Assembly (NCBI RefSeq): GCF_001262015.1
Contig: NZ_CP012075.1
Location: forward strand, 1,278,501-1,342,500
DNA: 64,000 nucleotides
Reading direction: 5' to 3'
Source of the DNA: Prevotella fusca JCM 17724
GTDB lineage: Bacteria > Bacteroidota > Bacteroidia > Bacteroidales > Bacteroidaceae
Shown here: piece after piece, positions 1 through 64,000 of the stretch
Numbering within the stretch: the stretch's first letter is position 1
How the letters are laid out: every line of letters starts with the position of its first letter
The notes under the pieces: generated by a model
Database searches by the model: none
What the model was told of the DNA's origin: nothing
Seen by the model: only the letters and a program-made list of their open reading frames with translations
Translations under genes and position numbers: made by a program

Positions 1-356
1 TTATTCTCTTCATAGCGATGTATGGAGTTTTCTATCTTTGCCGTAGAAGCAGCCGTCTCTGCACGCTGCTCCTCTGATGGAGCAGTGTTCTGTGCAAAAT
101 AGTCCGACAGCCTGCCCATCTCCTCGCGGGTCTGTTCCTCCTCGTGTGCCTTGTCGCCCAATTCATAGGCTTTGAGCTTGTTTTCGGTGAGCTTTTCTGT
201 CGTTGCCTGCGGGATGCTGTCATTGAGTCCCTGCTCCGCTGCAGTCTTATCCTTGCCCGACGGTGCGAAGATAAACCACATTGAGAGGGCAAACAGCAGT
301 CCCAGACCTCCGAAGACCAAGCCTTTCTTCATTTGTTCTTTCTGTTTATTATCCAT
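1..356 (-). CDS. traM: TraM conjugative transposon protein, N-terminal part (cut by window edge)
   Basis: The frame opens at 356 with MDNKQKEQMKKG and stays open for 118 residues to base 1, so the 3' end lies outside the window. A single membrane helix (about residues 12-30, GLVFGGLGLLFALSMWFIF) is followed by a hydrophilic, Glu-rich stretch. Position after traL and this short cytoplasmic tail plus one helix match TraM of CTnDOT-type elements, thought to be a VirB10-like channel component of the mating apparatus. It overlaps the traL stop by 8 bases, so the two are probably translationally coupled. The rest of the protein, which should carry the periplasmic domain, cannot be seen. Confidence 0.85.
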   Translation of the reverse strand, partial: MDNKQKEQMKKGLVFGGLGLLFALSMWFIFAPSGKDKTAAEQGLNDSIPQATTEKLTENKLKAYELGDKAHEEEQTREEMGRLSDYFAQNTAPSEEQRAETAASTAKIENSIHRYEEN

Positions 357-651
357 TTTCCTTGATTGTTTGATGATGTTGTAGGTAAAAATTGCCGTGT
401 AACTCTTGTAAAGTACTGTCCGTCCGTATCGGACTGTCCGTCAGCTTTCCCATGGGGATGGGTAGTTTCTCCTTCTTTGGAGGAAGGAAAAACTGTGCTA
501 TCATCCAAAGCAAGCAGAGCAGATAGATGAAACTCAGCCCATAGACGATTTCCTTTCTCTGCCTTATCGTGAGCCGTTCACACCGATGGCGGAGCCACAG
601 GTGAAAGCGCAGATAGTGACGTGAGAGTAAAAAGTTTCTTTTCCTTGCCAT
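349..651 (-). CDS. traL: TraL small membrane protein (DUF3989 type)
   Basis: A 100-residue protein with a very basic N-terminus (MARKRNFLLSRHY) and one membrane helix near residues 36-56 (IVYGLSFIYLLCLLWMIAQFF). Size, topology and position between traK and traM are those of TraL in CTnDOT-type conjugation operons. Its exact role in the mating channel is not established. It starts 4 bases after the traK stop and overlaps traM, fitting a single leftward operon. Confidence 0.85.
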   Translation of the reverse strand: MARKRNFLLSRHYLRFHLWLRHRCERLTIRQRKEIVYGLSFIYLLCLLWMIAQFFLPPKKEKLPIPMGKLTDSPIRTDSTLQELHGNFYLQHHQTIKENG

Positions 652-655
652 AGCC

Positions 656-1279
656 TTACCGTTTATAAGTCTGTATGTCCCTGTTCTCCTTGACGAGGAA
701 GTTCTCCATCAGGAAGCCTTGCGGATTGTTATCCGAACGGACAGAGTTCTGCAGCGTGCAGGTCGTAACAAGACTGCGCTCTGTAACGTTGCTCTGACGG
801 ACGATAAACTCCCGTGCATAAGTCGTTACCGCATAAGGGTAAGTATTGAAGTTGCAGTGGATAGAGTCCACCTCTATGCGCTGATTGACATTGCCCGATA
901 TGGCACGGTTATAATAGCCCTTCTCTGCCAAGTCCTTGTAATAGTTGAAAGCCGACTTGTCACACAGCACAAAGGCACGCTCCATGTTCTTCTCAATGGC
1001 ATCCTTGTCAGGCGCAATGGTGAAGAACAGCTCATGGAAGCGACGTACGTGTTCTCTTGCCTCCACGGGACGGTTTCGGCTTGCATCCTGACAGAGGGCA
1101 AGCATGAGTGACTTTCCCTGGTCAAGTACATAGATTTTCTCCCGCTGCTCCTTAGCGAAGCTGTACGAGGCATAGACAGAATAACCGCTTACTACCACAC
1201 ATACGATGGCAAAGACAAAGGCATAGAGTCTTATCTGCCTGAATGAAGTCTCGATATTACCAAGTGATTTGAATTCCAT
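656..1279 (-). CDS. traK: TraK, VirB8-like mating channel protein
   Basis: 207 residues. A short cytoplasmic segment is followed by one transmembrane helix at about residues 17-40 (LYAFVFAIVCVVVSGYSVYA), then a soluble periplasmic domain. This bitopic layout and the sequence (FKSLGNIETSFRQIRLYA start) are typical of TraK of Bacteroides conjugative transposons, regarded as the VirB8 counterpart that nucleates channel assembly at the inner membrane. It lies between traJ and traL on the minus strand. The reading frame appears intact and full length. Confidence 0.9.
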   Translation of the reverse strand: MEFKSLGNIETSFRQIRLYAFVFAIVCVVVSGYSVYASYSFAKEQREKIYVLDQGKSLMLALCQDASRNRPVEAREHVRRFHELFFTIAPDKDAIEKNMERAFVLCDKSAFNYYKDLAEKGYYNRAISGNVNQRIEVDSIHCNFNTYPYAVTTYAREFIVRQSNVTERSLVTTCTLQNSVRSDNNPQGFLMENFLVKENRDIQTYKR

Positions 1280-1324
1280 TTTTCTTTTATATCTGTTGAT
1301 TAATTAAGCATAGTTGTTCGATTT

Positions 1325-2362
1325 CTATTTTCCTTTGAGCAGTGCACCCTTGATACGTCCACCGACATTTCCCACAGCAGCACCTGCGCCAGCCATAGCA
1401 GCCTTGCCACCAGTATATGCGCCTTGCGCACCATGCTGTGCAGCTTGATTGACATTGCGACCATAAGAGCCGATACCACCACCTGCTTCGATAATCCAAC
1501 CTGCAACGGTGGGAACGCAGAAGTAACCCACGATACCGATAAGGAAGAAGACGATGTAGTACCACGTCCCCGAATCAGGCAGGTAGTTGGGGTCACTGAG
1601 CGCTTCGATGTCCTTCTGTACCATCAGCACCTGTATCTTCGTAAGCAGTGCCGTAAGGATAGAGCTGACAGGCAGCCACAGGTAGACCGATATATAGCGT
1701 GAGAACCAAGCCGTGAGCGAACCCGACAACCCGTCCCATACGGCAATGCCGAAGACTATCGGACCGAGAATGGAAAGGACGATGAGCATAAAGGTGCGCA
1801 GTGTGTCGATGATAAGCCCTGCGGCATGGAACAGCAGCTCCATGAGGTCGTGCACCATCTTCATCACCCACTGCTTGGTCTGATAGGCAGCACGCTCGGC
1901 ATACATACCCGCTATCGTCACAGCATCTTCAGGTCCGATGATACCCATTTCCTCAATCTTCTCATCGAATTTCTCGTTGGAGACAAGGTAGGCTGTTTCA
2001 GGATTCCTAAGGTAGGCTTCCTCTTGCAACTTGTCCCGCTTGGCTGTAAGTTCTGCAAGGTTCCCCTCCTGCTGATGTACCATCATCTCCGTTCCCTGCA
2101 CTACGGGCGAGAGAACGGCATTCATCGTACCCAGTACGACTGTCGGGAAGAACATGATGCAAAAGCCCAGCACAAAAGGTCGGAGAAGTGGAAAAACGTC
2201 TATCGCCTCGGCACGGGCAATGGAAGCCCATACCCGAAGAGCAATGTAAAAGAGCGCACCCAAGCCCGCAATACCCTTGGCAATGCCCGTCATCTGGGCA
2301 CAGAGCGGCATCATCTCATCATAGGTGGAGCGGAGCAGCTCATGTAAACTGGCAAAATCCAT
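1325..2362 (-). CDS. traJ: TraJ, VirB6-like polytopic channel protein
   Basis: The start is placed at MDFASLHELL (2362), because family members begin this way; an ATG two codons upstream (2368) is also possible. The protein has several hydrophobic segments (IAGLGALFYIALRVW, PFVLGFCIMFFPTVVLG, LIIDTLRTFMLIVLSILG, WYYIVFFLIGIVGYFCV) and a Gly/Ala-rich C-terminus. TraJ is the VirB6-like inner-membrane component of the CTnDOT-type mating apparatus. It lies between traI and traK and shows no break. Confidence 0.9.
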   Translation of the reverse strand: MDFASLHELLRSTYDEMMPLCAQMTGIAKGIAGLGALFYIALRVWASIARAEAIDVFPLLRPFVLGFCIMFFPTVVLGTMNAVLSPVVQGTEMMVHQQEGNLAELTAKRDKLQEEAYLRNPETAYLVSNEKFDEKIEEMGIIGPEDAVTIAGMYAERAAYQTKQWVMKMVHDLMELLFHAAGLIIDTLRTFMLIVLSILGPIVFGIAVWDGLSGSLTAWFSRYISVYLWLPVSSILTALLTKIQVLMVQKDIEALSDPNYLPDSGTWYYIVFFLIGIVGYFCVPTVAGWIIEAGGGIGSYGRNVNQAAQHGAQGAYTGGKAAMAGAGAAVGNVGGRIKGALLKGK

Positions 2363-2394
2363 AAGCAAATGTGTTTAGATGTATGAATGACCAA

Positions 2395-3024
2395 TTACCA
2401 AAACCTGTTTGCCGTATTGCCGTAGAGTGCCTTGACGGAGGCAAGGTTGTTCTTCTCCCTTGCACGCACGTAGCTCACGGAGATGTTCTTCCTTGTGTAA
2501 TACGACACGATCGAGCGGTTTTCCCTCAGTGTGGTATAAATACGGTCGATGGCCTGCATGCGCTCGTGGTCGTTCATCGAGAGGACACCCGACTTGACGA
2601 TGGACTTGAGTTCCTTGAGACTCTCACCGCTCTGCTCCAGAAGCTTGGCATAGCCCGAAGCCATCGCAGCGAGTTCCGAAGGGCGGAAGTTCTTGTCCGA
2701 GAGCATTTTCTTATACGAGGTGACGTAAATCTCCGAGATGTCGCCCACCATCAGGATGCACTCCTTGACCTTATAGGCATCTCCGATGAGATTGTTCACC
2801 TTCTTCAGGGCATCGTAATACTTCTTGGTGTCGTTGTAGAGTTTCTCCACTTCCTTGAACCCGTCCAAGGTGTTCTTCACCGTCTTGGAGGCGGTGGCTA
2901 TCTCCTTGACCGAATTGACGATGTTGCCGGCAAAATTGCCAGGGTCGGTTACTACCCACTGTGCGTGGGCTTTGGGAACAGAAAGGCTCAATCCTAAGAG
3001 AGCCATGAAAATGTACTTTTTCAT
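2395..3024 (-). CDS. traI: TraI, secreted conjugation protein (DUF4141)
   Basis: 209 residues with a cleavable signal peptide (MKKYIFMALLGLSLSVPKAHA, cut before QWVV) and a mostly helical mature domain. The sequence around QWVVTDPGNFAGNIVNSVKE is characteristic of the DUF4141/TraI family of Bacteroides conjugative transposons, often compared with VirB5. The traG stop is 27 bases upstream with no gene between, so a traH equivalent is not at that place here. The product is probably periplasmic or on the pilus. Confidence 0.9.
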   Translation of the reverse strand: MKKYIFMALLGLSLSVPKAHAQWVVTDPGNFAGNIVNSVKEIATASKTVKNTLDGFKEVEKLYNDTKKYYDALKKVNNLIGDAYKVKECILMVGDISEIYVTSYKKMLSDKNFRPSELAAMASGYAKLLEQSGESLKELKSIVKSGVLSMNDHERMQAIDRIYTTLRENRSIVSYYTRKNISVSYVRAREKNNLASVKALYGNTANRFW

Positions 3025-3051
3025 TGTTGCTATAGTTTTGATGGTTTGTAC

Positions 3052-5565
3052 TTATTTCTTTTTATTGTTTCTTTTCTCTATGGCAAGCTGACGGATAGCC
3101 GTTTCGATATCTCCACCAAGCTGTGCCGCCCTGTTCATTACCTCCACCTTCTCGGTTTCCTCCGTGGTGTAGGTCAGGTATTCCTCCATGCTCACTTCTG
3201 TGGCATAGACTGCACTCTGCATACCGCCCAAGCCTATCCACACCTCCTTGTAGAGTCGGTTCGAGTCATTGTTCTGGTTGATGGAGAGTATCTGGCTTTT
3301 TTCCTTTTCCGAAAGACCGAGCATCGCCTGTATGCCGTCGAACTTGGTCATGTACTTGCGCTGGTCAAGCAGTATCTTGCAGTCGGAGTTATTAATAATA
3401 CTTTCCTTGACAATGGGTGACTGAATGATGTCGTCCACCTCCTGCGTTACGACAATGGCTTCCCCGAAATACTTTCTCACCGTCTTATAGAGATACTTGA
3501 TGTAGTCTGCCATGTTTGCCGAAGCAATGGCTTTCCATGCTTCCTCAATGAGTATCATCTTGCGGATACCCTTTAATCGGCGCATCTTGTTGATGAAGGC
3601 TTCCATGATGATAATCGTTACCACAGGAAAGAGGTCTTTGTTGTCCTTCACTTGGTCAATCTCAAATACGATGAAGCGTTTAGATAGCAGGTCGATGTTC
3701 TTGTCCGAGTTCAGCAGGAAATCATATCGACCACCACGATAGTATTGCTTCAATGTAGTTAAGAGGTTGTTGATATTGAAGTCTGAGAGCGTTACCTTAA
3801 TGTCTCGCTTTTCCATATCCTTGCGGTACACGTCCCGCAGATACTCATAGAAGGTATTAAAACAGGGCGTAACGCTGTGGTCAGCACATATCAGCTCGAT
3901 ATAGGAGTTCACGGCTGAACCAAGTTCGCCAGCTTCAGTCTTAGTGATATGCTCATCTGCACTTTTCCAAAGTGTAAGCAGTAGCGTACAGATACTCTCC
4001 CTTTTCTCTACATCGAAGAAGTAATCATCCGTGTAGAAAGGGTTGAAGGAAATCGGACTTTCATTGGTATAGGTGAAATATACGCTGTCCTCGCCCTTGG
4101 TCTTGCGGTGGATAAGTTCACACAATCCTTGATATGAGTTACCCGTATCAACCAAGAGGACGTGCGCCCCCTGCTCGTAATACTGACGTACCATGTGGTT
4201 GGTGAAGAAACTCTTGCCACTGCCCGAAGGACCCAAGATAAACTTGTTACGGTTAGTGATGACACCCTTTTTCATCGGCAAGTCGGAAATGTCCAAGTGG
4301 ACGGGTTTTCCCGAAAGGCGGTCTGCCATCTTGATGCCAAAGGGTGAGAGCGAGTCCTTATAGTTCGTCTCTGCCGTAAAGAAGCAGAGGGCAGGCTCGA
4401 TAAAAGTATAGAATGACTCTTCCGCAGGAAAGTCTGCCGCATTGCCGGGAATGCCTGCCCAGTAGAGCGTTGCCGCATCAATGGTGTTGTGACGTGGGTG
4501 GCATTCCATAAGAGCAAGTGCAGAACCCACGTCATTCTTAATCTGGCGAAGTTCTTCCTTATCGCTGCTCCATGCCAGTACATTGAAATGAGCACGGATA
4601 GAGGTCAATCCCTGCGAGTGGGCAATATTGAGATACTCCTGTATCCACTCCTCGTTGATTTGGTTGCTACGGCTGTAGCGTGCCAATGAGTGCATGTTTC
4701 TTGCCTGTTTCTCAAAACGTTCCAAATTGGCATCGCTATCCTCGATGAAGAGGTACTGGTTATAGATATGGTTGCACGGCAGCATCAAGCCCACGGGAGA
4801 GGCAAAGGAAAGACGGCAGTCACTTCGGTCGGTCGATAATCGCTCGTATCGGCTATCCGTGCTGACCGTTGTCGGCAGGTCATCCGTGTCGGAGAGTGTG
4901 TGTAGACAAAGCATATTGTCGCCCACACGCACAAGGTCTGCGCCCAGACGGATGTCCTCCAAAGACGCGTGTCCTTCTTCCGAGAGGGAGAAATAACGGT
5001 CCAAGAGTCCACCCTTTTCATTTGTGCCAACCAACTCTTCCTCTGTCATGCGGACAATCCTTAGCTGCTCGGTGTCGTTGATGATGCGCTCGAACTGATC
5101 GACGGCTTCCATGAACTTCATCACCTCGTCCTTGTTGGTAATCTCCTTGGGAATAAGGTGCCCACGGCAGAGTGAAGAGAAATTACTCTGCTGTGCCATA
5201 CGCTGCTTGTTCGTCTTGGTAAGGAAGAGATAGACTGAGTGGTGGAGATACGGACGTTCGTTGAAGTGCCGTTCAGAGGAACGGGCAAGGAAGCTCAATC
5301 CACCATCGGAGAGCTTTCCTTGATAGTCTTCCTTAATGAACCAGTCCTGCTTGTGTACGATGCTGTAATTGGGTAGCACTTTTATAGCCTTATGCCAGGC
5401 AGAGTGCATTGCCTCGTATTCTGTAGAAGTGACGGTAAAGAGTTCGGGCAGCTCCACTCGGAAAGCCACCGTGATGTCAGCATCTTTGCTCACCATGCAG
5501 CCCTGCTCGATGGAGAGTAGCGGGAACTTCGATTCCAAAGTTGTTATCTTGCTTTTATTTCTCAT
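3052..5565 (-). CDS. traG: TraG, VirB4-type conjugation ATPase
   Basis: 837 residues, the usual size for VirB4-like ATPases of CTnDOT-type elements (in that nomenclature TraG is VirB4, not VirD4). The Walker A motif GPSGSGKSF is near residue 450, and a Walker B region with MILIEEAWKAI is about 220 residues later. It should power substrate transfer and pilus biogenesis at the inner membrane. The start overlaps the traF stop by 4 bases. The frame is intact. Confidence 0.95.
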   Translation of the reverse strand: MRNKSKITTLESKFPLLSIEQGCMVSKDADITVAFRVELPELFTVTSTEYEAMHSAWHKAIKVLPNYSIVHKQDWFIKEDYQGKLSDGGLSFLARSSERHFNERPYLHHSVYLFLTKTNKQRMAQQSNFSSLCRGHLIPKEITNKDEVMKFMEAVDQFERIINDTEQLRIVRMTEEELVGTNEKGGLLDRYFSLSEEGHASLEDIRLGADLVRVGDNMLCLHTLSDTDDLPTTVSTDSRYERLSTDRSDCRLSFASPVGLMLPCNHIYNQYLFIEDSDANLERFEKQARNMHSLARYSRSNQINEEWIQEYLNIAHSQGLTSIRAHFNVLAWSSDKEELRQIKNDVGSALALMECHPRHNTIDAATLYWAGIPGNAADFPAEESFYTFIEPALCFFTAETNYKDSLSPFGIKMADRLSGKPVHLDISDLPMKKGVITNRNKFILGPSGSGKSFFTNHMVRQYYEQGAHVLLVDTGNSYQGLCELIHRKTKGEDSVYFTYTNESPISFNPFYTDDYFFDVEKRESICTLLLTLWKSADEHITKTEAGELGSAVNSYIELICADHSVTPCFNTFYEYLRDVYRKDMEKRDIKVTLSDFNINNLLTTLKQYYRGGRYDFLLNSDKNIDLLSKRFIVFEIDQVKDNKDLFPVVTIIIMEAFINKMRRLKGIRKMILIEEAWKAIASANMADYIKYLYKTVRKYFGEAIVVTQEVDDIIQSPIVKESIINNSDCKILLDQRKYMTKFDGIQAMLGLSEKEKSQILSINQNNDSNRLYKEVWIGLGGMQSAVYATEVSMEEYLTYTTEETEKVEVMNRAAQLGGDIETAIRQLAIEKRNNKKK

Positions 5566-5897
5566 TTCTTCGCTTTCTTTGGTTGAAGATTACGGATAAG
5601 GTGGAAGACCGTACGGCGGTTCACAAGGTAGCGTGGGTGCATACGCACTGCTCCTTTTTTCATCAGCCCATATTGCCCGTACTTTCTATTCATGGTGAAC
5701 GTTTGCCACACCACTATGGTGGCACCCACTACACCTATGACAAGACAGGCTATCTGACTGATGCCGCAGAGATAGAGAATGACCACGAGAATGAAGACTG
5801 CCAGCAGCCCTCCTGCAAAGAGGAAGAGGTACTGTGCCTTTAAGCCCTTGAACTCTACCGTCCGGCCTACACCCTTGTTGATCTCAAATGCTGCCAT
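5562..5897 (-). CDS. traF: TraF, small membrane protein (DUF4133)
   Basis: 111 residues with two adjacent hydrophobic segments (AQYLFLFAGGLLAVFILVVIL and CLVIGVVGATIVVW) and a basic C-terminus. The opening (FEINKGVGRTVEFKGLKAQY) is typical of the DUF4133/TraF family, the VirB3-like partner of TraG. It overlaps traG by 4 bases and follows traE by 4 bases, giving tight coupling inside the transfer operon. Confidence 0.9.
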   Translation of the reverse strand: MAAFEINKGVGRTVEFKGLKAQYLFLFAGGLLAVFILVVILYLCGISQIACLVIGVVGATIVVWQTFTMNRKYGQYGLMKKGAVRMHPRYLVNRRTVFHLIRNLQPKKAKK

Positions 5898-5901
5898 CGT
5901 C

Positions 5902-6201
5902 TTACAGGAAGAAACTTCTCAGGATAGTGGCTGCCACGATGAGGAAGATACACGCACCGAACCAAGAGGCTGCGGTCTTGCTCGTATCGGGGTCACCACT
6001 TGAGAACTTGTTATAGACTTTTATTCCTCCTATCAACCCCACTACCGCCCCTACGGCATAGATGAGTTTCGTGCCGGGATCGAAGTAGGAGGTTACCATT
6101 TTTGTAGCTTCATTGATACCGGCAATACCATTGCCTTGTGCGTATGCTCCTATGGTGGCAGTCATCAGCAGGAGCATCATCAGTGTAATTTTTTTGTTCA
6201 T
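5902..6201 (-). CDS. traE: TraE, small membrane protein (DUF4134, VirB2-like)
   Basis: 99 residues with a signal peptide (MNKKITLMMLLLMTATIGAYAQ), then GNGIAGINEATKMVTSYFDPG and two membrane segments (LIYAVGAVVGLIGGIKVYNKF and SWFGACIFLIVAATILRSFF). This layout is the DUF4134/TraE family, proposed as the pilin-like VirB2 counterpart. It is followed at once by traF, and 133 bases separate it from the upstream traD-like gene. Confidence 0.9.
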   Translation of the reverse strand: MNKKITLMMLLLMTATIGAYAQGNGIAGINEATKMVTSYFDPGTKLIYAVGAVVGLIGGIKVYNKFSSGDPDTSKTAASWFGACIFLIVAATILRSFFL

Positions 6202-6334
6202 TTGTATGTTATAATTTTAAGTGTGATAAAATTGCTTGTTCTTAAAAGGAAGGGGAAAGAGAGGCACATTTTCATGTGGAAACCTTGTAGCTGTTAATGC
6301 GCCGTTTTCTTTTCCCGCTTCCATCGTTGATTGT

Positions 6335-7105
6335 TTACAGATAATATGAAAGAGGCTTGTCGTCGTCATTATCGGATGAAGTGTCAGAAGCGCTTGAATC
6401 TGCCGGTATTGAGTTTTGAGAAAACAACATTGCTTGTTGCTCACTTTGTTCTTCCGCTTTACGGATTTTCTCCAATAGCGAAGTTTGCTCACCCTGCATC
6501 TTGGCGATGTTCTCCTTGTACTTATCCAATAGATCTGAGTCTTGAAGCTGCCGAATGGTCTCTTTGACTTCTTTCTCATCAGCCTCCTCACAGTTCTTTG
6601 CCCATTTTTGCAGGCGGACTAAGTCACGTGCGAGGACGGACTGCCCTGACATCTCGGTTTCGTCCGATGTGGACTCAATGGGCAGAATTAATTCCTCACG
6701 GGCGACCTCATCCTCATCAACTCGCTCCATCTCGAAATCAACGTCCATCTCGTTGTCCTCTTCCTTCATGTCCTCTTTCTTTTCGGAGTTCTGAGGTGCA
6801 AAATTATTACTATTCTGCTCTGAATTTTCAGATGAAGAAGCAGAGGGAACTTGTGGGATAATAGGGGAAATGGAACGGCTTTTGCCAATCAGTACAAACT
6901 CGGATTGATCTTCTTTTGCTTCTCCTTTTTGTCCGTCTTTTTCCTTCGTCGCTTCATTCTCCTTAGTCTGCTCATTGCCCTTTTTATTTTTCTTGATAAG
7001 GATGCCATACGGAGATACATACCGCATATAGAAGTACAGGATACCCAGCATTATCCAAATGATGATGAGTATCAGTATAAAACTGAAAAGTATTGTTTCC
7101 ATCAT
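6335..7105 (-). CDS. TraD-like conjugation protein (DUF4122 type)
   Basis: 256 residues. One N-terminal membrane helix (ETILFSFILILIIIWIMLGILYF, residues 3-25) is followed by a long, highly charged, low-complexity cytoplasmic region rich in Glu, Ser and Asn, with a predicted coiled coil near residues 165-220. Its place between the DUF3408 gene and traE matches the DUF4122/TraD-like protein of Bacteroides conjugative elements, whose function is unknown. The second codon is also ATG, so the start could be one codon later. It overlaps the upstream gene by 4 bases. A 124-residue minus-strand frame covering its end (6217-6591) is a shadow. Confidence 0.75.
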   Translation of the reverse strand: MMETILFSFILILIIIWIMLGILYFYMRYVSPYGILIKKNKKGNEQTKENEATKEKDGQKGEAKEDQSEFVLIGKSRSISPIIPQVPSASSSENSEQNSNNFAPQNSEKKEDMKEEDNEMDVDFEMERVDEDEVAREELILPIESTSDETEMSGQSVLARDLVRLQKWAKNCEEADEKEVKETIRQLQDSDLLDKYKENIAKMQGEQTSLLEKIRKAEEQSEQQAMLFSQNSIPADSSASDTSSDNDDDKPLSYYL

Positions 7106-7629
7106 AGTGTTATTGTTGTCTTGCGTCTTTGTTTTGCTGCCGCACTGTTGAGCAATTCCAAATGTTCACGCAGGTGTTCCCTAAGAATGTTGTCTATATA
7201 TGCGGCTATGGAAACACGCTCCCCCAAGTCCTGCAACACGTTGCGCAGGTTCTGCAGCGTTTCCAGATTAATGGAGAAGGCTGTCCGCATTTGGGAGCGG
7301 ACGGGATGAAAGTACAGGGAACGGTAGTCCTCTATGGAAAGGGAGGACACGCCGGGCTTTTCCATTCTCGGCTTCCTTTCCCGTTTCTGTTCCGTGTTCC
7401 CCGTTTCCTCTCTTTCTATTTCATCTACCAGTTTTTCTTTTGCTGTTTTCGTTTCTTTCGTCTCTTCTAAATTATTGTCTTCCTCCCCTGATGTTGCTGG
7501 GGAGGACTCAGTATCCTCGGAAGGGTCGAAGGAGTTTGGTATCGTGACAGGTTTTACCACGACATTGTCCTCTGCCATTTTCTTCAGCTTGTTTTCCAGC
7601 TGTTGCTTTCTTTCCTCAATCGTTGCCAT
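7102..7629 (-). CDS. DUF3408-type conjugation accessory protein (TraB/TraC-like)
   Basis: 175 residues. A Glu-rich variable N-terminal half ends in a conserved C-terminal domain (about residues 95-160: SSLSIEDYRSLYFHPVRSQM, then INLETLQNLRNVLQDLGERV and a C-terminal helix). This DUF3408 domain resembles small ribbon-helix-helix-like DNA-binding or partition partner proteins and is regularly found right after traA in CTnDOT-like operons. It overlaps traA by 14 bases, supporting joint expression with the ParA-like protein. The function is inferred from context only. Confidence 0.75.
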   Translation of the reverse strand: MATIEERKQQLENKLKKMAEDNVVVKPVTIPNSFDPSEDTESSPATSGEEDNNLEETKETKTAKEKLVDEIEREETGNTEQKRERKPRMEKPGVSSLSIEDYRSLYFHPVRSQMRTAFSINLETLQNLRNVLQDLGERVSIAAYIDNILREHLREHLELLNSAAAKQRRKTTITL

Positions 7630-8419
7630 TTTCTGTTTTCGTTTTTAGTTTGAGACGTTGAATTATCTCATTGACGAGTTCGTCCAGCCCTGTACCCATT
7701 CGTAATCCCCTTGCAGGGGGCTGATAGGTAGAGCGGAACACTCCGCGCAATCCGTATGTGGAAAGTTCGTGAGAGAAGCGGTGCGTGGCATATACATAGC
7801 CGGGCAGGAGCGTGAGTTCGTATTCATGGATGAGCTTTGTATATTCGTCGATGATGATGTTCCTTACTATTCTGTCCACCTTGTTCCAGAACAGGATAAT
7901 GTCCTTTATCCGGGAGTCGGACATCGAAACTCCAATCTCCGTGATAGTCTTGGCGTATGCCAGACATGAAACCAGCGACTGAATATCGGCTTCAATCGGA
8001 GAAAGGATATAGTCCATCTGAAGGGACAGTTCCATCAGTTCGGTTGTCCCAGCATGCCCCGGGAAATCAAATATAACCAACTGGTACTTCTCGTTGCTGA
8101 TACCGTCGATTTTACTTCGTGCAGTCCTGACGGCTTCCTTGGGTGCAGACTTGTAAATTCTGTATGCTTTTTTGCCGAGGTGATGAAAGTACTCCTGCAT
8201 GGATTTGGAAAGCTCTTCGCTCTCCTGAACGATACTTTTCTCACGTTCCCTCAGTTTGTAGAAAGAGTCTTGCGACAGGTCGCAGTCCATCACGAAGAGG
8301 TTGATGCCTTGTTCGTAGTACAATATGCTACTTACGATTTCGGCAAGAGTACTTTTTCCCACTCCTCCCTTTTGGGAAGAGAAGCCCAGAAAAAGGGGGC
8401 GTTGTTCTTTGTTCTCCAT
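7616..8419 (-). CDS. traA: TraA, ParA-family ATPase
   Basis: 267 residues. A deviant Walker A motif SQKGGVGKST occurs near residues 15-24 and a second ParA motif is LVIFDFPGHAG near residue 115. This is a ParA/MinD-type ATPase and stands first in the leftward transfer operon, as traA does in CTnDOT. It probably acts with the DUF3408 protein encoded next. About 590 bases separate its start from mobA on the other strand. No convincing TAnnTTTG promoter was found directly upstream, but a palindrome lies at 8581-8592. Confidence 0.9.
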   Translation of the reverse strand: MENKEQRPLFLGFSSQKGGVGKSTLAEIVSSILYYEQGINLFVMDCDLSQDSFYKLREREKSIVQESEELSKSMQEYFHHLGKKAYRIYKSAPKEAVRTARSKIDGISNEKYQLVIFDFPGHAGTTELMELSLQMDYILSPIEADIQSLVSCLAYAKTITEIGVSMSDSRIKDIILFWNKVDRIVRNIIIDEYTKLIHEYELTLLPGYVYATHRFSHELSTYGLRGVFRSTYQPPARGLRMGTGLDELVNEIIQRLKLKTKTENGND

Positions 8420-8580
8420 AATGATAATTTCTTAGTTCATATTATTTGTCTATTTGATGTTTGGATATTCTCTCATTATTAAGAGTCATCAGCAGACAGT
8501 TTGCTCTGACTGCGTATGGTTCGGGCGATAGTCCAAAAGGACGATTTCAAGTTCTTACAATTTGTTGTATTGACAATAGT

Positions 8581-8592
8581 TTGTCATGACAA
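8581..8592. promoter_or_regulatory. Perfect 12-bp palindrome, possible operator for the tra operon
   Basis: TTGTCATGACAA is its own reverse complement and sits about 160 bases before the traA start. Further TTGT and ACAAT half-sites lie on both sides between 8560 and 8625, giving a repeated operator-like look. CTnDOT tra expression is known to depend on proteins acting upstream of traA, so this is a plausible binding site. No regulator is identified here. Confidence 0.35.
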
Positions 8593-8810
8593 TAAATTGT
8601 TATGAATATGTATTGTTCCTTCTTTTCATCTTTGGTGCAAGCAGGCGGTAATATGATATATCTTTTGCTTGTGTTATCATACCATTGTTCGCTCGTTCTG
8701 ATTGCAAAATAAATGATATTTCTGCTGATTTTATTACAACGATGAAGTGTAGGGAAATACGAGGAAAAAGAGTAAATATCTCTGATAATGAGATATTTGA
8801 AAATCTGCCG

Positions 8811-8818
8811 TAACTTTG
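8811..8818 (+). promoter_or_regulatory. Possible -7 box for the mob operon
   Basis: TAACTTTG matches the Bacteroidetes -7 consensus TAnnTTTG. At the right distance upstream the sequence is ATG rather than TTG, so the -33 half is weak. A start near 8825 would give a leader of about 185 bases containing the hairpin at 8904-8958. Confidence 0.4.
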
Positions 8819-8903
8819 CAGGCGAGAATAATACATGGAGGTAACATCCCGAAGCAGACACCCCAAAAGGGTGGATACTTCAATCGTATCAACTCTTGAT
8901 ATT

Positions 8904-8958
8904 GGCAAGGTGTGTCTTTGTCCGACAAACTCCGTTTTTGCCGACAAAGACCCTTGCC
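8904..8958. repeat. Imperfect hairpin before mobA, candidate oriT
   Basis: The left arm GGCAAGG, three unpaired bases, then GTCTTTGTC (8904-8922) pairs with GACAAAGACCCTTGCC... on the right (8943-8958), making a 16-bp stem with a 3-base bulge and a 20-base loop. It lies 50 bases before mobA, a usual place for the relaxase target of mobilization regions. A smaller CACCC/GGGTG hairpin sits nearby (8861-8875). No nick consensus was recognised, so a regulatory leader role is equally possible. Confidence 0.4.
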
Positions 8959-9010
8959 CCAAAGGGGAGAGAATTACTCCAAAGTCGTAATTAGATTAAG
9001 GATAAAAACA

Positions 9011-9391
9011 ATGAACGAAAAGATAGAACGATGGGACAGATGGGATACCCGTCTTCCCAACCCGAAAGACCAGCAACGGGCGATTGATTTGTTTCAGCGT
9101 TCAGGGGCAGAAACGAAGTCGGATTTCGTGCGTGGTCGTATTCTTGGAGAGAGTTTCAAGGTCATCACGATAGACAAATCTGCCGTGGAATATTACCGAA
9201 AACTCTCTGAATTGACGGCACAGATCCATAAAATTGGCGTGCTGTATAACCAGACCGTGCGTGCTATCAACAGCTATCATAGCGTGAAGACTGCACGGAT
9301 CCTGCTTGAGAAGTTGGAGAAATTGTCGGCTCAAATCATTGCCTTGCAAGAGCAGGCAATCAGTCTTACCATAGATTACCGCAGGAAATGA
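9011..9391 (+). CDS. mobA: MobA-type relaxosome accessory protein
   Basis: 126 residues from the ATG at 9011 (MNEKIERWDRWDTRLPNPKD). The middle (QRSGAETKSDFVRGRILGESF) looks like a ribbon-helix-helix DNA-binding segment, and a helical C-terminal part follows (LTAQIHKIGVLYNQTVRAIN). Such small proteins bind oriT with the relaxase in Bacteroides mobilization modules. Its stop overlaps the mobB start (ATGATAG), the normal arrangement of an accessory protein coupled to a relaxase. Confidence 0.8.
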   Translation: MNEKIERWDRWDTRLPNPKDQQRAIDLFQRSGAETKSDFVRGRILGESFKVITIDKSAVEYYRKLSELTAQIHKIGVLYNQTVRAINSYHSVKTARILLEKLEKLSAQIIALQEQAISLTIDYRRK

Positions 9392-10667
9392 TAGCGAAGA
9401 TTTCTGCAACGGAAAACCTTGGAGGGGCAATCGGCTATAACTTCAAAAGGTTGAAAAAGGAGAAGCAAGCATTCTCCTTGCCGCTGAATTGTATCAGGAC
9501 AAAGAGGGAACTTATACGATGGCAGAGGTGTTTGCCGATATGCAAGCACTTATCCCAGAGAAATGTCGAACAAAAAAGATGGTATTTCATTGCTCGCTCA
9601 ATCCGCACCCGGACGAGAAACTCTCCGATGAAACACTCACACAGATAGCCAAGGAGTATATGGAAGAACTTGGCTATGGCAAGCAACCCTATATTGTGTT
9701 CAAACACAACGACATCGCCCGTGAGCATATACACATCGTGTCGCTTCGAGTGGACGGAGAGGGAAAGAAAATCAACGACAGGTTTGAAAAGCGAAGGAGC
9801 AAGAAGATTACCGATGCGTTGGAAAGGAAGTATAACCTTATTCCGAGTTCAAAGGTTAGTGAGAAAGCGGTAACAGAAACGCCCAAGGTGGATACCACAA
9901 AAGGAAATATCAAAGAGCAGGTCGCAAGTGTTGTCCGCACGGTTCTGAAGCATTATCGCTTCTGTTCCTTGGGTGAATTGAATGCCATTCTTTCCGCATA
10001 CAATCTTGCAGTGGAAGAAGTGAAGACGGAGTTTCGGGGAAAGAAGTATGACGGACTGGTTTATGTTCCGACTAATGACAAGGGAGACAAAATAAGCACA
10101 CCCATCCATGCCTCGGACATTGGTCGTGGTATGGGCTATACAGCCGTGCAGAACAGGATGCAGAAGTCCAAACAAGCTATCAAGCCATTGATATCAATCA
10201 TAAGGTACAGGGTGTTACAAACAATGCGTACCTCTCCAAAGACAGAGGAAGAACTTCGGAAAAGACTGGAGGAACAAGGCTTGCGTGCGGTAATCCGAAA
10301 GAGCGAAAGCGGGCGCATCTATGGCATCACATTCATTGACGACAAGGAGGGCGTTGCGTTCAATGGCTCACGCTTGGGCAAGGGATATGCTGCCAATATA
10401 TTCAATGGTTATTTCTCCAATCCAACGGACAACCCATTCTTGGACGAAACGCTGTATGGCAATCCGTCTGTCCGTTTGGAACAATCAGCAACTGTCCAGC
10501 CTTTACAATCCAATGCAGAAGAAGGGGATAACCTTATCGATGAACTTATCGAGGATATGGCAGATAGTTCTTTCCTACCTACGGGCAATGATGATTGGAA
10601 GGAAGCGGCTTGGCAGCGTAAACTTCGCAGGCAAAGCAAAGTCAACCTCAGACAGAGGAAAAGATAG
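9388..10667 (+). pseudogene. mobB: MobB relaxase (MOBP-like) with an apparent one-base frameshift
   Basis: The gene opens at 9388 in frame with MIAKISATENLGGAIGYNFK, then the homologous sequence continues in the next frame as VEKGEASILLAAELYQDKEG and runs to 10667. Restoring one A in the AAAA run at 9445-9448 joins both parts into a relaxase of about 426 residues. The active-site histidines are seen in HNDIAREHIHIVSLR near residue 117. The product should nick oriT and stay bound to the transferred strand. If the deletion is real, only an internal start at 9489, lacking the N-terminal Tyr region, would be left, and transfer from this copy would fail. A sequencing error in a homopolymer is a serious alternative. 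Confidence 0.8.
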
Positions 10668-10750
10668 GTAAAGTATTTCAAACTTTGTTTGAACAACATT
10701 CAAATGCAATTCAAATAACGATAATACAACAAATATTAAGCAATACGATT

Positions 10751-12757
10751 ATGGCACAAGAAGATGATTTAAGGGCATTAGGTAAGGTCATGGACTTTAT
10801 GCGGGGTATATCGGTGATATTCCTCCTTATCAACTGTTATTGGTTCTGCTACGAGGCATTTCATGTCTGGGGGGTTACGCTTGGCATCATTGATAAAATT
10901 CTAATGAACTTCCAGCGCACCACGGGCTTGTTTTCATCCATCCTCTGGTCAAAACTCTTTTGTGTGGTATTTCTCGCTTTGTCCTGCCTTGGAACAAAGG
11001 GCGTGAAAGAGGAGAAAATCACTTGGCCAAAGATTTGGACGGTACTTTTCTCAGGCTTCGTCTTTTTCTTTCTCAACTGGTGGCTGCTGGCTTTGCCCAT
11101 CGGTAAGATCGGAGTAGCTTTGCTCTATATCTTCACGCTGTCCGTAGGCTATATCTGCCTGCTGATGGGTGGCGTATGGATGAGCCGACTGCTCAAAAAT
11201 AACTTGATGGACGATGTATTCAACACAGAAAACGAGAGTTTCATGCAGGAAACACGATTGATGGAGAATGAGTATTCCGTCAATCTCCCCACACGTTTTT
11301 ACTATAAGAAGAAATGGAATAAGGGCTGGATTAACGTAGTCAATCCCTTCCGCGCCTCGATGGTACTCGGTACACCGGGTTCGGGAAAGTCCTACGCCAT
11401 TGTGAACAACTACATCAAGCAGCAGATTGAGAAAGGCTTTGCGATGTATATCTACGATTATAAGTTCCCCGATTTGTCGGAGATAGCCTACAATCACCTG
11501 CTTCATCATTTGGATGCCTACAAGGTAAAACCGCAGTTCTTCGTGATAAATTTCGATGATCCGAGAAAGTCGCATCGGTGCAATCCTATCAATCCTGCCT
11601 TTATGACAGATATATCGGATGCCTACGAGAGTGCCTATACCATCATGCTCAACCTTAACCGCTCGTGGATACAGAAGCAGGGAGATTTCTTCGTGGAGTC
11701 GCCGATTATCTTGCTGGCAGCCATCATTTGGTTTCTGAAAATCTATGAGAACGGTAAGTATTGCACCTTTCCTCATGCCATTGAGTTCCTGAACCGCCCC
11801 TACGCACAGATATTCCCGATACTCACTTCCTACGATGAACTTGCCAACTACCTTTCGCCCTTTATGGACGCATGGGAGGGTGGAGCGCAGGACCAGTTGC
11901 AGGGACAGATAGCCAGTGCCAAAATACCACTGTCTCGTATGATAAGCCCTGCTCTCTATTGGGTGATGACGGGTGATGATTTCTCGCTCGACATCAACAA
12001 TCCTAACGAACCGAAAGTACTCGTGGTCGGCAACAATCCCGACCGCCAGAATATCTATTCAGCAGCACTTGGTCTGTATAACAGTCGTATCGTGAAGCTC
12101 ATCAACAAGAAGAAGCAACTCAAATCCTCTGTGATTATCGATGAGTTACCGACTATCTACTTTCGTGGACTTGACAACCTCATAGCTACTGCACGAAGCA
12201 ATAAAGTTGCTGTATGTTTGGGCTTTCAGGACTTCTCACAACTTACCCGTGATTATGGCGACAAAGAGAGCAAAGTAATACAGAACACTGTAGGTAACGT
12301 GTTCTCCGGGCAAGTGGTAGGAGAAACGGCTAAGACGCTTTCTGAGCGGTTTGGAAAGGTGCTCCAGCAACGGCAGTCTATGACCATCAACCGCAATGAT
12401 AAGTCCACGTCCATATCTACGCAGTTGGACAGTTTGATTCCTGCCAGTAAGATTAGCAACCTTACGCAAGGTATGTTTGTAGGAGCTGTGTCCGACAACT
12501 TTGATGAGCGAATTGAGCAGAAGATTTTCCACGCAGAGATTGTTGTGGATAGTGCCAAAGTTTCTGCCGAAATGAAAGCATACCAGCCCATCCCTGTAAT
12601 CAATATATTCCGAAACGAAAACAGCTCTGATAACCTCAAAGAGGCTATCGAAGCCAATTATAAGAGAATCAAACAGGATATACTTTTTCTCGTTGATTTT
12701 GAGATTGAACGAATCAAAAATGAGCCTCGGTTAAGATATTTATTAAAAGAATTATAG
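10751..12757 (+). CDS. mobC: MobC, VirD4-type coupling protein
   Basis: 668 residues from the ATG at 10751 (MAQEDDLRALGKVMDF); the open frame extends further upstream to 10685 but without family similarity. An N-terminal YWFCY motif lies in a membrane region (INCYWFCYEAF), followed by more helices up to about residue 145. The Walker A motif GTPGSGKSY is near residue 207, and the Walker B-like SSVIIDELPTIY is near residue 460. This is the coupling ATPase that hands the relaxase-DNA complex to the channel; in CTnDOT it is called MobC. It is intact and follows mobB by about 80 bases. Confidence 0.9.
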   Translation: MAQEDDLRALGKVMDFMRGISVIFLLINCYWFCYEAFHVWGVTLGIIDKILMNFQRTTGLFSSILWSKLFCVVFLALSCLGTKGVKEEKITWPKIWTVLFSGFVFFFLNWWLLALPIGKIGVALLYIFTLSVGYICLLMGGVWMSRLLKNNLMDDVFNTENESFMQETRLMENEYSVNLPTRFYYKKKWNKGWINVVNPFRASMVLGTPGSGKSYAIVNNYIKQQIEKGFAMYIYDYKFPDLSEIAYNHLLHHLDAYKVKPQFFVINFDDPRKSHRCNPINPAFMTDISDAYESAYTIMLNLNRSWIQKQGDFFVESPIILLAAIIWFLKIYENGKYCTFPHAIEFLNRPYAQIFPILTSYDELANYLSPFMDAWEGGAQDQLQGQIASAKIPLSRMISPALYWVMTGDDFSLDINNPNEPKVLVVGNNPDRQNIYSAALGLYNSRIVKLINKKKQLKSSVIIDELPTIYFRGLDNLIATARSNKVAVCLGFQDFSQLTRDYGDKESKVIQNTVGNVFSGQVVGETAKTLSERFGKVLQQRQSMTINRNDKSTSISTQLDSLIPASKISNLTQGMFVGAVSDNFDERIEQKIFHAEIVVDSAKVSAEMKAYQPIPVINIFRNENSSDNLKEAIEANYKRIKQDILFLVDFEIERIKNEPRLRYLLKEL

Positions 12758-12843
12758 TTCTGATAAATACAGAACATTTTTGTATATGCCATTATTTACT
12801 ATCCTATCATATGCTGTAGAACAGTTTTATCATCTGCCCAAAT

Positions 12844-13077
12844 AAGAATGGCGCAGATTTCGAAAAGGCTTCAGCAGAGATAAATGTCTCTATATCTATT
12901 CCCGAAATCAAGCCTTTCCAAAACGAAGTCGGCTCCGATAACCTCAAAGAGACTATCGAAGCCAACCATCGTGAGCTAAAGAGAGAAAGACTCTCTTGCT
13001 CTGTCATAAACAGAAAGAAATATTGTCCTCCATCGCTATGTTATCTAATAAAAGATAAATCCTCTAACATATATTAA
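12844..13077 (+). pseudogene. Remnant of a second mobC 3' end
   Basis: Read in the frame of base 12844, the DNA encodes SAEINVSISIPEIKPFQNEV then GSDNLKETIEANHRELKRE. This aligns with the last ~45 residues of MobC (SAEMKAYQPIPVINIFRNEN then SSDNLKEAIEANYKRIKQD). No start or upstream domain is present. It is a diverged, partly duplicated tail standing right where the RiPP cargo begins, so it may mark the join made when the cargo was acquired. Confidence 0.7.
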
Positions 13078-13208
13078 ATACTATTTTGATATTTCGTTAT
13101 GTGGATTACTGACCATAATTAGGGGGTGTACTACATATTTCCTCTTACAAATATGGTAACACATAGAGGACAACTAACAAATGTTTTGCAAATAAAGACA
13201 AATTTTAA

Positions 13209-14261
13209 TTACCAGTCTACCAACTCTGTACGACCATTTGCAGGAGGAACTCCATAAAGTCCTCTTTGGGCATTTATTTGGTTCTGTAGCTGCAAACGCT
13301 CTTCTTCTGTTAGGCGTCTGCCTGATTGATCATACACATCATCTAATTCAACATAGTTGTCTTTTCTTGCTATGTAAGGTAGATAATGAGAATTCAGGAA
13401 AGCCTTATCCTGTGTAGAAAGTGTATAATTTATAGCAATACCAAGTCCCGTTTTTGTAGTTATAGTATTTAATCCATTCTTTGAGAAATCTTTTGACGAT
13501 GCAAGGGTAATGGAGAACATATCAAACATTCCCATAGTAGTGTAGTTGCTCTTTATCTTATCAAAAGCCGACTTGCAATTGTCCTTGACATTGTTAAAAT
13601 CAATTTTCACGTAATTATCACGATCTGGTCGCTGTTGTTCATTGAACATTCCTGCAGCATTACAGAATGCATGCAAGAAGAATCGCTTTATCTCATTTGC
13701 GTCTGCATTCTCAAGAGTTGTTGGGACATTTATATATTGTTCACCACCTACTAAGCCGTAGTTACCGCTTCCTTCTCTACCAGAATCCATTCTGACAGCA
13801 ATGTTTGGAAGTTTTATGTGATATGGCTCATAGTATTCCGGATCCTCTATAGAGTTATAGAAACGTACATTTGTCTGTTCTTCCATTTCTGCTATAGCAA
13901 GAATAGCCCCATCTTTTATCTTCCCAGGGAGCTTAAGGAACTTCACTCTAAGCATTGTCCAATATTGTGCAGGATAAAATCCATATATGCCAATTGCTCT
14001 TGTAGAAACTGAAATACGTGGATCGTCAAACAATCCCCAACGTGTTGGAATTGTAGATGCAATGGTTGTTGTCCATGCATCCTTTTGTTGGACGTTACCA
14101 AAAGGATTTCCTGTTGATAGTAGCAACTTTTGCTGTTCTGTACTCAATGTTGCAACGTACGCAACATGTTTCTCACTGTGAGTTGTTTCTGTTTGTATAG
14201 CATCATCATTAGAGCATGATGCCACAGATAAAGCTAATACTGTTGTCAATAAAGAGTTCAT
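13209..14261 (-). CDS. Astacin-like lipoprotein with a destroyed zinc site (pseudoprotease)
   Basis: 350 residues. The start MNSLLTTVLALSVASC gives a lipobox with Cys16, and SNDD follows. The astacin (M12A) fold is visible: SIPTRWGLFDD at the start, AILAIAEMEEQTNVRFYN, then HAFCNAAGMFNEQQRPDRDN at about residues 197-216, and MFSITLASSKDFSKNG in the Met-turn region. The family motif is HExxHxxGxxHExxRxDRD. Here the catalytic Glu is Ala, and the second and third zinc His are Asn, each needing very few base changes, while neighbours are kept. The Met-turn is also changed. It can hardly be a zinc protease; a binding or immunity-type role is possible. It is last in the leftward RiPP-like operon. 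A TAA lies upstream in the same frame, so the start is well constrained. Confidence 0.8.
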   Translation of the reverse strand: MNSLLTTVLALSVASCSNDDAIQTETTHSEKHVAYVATLSTEQQKLLLSTGNPFGNVQQKDAWTTTIASTIPTRWGLFDDPRISVSTRAIGIYGFYPAQYWTMLRVKFLKLPGKIKDGAILAIAEMEEQTNVRFYNSIEDPEYYEPYHIKLPNIAVRMDSGREGSGNYGLVGGEQYINVPTTLENADANEIKRFFLHAFCNAAGMFNEQQRPDRDNYVKIDFNNVKDNCKSAFDKIKSNYTTMGMFDMFSITLASSKDFSKNGLNTITTKTGLGIAINYTLSTQDKAFLNSHYLPYIARKDNYVELDDVYDQSGRRLTEEERLQLQNQINAQRGLYGVPPANGRTELVDW

Positions 14262-14300
14262 GACAACTTGAACATACCGATTTGTAAATATTTGTAAAAA

Positions 14301-14612
14301 TTATTTATTGTTATTCATTTGCTCAACATTTCGAAGAGCGTTGTTGTAAAGCTCTGATTTTATACCTAAAATTTCTGCATCCTGTTCTGTAAGGTCGAGA
14401 TAATATCTGCCATTATTATTGCGGATAAGATTAGTCAGGATAGTACTCTTGTCTATTTGGATATTGTATAAATCCATACTGTCCAAAGGCTGTCTATTAT
14501 GCTCTACACCATTCCCGCCATTAGTTATATCTGAGTAAATATCGTCATGGCAAGCTGTAAAGAAAAACATAAGAGCAAATAACGGAATAATTCTAAAAAC
14601 ACTTTTTTTCAT
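14301..14612 (-). CDS. Small lipoprotein, unknown function
   Basis: 103 residues with a lipoprotein signal (IIPLFALMFFFTAC, Cys21) followed by HDD, an acidic stretch like the surface-export signal of Bacteroidetes lipoproteins. The rest (LDLTEQDAEILGIKSELYNN near the end) shows no known domain; the phrase LTEQDAEILGI resembles that seen in putative leader or accessory proteins of peptide systems, but this is weak. It overlaps the upstream lipoprotein gene by 4 bases and precedes the astacin-like gene by 39 bases, so it belongs to the same operon. Confidence 0.7.
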   Translation of the reverse strand: MKKSVFRIIPLFALMFFFTACHDDIYSDITNGGNGVEHNRQPLDSMDLYNIQIDKSTILTNLIRNNNGRYYLDLTEQDAEILGIKSELYNNALRNVEQMNNNK

Positions 14613-15244
14613 TGTAATTGTACTTTGTTATAGGATAAAACATCAGAAAAATGTCCCTCTAACTTATATGAAATAGGGAATTCATCATTGGAATAGAGAT
14701 AAATCTCACCGTCTAACTTTTTAGTTCTATTATTAAATTTCTTAAAAATAATAGTGCCATCTATAGATGTTGCTGATGGCAACTTATTATAATCTATAAT
14801 AATAGCGATACCCCTACTATCATTGTTGTTTTCAGAAACTGGTATATATTTCAAGAAATCTTCAAAGATAGTTCTGTCTTTATCGTACATTAAATTCTTT
14901 GATAATTGGTAAGATTTATCCAAATTTGGAAAGACTTCACCTTGAGGGATACGAAAAGCTCCAAACAACCATAATGGTGTTTCACTTTGAATACTTCTAA
15001 ACATAAATTGGAAAATAAAAATACTATCGTTATAAACACCTAATCTATCACCATTGAACAATGTTGGCTTTATTGGAAGATCAGGGTGGAAAGCATCATA
15101 TATAGACACATAATCTTTATATGCGACACCATTAACGCTAGCATATCCATACACAGTGATGGTTCCATCTTTATCTTTTGAACAACCTATCAAACTACAC
15201 GTAATAAGCAATGTTGTAGAGAAAATTAAAATGTGCTTGAACAT
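14609..15244 (-). CDS. Lipoprotein, unknown function
   Basis: 211 residues. The signal (ILIFSTTLLITCSLIGC) has a lipobox at Cys21, then SKDKDG. The body is beta-rich (GTITVYGYASVNGVAYKDYV and many later strands such as LDGEIYLYSNDEFPISYKLEGHF), like the small lipid-anchored beta-barrel or sandwich proteins common in Bacteroidetes. No family is recognised with certainty. It is coupled by a 4-base overlap to the 103-residue lipoprotein. Confidence 0.65.
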   Translation of the reverse strand: MFKHILIFSTTLLITCSLIGCSKDKDGTITVYGYASVNGVAYKDYVSIYDAFHPDLPIKPTLFNGDRLGVYNDSIFIFQFMFRSIQSETPLWLFGAFRIPQGEVFPNLDKSYQLSKNLMYDKDRTIFEDFLKYIPVSENNNDSRGIAIIIDYNKLPSATSIDGTIIFKKFNNRTKKLDGEIYLYSNDEFPISYKLEGHFSDVLSYNKVQLQ

Positions 15245-15361
15245 ATTATTTTATTTTTATAGTTACAGGAATAATTTATCTTTTATAGATTTTCAGCTAC
15301 CTCTATTTTTATATTTAAAATGCGCATAAATTAAATATCTAATCAATCATAGCTATACCTT

Positions 15362-17659
15362 CTATTTGCTTCCTGACAAAATGCCAGAATTGGTATCACT
15401 ATTATTTATTCGTTTGTTTACATTGTTCTTGTGTTTACCGAAGTCTATGTTGATATATGCTTCAAGCATGAATATTCTGTTCAGGTCATGCGAAAAAGCA
15501 TCCTGCCTGTAAGGAGCTAGCTTCGACCAGTTCTCTACATACTGACTATACTTGCTACTGAAAGGATTCAACACCTGAGCTTGTATGCCCCAGTTATCCT
15601 TATTATAGCCGACAGATATTGAATGTAGAGTCTCCTCCTTGGTTAAAGTCTCTCCCCATAGTATTTTATGCCCTTTGCTGGCACTGGCCATCAGGAACCA
15701 ATTCCCTTTCAGAAAGGTAACAGAACCATTTACACCAAAATCAGAATAGGTGTGGGTATAATTATTTCCCTCACTTATGTATCTGTTCAAGTATGTGCTG
15801 ATATTAACCTGAAAATTTTCACCGAAAGGAGTCAGCTTCAGATTTAAATTATTCTGCAATCGATGAAAACCCCTCTGATTTTCCATTGTACGTATATACT
15901 TATTATTCTCGAACAATGTCGTCTCCATCAATGGCTTGTCATCAAAGCTGTATCTGATAAGATAATCCAAATCCAACCATTTGTACTTCCAGTTGATAGT
16001 CAAATCATTAGAAACGAATTTTACCGTCTTAAGATTAGGATTTCCTCGTCTAACTTGATAATTATCTATATTCTGACTCACATCATTCATATCTGATAAT
16101 GATGGAGAATAACCTGAAATATAGCCAGTGTATCTAACAAGTAAATTCTTGGTCAGATTGTATGACAATTTAAGTGTTGGCCGAAAAATAATTTTACTCT
16201 GGCTTACATCTCCCTGACTGTTATATGTTCTCATTACACCACTACCCATGGTGTATACCAATTTCCCTACCTCAGACATAAATTCCACATACCCATAGGT
16301 CTCAGCTGTTCGCATGCTTATATTCGCATTGATGGTTCCACCATAATTATTGGAAACGAAGGCCTGATTATGTTTTATGCCAAGTGATAACATGGAATTT
16401 TTAATCTTTTGCTCATAAATAGCCTCAGCGATGAGCGAATATTTATCACCTTTTGTCTGCGATGCATATTCCTCAACAGAATTTACTCCTCTCTGAACAA
16501 AATGCCTATTATTCTTAGTTTTTATATAGGTTCCTACCACATCAATAAACAGATTCTTTCCTTTAGCCAATTCTGTCTGGTAATAAATATCTAATGAAGG
16601 TATATTTTCCCTCGACTTTTCATGATCGGATATTTTATATTCCTGTCCAGCACTTGTAAGTTCGGATTCTCTGTCTGATATGGAATAAGGCATATCCATA
16701 TATGACAGTCTATAGTTAATACTGAGTAGATGGTTATTTTTATTATAGTCATAACCTAATAGGAAATTCATCCTGTCATACTTTACCTTTGTAGGCAAGC
16801 CTGTTTCCACATTGTATAGTGGAGTTGCAGTTCCATTAAAGGTTTCAACATTTTCACGTATCCATTTCAAATCTCTGCGTTCCCAATTAGATATAAACTT
16901 GAAAGACGAACTTCCAAAATGATAATTAGCGGAAACATTATAATCTCCTGTTCCAATTTTATTTATGCCATTGGTTAAATCGACTGAGAAATTTCCACCT
17001 GAGTTCCTCCGTTTCAGAATAATATTAATGACAGCTCCCACATTTCCATAACGCAATCCCGGATTATCATGGTATTCCACCTTTGCTATATCGTCTGGTC
17101 TTAGAGATTTCACCTCAGGAAGTTTTGCCTTTACTCCATTAATTTGTAATTCAACTGTCCCTCCTGTAGTCATCTCTATGCTATTGTTAATAGAATTGAT
17201 TTCAATGCGTGGAAGACTTAAATTCTGTAGTAACAAAAGGCCATTACTGGATGCCTTCCGTTGCAGACTACTAGGAATAAGTATCTGTCTGTCTATTTTC
17301 TGAATTTTATTACTACCAACAACTTTTACCTCTCCTAAAGTCTTTGGCAATACCATCAGTTTAATCTTTCCCATATCAACATCATCCGATGCATTATTAC
17401 AGGTAATATATTGGTCTTCATAGCCTATATATGACAGATGAACGATAAAGTTATTCGATTGAATACTTTTAATATGAAATTCACCCACATCATTGGTTAC
17501 GCCGCCAGACAAGAATGTCGAATCTGTCGACAGAATTCTGACTGAACATCCAATTACTTCCTTGTCGTTTTCATCAATAATGTTTCCTCTTACACTCACT
17601 TGAGAGTATACTCCTTTAGAAAACATCAGAAACAGGAGTATCATAAAAATATGCTTCAT
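15362..17659 (-). CDS. Outer-membrane beta-barrel protein with carboxypeptidase-regulatory-like N-domain
   Basis: About 765 residues; ATG at 17659 is preferred, and one four codons upstream (17671) is also possible. The order is: signal peptide (ending KGVYSQ), a beta-sandwich CarboxypepD_reg-like domain (VSVRGNIIDENDKEVIGCSV), a plug-like segment (VELQINGVKAKLPEVKSLRP ... GLRYGNVGAVINIILKRR), then a long beta-barrel with alternating aromatic strands. This is the TonB-receptor-like family often named outer membrane beta-barrel family protein. It lacks an obvious TonB box at the N-terminus. In this locus it may move or bind the peptide product at the outer membrane. It is a distant relative of the 783-residue gene two positions upstream. 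Confidence 0.85.
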   Translation of the reverse strand: MKHIFMILLFLMFSKGVYSQVSVRGNIIDENDKEVIGCSVRILSTDSTFLSGGVTNDVGEFHIKSIQSNNFIVHLSYIGYEDQYITCNNASDDVDMGKIKLMVLPKTLGEVKVVGSNKIQKIDRQILIPSSLQRKASSNGLLLLQNLSLPRIEINSINNSIEMTTGGTVELQINGVKAKLPEVKSLRPDDIAKVEYHDNPGLRYGNVGAVINIILKRRNSGGNFSVDLTNGINKIGTGDYNVSANYHFGSSSFKFISNWERRDLKWIRENVETFNGTATPLYNVETGLPTKVKYDRMNFLLGYDYNKNNHLLSINYRLSYMDMPYSISDRESELTSAGQEYKISDHEKSRENIPSLDIYYQTELAKGKNLFIDVVGTYIKTKNNRHFVQRGVNSVEEYASQTKGDKYSLIAEAIYEQKIKNSMLSLGIKHNQAFVSNNYGGTINANISMRTAETYGYVEFMSEVGKLVYTMGSGVMRTYNSQGDVSQSKIIFRPTLKLSYNLTKNLLVRYTGYISGYSPSLSDMNDVSQNIDNYQVRRGNPNLKTVKFVSNDLTINWKYKWLDLDYLIRYSFDDKPLMETTLFENNKYIRTMENQRGFHRLQNNLNLKLTPFGENFQVNISTYLNRYISEGNNYTHTYSDFGVNGSVTFLKGNWFLMASASKGHKILWGETLTKEETLHSISVGYNKDNWGIQAQVLNPFSSKYSQYVENWSKLAPYRQDAFSHDLNRIFMLEAYINIDFGKHKNNVNKRINNSDTNSGILSGSK

Positions 17660-17826
17660 TTTTTGTAACATTTTGATAATTTCCTTATAATTTTATATTT
17701 ATATCTTTAGTCTATTTTGAAACACCCTCTTTTATTTCCTTACTACTTGCTCCATCGCTATCAAACATCACACTTTACGTTGTATTCTTATTACCTACAG
17801 GCGAAAGAAGTATTCTTATGTTTCCA

Positions 17827-18074
17827 TTAAAGTCCTATAGTTTTAATGCCAAATTTCTCAGCAGCTTCTTTTATTCCCAACATAGAAATACCTTCTGTAG
17901 TTGCATAACATATGCTAGACAAGAAAGCTTGGGTTTTAGGACTGACCCGAAAGCTTGGCTAAAGTTCTTACCGTAATATTTACATATCATCTGTAAGCAA
18001 GTGGTACCACACATCATAGAATCTGATTGTCTAAAAAAGGTAATCGCCTCATTGTAATCGTGTTTTCTCCTCAT
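17827..18074 (-). pseudogene. C39 leader-peptidase domain, frameshifted and without transporter
   Basis: From ATG 18074 the frame reads FFRQSDSMMCGTTCLQMICK then YYGKNFSQ, the C39 peptidase start with its catalytic Cys (MMCGTTC), as found at the N-terminus of bacteriocin ABC exporters. It then shifts frame. The continuation ICYATTEGISMLGIKEAAEK ... FGIKTIGL lies in another frame and stops at 17827. Between the two, a 10-bp direct repeat (GAAAGCTTGG at 17923-17932 and 17949-17958) bounds 26 extra bases; removing them restores one frame (NFSQAFLSSICYATTEG). The ATP-binding and membrane domains are absent. It overlaps the preceding receptor gene by 26 bases. Confidence 0.8.
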
Positions 18075-20400
18075 TACCAGTACCCGTTCCCTTGAACTTG
18101 CTGCGGGTTGTATTAAAGTTATAACGAATGCCAATACTAAAGCTACGAGTATCCATATCTTGTCTTGTTGTAAAGGCACTATTAATGCCATACATTGTAT
18201 ACCGCCTTTTCTGAGTTTGTAGCAAGTCTCTTCCCCAAAAATAGCATATCAGCTTATTTTTGAAGAAGCTTTTATAGACGCTCACATCAAGTGCCCCTCC
18301 CGCTTTATAAATACTAACTGTACTTGCATATTGTGAGGTATAAGAGAAATTAACACTAACAGTGAAGTCGGATTGAATTAAAAAACGATTATTCATCCGA
18401 ATAAAAAGTAATGGATGGTTCAAAGATTGCTCCTTACCATAAGCCTCATCATCAAGGAACTGCTTCGATACCCTTACTTCATACATTGGCTGATAAAATC
18501 CGAACTTTGGTGATGCTGTCAATGAGGCATATAAACTTTGTATACGGTCAATATTATCATAAGTTTTAATAAAAATATCATCCTCATAAGGGTGCATTAC
18601 GTAAGCTACTTGATTCTTTGTATTTTTATAACCAATCATAAACATGATCCAGCTTTTAGTAGCAGTCAACTCTAAAGTTCTTATTTTAGCTGGCTGTAAT
18701 AAGGGATTACCGCCCTGATACTCATAACGGTTATCATATTGCATCCAACTAGAAAGAGAGCGGTAAGAAGGTCTTGACGTTTTTGTTGAATAACTTAACT
18801 GTGCTTGCCATTTATTTTTATTCCACGATAAGGAGAAATTCGGAAACCATTCTGAATATCTACGACTAGATTCTTGCTGCCACACGCCTTTAGAATAATA
18901 GTCAGAAACAACATGTTCGTACCTAAGTCCAGCACGAACTTGAAAGTTGCTCAAAGGTAAGATGTACTCTGCAAAACTAGCCAAATTCTGTTCTTTGATT
19001 TTTGTATCGGTATTACTAAATATCTGTTGCGCATTGGTATTGGTGCCTTTACTTTGTGCATCAGTGTACTCTGAACCAAAACTCAATTTACCTTTCATTA
19101 TAGGATAAGTAAAGATGACTTTGCTGGCTAGCATCTTATTGATTGTTATATTATCGACATCTATTACACGTGCTCCAGATGTGTTGCTATTTTCTTCTTT
19201 GGAATCATTTTGTACCAGCCTATTACGGATATAAGTATTGTTAAAGTTTATATCTAACTTTCCTATCTTTCCCATATAATATGCGTCTATTTCGTGGTCA
19301 GGAGAATGATAGGAGGTATGATAATTCTTCATTCGTAGCAGCTCCTCTGATGTGTTATCAAGGGATATATCAATTGCTGAAGTAGAATTTACTACATCAT
19401 GCAACGATTTGGTGATGGAATAAGCTATACCAAACGAATGATCTTTACCAATATTATAATTTAATCCCAACTGGCCTCGCACCTGCTTATCACCATTATT
19501 AAAAATAGTATCTCTCCCTGTCTCGCGTATGAAGTGATTGCCCTGCATCGTTTGTTCAAATTCAAAATATTGCTTATTGTGCAATGAATGAATTCTGAAA
19601 TTACTGAATAGTTCAAACTGGTTATGCTTATATTTAAAATCAATTGTCTCTACCGCACTAAATTTACGTGATATGTTGGCAAAGCTGTAAGATGAGAGAC
19701 TCAATCCTTCACCTTCTTGTTTTATTGTTTTTATCAGAATTACAGATTGTGCAGAACTGCCATATTGTACACCAGGATTAGTGATAATGGTCACTTCCTT
19801 GATATCAGAAGATTTTAATTGAGATAATTCCTGCGTATTATAAATCTTACGGTTGTTGATATAGATAAGAGGTCTGCCCTTTCCAAATACAGTGAAGTTA
19901 CCATTATTGCCTGTAATTAATGGAAGTTGGGACAATATATCGTCTGCTGTGCCAGCTTGTTTAAGGAGTGAATGTTGAACATTAATAATCATCCCATCAC
20001 TGCCCATCTTAAATTGCGGACGATACCCTTTCACTATCACTGTGCCAAGCGTTTGTATTTCGGGATGCATACGAATATTTCCCATATCTCCTTGCTGCAC
20101 ATCCATAAATATTATGGCATACCCTATACTTGAAACTTTTAATATCCCAGTGTGCTGTTCTGTCCGGATGGTGAAACTCCCATCATCCTGTGTTATGGTT
20201 CCTTGAATGAACGTAGAGTCAATATGATTAAGCAATACAACATTAGCAAAGTGTATTGGTTGCATGTGCTCATCTAATACACGGCCAGTAATTATGCCCT
20301 GTGCTGCAATAGAATTACTTACAACCAGCATAATCACTGTAATCAAGAATATTTTAGAACTTATATTGCTCTTTAAAATTAATTTTGTAATCACTTGCAT
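18049..20400 (-). CDS. Outer-membrane beta-barrel protein, TonB-receptor-like
   Basis: 783 residues: signal peptide (ending SNSIAAQ), a CarboxypepD_reg-like domain (GIITGRVLDEHMQPIHFANV), a plug domain (DDILSQLPLITGNNGNFTVF ... RPLIYINNRKIYNTQELSQL ... VTIITNPGVQYGSSAQSVIL), then a barrel ending in alternating strands. It belongs to the same family as the neighbour at 15.4-17.7 kb. It follows the radical SAM gene, whose tail remnant ends about 10 bases upstream of its start. The frame is intact, in contrast with the maturase and C39 genes around it. Export, uptake or recognition of the peptide is an inference from context. Confidence 0.85.
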   Translation of the reverse strand: MQVITKLILKSNISSKIFLITVIMLVVSNSIAAQGIITGRVLDEHMQPIHFANVVLLNHIDSTFIQGTITQDDGSFTIRTEQHTGILKVSSIGYAIIFMDVQQGDMGNIRMHPEIQTLGTVIVKGYRPQFKMGSDGMIINVQHSLLKQAGTADDILSQLPLITGNNGNFTVFGKGRPLIYINNRKIYNTQELSQLKSSDIKEVTIITNPGVQYGSSAQSVILIKTIKQEGEGLSLSSYSFANISRKFSAVETIDFKYKHNQFELFSNFRIHSLHNKQYFEFEQTMQGNHFIRETGRDTIFNNGDKQVRGQLGLNYNIGKDHSFGIAYSITKSLHDVVNSTSAIDISLDNTSEELLRMKNYHTSYHSPDHEIDAYYMGKIGKLDINFNNTYIRNRLVQNDSKEENSNTSGARVIDVDNITINKMLASKVIFTYPIMKGKLSFGSEYTDAQSKGTNTNAQQIFSNTDTKIKEQNLASFAEYILPLSNFQVRAGLRYEHVVSDYYSKGVWQQESSRRYSEWFPNFSLSWNKNKWQAQLSYSTKTSRPSYRSLSSWMQYDNRYEYQGGNPLLQPAKIRTLELTATKSWIMFMIGYKNTKNQVAYVMHPYEDDIFIKTYDNIDRIQSLYASLTASPKFGFYQPMYEVRVSKQFLDDEAYGKEQSLNHPLLFIRMNNRFLIQSDFTVSVNFSYTSQYASTVSIYKAGGALDVSVYKSFFKNKLICYFWGRDLLQTQKRRYTMYGINSAFTTRQDMDTRSFSIGIRYNFNTTRSKFKGTGTGNEEKTRLQ

Positions 20401-20409
20401 AATAACTTA

Positions 20410-21397
20410 CTATAAAATATAATTACACATCTGTTGTGATTGTGGACATTTAGGATCTGGAAAATCAGGGTGCTTGTGCACTTTCATTATATCAACATAG
20501 CATATTAACAAAGTCGCACAGACCCCTTATATCCTTGATGTTTGAATTCTGTTTGCAAAGGACTGTTCTTAAAGAAATGTTTAAGTTATGCTTGGTACAC
20601 ATTTCAAACATAACTTTCAGTTTCTCAACATATTCGCTGCCGACCTTTATAATCTTCTTTAGTACTTTTGGAGATATAGAGTCTAAAGAAAACTGTACTT
20701 GGGGAATGCCTAATTGTTTCAACTTAACTATATCAGCTTCCTCCAATATCGACTTAGTTGAAATCAAATACCCAAAGCCTGCATACTGAGATAAAGATAT
20801 AATATCATACCAATCCTTTCTTGCAAAAATATCTCCTCCTGTTAAAGTCAGGTTTATTATGCCAGAATACGACAATTTCCTAAAAATATTAGCAATCTCA
20901 GAAGTTGACATTTCTCTTCTTATGTTTCGTTTAGCATAGCAGTAGATACAATTTGTATTGCATTTCTCTGTTACCATGAAATTCATTTCCAATGGTGTTT
21001 GTGGCCTACATTGTACATATGAATTCATCGGAGAAAAGTCTGTTACAGTAAAATATTGAGTATCATCTTTTTGATTTGATAATATTAATAGCTGTTCAGG
21101 AAAGACTAACATCTCCCCCATAAAAGGTACAGACTTACTCGGTTGCTCTACAATTTGAAATATGAAACTTTGTAGAGCAGTGGTATTAATATCGAGAGCT
21201 TTTCCTATTGCAGCAATAGATTGTTCGTATTTCTTTTTTCCAATATTGGTTATGACATATCCGAGAAATGGAGGAATTGTATATATTGTCTGATAATTAC
21301 TCATGTTTGAATTAACAAACATATTCTTTCTTACGATGTATGAGCAGGTTGCCTCACTTCTCAACGAATATGCTCTATTTAAAACAATGTATTTCAT
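20410..21397 (-). pseudogene. Radical SAM peptide maturase, C-terminal domain missing
   Basis: The open frame (21397-20492, start MKYIVLNRAYSLRSEA; an ATG at 21406 is also possible) has about 301 residues. An N-terminal part that could bind the leader (ILSNQKDDTQYFTVTD) is followed by the iron-sulfur motif CNTNCIYC near residues 142-149, then LTLTGGDIF and VQFSLDS. It stops at DFVNMLC where related peptide maturases normally continue with an SPASM or similar cysteine-rich region of 100 or more residues. In another frame just downstream (20410-20475) a plausible tail, PDFPDPKCPQSQQMCNYIL, remains before TAG. So an internal deletion with a frameshift is likely. It would install a ring or other link in the precursor encoded upstream; as it stands it is probably inactive. 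Confidence 0.75.
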
Positions 21398-21486
21398 TTC
21401 GTACAAAATTAGGTAATTAATAATCTATGCTAAAATTGAAATGAGCACTATCAGAAGTTGCATTTTATAATGGTTGGGGTTAAGAA

Positions 21487-21522
21487 GTCATGCCAAAACA
21501 ATATTTCAAGTAATGGCATGAC
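21487..21522 (-). repeat. Inverted repeat between precursor and maturase genes
   Basis: GTCATGCCA (21487-21495) and TGGCATGAC (21514-21522) form a 9-bp stem with an 18-base loop. It lies in the 200 bases between the precursor peptide gene and the radical SAM gene. A stem here could lower read-through and keep the precursor message in excess of the maturase, but no T-run follows, so a full terminator is not supported. Confidence 0.4.
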
Positions 21523-21596
21523 TTTGTTCATTGCCGTTGGAGCATCAAGTCTCAAGTAGAATTTTTTCCAATAGAGCATTAATCCTCCCCCGTTGT

Positions 21597-21764
21597 TTAG
21601 CAGTAAACAGTACCATCAGAGTCATCGGTATCAGATTCAATAGGAACCTCAATTATTACGACTTTTCCTGCACCACTGCTGCAATGACAATCTCTATATG
21701 CTTGACCTCCTTTTACTTCTTCCAACTCTGAAAGTAGCAAATTTTCAATAATTTCTTTATTCAT
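21597..21764 (-). CDS. RiPP precursor peptide with Gly-Gly leader
   Basis: A 55-residue gene read directly from the complementary strand: ATG at 21764, TAA at 21597-21599. It opens MNKEIIENLLLSELEEVKGG. The leader ends in ELEEVKGG (residues 13-20), the classic double-glycine cleavage site of C39 peptidases. The 35-residue core starts QAYRDCHCSSGAGKVV, has Cys26, Cys28 and Cys55, and carries an acidic Ser/Asp/Thr-rich stretch (residues 43-52, ESDTDDSDGT). It is followed on the same strand by a radical SAM enzyme, and a C39 peptidase fragment lies in the locus. The set resembles the GG-Bacteroidales type of natural-product precursor. A strong promoter stands upstream. The core function is unknown. 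Confidence 0.85.
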   Translation of the reverse strand: MNKEIIENLLLSELEEVKGGQAYRDCHCSSGAGKVVIIEVPIESDTDDSDGTVYC

Positions 21765-21925
21765 CTTTTGTTATTTTATTTTCACCTACTCGTGTAGCTT
21801 TTCAGTTACCGCTCCTTTAATTATTTCAGTTCGGTTTGGATCTGCCTTCTTATAGCTTCTGGCATTGCTTCCCTTTGTACAGTAAGGTCTGTTCTATAAT
21901 TATACTAATTATAATCTTAACGATG

Positions 21926-21956
21926 CAAATATACAAATCTATATTGTTTATAACAA
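21926..21956 (-). promoter_or_regulatory. Promoter of the RiPP operon
   Basis: On the minus strand TTG (21954-21956), 20 bases, then TATATTTG (21933-21926) is a full match to the Bacteroidetes promoter consensus. Transcription would start near 21920, leaving a leader of about 155 bases before the precursor ATG at 21764. Confidence 0.8.
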
Positions 21957-22005
21957 GAAAAACAAGTTTTTTTTCAAAAAATCTGCAACTCCTCAGTATT
22001 TTCGC

Positions 22006-22013
22006 TACATTTG
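22006..22013 (+). promoter_or_regulatory. -7 box for the oxoamine synthase gene
   Basis: TACATTTG matches TAnnTTTG and stands 32 bases before the ATG at 22045. The -33 position has no TTG (CTG at the nearest spacing), so control by another factor, such as the TetR protein of the same operon, is possible. Its start region lies back to back with the RiPP promoter, 50 bases away. Confidence 0.55.
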
Positions 22014-22044
22014 TAGCTATATTTACTATCTATACATTGTTTAT

Positions 22045-23277
22045 ATGAATAAAAAGATTATTTCATTAAAAGATTTCGAGATTACTCCAAATGAGAATAT
22101 AATCGAACGGAGCCAAAATTTCCAAAGCTACATAGACCAAATGGAGCAATTCGGCTGCAAGAGCTATTGGGTTATGGCAAAAACTGGAGTTGGAGCCAAG
22201 ATGCAAATCGAGGGCTATAACGGTGAAGTTTCAGCATACATTTCCAACGATTATTTAGGCATGTCGCAAAGTGCTGAAACCAAGGAAGCTGGCATAAATG
22301 CCGTCCTGAAATATGGTACAGGGGCAAGTGCCGCTCAAGCCATCGGTGGCTATTTAGACATCCATCAGCAGTTGGAACAAGGCATAGCGAAGTTTGTAGG
22401 ACAAGAAGAAGCCATCCTTTTTTCATCTGGCTTTGGTGCCAACGCAGGTCTGCTTCGTGCTATATTGGGAAAAAATGACATAGCCTACATCGATTCGTAT
22501 ATACATACCAGTGCCACGAGTGGTTTAATTGGAACCAATGTAAAACATATAGGACACAATGACATTGACTATCTTGACATGATCCTTGAACGGGAAACGG
22601 GAAAATATCAGACTCGATTGGTCATCATTGATGGGGTCTATTCTCAAAATGGAGATTTATCAAAACTTCCGGAGTATATTGCTGTCTGCAAGAAACACAA
22701 TTGTCTTCTTATGATGGATGATGCTCACGGCATTGGTGTTATGGGAGAAAACGGCAGAGGAACAGCTGACTATTATAATTGCTTGGGACAAGTAGATATT
22801 ATTACAGGAACTTTCAGTAAGTCTTTCGGATGTGTCGGTGGTTTTGTTGCTGCATCAACAAAACTAATTCAATATTTGAGATATTATGCCGACAGCAATG
22901 TCTTTTCCGCAGCGATGACTCCACAGGTTGCAGCATCTTCACTAAAGGCACTGGAACTCATACAGACACAACCAGAGATTCGCAAGAAGTTGTGGGCTAA
23001 TGTCAATTATCTGCGCAAACGACTGACAGAGGAAGGCTTTGATATAGGTTGTTCGGTATCAGCAATATTCCCTATTATGGTCAGGGACAATAGAAAAGTA
23101 TATGAAATAGCACGTGAATTACAAAAAAGATGTATCTTTGTAAGCGGTATCACATATCCTGCGGTAAGAACCAAGGAAGCACGGCTTAGAGTCAGTGTGT
23201 TGGCTTCACACGAAATAGTACAGTTGGAGCAATTGGTGACCGCTCTTGTGGAAATTAGAAAATCAACACCTTTTTAG
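22045..23277 (+). CDS. Alpha-oxoamine synthase (PLP-dependent; BioF/KBL/SPT family)
   Basis: 410 residues, usual length for the family. The PLP-binding lysine is in TFSKSFG near residue 258; MMDDAHGIGVMG and the Gly-rich GTGASAAQAIGG are also family motifs. Such enzymes condense an amino acid with an acyl-CoA: BioF (biotin), KBL (threonine catabolism), serine palmitoyltransferase (sphingolipids), or CqsA (signal molecules). The sequence does not decide between these; no other biotin or sphingolipid gene is nearby. It is followed at once by a TetR gene (TAG then ATG), so both are one unit. Being carried as ICE cargo suggests an accessory product, for instance a lipid or signal. Confidence 0.8.
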   Translation: MNKKIISLKDFEITPNENIIERSQNFQSYIDQMEQFGCKSYWVMAKTGVGAKMQIEGYNGEVSAYISNDYLGMSQSAETKEAGINAVLKYGTGASAAQAIGGYLDIHQQLEQGIAKFVGQEEAILFSSGFGANAGLLRAILGKNDIAYIDSYIHTSATSGLIGTNVKHIGHNDIDYLDMILERETGKYQTRLVIIDGVYSQNGDLSKLPEYIAVCKKHNCLLMMDDAHGIGVMGENGRGTADYYNCLGQVDIITGTFSKSFGCVGGFVAASTKLIQYLRYYADSNVFSAAMTPQVAASSLKALELIQTQPEIRKKLWANVNYLRKRLTEEGFDIGCSVSAIFPIMVRDNRKVYEIARELQKRCIFVSGITYPAVRTKEARLRVSVLASHEIVQLEQLVTALVEIRKSTPF

Positions 23278-23976
23278 ATGGCAGAAGAAGAAAATAAACC
23301 CAAAAGATACAGAAGGACAAACGTCGATATACAGGCAGACATTATCAAGGCAGCAGAAAGTCTGATCAAGAGAAAAGGCTTTGCATCAATGTTGGTGACA
23401 GAACTCATTAAAAAAGCCAGAATAGAGCCGCTTGTTTTCTATAACAGATATGACAATCTTAGCGAATTTTATGATGAATTCGTTAAGAGGTATGACTATT
23501 GGTTTAAGGATGTCCTCACCGGTGTTCAATTTCCGACAGATTCAGAATTGGGCTATATCGGTATTTTCAAGGATGTACATAAGTCACTTCAGGACAAATC
23601 CGTAATGTTGGAATTACTGCGTTGGGAAATAGCAGAAGGAAATGAAACCACGGTTCGTACAGCTATGCTCAGGGAAATGCACACATTACCTCTTGCCAAT
23701 TCCTATGAAGAGAAATTCAAAGATATTGACATATCAGCGATATCGGCATTGATTATAGGTGGTATATATTATCTCAATCTCCATCGCGACCGTTCAAAGT
23801 TTGCCGATATTGACTTGAATACGGAGCAAGGCAGAAAACGTATAGAAAAAGCCCTGGAGGAACTTGGACACATGGTATTCCACTGCCATGAAACAAATAA
23901 TTATAAGCAAGCCGTTGCTGAAAGAATGAAAGAAAACGGCATCAGCGATGAAATCATAAAAAAGTGTTTGGATTAA
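23278..23976 (+). CDS. TetR-family regulator
   Basis: 232 residues. The N-terminal helix-turn-helix is seen at about residues 17-62 (ADIIKAAESLIKRKGFASML, then VTELIKKARIEPLVFYNRY), where family members usually have a Tyr-Phe-rich turn (FYNRYDNLSEFYDEFV). The C-terminal ligand domain is unremarkable. It begins directly after the oxoamine synthase stop and probably senses the product or precursor of that enzyme or controls its promoter. A stem-loop with a T-run follows at 23994. Confidence 0.8.
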   Translation: MAEEENKPKRYRRTNVDIQADIIKAAESLIKRKGFASMLVTELIKKARIEPLVFYNRYDNLSEFYDEFVKRYDYWFKDVLTGVQFPTDSELGYIGIFKDVHKSLQDKSVMLELLRWEIAEGNETTVRTAMLREMHTLPLANSYEEKFKDIDISAISALIIGGIYYLNLHRDRSKFADIDLNTEQGRKRIEKALEELGHMVFHCHETNNYKQAVAERMKENGISDEIIKKCLD

Positions 23977-23993
23977 ACCATACAGTTCAAAGA

Positions 23994-24034
23994 GATTCCC
24001 CACTTATCCAGCGTGATAATTGGGGATTTTCTTA
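23994..24034 (+). terminator. Terminator after the TetR gene
   Basis: ATTCCCCACTTATC pairs with GATAATTGGGGATT across a short loop with two mismatches, and TTTTCTT follows. It closes the oxoamine synthase-tetR unit. The remaining bases to 24224 show no gene and no clear TAnnTTTG box. Confidence 0.6.
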
Positions 24035-24224
24035 TTATAGCAACTATATCTTACTTAGCAAAGCGGCATTTTAGAATTCCTGTAAGTAAGATCTTACAAC
24101 GCACAAACGACTATTTCCTGTAATCTCCCTTTATTTCCTGCTTTTCCCAAAAACTTTTATTTCTTTTTATATACCTATAATTTAGCAGCTTGATAACAGT
24201 ATTCATCATTAAAATTATCAAGCA

Positions 24225-25628
24225 ATGGAATCAAATAACAATGACAATTATGTGCTGGTATTGGAAGACCGCACGGAGGTAAAGAACGAAAAGGAAGCAG
24301 GAAAACTCTCCGTAGTTTCTGGTATTGACGACAAGGGCAACCTTAAAACCACCGAGGCAATCGCTGCCAATCAAGCAGCATTCCTGAAGTTCAACAACAA
24401 GGACGGACTTCTGAAGAACTTCATGACCAACTTCCTCAAACAGTTTAATAACCCGACTCACTTCGGATTATACAAGGTATTGGCAGACAATGTGGAACAG
24501 GGCGTGGACAACCTGCGTACCATGCTGCAAAACCGCGAGAAGCCCGAAAGCAATCAGCAGCTGGCTGAGATGGGCATTCCTTTTGAGGACTATCTGCCCC
24601 AGCAGAAGAATGCTACTGCCATCGATGAGTCGAAGATTGATTGGAAGCAACTCGATAATCTCGGACTTACCCGTGAGAGATTGGAGCAGAGTGGAGAATT
24701 AGAAAAGATGCTCAATTGGCAGAAGAGCAATCTCATCACAATTACTGTTCCTATCGGCGACACCATCATCTATACTGAAGCACGCCTTGCGTTCCGCACG
24801 GACGATAGCGGCAATGTCGGTTTGGCAATTCATCCTTTGAGAAAAGAACCACAGCTTGACTTTCCCTATATGGGTTACAAGTTCTCTCCCGAAGAAAAGG
24901 AGCAACTCCTCACTACGGGCAATCTCGGTAAAACTATCGAAGTAACTCCCAAGAACGCTGAGCCTTTCTCTGCTTACGTCTCTATCGATCCGCAGACCAA
25001 TGAAATTATAGCCCTGCGTGCTGACCGTGTGAATATCCCCAAGGAAATCAAAGGTATTACCCTTTCCGATGCACAGTATAAAGACCTTGTAGAAGGTAAG
25101 GCTGTGAAGGTGGAAGGTATGACTGCCAAGAGTGGTAAGACCTTTGATGCAACTTTGCAAGTCAATGCCGAGCGAAAAGGCATTGAGTTTATCTTCGACA
25201 ATAAGCAAGGCTTGAAAGAGCGGCAACAACATAAACAACAGCAAGGTGTCCCACATAAGCTTTGCGGCTTAGAGTTATCAGAAAAACAGCGTGAAGCCTT
25301 GGATAGCGGTCGTACACTATATCTAAAGAATATGGTGGATAAACAAGGGCAACCTTTCAACGCATACGTTCGCATGGACAAGGAACAGAACCGCCCACGT
25401 TTTTACAAGTGGAATCCTGACAAGAAGCAGGAAACCGGCAAGGAAAAGGTCGTAGCTGTGGCGGAAGAACACAAAACACAGGTAGCCGTGAATAACCACG
25501 GCAAGACGAATGAAGCCACCAAGAACGTGAAAGAGCCCTTGAAAACTGGACAGACTCAACCTACTGCTGAGCAGAAGCAAAAGCAGGACGAGAAGAAACA
25601 AAAGAAGTCCCGTGGACGTAAGATGTAA
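24225..25628 (+). CDS. DUF4099/DUF3945-type ICE protein
   Basis: 467 residues. A DUF4099-like segment is seen at about residues 130-165 (IDWKQLDNLGLTRERLEQSG), then three copies of a DUF3945-like unit, each with a short helix and a strand: FSPEEKEQLLTTGNLGKTIE, LSDAQYKDLVEGKAVKVEGM and LSEKQREALDSGRTLYLKNM. The C-terminus is Lys/Gln-rich (KQKQDEKKQKKSRGRK). Such proteins are constantly found before topoisomerase III in the excision region of CTnDOT-like elements; their role is not known, DNA processing is likely. It ends 21 bases before topB. Confidence 0.75.
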   Translation: MESNNNDNYVLVLEDRTEVKNEKEAGKLSVVSGIDDKGNLKTTEAIAANQAAFLKFNNKDGLLKNFMTNFLKQFNNPTHFGLYKVLADNVEQGVDNLRTMLQNREKPESNQQLAEMGIPFEDYLPQQKNATAIDESKIDWKQLDNLGLTRERLEQSGELEKMLNWQKSNLITITVPIGDTIIYTEARLAFRTDDSGNVGLAIHPLRKEPQLDFPYMGYKFSPEEKEQLLTTGNLGKTIEVTPKNAEPFSAYVSIDPQTNEIIALRADRVNIPKEIKGITLSDAQYKDLVEGKAVKVEGMTAKSGKTFDATLQVNAERKGIEFIFDNKQGLKERQQHKQQQGVPHKLCGLELSEKQREALDSGRTLYLKNMVDKQGQPFNAYVRMDKEQNRPRFYKWNPDKKQETGKEKVVAVAEEHKTQVAVNNHGKTNEATKNVKEPLKTGQTQPTAEQKQKQDEKKQKKSRGRKM

Positions 25629-25649
25629 CCCTTAATTCTATTATCGACT

Positions 25650-27731
25650 ATGACAACTTGTATTATTGCCGAGAAACCCTCGGTAGCCAGAGATATAGTC
25701 CGCATTGTTAGGGCAACGAGCAAGCAGGACGGATATTTAGAAGGAAGTGGGTATCTCGTCACTTGGGCAATGGGACACCTCATCGCCCTTGCCATGCCCG
25801 AAGCCTACGGTTTTTCCACTTATAAGCGTGAGGACTTGCCCATCCGTCCCAATCCCTTTCAGTTAGTGGTACGACAAGTACGTAAGGACAAGGAGTATAT
25901 ATCCGATCCAGCAGCACTAAAACAGCTCAAGGTGATACGCTCATGTTTTGACAAGGCTGACCGTATCATCGTTGCCACCGATGCAGGCCGGGAGGGTGAG
26001 CTTATCTTCAGATACATCTATTCCTATCTCAATTGCCACAAGCCTTTCGACCGCCTTTGGATAAGTTCACTCACAGACAAGGCTATCCGTGAGGGGCTTT
26101 CTAATCTCAAACCGGGCAACAGTTACGATAATCTCTATTATTCTGCCAAGGCAAGAAGCGAAGCCGACTGGCTGGTGGGCATCAATGCAAGCCGTGCATT
26201 GTCTATCGCCCGCAAGGGAGGTTATTCCTTGGGGCGGGTACAGACCCCAACATTGGCTATGGTCTGCCGTCGGTACATAGAGAACCGTGATTTTTCTTCC
26301 GTACCTTATTGGAAACTCTCCGTTCTCACAGAAAAAGAGGATTTGTCGCTGAAAGCCATTGGCTGTAAAGATTATGAGAGTGAAGCATCGGCACAGACTG
26401 CTCTCGCTGCACTTCGCAGTCAGAGCCAGCTTACGGTAGAAACGGTCACAAGAAAGGTAACGCATACCGCGCCACCACTCTTGTACGACCTTACTGCCTT
26501 GCAGAAGGAAGCCAACAGACGCCACGGCTTTTCTGCAGACAAAACCCTCTCGATAGCCCAAAGTCTCTATGAGAAGAAAATCACGACCTACCCCCGAACA
26601 GGCAGCCGATACATCAGCGAGGATGTCTTCGAGGAGGTATCCGCCCTGCTCCGCAAGATAGGAGAAACACTTCCGACTCCGCTTAACCGCCATTCGGTGG
26701 ATAACACAAAGATAACTGACCACCACGCCATCATACCGACAGGTGAAACACCATTAGGATTGTCGGCAGATGAAACAACTATCTATCAAATGGTAGTCAA
26801 TCGCTTTGTCGAAGCCTTTTCCCCCAATTCAGAGGAAGAGCGTATGCAGGTGCGGTTTACTGACGGTACCAACATTTTTACTTGGAAAGCGTGTAGGCAG
26901 ATTTCCTTGGGATGGAAAGCCGTACAGAAAGGTAAAGAAGTAGAAGCTGAAAAGAAAGAGGATAGCGATGAACAGATTTTGTCTTCATTGCCGAACTTGA
27001 CAGAAGGTGAAGTCCTATCACTTGTCAATGCGGACATCACCGAACATAAGACCAAACCTAAACCTCTCTACACAGAAGCGACACTGCTTTCTGCTATGGA
27101 AAACGCTGGAAAAGAGGTCGAAGATGCTGAAAGTAAGAAAGCAATGGCAGAGTGCGGCATCGGAACACCTGCCACCCGTGCCAACATCATCGAGACGCTT
27201 ATTCTCCGTGATTATATCCGAAGAGACAAGAAATCCATCATACCGACAGAAAAAGGCCTAGCTGTCTATGAGATTGTCAAGGACAAAAAGATCGCCAATG
27301 CAGAGATGACAGGCAGTTGGGAACTTGCCCTTGCCGCTATTGAAGCAGGAAAGATGCCATCTGATAAGTTCTCACAAGGCATCAACTCTTATGTAAGTAC
27401 CATCTGTGAGGAACTCCTTTCACTTACTCCCGAACAAAAGTCCTATCCTGTTTACCGCTGCCCAAAATGCGGACAACAGAGTGTCGGCATCTATGCCAAG
27501 GTAGCCAAGTGCAGACATGAAACCTGTGGTTTTCACGTGTTTCGTGAAGTCTGCGGCATACTTCTCTCTGAAGATAATATCCACGACTTGATAAGTTCCG
27601 GTCGTACGCCTATCCTTAAAGGGCTGACCAGCAAGGCAGGAAAGAAATTCAATGCCCGAATGGTTCTGGGCGAAGATTACACCACTTCCTTTGAGTTTGA
27701 GAACAAAAAAGGAAAACAAAGAGGGAGATAA
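25650..27731 (+). CDS. topB: Type IA DNA topoisomerase III
   Basis: 693 residues. A toprim domain opens the protein (TTCIIAEKPSVARDIVRIV, and VATDAGREGELIFRYIY near residue 110). The catalytic Tyr is in KITTYPRTGSRY near residue 313. A C-terminal zinc-ribbon-like part contains YRCPKCGQQ and CRHETCGFHVFREVCG. This is the usual Bacteroides ICE-borne topoisomerase (the exc protein of CTnDOT), thought to help resolve strand-transfer intermediates. It is intact. A terminator follows. Confidence 0.93.
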   Translation: MTTCIIAEKPSVARDIVRIVRATSKQDGYLEGSGYLVTWAMGHLIALAMPEAYGFSTYKREDLPIRPNPFQLVVRQVRKDKEYISDPAALKQLKVIRSCFDKADRIIVATDAGREGELIFRYIYSYLNCHKPFDRLWISSLTDKAIREGLSNLKPGNSYDNLYYSAKARSEADWLVGINASRALSIARKGGYSLGRVQTPTLAMVCRRYIENRDFSSVPYWKLSVLTEKEDLSLKAIGCKDYESEASAQTALAALRSQSQLTVETVTRKVTHTAPPLLYDLTALQKEANRRHGFSADKTLSIAQSLYEKKITTYPRTGSRYISEDVFEEVSALLRKIGETLPTPLNRHSVDNTKITDHHAIIPTGETPLGLSADETTIYQMVVNRFVEAFSPNSEEERMQVRFTDGTNIFTWKACRQISLGWKAVQKGKEVEAEKKEDSDEQILSSLPNLTEGEVLSLVNADITEHKTKPKPLYTEATLLSAMENAGKEVEDAESKKAMAECGIGTPATRANIIETLILRDYIRRDKKSIIPTEKGLAVYEIVKDKKIANAEMTGSWELALAAIEAGKMPSDKFSQGINSYVSTICEELLSLTPEQKSYPVYRCPKCGQQSVGIYAKVAKCRHETCGFHVFREVCGILLSEDNIHDLISSGRTPILKGLTSKAGKKFNARMVLGEDYTTSFEFENKKGKQRGR

Positions 27732-27760
27732 TCCTGGCAGAAACAACGAGGAACAGATAT

Positions 27761-27796
27761 AGGTCGGGAGATACCAGTATTACCTCCCGACCTTTT
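27761..27796 (+). terminator. Terminator between topB and the methylase/helicase gene
   Basis: AGGTCGGGAG (27761-27770) and CTCCCGACCT (27784-27793) make a perfect 10-bp stem with a 13-base loop, followed by TTTT. The following gene starts 27 bases later and so may have its own promoter or depend on read-through. Confidence 0.75.
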
Positions 27797-27822
27797 CACC
27801 TCCACTTATAAAAGAAAACACT

Positions 27823-30800
27823 ATGGCATACAATAAGAAAGAAGTCCTTCAAGCCAACACGGAGGCTATCCGTGTAGTCTTGCGCCTGGAGAAAGAACGC
27901 CGCGAAGCCACCGAAGCTGAGAAAAGTATCTTACGGGACTATCAGGGCTTCGGTGGCTTGAAATGTGTACTCAACCGCACAGATAACCCCGATGACATCC
28001 GCTATTGGAGCAAGTCAGAGCAGAATCTCTTTGAACCTACCCAGCAGCTCAAGCAGATGATTTATCGTGAAGCCTTAGATGCCAACACTGCCAAGCGGTA
28101 TTGGGAGAGCATCAAGGCAAGCGTGCTAACCTCCTTCTATACTGATACCCGTATCGTCACCGCCATTGCCGATGCTCTCACTTCTGTAAATGTACCCATA
28201 CGTCGATGTTTAGATCCTTCGGCTGGCATGGGAGCATTTGCTGAAACCTTTGCAAGGCAAGCGGGAGTTGTATATGCAATGGAAAAGGACCTGCTCACTG
28301 CCCGTATCAGCCAAGCCCTGCACCCCTATGGCAAAGGTAACATATTCGTTAGAAACGAGCCTTTTGAAGCTATTGGGGAGATAGAAAACAAAGATAAATA
28401 CGACCTTATTACAAGTAACATTCCTTTTGGAGATTTCATGGTCTATGACCGAGAATACAGCAAAGGTAAGGACACTCTTAAACGTGAGTCCACACGTGCC
28501 ATCCACAATTACTTCTTCGTGAAAGGTCTGGACTGCATCAAGGAAGGTGGAATTTTGGCATTCATCACCTCACAGGGCGTATTAGACAGTCCCCGCAATG
28601 AAGCCATACGCCGTTACCTCATGCAAAACAGCCGCCTTATCTCCGCTCTCCGACTACCATCGGGTATGTTTTCAGACAATGCAGGAACGGACGTAGGCAG
28701 TGACCTCATTGTCCTACAGAAGCAGACGGGTAAAGAAATCGGCGAAGGAATTGAACAGCAGTTCGTAGAAACCGTTTCCGTTCCTAAGGAAGAAGGTTCT
28801 TCGGTCGTCTTCAAGCACAACTCTCTTTTTGTAGGAGATTGGAAAGACATATCTCATCGCACCATTGCCACAGAGCGCATAATGGGTACAGACCCTTATG
28901 GAAGACCTGCATGGGAGTATCGGTTCACGGGAGGGATTGAGGAAATGGCAGAAAGCCTCCGGACACAACTCTCCCTTGAAATGGGACAACGTATCGACCG
29001 TAAACTATATGAGACCGGTATGGCGATGACAGAGGTAGAGCGAGAGGCAGAAGCAGAGAAACAGCTTCGCAAGTTGGGTATCACCATAAGTCAAGAAGAA
29101 GAAACAGAGAAGACAAAGACTGAAGACAAGGGAATAAACGATGCCTATAACCTCATGCCCGACAGTATCAGAAAGCAACTGCCTAAACTTTACAGCACGG
29201 AAAAGGAACTCATTGGCGATAAGGTTGCCTATGCACGCTATTTCTTCCCTATGGGAGCATACACAGCCTACCTTCTGGAATATGATCCTAAGAGTCGCAT
29301 TGGTTTCGGTGCTGTCACGCTGGGTTATGGTTGGGAGCTTGGCAATATATCCCTCGATGAGATGGAAGGCGTAAAAGTAAGAGGACTGGGCATTGAACGT
29401 GACCTGTACTTCTCTCCTAATAAATTGCACGAGATAGCCGAACTGGAAGAAATAGTCAGGGGACAATATACCAAAGAAGAAGTGGTGGCAGAGGAAATCA
29501 AGGAAGAAGCGGTAACAAAGACAGAAGACACCGTAAAGGAGACTGTGAACGGTATTTCTAAAATCGAAACGTCCAACGAGGAATTAGAAACTGAAACAGG
29601 AATTAATGTCGGGCAAGTCATAGAACCAGACGATTTTACCATTACCAAGGTACAGGCAAAAGAAAATACCATTTCCAATGGAGAGACCACTCCATTGCAA
29701 CCACCATCATCGGAGTCCGCCCCACAACAATCAGTATCAGGACAGCCTTCTATAACTATAGAACCTGCACCCGAAGGCGTACCCGCCTTGACACTTCATC
29801 ATCAATACGAGCAGGAACCACAAGAAATCCGTACGGATATTGAAGCCCCAAGAGAGATGAACGGACAGACAATATTCTTTGACGATGATCATCATCCGGT
29901 GGTGGACAATAACATGGAAGACATCGGACAACCGGAGCAGCTGTCACTATTTGCCCCGGAGGAATACAGTCTTTGGACAAGAGAAGTTACCCGTGTGAAC
30001 CATGAAATCAAGGATAATTCAGGAACTTCACAGGTGCACCGTCCTATAACTCAAACTGCTCCCCAGAAACCATCGGAGTCCAAGATACAAAAGGCAGCGA
30101 CCATTCCTCAACGGCGTACCCGTGGCAGCAGGAAAGCGGCTTCTTCCTCTTCACGTGAGCCATCCCTTTTCGACTTCATGAGCGAAGCCGAGGAGCGCAA
30201 GCCGCAGCCGATAGCAGAAGTCAGAAAAGAGTTTGACACTTCACCACGCCCTTTTCTCTCTTCGCCAGACTCTCACCTGAGAGACGGCTCCATTGTCGTG
30301 CAGAAAGGGCAGGTAGGCTTTCTTTCTGACTTAAAGCGACATCCAACCTTTAACCCGATGGACTTGCCGTATGCCCAGCTTTCCCGTCTCAAAGCCTATA
30401 TCGAGATACGGGACTGTTATCATCGTCTTTATGACTACGAGGCAGAGAACCATGCAGAGGACAGGGAAGACCGCAGCAGGCTCAATCACCTGTATGATGA
30501 CTATGTTGCACGCTGGGGCTACTTTAACCAGAAAGCGAACACCGACATCATCAAGATGGATGCTACAGGCGTGGAAATGCTCTTCTTGGAACGCTCCGAG
30601 AACGGCAGGTACATCAAGGCGGACATCTTTGACCATCCTACGGCATTTTCTACTACGGAACTGACCGTTGCCGTAGACCCGATGGAAGCTTTGGGGGCAT
30701 CGCTCAACAAGTACGGCACGGTGGAACTTAACTACATGAGTTCGCTTTTACCTGATATGGAAGAAAACGACATTATTTCTTCCTTGGAAGGTCGTATCTA

Positions 30801-33594
30801 TTTCAATCCCGAAGAGAATGCCTACGAGGTTGCGGACAAGTTCATTTCGGGCAATGTAATAGAGAAGGCGGAGCGTATCGAGTCATGGCTCTTGGATCAT
30901 CCGGACCATGAGGAAGCCAAACAGAGCCTTGCCGCCCTGCGTGCAGCCACGCCAACACCCATTCCCTTTGCAGACCTCGACTTCAATCTCGGTGAACGCT
31001 GGATACCTGCCAAGGTCTATGGCAGGTTCGCTTCGGAGTTCTTCGGGACGGACATTAGCGTGTCCTATCATTCCAATATGGACGAATACAGCATTGTATG
31101 TGACCATAAGAATGCCAATATCTGGCATAAGTATGCCGTACAGGGAGAGTTCCGCCGCTATGACGGCATCAATCTCTTAAAGCATGCCCTACACAATACC
31201 ATTCCCGACATCAACAAGAGCAAGGAGGTGACGGACAAGGTTACGGGAGAGACCAAGACCATCAAAGTAAGGGACGGACATGCCATCCAGATGGCAAATG
31301 CCAAGATTGAGGAAATCAGGCAGGGCTTTGTTGATTGGCTCGGACGCACACCAGACACGTTCAAACAGCAGTTATCCGACCGTTACAACCGCCTTTTCAA
31401 TTGTTTTGTGCGACCCAACTTTGACGGTACGCATCAGACCTTTCCCGACCTTGACCTCAAACGATTGGGTATTGATGATCTTTACAAGAGCCAGAAGGAT
31501 GCCGTATGGATGCTCAAGACCAACGGTGGCGGCATCTGCGACCACGAGGTGGGAGCAGGCAAGACGCTCATTATGTGTACGGCAGCCTACGAGATGAAAC
31601 GATTGGGACTCTCAAACAAGCCGATGATTATCGGACTAAAGGCAAACGTTTTCGATATTGCCGACACGTTCCACAAGGCGTATCCCAATGCCAAGGTGCT
31701 CTATCCGGGCAAGAACGATTTTAATAAACAGAACCGCCAACGTATCTTCAACGACATCAAGAACAACGACTGGGACTGTATCATCCTCACACACGAACAG
31801 TTCGGCATGATACCGCAGGCCTTGGAGATACAGGAAGCGATTATGCAGAAGGAACTGGACTCCGTGGAAGAGAACCTTGAAGTGCTTCGCATGCAGGGTG
31901 CAGAGATTTCCCGTGGTATGCTCAAAGGACTGGAGAAGCGCAAGCAGACCCTTGAAGCCAAGTTACAGAACATACAGGACAGCATTGCCGAGCGCAAGGA
32001 CGATGCTGTGGATTTCAAGATGATGGGTATCGACCACCTCTTTGTAGATGAAAGCCACCAATTCAAGAACCTGATGTTCAATACCCGCCACGACCGTGTG
32101 TCGGGCTTGGGCAATCCCGATGGCTCACAACGTGCCTTAAACATGCTCTTTGCTATTCGTACCATACAAGAACGGTCCGGCAAGGATTTGGGAGCCACTT
32201 TCCTTTCAGGAACGACCATTTCCAATAGTCTGACGGAACTGTATCTGCTCTTCAAATACCTCCGTCCACAGGCTTTGGAAAAGCAAGGTATCAATAGCTT
32301 CGATGCATGGGCTGCAGTCTTTGCCAAGAAATCTACCGACTACGAGTTCTCCATCACAAACGACATCATTCAGAAAGAGCGGTTTAGGACCTTCATTAAG
32401 GTGCCGGAACTAGCCGCCTTCTATGCGGAGATTTGCGATTTTCGTACTGCCAAGGACATCGGTATTGACCGTCCGGAGAAGAACGAGATACTGCATAACA
32501 TACCGCCTACACCCGAGCAGGAAGTTTTTATCGGCAAGCTGATGGAGTTTGCCAAGAGTGGCGATGCCACGCTTTTGGGACGAGCACCTCTGAGTGAGAG
32601 CGAGGAAAAGGCAAAGATGCTTATTGCAACCGACTACGCCCGCAAGATGAGCCTTGATTTACGCATGATTGATGAAAATGTTTACTCAGACCATATCGAC
32701 AACAAGGCAAGCCATTGTGCCAAGATGCTCAATGACTATTACCAAAAGTACGATACACAGAAAGGGACGCAGTTCGTTTTCTCTGATTTAGGTACTTATA
32801 AGCCCGGTGAAGACTTTAATGTCTATTCGGAAATCAAGCGTAAGCTGGTAGAAGACTATCACATCCCGTCCTACGAGATACGCTTCATTCAGGAGTGCAA
32901 GAACGAGAAGGCAAAGAAGGCGATGGTAGATGCTATGAACCGTGGGGATATCCGCATTATCTTCGGTTCTACCTCTATGTTGGGTACTGGTGTAAATGCC
33001 CAGCAGCGTGCCGTTGCGGTTCATCATTTGGACACGCCCTGGCGACCATCAGACTTAGAGCAACGCAACGGACGAGCCGTGCGCAAGGGAAATCTTGTCG
33101 CCAAGGAATTTGCGAATAACAAGGTCGATGTGATTATCTATGCCGTAGAGCGGTCACTGGACAGCTACAAGTTCAATCTGCTGCATAACAAGCAATTGTT
33201 TATCAATCAGTTGAAGACCAATACGCTCGGTAGTCGTACCATTGATGAGGGTTCGATGGATGAGGACAGCGGTATGAACTTCTCAGAATACGTAGCAGTG
33301 CTTTCTGGCAATACCGACCTTTTAGTGAAAGCAAGATTGGATAAGAAGATTGCCACCTTGGAATCCGAGCGCAAGAACTTCCTCCGTGAGCGTGATGCCG
33401 CAACGGGCAAGTTGGCAGAGATTGACAGCTCCGTGTCCTTCCATACGGATAAAATCAAGGAGGCACAGTCTGATTTAGCTCTCTATGAGAAGCGTGTGGA
33501 GCGTGATGATGAAGGTACACCTATAAATAAACTGACAATCAAAGGTGTGGAAGACTGTACTGACATTAGTACTGATGCGATAAAATCGCGTTAA
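27823..33594 (+). CDS. Giant DNA methylase/SNF2-helicase ICE protein, C-terminus cut off by an IS element
   Basis: The truncated frame has 1923 residues; the undamaged gene (joining 27823-33566 to 34911-35511) would encode about 2114. The methylase-like domain has [10 protein letters not shown] near residue 129 and a motif IV variant NIPFGDF near 198. A Pro/Glu-rich linker spans about 545-800. The helicase part shows GAGKT (about 1243), DESHQFKN (about 1408) and [10 protein letters not shown] (about 1746). It is the large protein found in many Bacteroides ICEs after topB; related phage proteins protect DNA from restriction. The IS adds nine foreign residues (STDAIKSR after TDI) and a stop. 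Both core domains stay intact, so partial function is possible. Confidence 0.85.
33558..33566 (+). repeat. Target site duplication, left copy
   Basis: TACTGACAT is present here and again at 34902-34910, directly flanking the IS element. Both copies encode TDI of the interrupted protein. Confidence 0.9.
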
Positions 33595-34901
33595 GTTTTA
33601 CATATTATCAAATAGAGGTAGTTCTTTGACATATTGATTGTAAATGACAGAGGTTCTCGGCTTAGTGATTAAATCTCTGAGGTGAGTTTTCTCCAAAGCA
33701 GAAACTCTTATCAGCGTTGCCACTTCCGTAATGGTGTATGGGCTTTTGTTGTCCGCCTTTATTCTTGCAACAAGCAGATAGGCGATGACTGCAACCCAGA
33801 GATGGATTCGGACTGCATTCTCGGAATACCCCCACAAGGTCTTCACGACAATGTTCTGCTTTATCCACTTGAAGAACACCTCTATGTCCCATCTGTGCCT
33901 ATACAGGACGGACACTTCCACTGCGCTGATCTCGAAGTTGTTAGTGATGAACACTATTTCTTCACACGTCTCCTCATCATAGTGGCAGACTGCCCTGAAA
34001 GGCTCAGGGTAAAGTGCATGAGTCTTTGGCTGAGTCAAGCGAATGGTAAAGTCGCCTCGAATACCATCCTCTCGGGAGAAGTCTTTTCTATGACCAATAA
34101 TCTCGTATTTCATGTTGTCCTTCGGTCTGGTAACCCAATAGGCTCCAGCCAAATGGAAGCGAAAGAACTCATCGAAGTCAACATAGGCCTTGTCCATCAT
34201 ATAGAAGGCAAGAGGCTCCGGCGCAGTCAGTTCAAGTTCGTTGCTGTCATGCCATCTGCCATCCGTGATGTGGATGTTTGCTGGAATGCTCCCGCGCAAG
34301 TCAAGCAGAGTGTGCATCTTCACCGCCCCCTTGTTGTATCTTCCTAAAGCCCATGTCGCAAGTTTGACACTTGTGGAGATGGTCGTGGAATCGAGGGAGT
34401 AAAGTACGTTGTCTATAGTGACATCTGGTATCGAGGTCCTTGTGTATAAAGGTCTTACCAGATTTATCATATAGATGCCAAACTCCTCATAGATGCGGTA
34501 ATCCCGATTGTCGTTAGCTCGGGAAAGTGATGACTGGTTGACCGTGTTGCCAAATCCAAGATGGTAGAGGATGTCCTTGTGGGCACCAAGACACAGGCAG
34601 ATGTCCCGTAGAGAATCACAACTCGTCAGCTGTCCAAACAAAAGGTGCAGAAGCTGGTTGTAACAAGTCAAATCCTTGACATGCCAGTCGCCACGGTACT
34701 TCTTCACGCACTTGTCGAACTGATAACGAGGTATGTACTTCACAACTTGTGAAAACACATATCGACCGACGTTCATAACAATGCAGTTTTGGTTGCAAAG
34801 TTACGCTGTCATTTTCAAATCAAAAAATCAAAGAACGATCTGAAACCCTTATTAATAAAGGGATATATGAAGTTTAATTTAAAATTATTGCATCACTAGT
34901 A
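33567..34901 (-). mobile_element. IS4-family insertion sequence, 1335 bp
   Basis: The ends are imperfect inverted repeats matching at 15 of 20 positions (TAGTACTGATGCGATAAAAT on the left and the complement of the right end, TACTAGTGATGCAATAATTT). A 9-bp direct repeat TACTGACAT flanks the element. Removing the element plus one copy of the repeat restores the reading frame of the host gene. The insertion is thus recent enough for both repeats and the split gene to be unchanged. Confidence 0.9.
33598..34776 (-). CDS. IS4-family transposase
   Basis: 392 residues. The N-terminal DUF4372-type domain (VFSQVVKYIPRYQFDKCVKK) is followed by a DDE catalytic core: first Asp in VLYSLDSTTIS, second Asp in FYMMDKAYVDFDEF, and the Glu in the IS4 signature YRHRWDIEVFFKWIK (Tyr-2-Arg-3-Glu-6-Lys pattern is complete). 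It is intact and probably functional. It is transcribed against the host gene. Confidence 0.93.
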   Translation of the reverse strand: MNVGRYVFSQVVKYIPRYQFDKCVKKYRGDWHVKDLTCYNQLLHLLFGQLTSCDSLRDICLCLGAHKDILYHLGFGNTVNQSSLSRANDNRDYRIYEEFGIYMINLVRPLYTRTSIPDVTIDNVLYSLDSTTISTSVKLATWALGRYNKGAVKMHTLLDLRGSIPANIHITDGRWHDSNELELTAPEPLAFYMMDKAYVDFDEFFRFHLAGAYWVTRPKDNMKYEIIGHRKDFSREDGIRGDFTIRLTQPKTHALYPEPFRAVCHYDEETCEEIVFITNNFEISAVEVSVLYRHRWDIEVFFKWIKQNIVVKTLWGYSENAVRIHLWVAVIAYLLVARIKADNKSPYTITEVATLIRVSALEKTHLRDLITKPRTSVIYNQYVKELPLFDNM

Positions 34902-34910
34902 TACTGACAT
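34902..34910 (+). repeat. Target site duplication, right copy
   Basis: TACTGACAT, identical to 33558-33566. From base 34911 the interrupted gene continues in frame. Confidence 0.9.
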
Positions 34911-35511
34911 CAAGACTACTGCTGCACGTTTACAAGAAATAGACGAAAAAGCTCGGACCAAAGGAGAGTATAATAAAATCGGTGAAGTGTATGGTTTCTC
35001 CATAATGGTCAAGACGGAGAGCACTTCAAAAGACTTGTTTGACTGTTCAGTGAACCGCTTTTTTGTGAAAGGGCAGGAGAGTATCTACTATACCTATAAT
35101 AACGGTAAGTTGGCAACTGACCCGAAACTTGCGTGTCAGAACTTCATTAATGCCTTGGAGCGTATTCCAAAGGTGATAGAATCGCATGAGAAGGAAATGG
35201 CAAAGGTTGTGGCCAATAAAGAAGTTTACACCAACATTGCCAACAGTTCTTGGAAGAAAGAGGACGAGCTTCGCTCACTCAAAGGCGAGGCAGCAGAACT
35301 TGACAGAAAAATTGCACTTACATTGAACGAACCAAATGAAGAAAATGAAAAATCAAACGAAAATGACCAATCTGAGTATTTAAAACAAAATAGTAGTAAT
35401 AGTCCAAATACTAAAAAGGAAGAGGAGGGGGTAATTTATTCAAGTTCTATGAATAATAGAAACAAACAAGAAGAAAGTAAGGGATATATTGTAAAAACCA
35501 GACTGAGATAA
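34911..35511 (+). pseudogene. C-terminal piece of the methylase/helicase gene, cut off by the IS
   Basis: The frame continues KTTAARLQEIDEKARTKGEY ... IGEVYGFSIMVKTES and ends at 35511 after a low-complexity Asn/Glu-rich tail. About 200 residues are separated from the rest of the protein. An internal ATG (34987) could start a fragment, but there is no sign of a ribosome site made for it. Confidence 0.85.
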
Positions 35512-35515
35512 ATAG

Positions 35516-35545
35516 CGATGGTGTGTCATAATTGATACACCATCG
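35516..35545. terminator. Bidirectional terminator between convergent genes
   Basis: CGATGGTGTGTCA (35516-35528) pairs with TGATACACCATCG (35533-35545) with one wobble and a TAAT loop. It lies 5 bases after the end of the rightward gene and 8 before the end of the leftward abiF-type gene. Confidence 0.7.
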
Positions 35546-35552
35546 TATTATA

Positions 35553-36485
35553 TTATTTCCACAAAGAGTATTCTCTCCATTTTTCAGGAAAGCCCATGTC
35601 TTTCAAAACTACCAATTTGGGAGATTTGTCCAATAGGGTGAGCAAACTCTTTCTAAATGAGCTATCAGGACTGATTATTTGCTGCAAATACAAAATTACA
35701 GATAAGTAGGCAAACAACTTATTGTCCCTTATCGTTGCAGCTTCTTGCTTTGACAAGAAAGGATAATTCGTTCTATAAGGAAACTTCAAGCCTATTGTAA
35801 AGCGGCGATTCCATACACGACTATGATGGGCACAAGTATTGCGTAAAGACGATAAACCATGCATCCAATTCTTCAGAATATCGACATTGTATAGTCCCAA
35901 ATCCCTGCAAATTGTTTTACTAGAAGGGTTATTCTTGTCCAAAGCAAAAAACAACTTACTCAATGTTCCCATAGAAACAACCTCTAAGGTCATCCACGCT
36001 GGCGGAAAAGCAGGTTCGCTATATTTTTGATAATAATGAGCTATAAAATCCTCATTACTTCGCTTGACCTCTTTCATTAAATCCCCTACAACAGGGTGTG
36101 TCAATGCGATAAACTTATCGTGGTGAAAGTATAACTTATGATTGAGAAACCAAAAGGCGTCATTTTCATCAACGGAATAAGTTAAGGCGATTCTTGTTCT
36201 TAATGCCACCTCGATTTTTTCAATGGCATTGAAGATTAAAGAGCGTAAACGCCTATCAAAACAATAAAGGTCTATCACATCTTGAAAAGAAATGTCCTTT
36301 CTCAGAAATTCGTGATTAGCATCTTTCCCATTATTTTGAAAAGGGTATGTGTATGCTCGTAATCTATAATAACTTATGTTATAAAGATATTGGGACGCAA
36401 GTTTTTCGTCTCCAATATTAAGTCCTCGATCGCATAGCTTTTTAACCTGCTCAGATGTGTCTATGGGCTTCTTTTCGTACCTCAT
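35553..36485 (-). CDS. AbiF/AbiD-type abortive infection protein (Abi_2 family)
   Basis: 310 residues, normal for Abi_2 proteins. The N-terminus KKPIDTSEQVKKLCDRGLNI, and LYNISYYRLRAYTYPF, FDRRLRSLIFNAIEKIEVAL are family hallmarks. A HEPN-like RNase motif Arg-x4-His is present in SLRNTCAHHSRVWNR near residue 218. Members act as phage-triggered RNases leading to growth arrest. The gene stands alone, facing the ICE helicase, with its own promoter and a structured leader (36505-36547). It is typical defence cargo of a mobile element. Target and trigger are unknown. Confidence 0.88.
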   Translation of the reverse strand: MRYEKKPIDTSEQVKKLCDRGLNIGDEKLASQYLYNISYYRLRAYTYPFQNNGKDANHEFLRKDISFQDVIDLYCFDRRLRSLIFNAIEKIEVALRTRIALTYSVDENDAFWFLNHKLYFHHDKFIALTHPVVGDLMKEVKRSNEDFIAHYYQKYSEPAFPPAWMTLEVVSMGTLSKLFFALDKNNPSSKTICRDLGLYNVDILKNWMHGLSSLRNTCAHHSRVWNRRFTIGLKFPYRTNYPFLSKQEAATIRDNKLFAYLSVILYLQQIISPDSSFRKSLLTLLDKSPKLVVLKDMGFPEKWREYSLWK

Positions 36486-36504
36486 AACCGTATATAAACT
36501 CGAA

Positions 36505-36547
36505 GACCTCCCCGGGTGCGCTGTTCTGATGAGAAGCGTGGGAGGTC
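36505..36547 (-). ncRNA. Structured RNA leader of the abiF-type gene
   Basis: On the minus strand GACCTCCC ... GGGAGGTC (36547-36540 with 36512-36505) forms an 8-bp GC-rich stem; inside it CGCT/AGCG can pair as a second stem with a 12-base loop. The hairpin begins within a few bases of the predicted transcription start and ends 19 bases before the start codon. A conserved structured RNA (abiF motif) is known upstream of such genes, and this element stands in the same place. Whether it belongs to that RNA family needs a covariance search. It may control translation or act as a partner RNA of the toxin. Confidence 0.6.
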
Positions 36548-36557
36548 ATATTGACTG

Positions 36558-36587
36558 CAAAATTACTGCTTTTTTTTGAATGCGCAA
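36558..36587 (-). promoter_or_regulatory. Promoter of the abiF-type gene and its RNA leader
   Basis: On the minus strand TTG (36587-36585), 19 bases, TAATTTTG (36565-36558): a full match to the Bacteroidetes consensus. The start would be near 36551, directly before the leader hairpin. Confidence 0.75.
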
Positions 36588-36804
36588 GGAAAATGCCGAA
36601 AAAAATCATTGCAAGTGATAAATTTTCCATTAAAAGTAGCATCAAATGTAGAAATTACAAATATTTTTTGTCCGCAACGCTATCTTTATCGGTTCAATAG
36701 TTTCAAACAATATATGGTAAATTCCTTATCAAAGAAATAAGCGAGTGCTGTTATCTTTGTGAGCGGTAAATCCGCGACCAACTTTTTACTTGCAAAGGTA
36801 ATTA

Positions 36805-36840
36805 TTTTGTTGTGTAAACACTTGCATTTACACAACAAAA
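36805..36840. terminator. Perfect stem-loop after the excisionase-like gene
   Basis: TTTTGTTGTGTAAA (36805-36818) and TTTACACAACAAAA (36827-36840) form a perfect 14-bp stem with an 8-base loop, with A/T runs at both feet. It lies 21 bases after the stop of the leftward gene at 36862, so it closes that operon. Other bases between 36588 and 36861 hold no gene. Confidence 0.7.
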
Positions 36841-36861
36841 ATAATCTAATCAGGAAATCAA

Positions 36862-37170
36862 TTACCAACCATCTCGCTTCCGTACCATTTCATCTATCTC
36901 TTCCCGAAGGAAAAGCAATCGACCGTTAGCCTTGAGATAGGGGATTTTCCCAGCCCAAACCCAGTTGTAAATGGTCTTTTGTTCCACTTTGAGAATCTTG
37001 GATACATCAATGATATCCAAGTATTCGGCTTTCAATGGTGGACGGACAGTCGTGTCAACAGATTGATCCTGCAGAACAAGCAGGCGGTCGAGTTTATCCT
37101 CGACGCTTATCAGCTTGTCGAACAGGCGTTTTTGCCAAGTGTCTTCGGTTTTATAATCTAAGTACGACAT
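36862..37170 (-). CDS. Helix-turn-helix (excisionase-like) protein
   Basis: 102 residues. After a coiled-coil-like N-terminus ([20 protein letters not shown]) comes a MerR/excisionase-type HTH at about residues 50-95: [20 protein letters not shown], then [20 protein letters not shown]. Such proteins are common next to primase genes in Bacteroides integrative elements and may control excision. It overlaps the primase gene by 13 bases. Confidence 0.85.
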
Positions 37171-39218
37171 AGTTCTCCTTTTTGATAGTTACCATTGGTA
37201 TCTTGTGCCAAGATACGTTGTTCTTTCATATAGGCGATGTATTTCTTTGCAGTTCTGTCCTTGATTTCCATTTCGCGCATCAGAACCTCACAAAGTTCTT
37301 GGTAAGTGAGCTTGAAAGAATTTTGGAAGGCTTCTTTGACAACGACAATGAGTTCATCAGTCTTGCGCTTTTCCTTGTCCTCTTTAGACTTCTCGCCACG
37401 ATAGACGTGCATGTCCTCAGCCTTATCCCAGCCGAAAAGCATCATCGGTACGTCCAACGGACTTCCGTCACGGACTTTCAATGCCTTTACCACTGAGTAT
37501 TCGGGATTATCGTCTTTCTCAATGGAGAGTATCCCTGCTGCCTTTCGTTGAAGTTCCGAGCCGATATGCCCACGGAGTTTGATTCCATTCGGTACGAAGT
37601 GTAGCACGCAGATGATACAGGTATTATAAATCCCAGCCAAGCGATAAAGCTCGTCCACAATGGCAATACTTTCCGTTTCATCGTTGGCAGAACGTATCAA
37701 GTCGGCTATTCCGTCAATCACCACGAGGTGGATGCCTCCATGCCTGTGATGGAACAAGTCCATACTCTCACGGATAAGGTTCAGTCTGTCCTTACGAGAC
37801 AGAGAGGCAAGGTACAGAGAATGGCAAAACTTCGGTACTGCCGTCAAAGAAGCCCTACGCAGTGTCTTACCCAAGTTCTTGTGCAACTGTGCCTCGGACT
37901 GTTCCGTGTCATAGTGTAGGACCGCCAAGCCTTTGGGATTGGGGGTAATCTCTAATCCCAAGGTCTTCTCTATCGGCAATCGTTTTTCTCCCAACGCTCC
38001 GGCAAGGATGGCACCCACATAGTTGCTCTTGCCTGTCCCCTCACCTCCAGTAATGCAGAACAGGTTATCCTGTGTGCCGAGTGGCACACCGTTTACTGCT
38101 ACTACTGATTTGGAAATGTCCGGTGGATTCTCATAATCAATCTCACAGGAACGTAACATCATCATGGTTTGGCTATATAGATCTGAGAACATCTTGGCAA
38201 GCAGCTCTTTCAGTTCCTTTGCCCCGTTGCCCAAGGCAAAGAAATCAGAAATGTCTTTTTCAGACTTCGTACCACTTAGCGGAAGTGAAAGGTTCAAGAC
38301 CTTGTATTCCACCAGATGTTCAGACTGTTTATGTGCCTCCCGTACACCTGTTTCATCCGCATCATACAAGAGTATTATATGCCTAAAACGAAGCTGAAGG
38401 CTCTCAATGATACTTGTCGGTATCTGTGCGGTTTCACTGTTGAAACAAATTGCATTGAAGCCGTGTGCATACAATGAGAGTACATCCTTTTCACCACCTG
38501 TAATGAAAAGCATATCTCCTTTGGCAGGAATCTGCTCCATTCCGAAGCAATACGTGGCAGGCATCCGTCCACCATAAAGAAAGCGGATTTTTGGACTGTG
38601 AGGTCGGTATATCTTTACATAGCCATTTCCTATATAGGCAAACATAGGTTCCGTAGGTGAGCTATAAAGTTCAAATTTCTTACCTTCGGTAGATACACTT
38701 TCATAGCGTTTAAGACTCCGTACACGAAAGCGACGGAGTGTATCCTCATGGATGCCGTAATGCGCCCAATAGTTCAGCAGCCCATCGTCAAATGGCTGTA
38801 TCTCAAAACTATATGGACGTTCTTCCGTGCACTTGTTCATATCAGCCTTAGGAGTGGGAACAATAGTTTTTTTATATGCTGACGTGATATGGCTGCTATG
38901 CTTTTCACCATCACATAAAGAGTACAATCTAAGTTCTTGTACAATCGTTTCCAATACTTCGGGAAAACTTGTTTTCAGGTTCAAGTTACGGAGGGTTGCC
39001 ACAAACCAGAAACAATCCCCTGAATATGTGGTATCTCCATGATCATAGAATTTGTAAGAAGAAGTTTTCCTGTCGTAGTAGATATGGCAGGAAGCCCGCC
39101 TGTCGTCATAGAAAGGACTTCGGAAGTTGCGATGAAGGTTTATCTCAAAGCCAAGGAAATGTGAAAACACATTCAGACCTCCTTGTGTAAGTAAAAGAAT
39201 CTGTTCCTTTTCTATCAT
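37158..39218 (-). CDS. Toprim primase fused to a RepA-like ATPase
   Basis: 686 residues. An N-terminal part like the CHC2-type primase domain ([20 protein letters not shown]) is followed by a toprim domain ([20 protein letters not shown] near residue 236 and [17 protein letters not shown]), and a RecA-like ATPase with Walker [14 protein letters not shown] near residue 386 and [16 protein letters not shown]. The C-terminal end looks like a helix-turn-helix. Such primase-helicase proteins start replication of integrative or mobilizable elements. Here it lies between two HTH genes in one leftward operon, a separate replication/control module at this side of the ICE. Confidence 0.85.
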
Positions 39219-39595
39219 AATTGTCGGTTTTTAGGGTTAAGACATGAACTCATGATGAGATTGTCCTTGAAACGGTTGAGCCGCCCAAGAACCTCATCGT
39301 TTCTCATACCTGATACGCGGAGTCGGTTACACTTCGTGGCTATCACGATAGACTTGAAGAAGTAGCGTACATCGCCACCCTCCGTGTAGCGATACCGTAC
39401 CAACTGCTTCTTGCGCCAGCGATAAAGGGTGGACTCTGAAACATTCAGAGTCCCGATAAGGTCTTTGGTGGTCATCTCTAGCTCTTCATCTATATCTTGG
39501 ATAAGATTAGAAGTGCGCTCAACATACTGCTCTATTCGGTTGAGCCTATCTATCAGTTCCTGATAGGCTTGGCTTTCTACTGCTAGTATTTCCAT
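39215..39595 (-). CDS. Helix-turn-helix (excisionase-like) protein
   Basis: 126 residues. A coiled coil (QELIDRLNRIEQYVERTSNL) precedes an HTH of MerR/excisionase type at about residues 45-85 (TTKDLIGTLNVSESTLYRWR, then KKQLVRYRYTEGGDVRYFFK). It overlaps the primase start by 4 bases and is thus translationally linked. It is a paralogue-like companion of the HTH protein at the other side of the primase. Confidence 0.85.
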   Translation of the reverse strand: MEILAVESQAYQELIDRLNRIEQYVERTSNLIQDIDEELEMTTKDLIGTLNVSESTLYRWRKKQLVRYRYTEGGDVRYFFKSIVIATKCNRLRVSGMRNDEVLGRLNRFKDNLIMSSCLNPKNRQL

Positions 39596-39651
39596 CAGCG
39601 TAATCGTTTGGTTTTAATTGTTACATATTCTATTCCAAGTTCACTGACTAA

Positions 39652-39935
39652 CTATGAAAGTCTTCTGAATGCTTCCTCAGTAAAAACCTCCAGATGAATT
39701 TCTGCTATAGGTAAAGGACCGGGCTGCCCATTACGTGCAAGAAACTCAAATATTTTGGTAGACTGGATGCCACCTTTGAAGCGTACATCAGAATTTGTTC
39801 AAGGGTCATTGCTGTCTTTCCTCTTTCCCAGCGCGAGATCCGACTCGAACTAACTTTCAGAATAACAGACAGATACTCCTGCGAATAACCATTTTTCACT
39901 CTTGCTGACTTCAGCATTTCCAATAACTTTTTCAT
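39652..39935 (-). pseudogene. XRE-family repressor with an apparent one-base frameshift
   Basis: From ATG 39935 the frame encodes MKKLLEMLKSARVKNGYSQE ... VSSSRISRWERGKTAMTLEQ, a canonical XRE helix-turn-helix, and then loses similarity and stops at 39705. In the next frame the sequence goes on as FKGGIQSTKIFEFLARNGQP then LPIAEIHLEVFTEEAFRRLS to a TAG at 39652. The break is near 39779-39781, where one base is missing. The DNA-binding part is whole, so a shortened repressor might still bind. A sequencing error is possible. Confidence 0.7.
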
Positions 39936-40231
39936 ACTTATAAAGTTACTAAAACACCGTTACAAGAGCAACCCGCCACATGCAAATGTTTGCACACTAT
40001 GCAATCCGTCTTGCAGACGGCGCAAGTTTGTTTGTTAGTAGCGGAATACACAGTGTACCAATAAATATAACGAACTAAATCTAAAACATTTTATTACTCT
40101 TATATCTTTGTATAATTATTATTGTTTTGTAAAACTCCAGTGCAAGGTGCAAGTCCCTTTATATATAAGGGCTTGCACCTTGCACTGGAAAATGTAGCAG
40201 TAAAATCTCTAAATATTTATGGCACAAAGAT
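39936..40231. other. Control/end region of the primase module
   Basis: About 300 bases without a gene. A -7-like TATCTTTG (40103-40110, plus strand) has no -33 partner. The main structure is the long hairpin at 40137-40188. No integrase and no tRNA is seen here, so the element end cannot be fixed from this region. Confidence 0.5.
40137..40188. repeat. Long perfect palindrome (17-bp arms)
   Basis: CCAGTGCAAGGTGCAAG (40137-40153) is followed by T, CCCTT, a 7-base AT loop and AAGGG, and then by the exact complement CTTGCACCTTGCACTGG (40172-40188). A 52-base hairpin results. Each arm also holds TGCAAG twice. It is not followed by a T-run and has no gene ending beside it, so it is more like a recombination, replication-origin or operator structure than a terminator. 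Confidence 0.6.
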
Positions 40232-40262
40232 TTGGAGATATAAACAAAAAGATCTAACTTTG
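40232..40262 (+). promoter_or_regulatory. Strong promoter without a downstream gene
   Basis: TTG (40232-40234), 20 bases, TAACTTTG (40255-40262) matches the consensus fully. Transcription would start near 40268 and meet a good terminator at 40440-40468. Confidence 0.7.
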
Positions 40263-40267
40263 TACTC

Positions 40268-40468
40268 CGAGAATGGGAGTGAGCGTGCTTTCAACAGATA
40301 GTCAAAATAGCGGTCATAAACCAGTCAGTTTGCTGCTACATTTCTGCTACAGAGACTGTCAGTACAAAAAGGTAAATATTTAGCTAACAGCGATAAGGAC
40401 ATATTGTGGATTAGTTCAGGCTGGTCCACATAGAATATTAAGGAGTTACAGCAATGTAACTCCTTTTT
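40268..40468 (+). ncRNA. Possible ~200-nt transcript of unknown function
   Basis: The stretch between a consensus promoter and an intrinsic terminator has no convincing protein. A 36-codon frame starting at 40273 (MGVSVLSTDSQNSGHK) exists but lacks similarity to anything recognised. It could be a small RNA, an untranslated remnant of a lost gene, or the edge of the ICE. Confidence is low because no RNA family was recognised. Confidence 0.3.
40440..40468 (+). terminator. Intrinsic terminator
   Basis: AAGGAGTTACA and TGTAACTCCTT close on a GCAA tetraloop (40451-40454) and are followed by a run of T. A textbook rho-independent terminator. Confidence 0.8.
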
Positions 40469-40488
40469 GCTTATCTGCAAGTGAACTT

Positions 40489-40662
40489 TTGAATAGCAAA
40501 GTATTACCCGGTGCCGACACCGTGGGGCGTGGACTGAAGGAGCTTGCCAAAGAGAATATTGTCTACAAGAGCGAGACGTCAGACAGGGCTTACAGTTTTA
40601 ACACTGCAGAGAAGCTGAACACCTTACTTTTACGGATGATACGGAGAATGGGGCTTATAAAG
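40489..40662 (+). pseudogene. IS1380-like transposase fragment
   Basis: The frame encodes VLPGADTVGRGLKELAKENI ... YSFNTAEKLNTLLLRMIRRM GLIKG, which resembles an internal N-terminal portion of IS1380-family transposases of Bacteroidetes (the usual context is ..DTV-RGIKEL.. then ..FNTAERLN..LL). The similarity stops where the repeat element begins at 40663. Neither the start of the gene nor the catalytic part follows. A fragment of the true N-terminus of such a transposase may be present at 56577. Confidence 0.55.
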
Positions 40663-41261
40663 GGTTCTTCCATTAAATGCATGGATGTTTTTCGTATAGC
40701 TTTAAAGGAAGAAGCGGAGTTGTTCATTAAATAAAAACATAGCCAAGACCGCCTTGTCTACCTACTTTATTATCATCCTCCGACACAGAAAACCTTTTCA
40801 TGTCAATACTTTGAAAAGGCAGACAACAGCTTGAAAAATCATGACATAATTTCGGGTAAAATATCTACAGATAAAGGCAAAAATACGTATAAAAAGCAAG
40901 TTTGCAACCAGCAGTAAATCAGTTAGTTATAAAGTCATGCAAGAAAAGGTGCTTAATTGGACTTCAAAAGGGCGTCAGTAAGACCTCAAAAGGGCATCTA
41001 TTGCAAGTCAATTGGGCGTCTTTTAGAAGCCAAGAGACCATGTATTGGTTTTGAGCTGCATGAAAATAGTTTACAAAAAGCGGTCAGCATGAGAATAAGT
41101 TGTTTGTAGAAGACGGAAGGACGTGGTTAGTATTTGCCTTTTCTACATTCTTATCTTGCGCTTTATCCCTTTTTGTGAGACCGTCCGATCTTGGATAGTC
41201 ATACCATACAAGCGTATAAGCCTTTGTTCTGTTTCCAATCTATGCATTTAACGGAAGAACC
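40663..41261. repeat. MITE-like element, copy A (599 bp)
   Basis: The left end GGTTCTTCCATTAAATGCAT and the complement of the right end GGTTCTTCCGTTAAATGCAT are terminal inverted repeats that go on for about 24 bases with few mismatches. The inside has no gene. It contains three tandem phrases of about 23-24 bases (ACTTCAAAAGGGCGTC, ACCTCAAAAGGGCATC, AAGTCAATTGGGCGTC at 40960-41030). A second, diverged copy in opposite orientation lies at 55365-55967. No clear target duplication was seen. Confidence 0.75.
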
Positions 41262-41539
41262 ATTTTATATTTACAGAAAGCGGTGCAGAGCACTTCATTG
41301 GCATAGTCTTTTGGCAACAATTCCATCGTATGCTTCGGACGAAGTGTTGGCTGGAGAGGTGCAGGCTTAGCGGTCTGGCAGTTCGGTGATGGCGTGGTGG
41401 AGCGTCAGGAATTACATTAACTTGAAATGAAGTGGGGACAGGCGATAGTCTGATGTGAGCTTGACGGATGGAAAGGTGATTGCTGCAGAAGTTCAGTCCG
41501 CTTTCTTTTCCGAGGGGCAGAATAATCCAGCTGCCGTCA

Positions 41540-41569
41540 TTGCGGATAAGATAATTTTTCCTACCTTTG
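41540..41569 (+). promoter_or_regulatory. Promoter for the SUKH immunity-like gene
   Basis: TTG (41540-41542), 19 bases, TACCTTTG (41562-41569) is a full consensus match, 170 bases before the ATG at 41741. The other bases from 41262 to 41740 carry no supportable gene. Confidence 0.7.
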
Positions 41570-41740
41570 CCAAGGTCTGCAGTTTCAGATTGAAGACAGT
41601 GAGAACAGACTGGCTGCAAAGAAGGCTGGTGGGTAGACAATGGCTTCATAAGTGAACGATGAGATGAAGTTCCTTATAGGCGCAACCAGCCTTAAAAGAA
41701 GCATCGTCCCTGTTTTCAAGAATGGTTAAATCACGTCATT

Positions 41741-42214
41741 ATGAGCATCGAGAGCATAATCAGTAAAATACAGGAACTAAAGGATGAATATGTTAGTTAC
41801 TTCAAGCCGGTTGATGATGCCGACATTCACCTTTATGAAAGCAAAGTGCCGTTCAGCTTGCCGGAAGCGTATCTGGAGTTTCTAAGGTTCTCAAATGGTA
41901 TTATAATATGTGGCGATGAGATGCTGGGAATCAACAACCAGCCATTCGACCTTGTCAGAGCCTATGATATGGAACATTATCAGACAGCCTTCCCGATGCC
42001 CGACTATATCGTTCCCTTTGCTCCCGATGGCGGGGGAAATTACTATTGCTTTGATACCTCTGACAGTAACAGGATAGTCTTCTGGACCTCAAACTATGAA
42101 TATTCTGCCACTGACAGGCCAGAGGTTGTGAACCATGACTTCTGTGATTGGTTTCATGAGGTTATGTTGGAATGGAGTATAGACATCATCGGCAGTGATA
42201 TTTTCAAGTCTTAG
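41741..42214 (+). CDS. SMI1/KNR4 (SUKH) family protein, probable immunity protein
   Basis: 157 residues. The SUKH pattern is visible: VDDADIHLYESKVPFSLPEA, then YLEFLRFSNGIIICGDEMLG and VPFAPDGGGNYYCFDTS. Small SUKH proteins are often immunity factors for contact-dependent or secreted toxins. No toxin gene is present upstream, so it would be an orphan immunity gene. A consensus promoter precedes it, and another small protein gene follows by 92 bases. Confidence 0.8.
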   Translation: MSIESIISKIQELKDEYVSYFKPVDDADIHLYESKVPFSLPEAYLEFLRFSNGIIICGDEMLGINNQPFDLVRAYDMEHYQTAFPMPDYIVPFAPDGGGNYYCFDTSDSNRIVFWTSNYEYSATDRPEVVNHDFCDWFHEVMLEWSIDIIGSDIFKS

Positions 42215-42306
42215 TCAGGTGTCGTCCGCTATACTTCTTCAGACCGGCTGTCTGCACGGAAGCAGGCTTGGATATGTAGGTAATTAATCAGGAACACCTG
42301 TTTGTT

Positions 42307-42735
42307 ATGGAGAAGTTCAAATTAGATAATTTCAGGAAAGAGTATGGTATGGAAATGCTGGTTGTCCGTACGCTGCCATCTGGTGAATGCCGGGCGATAC
42401 GGCAGGGCATACTTCAGAAAATGAAGGTAGACAGCCTTGCCGGTTTCTTCAGAAAGATGGAAACAGAGTTTATAACGGTTGAGAATGCAGGTGCTGAAGA
42501 TGAGGAGATTGATTGGCATAAGATTCTTGGTCAGTTAGGAATCCCTGTGCCCCGTGAAGTTTATTTGAACTTTGGTAACTTCGAAACCATAGATGTCATG
42601 CTGTTCAAGGACTTCTGCAAGTATTTCAGCGATGTATGGTATCCTTCATCCGATGATATTGAGCTATTCGACAGAACAGGAACTTGGATTATTTCGATAA
42701 GGCATTATGGTGCTTTATGCTATGCGAAGCTGTAG
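42307..42735 (+). CDS. Hypothetical protein, possible immunity protein
   Basis: 142 residues, no signal peptide or membrane helix. The sequence (KFKLDNFRKEYGMEMLVVRT, and later DWHKILGQLGIPVPREVYLN) shows no domain I can name. It stands 92 bases after the SUKH gene on the same strand and is of similar size and acidity, so it might be a second orphan immunity gene. This is only a guess from context. Confidence 0.55.
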   Translation: MEKFKLDNFRKEYGMEMLVVRTLPSGECRAIRQGILQKMKVDSLAGFFRKMETEFITVENAGAEDEEIDWHKILGQLGIPVPREVYLNFGNFETIDVMLFKDFCKYFSDVWYPSSDDIELFDRTGTWIISIRHYGALCYAKL

Positions 42736-43331
42736 AAGCGTCTATGGCTGAAACAAGGTATAGATATCTAAGGAAAAGAAGAGTAAGCCCCCCTGTGGGA
42801 ACAGCCACTGCGGCAACGGAAAACACACGCCAGCATCCGATGGTCTAATGACAAGGAAAACCCCGTTTTAATTTACCCAAAAATAGGTATTGTCGTATCA
42901 ATGAGAAGAAAGTACCTTTGCAGCGTTATTTTTTTACATATCATAACGAAAATGAAGTTATACAGAAAAGGAAATAAAAGGATGCGTTCAGCAGAGGTAC
43001 TGGCTTGTCAGTGTGCAATTCGAAGTCAGGTCTGATGATGTCAATGGGAATTACAGGCAGTTTGTTTTTCTCTATGGAATATTAATTGTCAGGTAGGTGT
43101 ACGGAATCAATTGCCGGTATGTTCAACTCTGTTTCCCAGCCAGTCTGCTGTCATGAAGAAGGAGGATGGTGCGCTATACGTCCGATATTGGATGACAGAG
43201 CGGTGGAAAAGAAGCTCCAGACGGCTGGCAAAGCAAGCATAGGCATTTGGGAAACGCATTTGTGTTTGGTTTTGATAGTCTGCATGATGAAAACAAATGA
43301 CAGACGATTAGTTTATTTTAACTCAATCGAC
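42736..43331. other. Intergenic region with a consensus promoter
   Basis: No convincing gene. A perfect promoter (42890-42920) is followed by a 27-codon frame at 42952-43035 (MKLYRKGNKRMRSAEVLACQ) and then by nothing recognisable. A 98-residue plus-strand frame at 43086-43382 has no similarity pattern and overlaps the next promoter, so it is left out. Confidence 0.5.
42890..42920 (+). promoter_or_regulatory. Consensus promoter, no clear gene behind it
   Basis: TTG (42890-42892), 20 bases, TACCTTTG (42913-42920). The predicted start is near 42926. Either the short frame at 42952 or an untranslated RNA could be made; it may also be the remains of a lost gene. Confidence 0.6.
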
Positions 43332-43362
43332 TTGCTTTTATTCTCATTAAATAATATATTTG
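43332..43362 (+). promoter_or_regulatory. Promoter of the surface lipoprotein/protease locus
   Basis: TTG (43332-43334), 20 bases, TATATTTG (43355-43362) is a full consensus match. It would give a leader of about 140 bases before the lipoprotein ATG at 43510. As the next four genes follow closely, it may drive much of the locus to the terminator at 52412. Confidence 0.75.
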
Positions 43363-43509
43363 CGACAAAAGGTCTGACATGAAGCGAACAGGATAAGTGC
43401 CATGTTTTTAAGTCTTTAGCGATGATAATGCGTTAGAGATACAGATGCATTCCTCTGAAAATAGTTCTAAATCAATATGTATTTTTATCTGATAAAAACC
43501 TTGAAGAGT

Positions 43510-45129
43510 ATGGAATTAAAAAAGACACTTTACTCCCTAATGTTAGGTGGAATTCTTCTTTGCCTGTTCTCATGTGCAAAGGAAGATGAATTCGAGTTGC
43601 CAACACTGGTCCTTTCGGAGAACAATGTTACGTTTGACAAAGGAGTCGGTGAAAGGAACATCAGTGTGACAACGAACCAGAGCAGTTGGGTTGCATCGTC
43701 TCCACAGGAAGGCGACTGGCTCTCGCTGGTTCAGGATGGCAACCTCCTGAAAGTGAAGGTGGGAGAGAACAAGATGGGTACGGAACGCCGTAGCTACGTG
43801 CTCGTGAATGCCAATGGTGCTACCGGTAAGGTAGAGGTGAAGCAGAGTGCGGCTGACGTGACGCTTGACGTTGTTCCGACAGAAATCTATCTGCCGCAGA
43901 CAGGTGGCGAAAAGACGGTTGACGTTACGACCAACTCATCAGTTTATGATGTTACAACCAGTGAGGAGGTCAGCTGGCTGAAGATAGTCAAGTCTGAGGA
44001 GGAGATAAAGCTGATAGCTGGGCGCAACGATAGCTACCAGAAGCGTGAGGTGAAGCTCTATGCCAAGAGCGGCAGCGTGACCCGTGAAATCGTCGTGTCA
44101 CAGTCGGGCATACAGCGTTATATCCTTCCTGTCAACCCCGGTGTACCGCAGGATGCACACAAGATAATGGAGTATGAGCTTGGACGAGGCAGCTATCTGC
44201 GAGAGTACCAGACAGCCATACCGGCATACGGACTTGAAGAAATGTACACCTTCATTACCCCTTCGCCAATATTCACACTGATACAGTATTGCAGTCCTGA
44301 CGGCATTACTCCTTCGCAGATCATCACTGTCGGCGACGGAAGGAAAGCCATAGATGCCGTCAAGGACAAGGCTTTCGAGAAGTTCCTCACTGACAATGGC
44401 TATGTGCGCAGCAACTCCGAATCAAACAGGGAGTATATGAACGAGAAGGAACTGATGTCCCTGAAGGTTTATATATCAGAGAAGGAGAACAATGAAGGCG
44501 TAAACCTTACCTTCAATCCGATTATGAAGCAGGTGGGTGAATACAAGACCTTCGACAAGGTTCCTTACTATCCGCTTGAGCTTCTGCAGAAAGATGACGT
44601 GAAGCTGGCACAGGTTGAGCAGTACGAGCAGAATGCAGGCAGCAAGGAGGAAGAACGCTCAATGAATGAATACAAGGACACGGAGGTGTCACAGTTGCAG
44701 TACACGCTGAAGGGAACTCCCGGTCCGGCAGATGCTTACGGACGTATCCACATCTTCTATACAACCGACAAGGACGGCAACGCTCCTGCGAAACTTGGAA
44801 GCGTACAGATTGGTGCATTGCTCTTCAAGGACACAGGTCTCGGTGTGTGGAAGTATGGAAACAAATGGGTCGTTACGAATGAACTCAAGAAGAAACTCGG
44901 TGAAGACGGTTTCTCTTTCCTCCGTTCTTCAGGCAATACCCACTTCTTTGTACGTGAACGCGACCACCTGCTCATAGCTGTTACATGCGTATCCGACAAT
45001 AATGTTCCTGTCCTCGCATTGCTCTACAACTACGACCCGTCAGTGTCAGGTGCAGGGAGCAAGGCTGTGAAGGCGCAGGAGAAGATGGTCAGAAACTTCC
45101 TTGCAGCAAAGAAGGCTTTGAAGTTTTAG
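43510..45129 (+). CDS. BACON-domain surface lipoprotein
   Basis: 539 residues from ATG 43510; the frame is open from 43477 but the signal peptide starts at MELKKTLYSLMLGG. The lipobox is LFSC with CAKEDE after it, typical for surface export. Two BACON-like beta domains follow (about 35-115: VTFDKGVGERNISVTTNQSS; about 120-205: EIYLPQTGGEKTVDVTTNSS). A longer C-terminal domain (from IQRYILPVNPGVPQDAHKIM) is shared with the next gene. BACON domains are thought to bind carbohydrate or mucin. It begins a tandem pair and likely serves the subtilisin encoded downstream. Confidence 0.8.
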   Translation: MELKKTLYSLMLGGILLCLFSCAKEDEFELPTLVLSENNVTFDKGVGERNISVTTNQSSWVASSPQEGDWLSLVQDGNLLKVKVGENKMGTERRSYVLVNANGATGKVEVKQSAADVTLDVVPTEIYLPQTGGEKTVDVTTNSSVYDVTTSEEVSWLKIVKSEEEIKLIAGRNDSYQKREVKLYAKSGSVTREIVVSQSGIQRYILPVNPGVPQDAHKIMEYELGRGSYLREYQTAIPAYGLEEMYTFITPSPIFTLIQYCSPDGITPSQIITVGDGRKAIDAVKDKAFEKFLTDNGYVRSNSESNREYMNEKELMSLKVYISEKENNEGVNLTFNPIMKQVGEYKTFDKVPYYPLELLQKDDVKLAQVEQYEQNAGSKEEERSMNEYKDTEVSQLQYTLKGTPGPADAYGRIHIFYTTDKDGNAPAKLGSVQIGALLFKDTGLGVWKYGNKWVVTNELKKKLGEDGFSFLRSSGNTHFFVRERDHLLIAVTCVSDNNVPVLALLYNYDPSVSGAGSKAVKAQEKMVRNFLAAKKALKF

Positions 45130-45373
45130 CCAAGTGACTTAGGTCTCGGATACAGGTTTTATGTATGCAGAAGGGCATGCTGCAAGCATCTTGATGCCCG
45201 GACGGTTGTCTGTCTGTGCAGGAAAAGATGCCTGACGGCAATGCGAGCAACGGTTAATTGACAGGCAGGCATCAGTTGGGATGCAGTCGATGCCAGCTTA
45301 CGTTGCAGGCAATACCTCTGCTATGCTTCTGAGACTTGGGTCGAATGATAACTTTATTTAAATTTTATCCGAT

Positions 45374-46978
45374 ATGCGTATAACAAAATTACATAAGCTG
45401 TTGCGGTTCTCCTTCCTATGCCTTGTATTGGCAATGGTGGCAGGATGTGCCGAGAATGACAGTTTCGAGCAACCGCAGCTGAGCGTTTCAGAGAAGGATA
45501 TAGCGTTTTCCAACCAGATGGGTGAGAAGACCATTACCGTGAGCACGAACTGCAAGGAATGGGTTGCCACGACGCCGAAGCCGTGGGTGCACCTCACACG
45601 GAACGGAAACGAGATAGCCGTGCAGGTGGATGCCAATACGACTGGTGCGGAAAGAAGCAGTTACATCCTTGTTGACGGCGGTCTGGCTGTTGAGAAGGTA
45701 ATGGTAAAGCAGAGTGCTGCCGACATCTCGATTGATATTGCCAATGGTGAGATTATACTGCCACAGGTGGGCGGTACGACTACCGTAGACGTGAATATGG
45801 AAAGCAGCATGTATGAGCTGCTGCAGAACGAGAAGCCCGAATGGCTGCAGGTTGTGAGGAAGAAGCATGCGTTGAAGTTCATTTCCAGACCTAACTATGA
45901 CGTAACGGAGAGGACGACAAAACTCACGATAACATTTGGCGGAAAGAGCAGTGAGGTGATTGTAAGACAGCCCGGTGTGGCTACATTCATTCTGGCTTGC
46001 AATCCCGGCAATCCTTTCAGTCTGCATAAGATGATGGACTTTGAGTATCGCAGGGGCAGTCTGCTTCATGAATACGGCGGTCCGGACACTGCAAACGGAA
46101 TATACGAGGAAAGCTATTTCTTCAGGACACCGTCTCCTTTGTTCAAGGACGTTGTGTATGTTCATGATACAAAGTACTTCACACCTACCCGTATCTACAC
46201 CCGTTCGCTGGTAAAGGAAGGCGTTGATGCAGTGAAGTCGCAGGCTTTCCAGGACTTCGTGAAAGCCAATGGATATGTGAGGGATGAGAAAGACCCTAAC
46301 CACTATGTCAATGTGAAGGAGTCCATGACCATGGACGTTGACATTATGGAGAAGAACAACAGTGTCGTACTGTTCTTCTATCAGATGCACTCACAGGACC
46401 GTGATTACGAGACGTTCAAGAGTCTTGACCTTGGTCCGTTAGAACTCCTTGACAAGGCTGACAAGAAGGTCAGTGCCGTAGAGGAGTATGAGGCGAGCCA
46501 GAACAGTGAGGAGATGAAACGGCAGGTTTCCAAGAGCAGGGAGATTGAGGCGATTCTCTACAAGACCACTGACCCGACGTTGATAGCCCGTACTTACTTC
46601 TTCTATTTGCGGGGAGGAGACTCTCCTGCTCCACAGGACAAGGTGGGTAGTGTTGAACAGTATAGCCTGTTCTACAGCCAGCCAAACTTAGGTATATGGC
46701 TGTATGGCAGGGAATGGTTCGTGACCCGTGAGTTTGACAAGCTGCTTACCTCAAACAACTTTGAGTTTGTAGGCTACAGCGGTAAGCATCATGTCTATGC
46801 CCGTCGCTCTGATTATCTTACATTGGCTATCTCTGGTGGAGAGTTTGCCGACGTGAACAACGGAAAGCCTATAATGCAGATCAGTGTGCTGTACAAGCCT
46901 ACAGTCTTTGCAGGCAGTAAGCAACAGCGTATGGCAAAAATAGAAAGTATGCTCAAGAAACACAATCCAAGCAGATAA
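45374..46978 (+). CDS. BACON-domain surface lipoprotein, paralogue
   Basis: 534 residues. The lipobox is MVAGC, then AEND. The same architecture as the preceding gene: two BACON-like domains (IAFSNQMGEKTITVSTNCKE and EIILPQVGGTTTVDVNMESS) and the shared C-terminal domain (FILACNPGNPFSLHKMMDFE). The two proteins are clearly a tandem duplication that has diverged. It ends 17 bases before the subtilisin start, so it is co-transcribed with it. The 244 bases between the two lipoprotein genes show no gene. Confidence 0.8.
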   Translation: MRITKLHKLLRFSFLCLVLAMVAGCAENDSFEQPQLSVSEKDIAFSNQMGEKTITVSTNCKEWVATTPKPWVHLTRNGNEIAVQVDANTTGAERSSYILVDGGLAVEKVMVKQSAADISIDIANGEIILPQVGGTTTVDVNMESSMYELLQNEKPEWLQVVRKKHALKFISRPNYDVTERTTKLTITFGGKSSEVIVRQPGVATFILACNPGNPFSLHKMMDFEYRRGSLLHEYGGPDTANGIYEESYFFRTPSPLFKDVVYVHDTKYFTPTRIYTRSLVKEGVDAVKSQAFQDFVKANGYVRDEKDPNHYVNVKESMTMDVDIMEKNNSVVLFFYQMHSQDRDYETFKSLDLGPLELLDKADKKVSAVEEYEASQNSEEMKRQVSKSREIEAILYKTTDPTLIARTYFFYLRGGDSPAPQDKVGSVEQYSLFYSQPNLGIWLYGREWFVTREFDKLLTSNNFEFVGYSGKHHVYARRSDYLTLAISGGEFADVNNGKPIMQISVLYKPTVFAGSKQQRMAKIESMLKKHNPSR

Positions 46979-46995
46979 TATTGAAAGGAATAGTG

Positions 46996-49758
46996 ATGAG
47001 AAAATCTATTATATACTTATGTGCGTGTGCTATCTCTGGTATGATGCTTACGGCATCGTGCCAGGACAGCCTGGAAACGGAAACAGCCAATTCCAATACA
47101 CGCTCTGTTAATATTGACAAGGATATCTTTGCTGTGAAAGGCTGCATCCATGTGAAGCTGGCAGAGGGCACCAACCAGTCTATACCCAGAACCCGTAGCG
47201 GGAGTGTAGAGATGCAGAACGTACCCTCGGCAATGTCTTCTGCAATGAAATTTGCGGGTGCTTATAAGATGGAAAGGGTCTTCAAGCCTGCCGGAGTCTA
47301 TGAGGCACGGACTGTGGCCGAGGGGCTTGACCGCTGGTACACCGTCTATTTCGATGAGAGCAAGGATGTTGCGGCAGTCGTACAGCAGTTCAGCAAGACA
47401 AAGGGAGTGGAATATGCAGAGCGTGTTCTGCCCATCGTGCGCCCTGAAATAACAGCAAAGCCTTATACCGGTTCAGCTACAGGCGCAAGCATGCAGTCGG
47501 GTTCGGGCAGTTTTGATGACCCGCTTCTGGCAAAGCAGTGGCACTATTACAATGACGGTTCGGTGAATGCACGTGCAAAGAAGGGTGCTGACTGTAACGT
47601 TAAGCCTGTATGGGAGAAGTACACAACAGGTAAGAACAACGTCATTGTTGCCATTGTAGATGGCGGTGTCGATGTCACCCACGAGGACTTGGTGGACAAT
47701 CTCTACATCAATGAGAAGGAGAAGAACGGACAGCCCAATGTGGATGATGACGGCAATGGCTTCGTTGATGACATCTACGGCTATAACTTCGTTGAGGCAA
47801 AGGATGTTGTCGGGGGCAGGATAGAACCTGATGATGAAGGGCATGGTACGCACGTTGCCGGAACTGTAGGTGCACGCAACAACAACGGAAAGGGCGTTGC
47901 AGGCGTTGCAGGCGGCGACGGTACAGCAGGCAGCGGTGTGCGCCTTATGAGTTGCCAGATATTCAGAAAGAAGGAGGAACAGGGCGATGCGGCAGCAGCC
48001 ATCAAGTATGCAGCTGATAACGGAGCTGTCATCTGTCAGAATTCCTGGGGATATGCGTCAACTTCAGGTGTGACCTCGATGCCTAAGTTGCTGCAGGAAG
48101 CAATAGACTACTTCATCAAGATGGCTGGCTGCGATGCTAACGGACAACAGCGTCCAGACTCTCCGATGAAGGGTGGTGTGGTAATGTTCGCTGCGGGTAA
48201 TGAGAACAAGGAGTTCTCTGCTTATCCGGCTTGCTATGCGCCGACCGTCTCAGTCTCTGCAATGGCTTGGGATTTCACCAAGGCAAGCTACAGTAATTAT
48301 GCCAAGTGGGTTACGATCATGGCACCGGGTGGCGACCAGGACCGCTTCGGAACGGAAGCAGGTGTGTTGAGTACCGTGCCGAAGAGCAAGTCTTCCTCAG
48401 GCTATGCTTACTTCCAAGGAACATCAATGGCATGTCCGCACGTGTCGGGTATTGCTGCACTTATCGCATCCTACTTCGGAAAGCAGGGTTTCACCAATGA
48501 GGAGCTGAAGTCGCGTCTGATTACAGCATACAGACCTTACAACATCGATGAACAGAACCCTGGATATAAAGGGAAGTTAGGTAGGGGTTATATTGATGCT
48601 GAGGCTGCCTTTGAGTCTGACACGAAAATTGCGCCGGAAAAGGTTGGAATGCTGAAGCTGACGCCTGACTTCGTAGATATTAAGGCTGAATGGAGCATTG
48701 CGAAGGACGAGGATAAGACCGCAACCTTCTACAGATTGTACATCAGTCCAGGTGAACTGACTGCTGAAAGTCTCAAGAATATGACCTACAGGGAAGTAAA
48801 CGGCATGGGACACAGTTTGGGTGAGACGCTTGAATACAACTTTGATGCCCTGCAGGATAACAAGGCATACAGCATTGCTGTTGTGGCTGTAGACCGTTGG
48901 GGAAACCTTTCCGACCCTGTCATACAGAAGTGTACGACGAAGCTCAACCATGCACCAGAGGTAACCGGCTTCCCGGAAGGAGTGGTTGAGGTGAGTGAGA
49001 ACGAGCGAAAGTCATTCAGCTTCAATGTTGCCGACCCTGACGGACATAACTGGGACATAAAGGCTACTGGCGAGACCAAGGGCGTATCTTACACCTTGAA
49101 CCAGTCTAAGGTGACCGTCAACCTTGTTCCTGTGCTTGAAGCAGGCAGCTACACCTGTACGTTTATCCTCTCCGACGACCTTGGAGCAACGGCTGAGAAG
49201 AGCTTTACGTTTAAGATTGTCAAGTACATTCCGCCACAGCTGGAAAAGCCATTCGACAACTATATCATAGGTCTTGATGAGGGTGTGGTGACGATTCCAT
49301 TGGCAGGACATTACACGTATAGCGGCAAGAACCAGCTTACTTACAAGGCGGATGTGACAAACAGCAGCATTGCTACAGCTACAGTCAACAATGACAACCT
49401 GCAGCTGAAACCGCTGGCAAAGGGCATCACACGCATAAACATCTCTGCTTCAGATGGTCGCCAGACATCTTCTGACGGCTCTTTCCAAGTCCGTGTCGTC
49501 GAAAGGAAGTCAGCTCCTGTTTATGTAGTTTATCCTATTCCGGTGAAGAAGGACATCAATGCCCTGCTCAATCCCGAAGTAAAACAGGCAGAATTCGTTG
49601 TCAGCTCTACCGTGGGCGAGCGACTGATGTCAGCTGTCGTGACGCCTGACAAGAACAATGTAGCGACGCTGAACCTTTCCAAGTTGAACCCCGGAACATA
49701 CAAACTTACCGTATATACAAGTAAGGGCAATCACAGTCAGATGTTCATCAAACGATAA
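46996..49758 (+). CDS. Subtilisin-like (S8) protease with T9SS-type tail
   Basis: 920 residues from MRKSIIYLCACAIS (an ATG five codons upstream at 46981 is also in frame). The signal ends MMLTASCQDS, which could be a lipobox. A prodomain-like part precedes the S8 domain with the catalytic triad Asp in IVAIVDGGVDVTHEDL (about 220), His in GHGTHVAGTVG (about 281), Ser in GTSMACPHVSG (about 475), and the oxyanion Asn in CQNSWGY (about 347). Fibronectin- and Ig-like domains follow. The C-terminus (VVYPIPVKKDIN ... LNPGTYKLTVYTSKGNHSQM) looks like a type IX secretion sorting domain. A surface or secreted protease is likely. It lies with a PorV-like gene directly downstream. Confidence 0.88.
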   Translation: MRKSIIYLCACAISGMMLTASCQDSLETETANSNTRSVNIDKDIFAVKGCIHVKLAEGTNQSIPRTRSGSVEMQNVPSAMSSAMKFAGAYKMERVFKPAGVYEARTVAEGLDRWYTVYFDESKDVAAVVQQFSKTKGVEYAERVLPIVRPEITAKPYTGSATGASMQSGSGSFDDPLLAKQWHYYNDGSVNARAKKGADCNVKPVWEKYTTGKNNVIVAIVDGGVDVTHEDLVDNLYINEKEKNGQPNVDDDGNGFVDDIYGYNFVEAKDVVGGRIEPDDEGHGTHVAGTVGARNNNGKGVAGVAGGDGTAGSGVRLMSCQIFRKKEEQGDAAAAIKYAADNGAVICQNSWGYASTSGVTSMPKLLQEAIDYFIKMAGCDANGQQRPDSPMKGGVVMFAAGNENKEFSAYPACYAPTVSVSAMAWDFTKASYSNYAKWVTIMAPGGDQDRFGTEAGVLSTVPKSKSSSGYAYFQGTSMACPHVSGIAALIASYFGKQGFTNEELKSRLITAYRPYNIDEQNPGYKGKLGRGYIDAEAAFESDTKIAPEKVGMLKLTPDFVDIKAEWSIAKDEDKTATFYRLYISPGELTAESLKNMTYREVNGMGHSLGETLEYNFDALQDNKAYSIAVVAVDRWGNLSDPVIQKCTTKLNHAPEVTGFPEGVVEVSENERKSFSFNVADPDGHNWDIKATGETKGVSYTLNQSKVTVNLVPVLEAGSYTCTFILSDDLGATAEKSFTFKIVKYIPPQLEKPFDNYIIGLDEGVVTIPLAGHYTYSGKNQLTYKADVTNSSIATATVNNDNLQLKPLAKGITRINISASDGRQTSSDGSFQVRVVERKSAPVYVVYPIPVKKDINALLNPEVKQAEFVVSSTVGERLMSAVVTPDKNNVATLNLSKLNPGTYKLTVYTSKGNHSQMFIKR

Positions 49759-49769
49759 ATACAACAAGT

Positions 49770-50723
49770 ATGAATTCAAAACATATCATTATAATGGCTT
49801 GCGCAGCACTTCTCGGTGCTACGCAGGCTGATGCCCAGGGGCAGGACCTTTCGATATTGACAGCAAACACCGATGCCCGGACAGCTGCCATGGGCAATGC
49901 GTCGGCAGCTGCCGAGGGGATGTATCTGTACAATAATCCTGCTGCTTTCTTCGCTGTGGACAAGAAGCTCACGGCTGATGCTTCTGCTTCCATCTTTGAA
50001 AAGGGAGAAGGTGAAGAAGGGACATTCGGGGTGTACGCAACTACTGTGGGCTATAAGTTTGCCAGTCGTCATGCAGCCTTTGCCGGTTTTCGCTATGCTG
50101 GTGGATTGAAGTTGAAGGGTTATGACCTCCTTGGAAACCCAACCAAGGACTATAAGCCTTATAACTGGACCATTGACTTTGGTTATACCTATCTGATTGG
50201 TAATGGATTTGCTGCATACGCAACGGGGAGTGTCATCTTCAGCCATCTTTCAAAGAATGCCACCGGCGGTGCTTTCAGCGTGGGTGCATCCTATCAGAAC
50301 AGCAGTATGAACTTTGCCGGCAAGCCTGCCAGTCTCGTGCTGGATGCCAAGGTCGGTGCAATAGGTCCTAAGCTCGACTATGGCAACGGCAGCAAGACCT
50401 CACTGCCTACGCATTTTGCTGTGGGGGGGGCGTTGGCTGTTGATGTAGCAGACAAGCATCAGGTTGCTGCAGCTGTATCAACACGTTACATCTTCCAGCC
50501 GTCAGACTTCAAGACGTTCATGGCTGGCGGTGGACTTGAATACACCTACGATAGGATGGTGTCAGTGCGTGCAGGCTATGAATACGGCGACAACAACCTC
50601 AGTCATTTCACGATGGGTGCAGGTTTCAAGTATCACGGACTGCGTCTTAACGGAGCCTATATGCTGAAAACCGCCGATGCTGGAAGCAGCTATTGCACCA
50701 TCGGTATCGGATATGATTTCTAA
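49770..50723 (+). CDS. PorV/PorQ-like outer-membrane beta-barrel protein
   Basis: 317 residues: signal peptide ending TQADAQG, then ANTDARTAAMGNASAAAEGM and LYNNPAAFF, the typical start of the PorV/PorQ branch of the FadL-like family, and a barrel that closes with SSYCTIGIGYDF. PorV in the type IX secretion system carries cargo with C-terminal sorting domains to the attachment complex. The gene follows the T9SS-tailed subtilisin by 11 bases, so it may be a dedicated partner for this protease or for the next protein. The frame is intact. Confidence 0.8.
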   Translation: MNSKHIIIMACAALLGATQADAQGQDLSILTANTDARTAAMGNASAAAEGMYLYNNPAAFFAVDKKLTADASASIFEKGEGEEGTFGVYATTVGYKFASRHAAFAGFRYAGGLKLKGYDLLGNPTKDYKPYNWTIDFGYTYLIGNGFAAYATGSVIFSHLSKNATGGAFSVGASYQNSSMNFAGKPASLVLDAKVGAIGPKLDYGNGSKTSLPTHFAVGGALAVDVADKHQVAAAVSTRYIFQPSDFKTFMAGGGLEYTYDRMVSVRAGYEYGDNNLSHFTMGAGFKYHGLRLNGAYMLKTADAGSSYCTIGIGYDF

Positions 50724-50765
50724 AGAAGGCAAATGAACTATTTATCTCATTTAAAATATCAGATT

Positions 50766-52328
50766 ATGAAAAAAACTTTATTCTCTATTTGTGCTTTGTT
50801 ACTGAGCCTTACAGCTTCGGCACAGCTGGTGGACACACCGGAAGGAAGGCTGATAGACAATATGTACCGCACCAGTGACTCCTGGGTTAAGAAGAGCTGG
50901 ACAAGCATGGAAGCTGGTAAGTATGAAGGATTGGTTTCCAAGATTGTGGAAGGAAAGGATGGCTGCCTTTATGTTTATAATCCCCTGTCAGGACTCGACA
51001 GCAAGTCATGGCTGAAGCTGGAGAAGGTGAGCGACGGTAAGTACAAAGCCGTTCTGCCGCAGGTAATCTACAAGGATAACAACGGTGGCGATGATGATGA
51101 CGAGTCTGTAAGCTCCGAGCGTATCTTCACCTTGAACCGAATGAAGAACAAGGGCAACGACAAGTACGAGGTTGTTGCAAAGGATAAGAACTATATGGAG
51201 TTCACCTGGGACGGCACAACGCTCAAGATGCTTGGCGTCGGTTCCAAGAACGAAATCCTGGGAATGGTCTATAACAAGGATACATGGGAAAGCCGTTACG
51301 GCGACTGGGGTGTAACCATCCAGACCTTCGATAACAGTCTTGTCACGCCTCCTGCTTCTGCTGAAAAGAAACAGTACACCCTCACCACCAAGGAGGAAAC
51401 CTCTCCGCGCATCATTGAGACAGCTGTCAGCGGTGACGACATCTACCTGAAAGGTATCTTCAAAAGCAAGAAACTTGCCGATGTATGGGTGAAGCTGACA
51501 AGGCAGGGCGACAAGGCTGTGATGCTCACGAACCAGTATCTGGGCAGAACAGTAAAGACTGATTTCATGAACTATTCCAACGACATGGCTGAATATCATA
51601 CTTATGCAGCTGCTTTCGACAACGCTACAACTGTTGCCGACAAGCTCGAATTCACAATCAATGCTGCAGACGGTAAGCTGACGAGTGACAAGATGCTCAG
51701 GATTGTGATGGGTAAGAGCAGTGCAGCAAACATGCCGAAAGAAGAGCTTGAGACATTGGAGGACATTGTGCTGACTCCTTACCAGCATAAGGCAGGCAAT
51801 CCGGAGACACCGAAGCTGCACTACTGCTCGGCTGTTGAAAGCTACGACTACTCTACGACGACCATTACTCTGGCGTTCTATGTGAAGAATGTGGATGTTG
51901 ACGGCAACTATCTCAATCCGGAGAAGATGTACTATAATGTCTACATCAACGACAGCAAGGAGCCGTTCAAGTTTACAAAGTCCCAGTTCTTCTATCTGGA
52001 CAAGGATATGACTGATATTCCTTTCAACTATAAGGACAAGCGGAACGATGACATCAAGATTGCCGGTGACCAGCGCATCCTCCACTTCTATGATGCTTCC
52101 ATCAGAAAACTCTCTGTAGTGATGGTTTACGAGGAGGATGGCAAGAAGTATTCAAGCGAGCCGATGACCACACAGGTTACTACAACCGGTATCGAGAATG
52201 CTACCATCAACAAGAACACTACAGAGAAGTATTACACTGTTGATGGTCGCCAGCTCCAGCACTTGCAGAAAGGTCTGAACGTCGTGAAGTCTTCTGACGG
52301 AACGACAAGAAAGGTGCTTGTGAAGTAA
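50766..52328 (+). CDS. Secreted protein with a C-terminal sorting-like tail
   Basis: 520 residues from MKKTLFSICALLLSLTASAQ (signal peptide); the open frame begins 33 bases earlier without leader features. The body is beta-rich with no recognised domain (an acidic NNGGDDDDESV loop near residue 110). The end, TTGIENATINKNTTEKYYTV, DGRQLQHLQKGLNVV ... KVLVK, is like the Prevotella T9SS-type C-terminal domains. It is the last gene of the locus, 42 bases after the PorV-like gene; a strong terminator follows. Confidence 0.7.
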   Translation: MKKTLFSICALLLSLTASAQLVDTPEGRLIDNMYRTSDSWVKKSWTSMEAGKYEGLVSKIVEGKDGCLYVYNPLSGLDSKSWLKLEKVSDGKYKAVLPQVIYKDNNGGDDDDESVSSERIFTLNRMKNKGNDKYEVVAKDKNYMEFTWDGTTLKMLGVGSKNEILGMVYNKDTWESRYGDWGVTIQTFDNSLVTPPASAEKKQYTLTTKEETSPRIIETAVSGDDIYLKGIFKSKKLADVWVKLTRQGDKAVMLTNQYLGRTVKTDFMNYSNDMAEYHTYAAAFDNATTVADKLEFTINAADGKLTSDKMLRIVMGKSSAANMPKEELETLEDIVLTPYQHKAGNPETPKLHYCSAVESYDYSTTTITLAFYVKNVDVDGNYLNPEKMYYNVYINDSKEPFKFTKSQFFYLDKDMTDIPFNYKDKRNDDIKIAGDQRILHFYDASIRKLSVVMVYEEDGKKYSSEPMTTQVTTTGIENATINKNTTEKYYTVDGRQLQHLQKGLNVVKSSDGTTRKVLVK

Positions 52329-52411
52329 TTGCTCTTTAAACAGACAATGAAGGTGCATCAAACATAATTGTACCTTCGGAGAGTGTTGCAGATAGTAACC
52401 TGTCCGACATA

Positions 52412-52456
52412 AACAGCCATATTGAAGCATAACCTGCTGCAATATGGCTGTTTTTT
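52412..52456 (+). terminator. Terminator of the lipoprotein/protease locus
   Basis: AACAGCCATATTG (52412-52424) and CAATATGGCTGTT (52440-52452) form a perfect 13-bp stem; TTTTTT follows. It ends the five-gene locus. From 52457 to 52846 no gene or further structure was seen. Confidence 0.85.
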
Positions 52457-52846
52457 ATAGTCAGGTTTGCTGCTTTCATCGCAGCTTCTCTGGTCGTTGA
52501 ATCAACAAACTTGTAGGAAGTATTCTTCCGTACAGAATGTTTTGTTAACTTTGTCGGCGGTGTCATGGCAGATTGTTGTCTGCATGGCTTGGTAATTTGT
52601 GAGAGAATGAAACCCTGCTGCTTGGTGCGGATTTCTCACAGAAGAACACAGAAGAACAGACTGGACGGAACAAAAAGCACAAAGACCTAAAGGTCGAAGA
52701 ATTCACAGAAGCTAACTCCCGTCAGCAGGCATGCAGGCGGTGTGCCCTGTGCCTTACCGCTGGAAAACATCTTGATACAGTCCCCTGTCTTGACTTCTCA
52801 CCTACCTATGTGTTGTGGACTGTGCTGCACACGGTAGTAATCCTTT

Positions 52847-53656
52847 CTATGCTTTGGCTTTCTTTCCGTAGTTTCTCTTCCACCACATATAATAACCGCT
52901 GATGGGGAGGAAGCCGCCGATGAGTACGGCAATTGCGTGGAGGATCATCGAGAACCAGCCACCCCATTTGCCCGTGTGGAGCTTCTTGAAAAGTTTTTTG
53001 CCGCCAGACTTCTTGTCCTGCCCGTCTTTCTTCATGTCCTGCGATGCACCATCCTGCTTCTGTGCCTGTTCCTTCATCTGTTCCGCATTTCCGCCAGCAA
53101 AGGCATCTTCCTTTGTTGCAGTCTGTTTGGCATCGTCTTTTTTCATCTCCATCTTCATCTCCTTCTGCTCGGTTTCCTGTCCGAAGAGTCTCGACATGCC
53201 CTGTTTGTACCATTTGAATGAGAATACAGGACCGGTGAGAGCGGTGATGAACAGGAATACGAAGGCATAGATGCCCAGTGATACGTGTGTGTCATAGACA
53301 AAGCGGCGGAAGCCCTTGTCGGTGCTGACAGTCAGGCGGTTCTTCAGCATCTTCTTGCTCTTTGGCCACCATGCAACAACGCCCGTGAGCAGCACAATCG
53401 TCATGCACATAGTCGTGACAGCCGTGATGATACGTCCGACGGAGAGCCCTCCACGTGGATTTTCGGGTATCATAAAGAGCCAGCGGTGCAGCTGTTTGAC
53501 AGCTACGAGGAACGGAACCTGCTTAGGGTCAGCATCAAAAGCCGATGCGATTTCGCCCCCTATGAGCAGTACCAGTCCGCTGAAACATAATATAGCCATA
53601 AACACTCCAAGTGGTAATGCTAACCATCTGTGGATTTTCAAACAAATTTTTCTCAT
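52847..53656 (-). CDS. PepSY-associated membrane protein
   Basis: 269 residues. Four membrane segments are visible (LPLGVFMAILCFSGLVLLIG; IITAVTTMCMTIVLLTGVVA; LGIYAFVFLFITALTGPVF; WFSMILHAIAVLIGGFLPI), with conserved His in KIHRWLALP, KQLHRWLF and YDTHVSLG. This is the PepSY_TM layout of proteins linked to iron-siderophore reduction and cytochrome-like electron transfer. Between helices three and four lies a 60-residue Lys/Asp/Glu/Gln/Met-rich insertion (MKMEMKKDDAKQ...), of unknown use. It is a single gene; no iron-uptake gene is next to it. Its 540-base upstream region shows no clear promoter. Confidence 0.78.
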   Translation of the reverse strand: MRKICLKIHRWLALPLGVFMAILCFSGLVLLIGGEIASAFDADPKQVPFLVAVKQLHRWLFMIPENPRGGLSVGRIITAVTTMCMTIVLLTGVVAWWPKSKKMLKNRLTVSTDKGFRRFVYDTHVSLGIYAFVFLFITALTGPVFSFKWYKQGMSRLFGQETEQKEMKMEMKKDDAKQTATKEDAFAGGNAEQMKEQAQKQDGASQDMKKDGQDKKSGGKKLFKKLHTGKWGGWFSMILHAIAVLIGGFLPISGYYMWWKRNYGKKAKA

Positions 53657-54207
53657 ATTCTAATTTTCTGTTATTTTGTTACTTGTTTCTTCTTCAGTTC
53701 TGTCTTCTTTCACAAGCCCTGTTTCCCGCTTCCCACATGAAGCTGGCGGGACTTGATTATATAAGATGGTTTAAATCCCTGAAAGTTTGTTTTAGAGCCT
53801 GAAAATTAATATTTATTCACATATCCAGCTCCTTCTTGTCCAGTCATTGACTTGCGAAAGTTATGCTTGGAGCGGGATTTGGCTGTAAGAAAAGAAGAAA
53901 GGATGTTGTGAAGTGTGGGATAAACCCAAATCGGTTCGTTAAAGCTAAACATATTTTGTTTGTCTGTGAAACGCAGATATAGCGGACTACATCAAGTTAA
54001 ATCAAGGTAGGCAAATGTCGAAAAAAGATAAGGCACACGGCGTAACGGGGTAAGCGGAGGTGAAAGATGATAATACAGAGGCACCGTAGGGACAAAGAGG
54101 CAAGAAGCTGTTGCCCCCCCATGTCGTCAATATATTCTTTTGCTCCATCACCTATGGTGTCCCTGTGTTTAATCTGGTTTCCGTGTAACTCTGCTTTTCG
54201 TATTGCT
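53657..54207. other. Intergenic region
   Basis: About 550 bases between the PepSY gene and the SDR gene end. No supportable coding region. A phrase CCCAAATCGGTTCGTTAAAG (53925-53943) resembles the end of the repeat element near 55,960, so a scrap of that family may lie here. The plus-strand frame at 54067-54372 overlaps the SDR gene and is a shadow. Confidence 0.5.
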
Positions 54208-54933
54208 TTAGCACAGCTTCATCCGTCTCCATATCCAGTTGGGAATGAGCCTCCAGAAGAAGGTGAGGATGCGCCAGCGAGTGTCGATGACGCAGATGTG
54301 GCGGCGGCTGTTGATTGCTTTCACAATGCTGTGCGCCACATTCTCCGTGGTCATCAGCATAGGGAGATGTGATGTGCCAGCGAGTAGGGGAGTGTCGACA
54401 AATCCCGGTCGGATGTCCGTGAAGTGGATGTCGTGATGCTTGCAGGCAGCCAACTGCTCCAAAGCCTGCAGATAGGTGTTCTGCATTGCCTTTGTTGCAC
54501 TGTAGGCAGGAGCAGGTCCGAGTCCCTTCGTTCCGGCTATGGACGTGATGCAGGCGATGTGCCCTCCGCCATGAGCTGCGAAATAACGATAGGCACAACC
54601 CACCATTCTCGTGAAGCCGGCAGCATTGGTTTCCATCGTCTTGAGTTCTGTTTCAGCCTCCAGCGTGGGGTTCTTCCATCCGATCCCAGCTGCATGGAAG
54701 TAGAGGTCGAGCCCACCCATGCGCTCGATAAGCTGCAAGAGGGAAGCCTCTGCGCCATCGTCAGTTACATCAATCCGTGCCGTGTAGACACGCTCTGGCG
54801 CACAGTCCTGCAGGTCGGCGAGCTTCTCCATGCGGCGTGCTGCCACACCGACTGTCCATCCCTGCGTGATGAGCAGTCGTGCCACCTCATGCCCGATGCC
54901 GCTGCTGGCACCTATGATGATTGCTCTTTTCAT
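54208..54933 (-). CDS. Short-chain dehydrogenase/reductase (SDR)
   Basis: 241 residues. The NAD(P)-binding Gly motif IIGASSGIGHEVARL occupies residues 6-20; the Arg residues in GVAARRMEKL favour NADP. The NAG-like HAAGIG, the Ser in ITSIAGTKG and the YSATK active site near residue 148 are all present. Substrate unknown. The C-terminal end (WRLIPNWIWRRMKLC) is basic-aromatic and may touch membrane. It overlaps the upstream 82-residue gene by 4 bases, so both form an operon under the promoter at 55242-55272. Confidence 0.88.
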   Translation of the reverse strand: MKRAIIIGASSGIGHEVARLLITQGWTVGVAARRMEKLADLQDCAPERVYTARIDVTDDGAEASLLQLIERMGGLDLYFHAAGIGWKNPTLEAETELKTMETNAAGFTRMVGCAYRYFAAHGGGHIACITSIAGTKGLGPAPAYSATKAMQNTYLQALEQLAACKHHDIHFTDIRPGFVDTPLLAGTSHLPMLMTTENVAHSIVKAINSRRHICVIDTRWRILTFFWRLIPNWIWRRMKLC

Positions 54934-55178
54934 TTCAGTAACTCCTTAGGTACAAGTTCGTTGAGGCTGTCTTCTCGGATGATCTTCGGTGCTGCCTTGC
55001 CAGGGAGCACCAGTATTTTCTTGCCATTGCGATAGATGTGCAGCTGGCGTGAGCGGATTACTGCCGTTATTTCCTCATCTGCCTGCATCGCCTGCCATAC
55101 GGGATGGTAAATACCATCCTCCTCAAACAGCTTCTTCTGCAGGTGCGAACACATGTTGGTTGTATCAATTTCTATCAT
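54930..55178 (-). CDS. Small hypothetical protein, operon partner of the SDR
   Basis: 82 residues (MIEIDTTNMCSHLQKKLFEE ... LHIYRNGKKILVLPGKAAPK). No known domain. It is the first gene of a two-gene leftward operon with a 4-base overlap to the SDR gene and has a consensus promoter 70 bases upstream. A role linked to the SDR is likely but unknown. Confidence 0.65.
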   Translation of the reverse strand: MIEIDTTNMCSHLQKKLFEEDGIYHPVWQAMQADEEITAVIRSRQLHIYRNGKKILVLPGKAAPKIIREDSLNELVPKELLK

Positions 55179-55241
55179 AACCTATTCCGGGGTTTAATGT
55201 TGGTGCGTCGGCAACACACCGTTTTTCATTCTTATTTTCTG

Positions 55242-55272
55242 CAAAGTTAGGAAAAATAAAGCCGTATTACAA
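55242..55272 (-). promoter_or_regulatory. Promoter of the small protein-SDR operon
   Basis: On the minus strand TTG (55272-55270), 20 bases, TAACTTTG (55249-55242): a full consensus match. Predicted start near 55236. Confidence 0.8.
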
Positions 55273-55364
55273 GCAATGGAAAGGAAAATAGCCTCTAATG
55301 TTATTGGCGGAAGGCGGTAGACAGTCTGCGCCTGCTTTTCAGCATAGGGAAGTGGAAACAAAAA

Positions 55365-55967
55365 GGTCTTCCGTTAAATGCATAGATTGTATCTATGAAG
55401 GCTTATACACCTGCATGGTATGACTATCCAAAAACAGATGGTCTTGCAAAGGGGAACAAGTTGCAAGGTATAATGCAGGAAAGACAAATCGATATTTTGC
55501 CTATCTATTAACAAGTTTTCCGTCTTCTATAACTTATCTCCATACTAACTGATGTTTGTAAACTATTTTCATGTGGCTCAAAACCAATACATGACCTTTT
55601 GGCTTTGAAAAGACGCCCAATTGACTTGCAATAGATGCCCTTTTGAGGTCTAACTAACGCCCTTTTGAAGTCCAATTAAGCACCTTTTCTTGCACGACCT
55701 TATAACCAACTGATTTGCTGATGGTTGCAAACTTGCTTTTTATACGTGTTTTAGCCTTTATCTGCAGGTGTTTTATCCGAAATTATGTCATGATTTTTCA
55801 ATATCTTATCTGCAAATTTTCGAAGCGTTAACATGAAAAGGTTTTCTGTGTCAGAGGTTGAAAATAAAACAGACAGCCAAGACCGTCTTGACTATGTTTT
55901 TGCTTAATGAATGACTTTGGTTCTTTCGTTAAAGCTATACGAAAAGTGTCCACGCATTTAACCCAAA
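55365..55967. repeat. MITE-like element, copy B, inverted relative to copy A
   Basis: The sequence is the diverged reverse complement of 40663-41261. Its left end reads GGTCTTCCGTTAAATGCATA, its right end carries the partner CGCATTTAACCC. The internal tandem phrases AAGGGCGTTAGTTAGACCTC (complement) and GCATCTATTGCAAGTCAATT are kept. No gene is inside. The two copies bracket about 14 kb. The right-hand phrase CCCAAATCGTTCATTAGACC is repeated in variant form at 56929-56950. Confidence 0.7.
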
Positions 55968-56170
55968 TCGTTCATTAGACCACAATGTTCATAATTCCTG
56001 CGTTTTGTGTTGTTTCCTAACATCTTTCATTTTCTTGTCGGCATCTTGTCAGTCTTTGTAACTTGACGTAGCCCGCTACGCTTGCGTTGCAAAGACAGAC
56101 AATCTGTTCGACTATAAAACAAAATCTGTTCAGGCTCTAATGACCGATATGGGTTTGACGGAAGAACCAC

Positions 56171-56211
56171 AAAAAAAAAGGTGTAAACCACGTAATCCGT
56201 TGGTTTACACC
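56171..56211 (-). terminator. Terminator of tRNA-Ser
   Basis: On the minus strand GGTGTAAACCA ... TGGTTTACACC with a 10-base loop, then nine T. It begins 10 bases after the tRNA end. Confidence 0.85.
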
Positions 56212-56221
56212 TTGTCTGTTG

Positions 56222-56309
56222 CGGAAAGAGGGGGATTCGAACCCCCGATACCCTTTAGGGGTATACAAGCTTTCCAGGCGTGCCTCTTCAACCACTCGAG
56301 CATCTTTCC
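56222..56309 (-). tRNA. tRNA-Ser (anticodon GGA)
   Basis: Read on the minus strand, the gene starts GGAAAGATGCTCGAGTGGTT, pairs its end TCTTTCC with the start to close the acceptor stem, and has a T-arm GGTTCGAATCC. The anticodon loop is CTGGAAA (GGA). A long variable arm (GTATACCCCTAAAGGGTATC) marks it as a class II serine tRNA. No CCA is encoded. A -7-like TAATTTTG (56366-56359) is upstream. Confidence 0.95.
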
Positions 56310-56576
56310 TTGATAGTTTCTGAACATAATAGCTATGTGTCAGACCTATATTTGTCTGCAAAATTAGGACTTTAGTTTTACAATAATGCGACTGTAAAGC
56401 GTATTTTAAATTTCTTTAAGTCTTTTGGCGGTCTTTTTCTTTCCCCTTAATTCCGCAGCTTAAAATCTTTTAGGAAATTCAAGTGCCTGAGAAACAAAGT
56501 CTTCAATACACTTAGATGTGTCGGAATTTTCAGCTATCTTGGTGCTACGAACATAATAAGCAAGCAAAAATCAGGC

Positions 56577-56960
56577 ATGACAAAGCTAACAGTTATAACC
56601 GAGAACATCACTTCTTTCGGAGGATTTTGTCACGTCATGGATGTTTTTCAAAGTTGGGCTTTGAAGAAGTTACCGAATCCATATCGGGCAAACGCAGATG
56701 CCGTGGCAAGGCATTCAGTCATGGAAGCATTCAGGATTCTCTCTCTTCTTCAGCTACCTTTATGGTTTTCATACTCCCCACTTGGTTTGGGTGGGAGAGT
56801 GATGCTTAGACAAGACCAAGCCTCCCGAAGATGTCATCATGTCAATGTACAGACTTCCAAAAACATCACAATATATGAAATTGTCTCACTAAGTAATAAT
56901 GCTGCGAAGTTGAGATTAAATCCAAATCAGCCATCAGACCACAATGCCCGATTGGGCTTT
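56577..56960 (+). pseudogene. Decayed IS1380-like transposase N-terminus
   Basis: The frame opens MTKLTVITENITSFGGFCHV MDVFQ, which looks like the start of IS1380-family transposases (..ITPFGGIF.VMEQF..). Further similarity seems to continue in a different frame (TESISGKRRCRGKAFSHGSI). So it is frameshifted and without catalytic part. It may be the missing front of the fragment at 40489, which would link both ends of the inverted-repeat-bounded block. The assignment is tentative. Confidence 0.4.
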
Positions 56961-57093
56961 AAGACAACATTTTTTTAGATAACCCGCGTGGGATTATTCA
57001 CTTATTAACATAAGAAAGCCGTTTAAATAAAATTAGCTTAGCAATAAATGCCTTTTTACATTATTAATCATCTTAATTCCATATTATTTTTAT

Positions 57094-57101
57094 ATCTTTG
57101 C
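57094..57101 (+). promoter_or_regulatory. -7 box for tssBC
   Basis: TATCTTTG fits TAnnTTTG, 55 bases before the tssB ATG. There is no TTG at the right distance, so the match is partial. From 56961 to this box the DNA is AT-rich and without genes. Confidence 0.55.
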
Positions 57102-57155
57102 GCCTAAGAACAAAATCTTTGATAAGTATAAAATAATAACTTAAATATTAAGAAC

Positions 57156-57614
57156 ATGGCCATTTTTGATTATGGAATTGGTGGTAATGAGGTAAATGTC
57201 GACGCTAATGAGTCGATTGCCGACATTCCTTCCAACAGAACTTTGTTAGTACAGAAACTAACTGATGAGGCACCAGTAAGCCCGGAGACAGTCTATGGTT
57301 TGCAGACAGTTGAAGAGGTCTTTGACCATTTCTCACCATCTGTTCAGGTGGAAATGCAGGACGACAACGGTGAGGATGTTACTGAGACGATGCACTTCAA
57401 GAACCTTGGCGACTTCGATTCGAAGAAGTTGAAGGAGAACAGTGCTTTCCTCAGCAAACTTGATGTGGAGAAAGAGCAGAACATCAAGATCGCACGCCAG
57501 CTCTCTTCAAACAAGGCATTGCTCAAGGCACTTGCTAACCCGGAGACACGTCAGGCTGTCATTGACCTCTTGCAGGCTTCACTTGACGAAATCAATAACA
57601 TAGAAGCCAAGTAA
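57156..57614 (+). CDS. tssB: Type VI secretion sheath protein TssB
   Basis: 152 residues. The Bacteroidetes-type TssB (VipA-like) pattern is visible: FDYGIGGNEVNVDANESIAD, GLQTVEEVFDHFSPSVQVEM, MHFKNLGDFDSKKLKENSAF, and a helical end LLQASLDEINNIEAK. With TssC it forms the contractile sheath in the cytoplasm. It stands 20 bases upstream of tssC, as a two-gene unit with its own promoter box and terminator. No other T6SS gene is near, so the remaining machinery must be encoded elsewhere or be missing. Confidence 0.9.
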   Translation: MAIFDYGIGGNEVNVDANESIADIPSNRTLLVQKLTDEAPVSPETVYGLQTVEEVFDHFSPSVQVEMQDDNGEDVTETMHFKNLGDFDSKKLKENSAFLSKLDVEKEQNIKIARQLSSNKALLKALANPETRQAVIDLLQASLDEINNIEAK

Positions 57615-57634
57615 AGATCAAAACGAATTAGAAC

Positions 57635-59023
57635 ATGGACAATAATAAAGTAAAGGTTAAGGAACAGCAGGCTCCTGTAGTAAGTAAAAGTACCGTTGCG
57701 CAACAAAGTAGTGCTTCAGCTGCAAGTGCGTTAGACAAGCTGAAGGAATATGGTGGCTTTACATTCTTAGAGAATATTATTGATGGCTTTTCTAATCTGA
57801 ACCCAGCCCGCAAGGCACGCCGTAATATTTTCCTTTCTGACGCTCAGTGGGAGAACGAACGTAAGGTGCTTGCCAATCGTCTTGGCGTATGGATTGACCT
57901 GTTGAAGTCTGGTCAGTCTGCTGAACAGATGAGGGATAAGGCAAAGGAAAGAGCTCTGCACGTTGAGGATCTGCTCAACAAGAACCTTAGTAAGGTACTT
58001 GCCCGCACGCATGAGTTGGAGACTTCTTATCGTTCTGTAGCGTTGTTCTATCGTAATACGGAGAGCCAGAAGGTTAAGAACGTAACCATCGTCAATGCGG
58101 AAATGGATCAGTTGACCGACTTGGACAACCCGCTGTTCATTGATTACATCAGCAATGAGCTGAAACATAACTTTGACCGTCTGGACCTTCGTCGCAACTA
58201 TTCTCTGCTTGTTATCCCAGGTTATCTGGGCTCAAACGCAGTTCTGGACAAGTGGGGCAAGATTGCACACAGCAATAAGGTGATGCTGCTGACCGACTTC
58301 CAGGACCTGGAGACACCGGATGATGTGGTTGACATCTTCTTTAATGCTGACCATTCGGGTGGCGATGTTTACAAGTCTAACATCATCATGACCTGTAACT
58401 GGCTTCTGGGCCGTCAGAAGGTGGCACAGGTGGGAGAAGAGGAAAACCTTTATGTACCGGGTTCTTCTGCCCTCGCTGGAAAGATTTACAGCACATTGAT
58501 GTCACAGGTTGTTGCCGGTAAGAAGTTCGGTGGTCTTAATGATGTTGAGAATGTACATTTCGACTTGAAGAAGAGTGAGATTTCCGAGCTGGAACGCATG
58601 GGACTTGTGCCTATGGTAAACGAATACAGTAAGGTAATGGCATTCTCTGCCAAGACGCTCTTCAATGGTGATAACCTCGGACTCCAGACTTATTCTGTCG
58701 TTCGTGTGTTCGACTATATCTCAAAGGTTCTTTTCGACTTCCTGAACCGTCGTGCTTTCGAGAACTGGACAACCCGTACAGAAGCTGACTTGAGAAGCCA
58801 GATTGTGAAGTTCCTTGACAGCATACAGGGACCGACACGTCTGATCGAGAAGTTCCGGGTTATCAGGATTGAGCAGGATCCAAAGCAGAAGGATCGTGTC
58901 CTGCTTGATATTCACATCACCCCATACTTCCCGGCAAAGAGCTTCGTCATTCAGCTGGAGGGTCGCAAGGGTGAGGAACCTGAAGAGGCTAACTGGGAGA
59001 GCCAGTACGCACAGGAAAAGTAA
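57635..59023 (+). CDS. tssC: Type VI secretion sheath protein TssC
   Basis: 462 residues, the usual TssC (VipB-like) size. Features are LDKLKEYGGFTFLENIIDGF near the N-terminus, YRSVALFYRNTESQKVKNVT, LVIPGYLGSNAVLDKWGKIA and a Gln-Leu-Glu-Gly end (SFVIQLEGRKGEEPEEANWE). These are features of the Bacteroidetes subtype (T6SS-iii). It forms the sheath with TssB. The next genes are two small proteins of types often acting as immunity proteins, which fits an antibacterial system. The frame is intact. Confidence 0.92.
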   Translation: MDNNKVKVKEQQAPVVSKSTVAQQSSASAASALDKLKEYGGFTFLENIIDGFSNLNPARKARRNIFLSDAQWENERKVLANRLGVWIDLLKSGQSAEQMRDKAKERALHVEDLLNKNLSKVLARTHELETSYRSVALFYRNTESQKVKNVTIVNAEMDQLTDLDNPLFIDYISNELKHNFDRLDLRRNYSLLVIPGYLGSNAVLDKWGKIAHSNKVMLLTDFQDLETPDDVVDIFFNADHSGGDVYKSNIIMTCNWLLGRQKVAQVGEEENLYVPGSSALAGKIYSTLMSQVVAGKKFGGLNDVENVHFDLKKSEISELERMGLVPMVNEYSKVMAFSAKTLFNGDNLGLQTYSVVRVFDYISKVLFDFLNRRAFENWTTRTEADLRSQIVKFLDSIQGPTRLIEKFRVIRIEQDPKQKDRVLLDIHITPYFPAKSFVIQLEGRKGEEPEEANWESQYAQEK

Positions 59024-59047
59024 AAACAACATCCGTTGTTTCTGAAT

Positions 59048-59090
59048 AAGTGGAATGAATACTGGCAAGTGGTGTTCATTCCACTTTTAT
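59048..59090 (+). terminator. Terminator of tssBC
   Basis: AAGTGGAATGAA (59048-59059) and TTCATTCCACTT (59075-59086) form a perfect 12-bp stem, followed by TTTTAT. The bases from here to 59283 show no gene. Confidence 0.8.
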
Positions 59091-59283
59091 GTTGGTGCTC
59101 ATGGAAAGGGTGGATTCCCTGTTGTTGCCACTTGGCATAATCTGTCGGGCATTACAAACCATAGAAGATGTAACCCATAAAACAGAACGAAAATGAGAAG
59201 ATTTCTAATATTATTGATGCCATCAACAGGCATTAACGGTTGAATTTCCCTAAGAACCTGTTTTAGGATTAACGAAAAAATGT

Positions 59284-59718
59284 ATGTTGTCAAATAAAGT
59301 AAGAAAATATTTGGTCGATGCTGGAGTCTTTGATGAGACCAGAGACGAGGCTTATGAGCAAGTGATGTCGGATTTGGGGATAAGATTAGATTCCGCTTTT
59401 GCTGAATTCAATCTTTACACAAATGCTATAACGTTTTCAGGAAAGTATAGTGAGATATATAATGTCTGTTGGTTCGCAATCAATTCTACATATTCTGATC
59501 AGGTAGAGCGTATGCACTCTGTTTTAAATTTGCCCGAAGAGTATATCCCTCTTGACAGTTTTGAGGGAGAGGGAGGTTTCTTCTATAATCGGCTGACTGG
59601 AGAAGTTCTGGAACTGGAGCTTGGGCAGAAGTTAATTGATTTTCAGTGTGGAAGGTTGCAGTCTCAATGGAAAGATTTTAATGCTTTCCTGGAATGGTAT
59701 TTCGAGTTAGAATCTTAA
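59284..59718 (+). CDS. SUKH-like small protein, possible immunity protein
   Basis: 144 residues (MLSNKVRKYLVDAGVFDETR). The features FNLYTNAITFSGKYSEIYNV, LPEEYIPLDSFEGEGGFFYN and DFNAFLEWYFELES resemble the SMI1/KNR4 (SUKH) fold: an acidic protein with GEGG-type turn and a C-terminal aromatic helix. It follows the T6SS sheath genes, so it may neutralise an incoming or co-encoded effector, but no effector gene is seen. Confidence 0.6.
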   Translation: MLSNKVRKYLVDAGVFDETRDEAYEQVMSDLGIRLDSAFAEFNLYTNAITFSGKYSEIYNVCWFAINSTYSDQVERMHSVLNLPEEYIPLDSFEGEGGFFYNRLTGEVLELELGQKLIDFQCGRLQSQWKDFNAFLEWYFELES

Positions 59719-59974
59719 AGAACCCTGTAGATAAACATAAAAGAATCTTGAAGCAACGAGAAAGCTCGTCCTTCTTTACAGGCAAGGATTGGTAATCATT
59801 CAAGAGCACCCCTGCTGTTATCCATCAATTTGTTGATGTGCCCCCTTATACGGGGATATATGAAACTGGGAAGTTCCAAATTGCTTGTCAGGGCGTCGTG
59901 GCGACATAGTCAGATTGGTAATGGGGTGTAAACAATCCTCTGTAGAATCATGTTCGTTAAAGGCAGGTATGGGC

Positions 59975-60556
59975 TTACTGCGTCCTGTCGCCATACAGCT
60001 GTTTTATATGTGCTAATATCGGCTTTACATTCTTAGTCTGATTTCCTATCTTGACAGTACCGTTGTCAATGCCGACAAGAACCTGGTATGTGGAGAAAAG
60101 GTTTCCCTTCTTGAATGGGTCTAAACCCAGGTCAAGGAGCTTGATGATATTCGGAGTGTAGTCTATGTCATGTGACAGAGCGTATCCAAGCAGACCGGGC
60201 TCTACATGAAGATTGGTGTTGGGGCGTGATAACAGATAATCGAACATCTCGTGGTTCTTTGACAGGATGCAGTGATGGAGTGCAGCATGTCCACCTGTGT
60301 CGGTTTTGTTGATGTCAGCGCCTGATTCGATTAATTGCTTCGCATATTCGTTGGCAAAGGGGCAGGCTTCTAAAGGGTTATTGAAGGTAATAATACAATT
60401 TACAAGTCCGGTGCGTCCATATTCATCTACTGCGTCCAGACCGCCATTTCCCTCCAGGAAAGATTTGAGTCTGTTGAAATCATCTTTCTGGCTAATAATC
60501 TCTACGATGTCTAATCGGCTGAAATCGCCCTTTTTATTTGTCTTGTTTTTTCTCAT
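59975..60556 (-). CDS. Ankyrin-repeat protein
   Basis: 193 residues from MRKNKTNKKGDFSRLDIVEI (60556); the frame continues open to 60652 but the family-like part starts here. At least three ankyrin-type units are seen: GLDAVDEYGRTGLVNCIITF, GADINKTDTGGHAALHHCIL and NTNLHVEPGLLGYALSHDID. No signal peptide. Ankyrin proteins of this size occur as immunity proteins in Bacteroidetes toxin-immunity arrays; the presence close to tssBC and a SUKH-like gene supports this. It is on the opposite strand to those genes. The 256 bases between (59719-59974) hold no gene. Confidence 0.7.
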   Translation of the reverse strand: MRKNKTNKKGDFSRLDIVEIISQKDDFNRLKSFLEGNGGLDAVDEYGRTGLVNCIITFNNPLEACPFANEYAKQLIESGADINKTDTGGHAALHHCILSKNHEMFDYLLSRPNTNLHVEPGLLGYALSHDIDYTPNIIKLLDLGLDPFKKGNLFSTYQVLVGIDNGTVKIGNQTKNVKPILAHIKQLYGDRTQ

Positions 60557-61222
60557 AATTAGTAACTTTTTATTAGAACTTCTTACATAGGAGTCTCTGA
60601 TGATTTCGCTGTTTTCTTGTGTGAATGGTCTTGGTATTCTGCTCCGTCGCATGTGGCATTTATGTCTCCCTGCCCGTTTCTTTTACGGATAGCTGCCGTG
60701 TGTTGCCAATGGATAGAGGTTTGTTTTTTATTGCGTGGGGTCGTTTTTCCCATAAGCGTGTGTAATTGTAGGTGTATTCACTTCAAATGGATTTGTAGTT
60801 CCCTGTATATGGTAAATGTGATGTTTATGAATTTATGTGCGCCTTATGCTTGGTAATCTGCAGGAATGTTGTACTTTTATAGTGTTGGACTACAGATATT
60901 TACAAACAATAACTGCTGGTGACAAAGTTACGGAATTATTCCGTATGGCTGGTATTTTTATAAGTTTTTAATGTGTCGATTGGGATAATATACGCATAGA
61001 AACAATAGATATGCTGCTAATGGGCAAGGATTTTATAGGGTTAGGTATGTGTTGCCTACACTTAAAACATCTTTTATAGCCCACGCCAGCACACTTAGCC
61101 ATGCCGGTTCGGCGTGACAACGCCGCCTTGGTATCCCTATTAATTATATAAGGTGTAAGGCTGTTTAGTTGCTCTCTAACGAAGAAAAATCGTTTTTTCT
61201 TAAAACTTTTTCTTGAAAACAT
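60557..61222. other. Intergenic region before the rRNA operon
   Basis: About 670 bases without a supportable gene. A minus-strand -7-like TAACTTTG (60930-60923) lacks a -33 partner and might serve the ankyrin gene. A small GGCGT/ACGCC hairpin lies near 61110-61125. Confidence 0.45.
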
Positions 61223-61253
61223 TTGGAGGTAACGGATTTTCTCTATACCTTTG
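61223..61253 (+). promoter_or_regulatory. rRNA operon promoter
   Basis: TTG (61223-61225), 20 bases, TACCTTTG (61246-61253): a full match to the Bacteroidetes consensus. Predicted start near 61260; the 16S leader of about 330 bases follows. Confidence 0.85.
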
Positions 61254-61587
61254 CACTCGCTTTACGAAACAAGCCGTCTGGCTGGCAAGAGTGAGGCAAC
61301 TAAGGAAAAGAGTTCTTTGAAAAGATTTACATAGACAGAGAAGTAGTACAAGAAGCGTCTGGTGTGATATTCATTATCATCTCAGACGGGTAAAAGAAAC
61401 GAACCGTTCAATTCGGTACTGGGGTCTGGGGTTTCCCCTTTCCTCATTACTTTTGAACACAAGGTGGTTCTTTGAGCTTGATATTTCAGGATAGGCGTTC
61501 TGGACAGGGATTACTCGGTGAAGTGCCGGGAGCAGCGTGGTATTCGTTACCACCCGCCACCCGTCATCTGTCACCAAGACATATTTT

Positions 61588-63120
<1,533 letters not shown>

Positions 63121-63276
63121 GGAGAGGATGCCTTTCCTATGTCATTTGCCGGATCTATTCCGGCAGTTCAACGGAATGACCTTGGTTCGTCTCTTCTTCT
63201 TGTATCTGCTTGCACTGTTTTACGAATAAGAGAAAGGAAGTCTGGTATGAAAAGCCGCAATGCTTTCTTCCAACTC

Positions 63277-63350
63277 AGTCCTATAGCTCAGTTGGTTAGA
63301 GCGCCACACTGATAATGTGGAGGTCGGCAGTTCAAGTCTGCCTGGGACTA
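63277..63350 (+). tRNA. tRNA-Ile (anticodon GAT)
   Basis: 74 bases. The acceptor arm AGTCCTA pairs with TGGGACT, the anticodon loop is CTGATAA, and the T-arm is AGTTCAAGTCT. It is in the 16S-23S spacer, as usual in Bacteroidales. Confidence 0.97.
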
Positions 63351-63412
63351 CACATCGGCGCTAAGCCAATGTGATTCGGGCAGTAATGCCCGGGACCACT
63401 TCTCTATTCCCT

Positions 63413-63486
63413 GGGGGATTAGCTCAGTTGGCTAGAGCACCTGCTTTGCAAGCAGGGGGTCAACGGTTCGAATCCGTTATTCTCCA
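63413..63486 (+). tRNA. tRNA-Ala (anticodon TGC)
   Basis: 74 bases. The acceptor arm GGGGGAT pairs with ATTCTCC, the anticodon loop is TTTGCAA, and the T-arm is GGTTCGAATCC. It is the second spacer tRNA of the rRNA operon. Confidence 0.97.
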
Positions 63487-63683
63487 CCACGCTGGCACGG
63501 ATACATCTCCGTCGTCCGGCACAGGATCTTTGACATATTGACACAAGCAAGACTGTATGTAGAACTGATTCTTCATGTTCATGAAGGATCGGAATTCTAA
63601 AGAAGTTTAACTTCAAGATTAGAATCACACAACAGCTGAAAGTATGAGCTACATTCCCTGCGGTCATTCGCAGGGAAGGCGAA

Positions 63684-64000
63684 GAAAGTAAGAAAGGGCG
63701 CATGGCGGATGCCTTGGCTCACGGAGGCGATGAAGGACGTGATAAGCTGCGATAAGCTCCGGGTAGGTGCAAATGACCTTTGATCCGGAGATTTCCGAAT
63801 GGGACAACCCGGCAGGCTGAAGACCTGTCATCACTGCATCTGCGGTGAGGCGAACGGAGGGAACTGAAACATCTTAGTACCTCCAGGAAGAGAAAATAAA
63901 GAATGATTCCCCCAGTAGTGGCGAGCGAACGGGGAAGAGCCCAAACCTGCTGCGTGGCGACGCGCATCAGGGGTTGTAGGACCACGCTGTCGTACTTTGA
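63684..64000 (+). rRNA. rrl: 23S ribosomal RNA, 5' part (cut by window edge)
   Basis: From about 63684 the sequence shows the 23S start GGCGGATGCCTTGGCTCACG and GAGGCGATGAAGGACGTG. The exact first base is not certain. It continues beyond the window. Confidence 0.95.

Follow-up and report, generated by a model that had tools for sequence, protein, structure and literature searches.

C39 exporters of Bacteroidales are consistently paired with precursors that carry a GG motif, and radical SAM (rSAM) enzymes are the commonest enzymes in such clusters, some of which include an outer-membrane protein gene, according to the available text of PMC10352776. Among characterised maturases, PapB makes Cys-Asp and Cys-Glu thioether links in repeated Cys-X3-Asp/Glu motifs, as given in the available text of PMC9413430.

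Here we consider a 55-aa ORF in a 64,000-nucleotide stretch of Prevotella fusca JCM 17724 (contig NZ_CP012075.1, positions 1,278,501 to 1,342,500; hereafter the window), which a first-pass annotation had singled out as a RiPP precursor gene. The ORF very probably encodes the precursor of a peptide operon that is conserved elsewhere and has decayed in this copy. The features of the locus and of the conjugative element around it are collected in Table 1.

Table 1. Features of the precursor locus and its surroundings, in window coordinates.
Feature	Position	Strand	Basis
Relaxase (MobA/VirD2-like, PF03432), ICE backbone	9489-10667	+	
TraG/TrwB-type coupling protein, one slot edge	10685-12757	+	
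OMP_B, second OMP_b-brl_3 barrel, 769 aa, intact frame; 98% copy in G092	15362-17671	-	
Second C39 exporter scrap, separate match, L013 exporter residues 36-65	17833-17922	-	
C39 exporter scrap, L013 exporter residues 3-32	17958-18047	-	
OMP_A, TonB-receptor-like outer-membrane barrel (OMP_b-brl_3), 783 aa, intact frame	18049-20400	-	
Maturase C-terminus scrap, P0022 residues 454-484, 96%, out of frame	20413-20505	-	
Truncated radical SAM ORF, 301 aa if started at the ATG shared with relatives; no SPASM half	20492-21397	-	
Hairpin, 11-bp stem AAGUCAUGCCA/UGGCAUGACUU, between precursor and rSAM	21485-21524	-	Folding vs shuffles
GG-leader precursor CDS, 55 aa, stop included	21597-21764	-	ORF reading; 10 full-length relatives at 69-98%
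Core unit CHCSSGAGK, i.e. C-x-C-x2-G-A-x-[EQ] with K replacing E/Q	21663-21689	-	
Leader, residues 1-20, ending LSELEEVKGG	21705-21764	-	Alignment of precursors
TAnnTTTG box TATATTTG, 162 nt 5' of the ATG	21926-21933	-	Motif match
Second TAnnTTTG match TAGATTTG	21934-21941	-	Motif match
BioF/Kbl-family PLP acyltransferase, divergent from the precursor	22045-23277	+	
TetR-type regulator, after the acyltransferase	23278-23976	+	TetR_N and AcuR models, both sub-cut-off
DUF4099/DUF3945 protein, opposite slot edge	24225-25628	+	

The precursor gene and its flanking DNA

The minus-strand ORF translates into the leader MNKEIIENLLLSELEEVKGG and the core QAYRDCHCSSGAGKVVIIEVPIESDTDDSDGTVYC, with cysteines at positions 26, 28 and 55, and the gene proposed by the first-pass annotation is real by both its translation and its relatives. 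A single-sequence protein search returned 19 relatives, ten of which (P0002-P0011) are full-length; P0002 and P0003 may be the window's own cluster, because both are without a source label, a mark of window proteins. G19 and G20 are invariant across 13 aligned precursors, so that the leader is of the GG type, and Cys26, Cys28 and Cys55 vary among the closest copies. In the other nine relatives (P0012-P0020) the leader runs into sequence matching an internal piece of the radical SAM protein, and these we read as deletion derivatives. One such fusion, P0016, is present in 81 contigs, so that a defunct version of the cassette occurs widely; among 399 family genomes it matched two, the window's genome (G000) and the genus genome G092, solely to separate halves.

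The precursor turned up in two of 398 genus genomes, G092 and that of the window itself, and a scan of viral contigs gave no match. Pfam had no match for the peptide, and NCBIfam returned just a sub-threshold lanthipeptide leader model (14.9 vs 22 bits).

The promoter claimed upstream corresponds to a TAnnTTTG motif, a Bacteroides-type -7 box, whose background rate on one strand of this window is about 0.14 matches per 300 bases. The box also occurs at most 300 nt upstream of three of five other precursors examined (L035, L028 and L033), with none within that distance for those of L026 or L013. The gap between precursor and rSAM gene measures 199 nt, and its hairpin (z -3.3) was equalled in stability by 0 of 200 shuffles.

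A precursor family with a short core unit

Family precursors combine a GG leader with a core unit of the form C-x-C-x2-G(0/1)-[GA]-A-x-[EQ]. A profile search of proteins gave 77 matches, in a profile biased toward CxC matches because it was built from CxC precursors. Leaving out the window group (P0001-P0011) and the fusions (P0012-P0020 and P0190), the unit C-x-C-x2-G(0/1)-[GA]-A-x-x is kept in 56 of 57 matches, many of them near-duplicates, P0185 being the sole miss. The 62 units in these 57 rows end in E (40), Q (18), T (3) or S (1); the T endings (P0168, P0169, P0178) reflect register ambiguity in CHCSSGAAET, and the S belongs to P0183. Three units stand in a row in L029, L031 and P0189. 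Two members, L033 and P0135, bear the source label Lachnospiraceae, for which a binning error is possible since both are metagenome-assembled.

Within the window group the unit is kept in 7 of 11 sequences, ending in K in three (the window, P0002 and P0007) and in E in four; P0009, P0010 and P0011 have K in the unit-end column and have lost the CxC. The K that closes the window's unit need not mean decay, because it is also found in the other metagenome copies P0002 and P0007.

Pairing with radical SAM maturases

A scan with a maturase alignment found 72 loci, whereas scanning genome contigs with just the truncated rSAM yielded no relative. We counted 13 distinct loci whose maturase is at least 34% identical to the full-length maturase P0022 or to the window rSAM, an identity limit chosen after the loci had been seen: L013 (which shares its contig with L027), L026, L028-L035 and the disrupted L015, L016 and G092. 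The pairing test looked for ORFs of 35-130 aa carrying a GG and, after it, a CxC, within 400 bases upstream or in the first 60 of the gene. Such an ORF lies directly upstream of the related rSAM gene in 10 of the 13 loci, which are not all independent because the precursors of L029, L030 and L031 are similar. The same test was positive in 4 of 3000 dinucleotide shuffles of the ten loci; among 3340 random windows drawn from the fetched loci, 6 passed it.

The three loci that lack a GG+CxC ORF (L015, L016 and G092) all have a disrupted rSAM. G092 is an eleventh locus with a homologous precursor beside the rSAM gene, its CxC gone through loss of the first Cys, while L015 and L016 (rSAM 36 and 38% identical to the window's) showed neither a CxC unit nor a GG motif of the tested form in about 1.9 kb upstream. 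The association of a GG-leader, RiPP-type precursor with a radical SAM gene is thus borne out beyond this genome, by the homologous small ORFs that the first-pass annotation had proposed to look for. That the 55-aa ORF might be a chance reading frame is suggested by its shortness and nothing else, and with ten full-length relatives, 77 proteins found by profile and a conserved place before the rSAM gene, the probability of this is negligible.

Intact versions of the locus also exist. At the sequence level, their operon runs in the order precursor, rSAM/SPASM maturase, TonB-receptor-like barrel and C39 exporter, with an intact C39 exporter in L013 and L035 and, in the barrel of L035, a Plug domain as well. 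In L026 a 68% relative of the window's OMP_A barrel comes after the rSAM gene.

Decay of the window copy

The radical SAM maturase placed beside the precursor by the first-pass annotation is present only in part. An rSAM ORF does stand there, with the CX3CX2C motif CNTNCIYC and a Pfam Radical_SAM match of 1.3e-18, but it is not whole. Its closest relative, P0022 (74 member sequences on 46 contigs, with one source label, Prevotella nigrescens), has 484 residues, includes a SPASM domain and is 98% identical over 299; the window retains P0022 residues 1-299, and its 301 of 484 residues lack the SPASM or twitch domain by which a whole maturase was recognised. In an alignment of 37 maturases, the others having been picked mostly for full length, the radical SAM Cys triad occurs in all 37 rows, window included, whereas six of the seven SPASM cysteines, constant in the 36 others, are missing from the window ORF; in the seventh column the window's match is solely the last residue of the ORF. 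At E<=1e-20 the window rSAM matched 11 of 301 family genomes, its own included, while the intact P0022 at E<=1e-60 retrieved, among 60 relatives, the window's own broken copy alone.

The C39 peptidase remnant and the two outer-membrane barrels that had been noted are indeed there, the exporter as two scraps of about 30 codons each, so that the locus contains no intact exporter. Because the enzyme and the exporter beside the precursor are both broken, the window copy is most likely a vestige in the course of decay, borne by a conjugative element, and the description "peptide natural-product locus" applies to its relatives only. With the SPASM half and the exporter gone, the window would yield at most an unmodified 35-mer, whose export would require that the genome's intact C39 exporter outside this locus accept it.

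The one other C39 exporter of this genome is intact (729 aa) and lies on another contig, in a second GG-peptide cassette (L178; G000:C1:802500-820500). Besides this exporter the cassette comprises a 59-aa GG peptide, an rSAM frame, a barrel and a 159-aa protein; the rSAM frame (347 aa) has no SPASM match and is followed by an ISL3-type transposase. In principle the L178 exporter might cleave the window's orphan leader. The window rSAM had no other match in the whole genome at E<=0.001. By eye, the L178 cassette adjoins recombinase-like ORFs.

It is highly unlikely that the window locus still works, with the truncated rSAM modifying the peptide without SPASM and the distant C39 exporter exporting it. 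The intact CX3CX2C motif, the intact precursor frame and the 729-aa exporter would be consistent with such activity; the constancy of the SPASM cysteines in the other 36 rows, the out-of-frame position of the maturase C-terminal scrap and the K in place of E/Q in the window unit all argue against it.

Decay is shared with G092, where the homologous precursor has Cys26 and Cys55 changed and the rSAM and exporter are likewise broken. Between the window and G092, dN and dS were 0.021 and 0.188 for the leader and 0.146 and 0.151 for the core, values that would fit a relaxation of selection on the core in this pair of broken copies, though the sites are too few to carry weight. Against L026 the corresponding pairs were 0.165 and 0.560 for the leader and 0.191 and 0.615 for the first 63 nt of the core.

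As a counterpoint to decay, the precursor and both barrels are still open frames, which could reflect some retained use. The production genes may have decayed while the barrels were kept for immunity to, or uptake of, a peptide made by neighbours whose operons are intact, a possibility to which we give limited weight. Both barrels are open beside a broken rSAM and exporter, and OMP_B is conserved at 98% identity in G092, where the rSAM and first exporter are broken too. However, no OMP_A match was found at the corresponding place in G092, and the barrels may still be open just because decay has yet to reach them.

A cargo slot in an ICE family

The proposal that the locus is conjugative cargo agrees with the genes around it, which encode the relaxase, the coupling protein, a topoisomerase and the DUF4099/DUF3945 protein. 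The precursor locus occupies a slot of variable content within an ICE family, bounded on one side by the coupling-protein gene and on the other by the DUF4099/DUF3945 gene. At E<=1e-100 the DUF4099/DUF3945 protein had matches in 32 of the 398 genus genomes searched, that of the window among them. Both slot edges occur in 23 of 40 fetched stretches, six of these 23 with a full-length C39 exporter; further closed slots with a full exporter are L020 (G299) and that of G092 (L014 with L165). Outside the window, where the exporter is a remnant, 8 of 25 closed slots thus hold a full C39 exporter, though a number of the 25 appear to be related to one another and so not independent, and "closed" is approximate for L128, L132, L137 and L153 because some edges are coupling-protein C-terminal fragments only.

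Slots in relatives also house other GG-peptide cassettes. Pfam-confirmed rSAM genes are found in L166, L014, L158, L153 (two), L134 and L133, and in L128 a DUF6734 protein accompanies a C39 exporter. Of eight slot peptides tested, three (L128, L133 and L134) pass the cut-off of the GG-Bacteroidales model TIGR04149. The rSAM proteins of L166 and L020 are identical (100%) over 474 aa in the same ICE slot, and their presence in genomes of two species (G458 and G299) suggests recent transfer. Of 26 slots, the window's among them, seven carry the acyltransferase, which is present both where a full C39 exporter occurs and where it is lacking.

Other genes of the window include an astacin-type metalloprotease (13209-14261), a 48% relative of which also lies beside the coupling-protein gene in G092. 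A DDE transposase ORF (33598-34776) lies four bases past the large helicase ORF, on the opposite strand, and is followed by an Abi_2-type protein (35553-36485).

Proposed pathway and significance

For the intact relatives we infer a pathway, bioactivity of the product included, in which the leader would be bound by a putative RRE-like N-terminal region of the rSAM enzyme and the rSAM/SPASM core would modify the C-x-C-x2-G-A-x-[EQ] unit, most likely through one or more thioether links from Cys, for which the Glu/Gln of the unit is a candidate acceptor. Cleavage after GG and export of the core would fall to the C39 ABC exporter, and the barrel may handle the peptide in the outer membrane, in exit, as receptor or in immunity. 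By analogy, thioether chemistry within the CxC unit is the option we tentatively favour, with Glu/Gln a possible acceptor but less likely than not.

CxC is a common metal ligand pair. The unit might accordingly be a metal site and the mature peptide a secreted metal carrier recaptured by the barrel, a reading that the TonB-receptor-like domains and the Plug domain of L035 would also suit. We consider this improbable, since it leaves the conserved G-A-x-[EQ] part unexplained and plain thiolate binding needs no rSAM maturase.

The CxC-GA-[EQ] peptides could form an undescribed radical SAM RiPP class, built on a unit of 9 or 10 residues that occurs singly or in threes, with cross-links from the cysteines of each unit to its final Glu/Gln or to Gly/Ala. 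A Prevotella-type ICE family with a dedicated coupling-protein/DUF3945 slot might swap such cassettes, so that conjugation would spread interchangeable peptide weapons or signals and leave resistant relics like the window copy. This wider picture is speculative, and we hold it to be possible rather than probable. The short, strict and sometimes tandem unit and its distinct maturase clade nevertheless offer a substrate-enzyme pair for new radical SAM chemistry in Bacteroidales of human and animal microbiota, and several peptide cassettes in one ICE slot make the idea of exchangeable kits for peptide warfare or signalling testable. The window copy, as a relic, matters chiefly as a pointer to the family.

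Comparison with known systems

The precursor family, which is unnamed and occurs in other Bacteroidales, is apparently undescribed: a literature search, with subscription journals and supplements outside its reach, found no description of the CxC-GA-[EQ] unit. The main text of PMC10352776 does not use the word "conjugative", whereas the window copy lies in a conjugative element; the family may coincide with one of the clusters described there.

Like the GG-Bacteroidales family (TIGR04149, NCBIfam), the window locus pairs a short GG-leader peptide with a radical SAM gene in Bacteroidales, but the core of the window family bears the CxC unit. Membership in that family, suggested by the first-pass annotation, did not hold: TIGR04149 gave no match to the window peptide at E<=10, two relatives fell below its 25-bit cut-off (L013, 16.4; L026, 15.1) and L035 had none at E<=1. 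Among the best 25 of 51 NCBIfam matches for the window ORF and of 41 for P0022, no rSAM equivalog reached its cut-off and TIGR04148 was absent; the top equivalog for P0022 among the matches listed scored 70.2 vs 650 bits, and the SPASM domain model was the only one passed (28.2 vs 27 bits) in the best 25.

Structurally, among the matches listed by Foldseek and VIA-align, the predicted model of P0022 aligns nearly end to end with the solved rSAM maturases SuiB and SkfB, and over its rSAM/SPASM part with CteB (structures 5why and 5wgg; compare PMC8326336). The whole model aligned with SuiB at 390 residues over 4-475, so that some N-terminal residues are included. Identity to the three enzymes is 12-18%, and their precursors differ from those described here.

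The PapB ranthipeptides, as presented in the available text of PMC9413430, share with the present family a core with repeated Cys-to-acidic units. In contrast to their Cys-X3-Asp/Glu motif, the unit here opens with CxC and its E/Q stands six residues past the second Cys, or seven in the GGA form.
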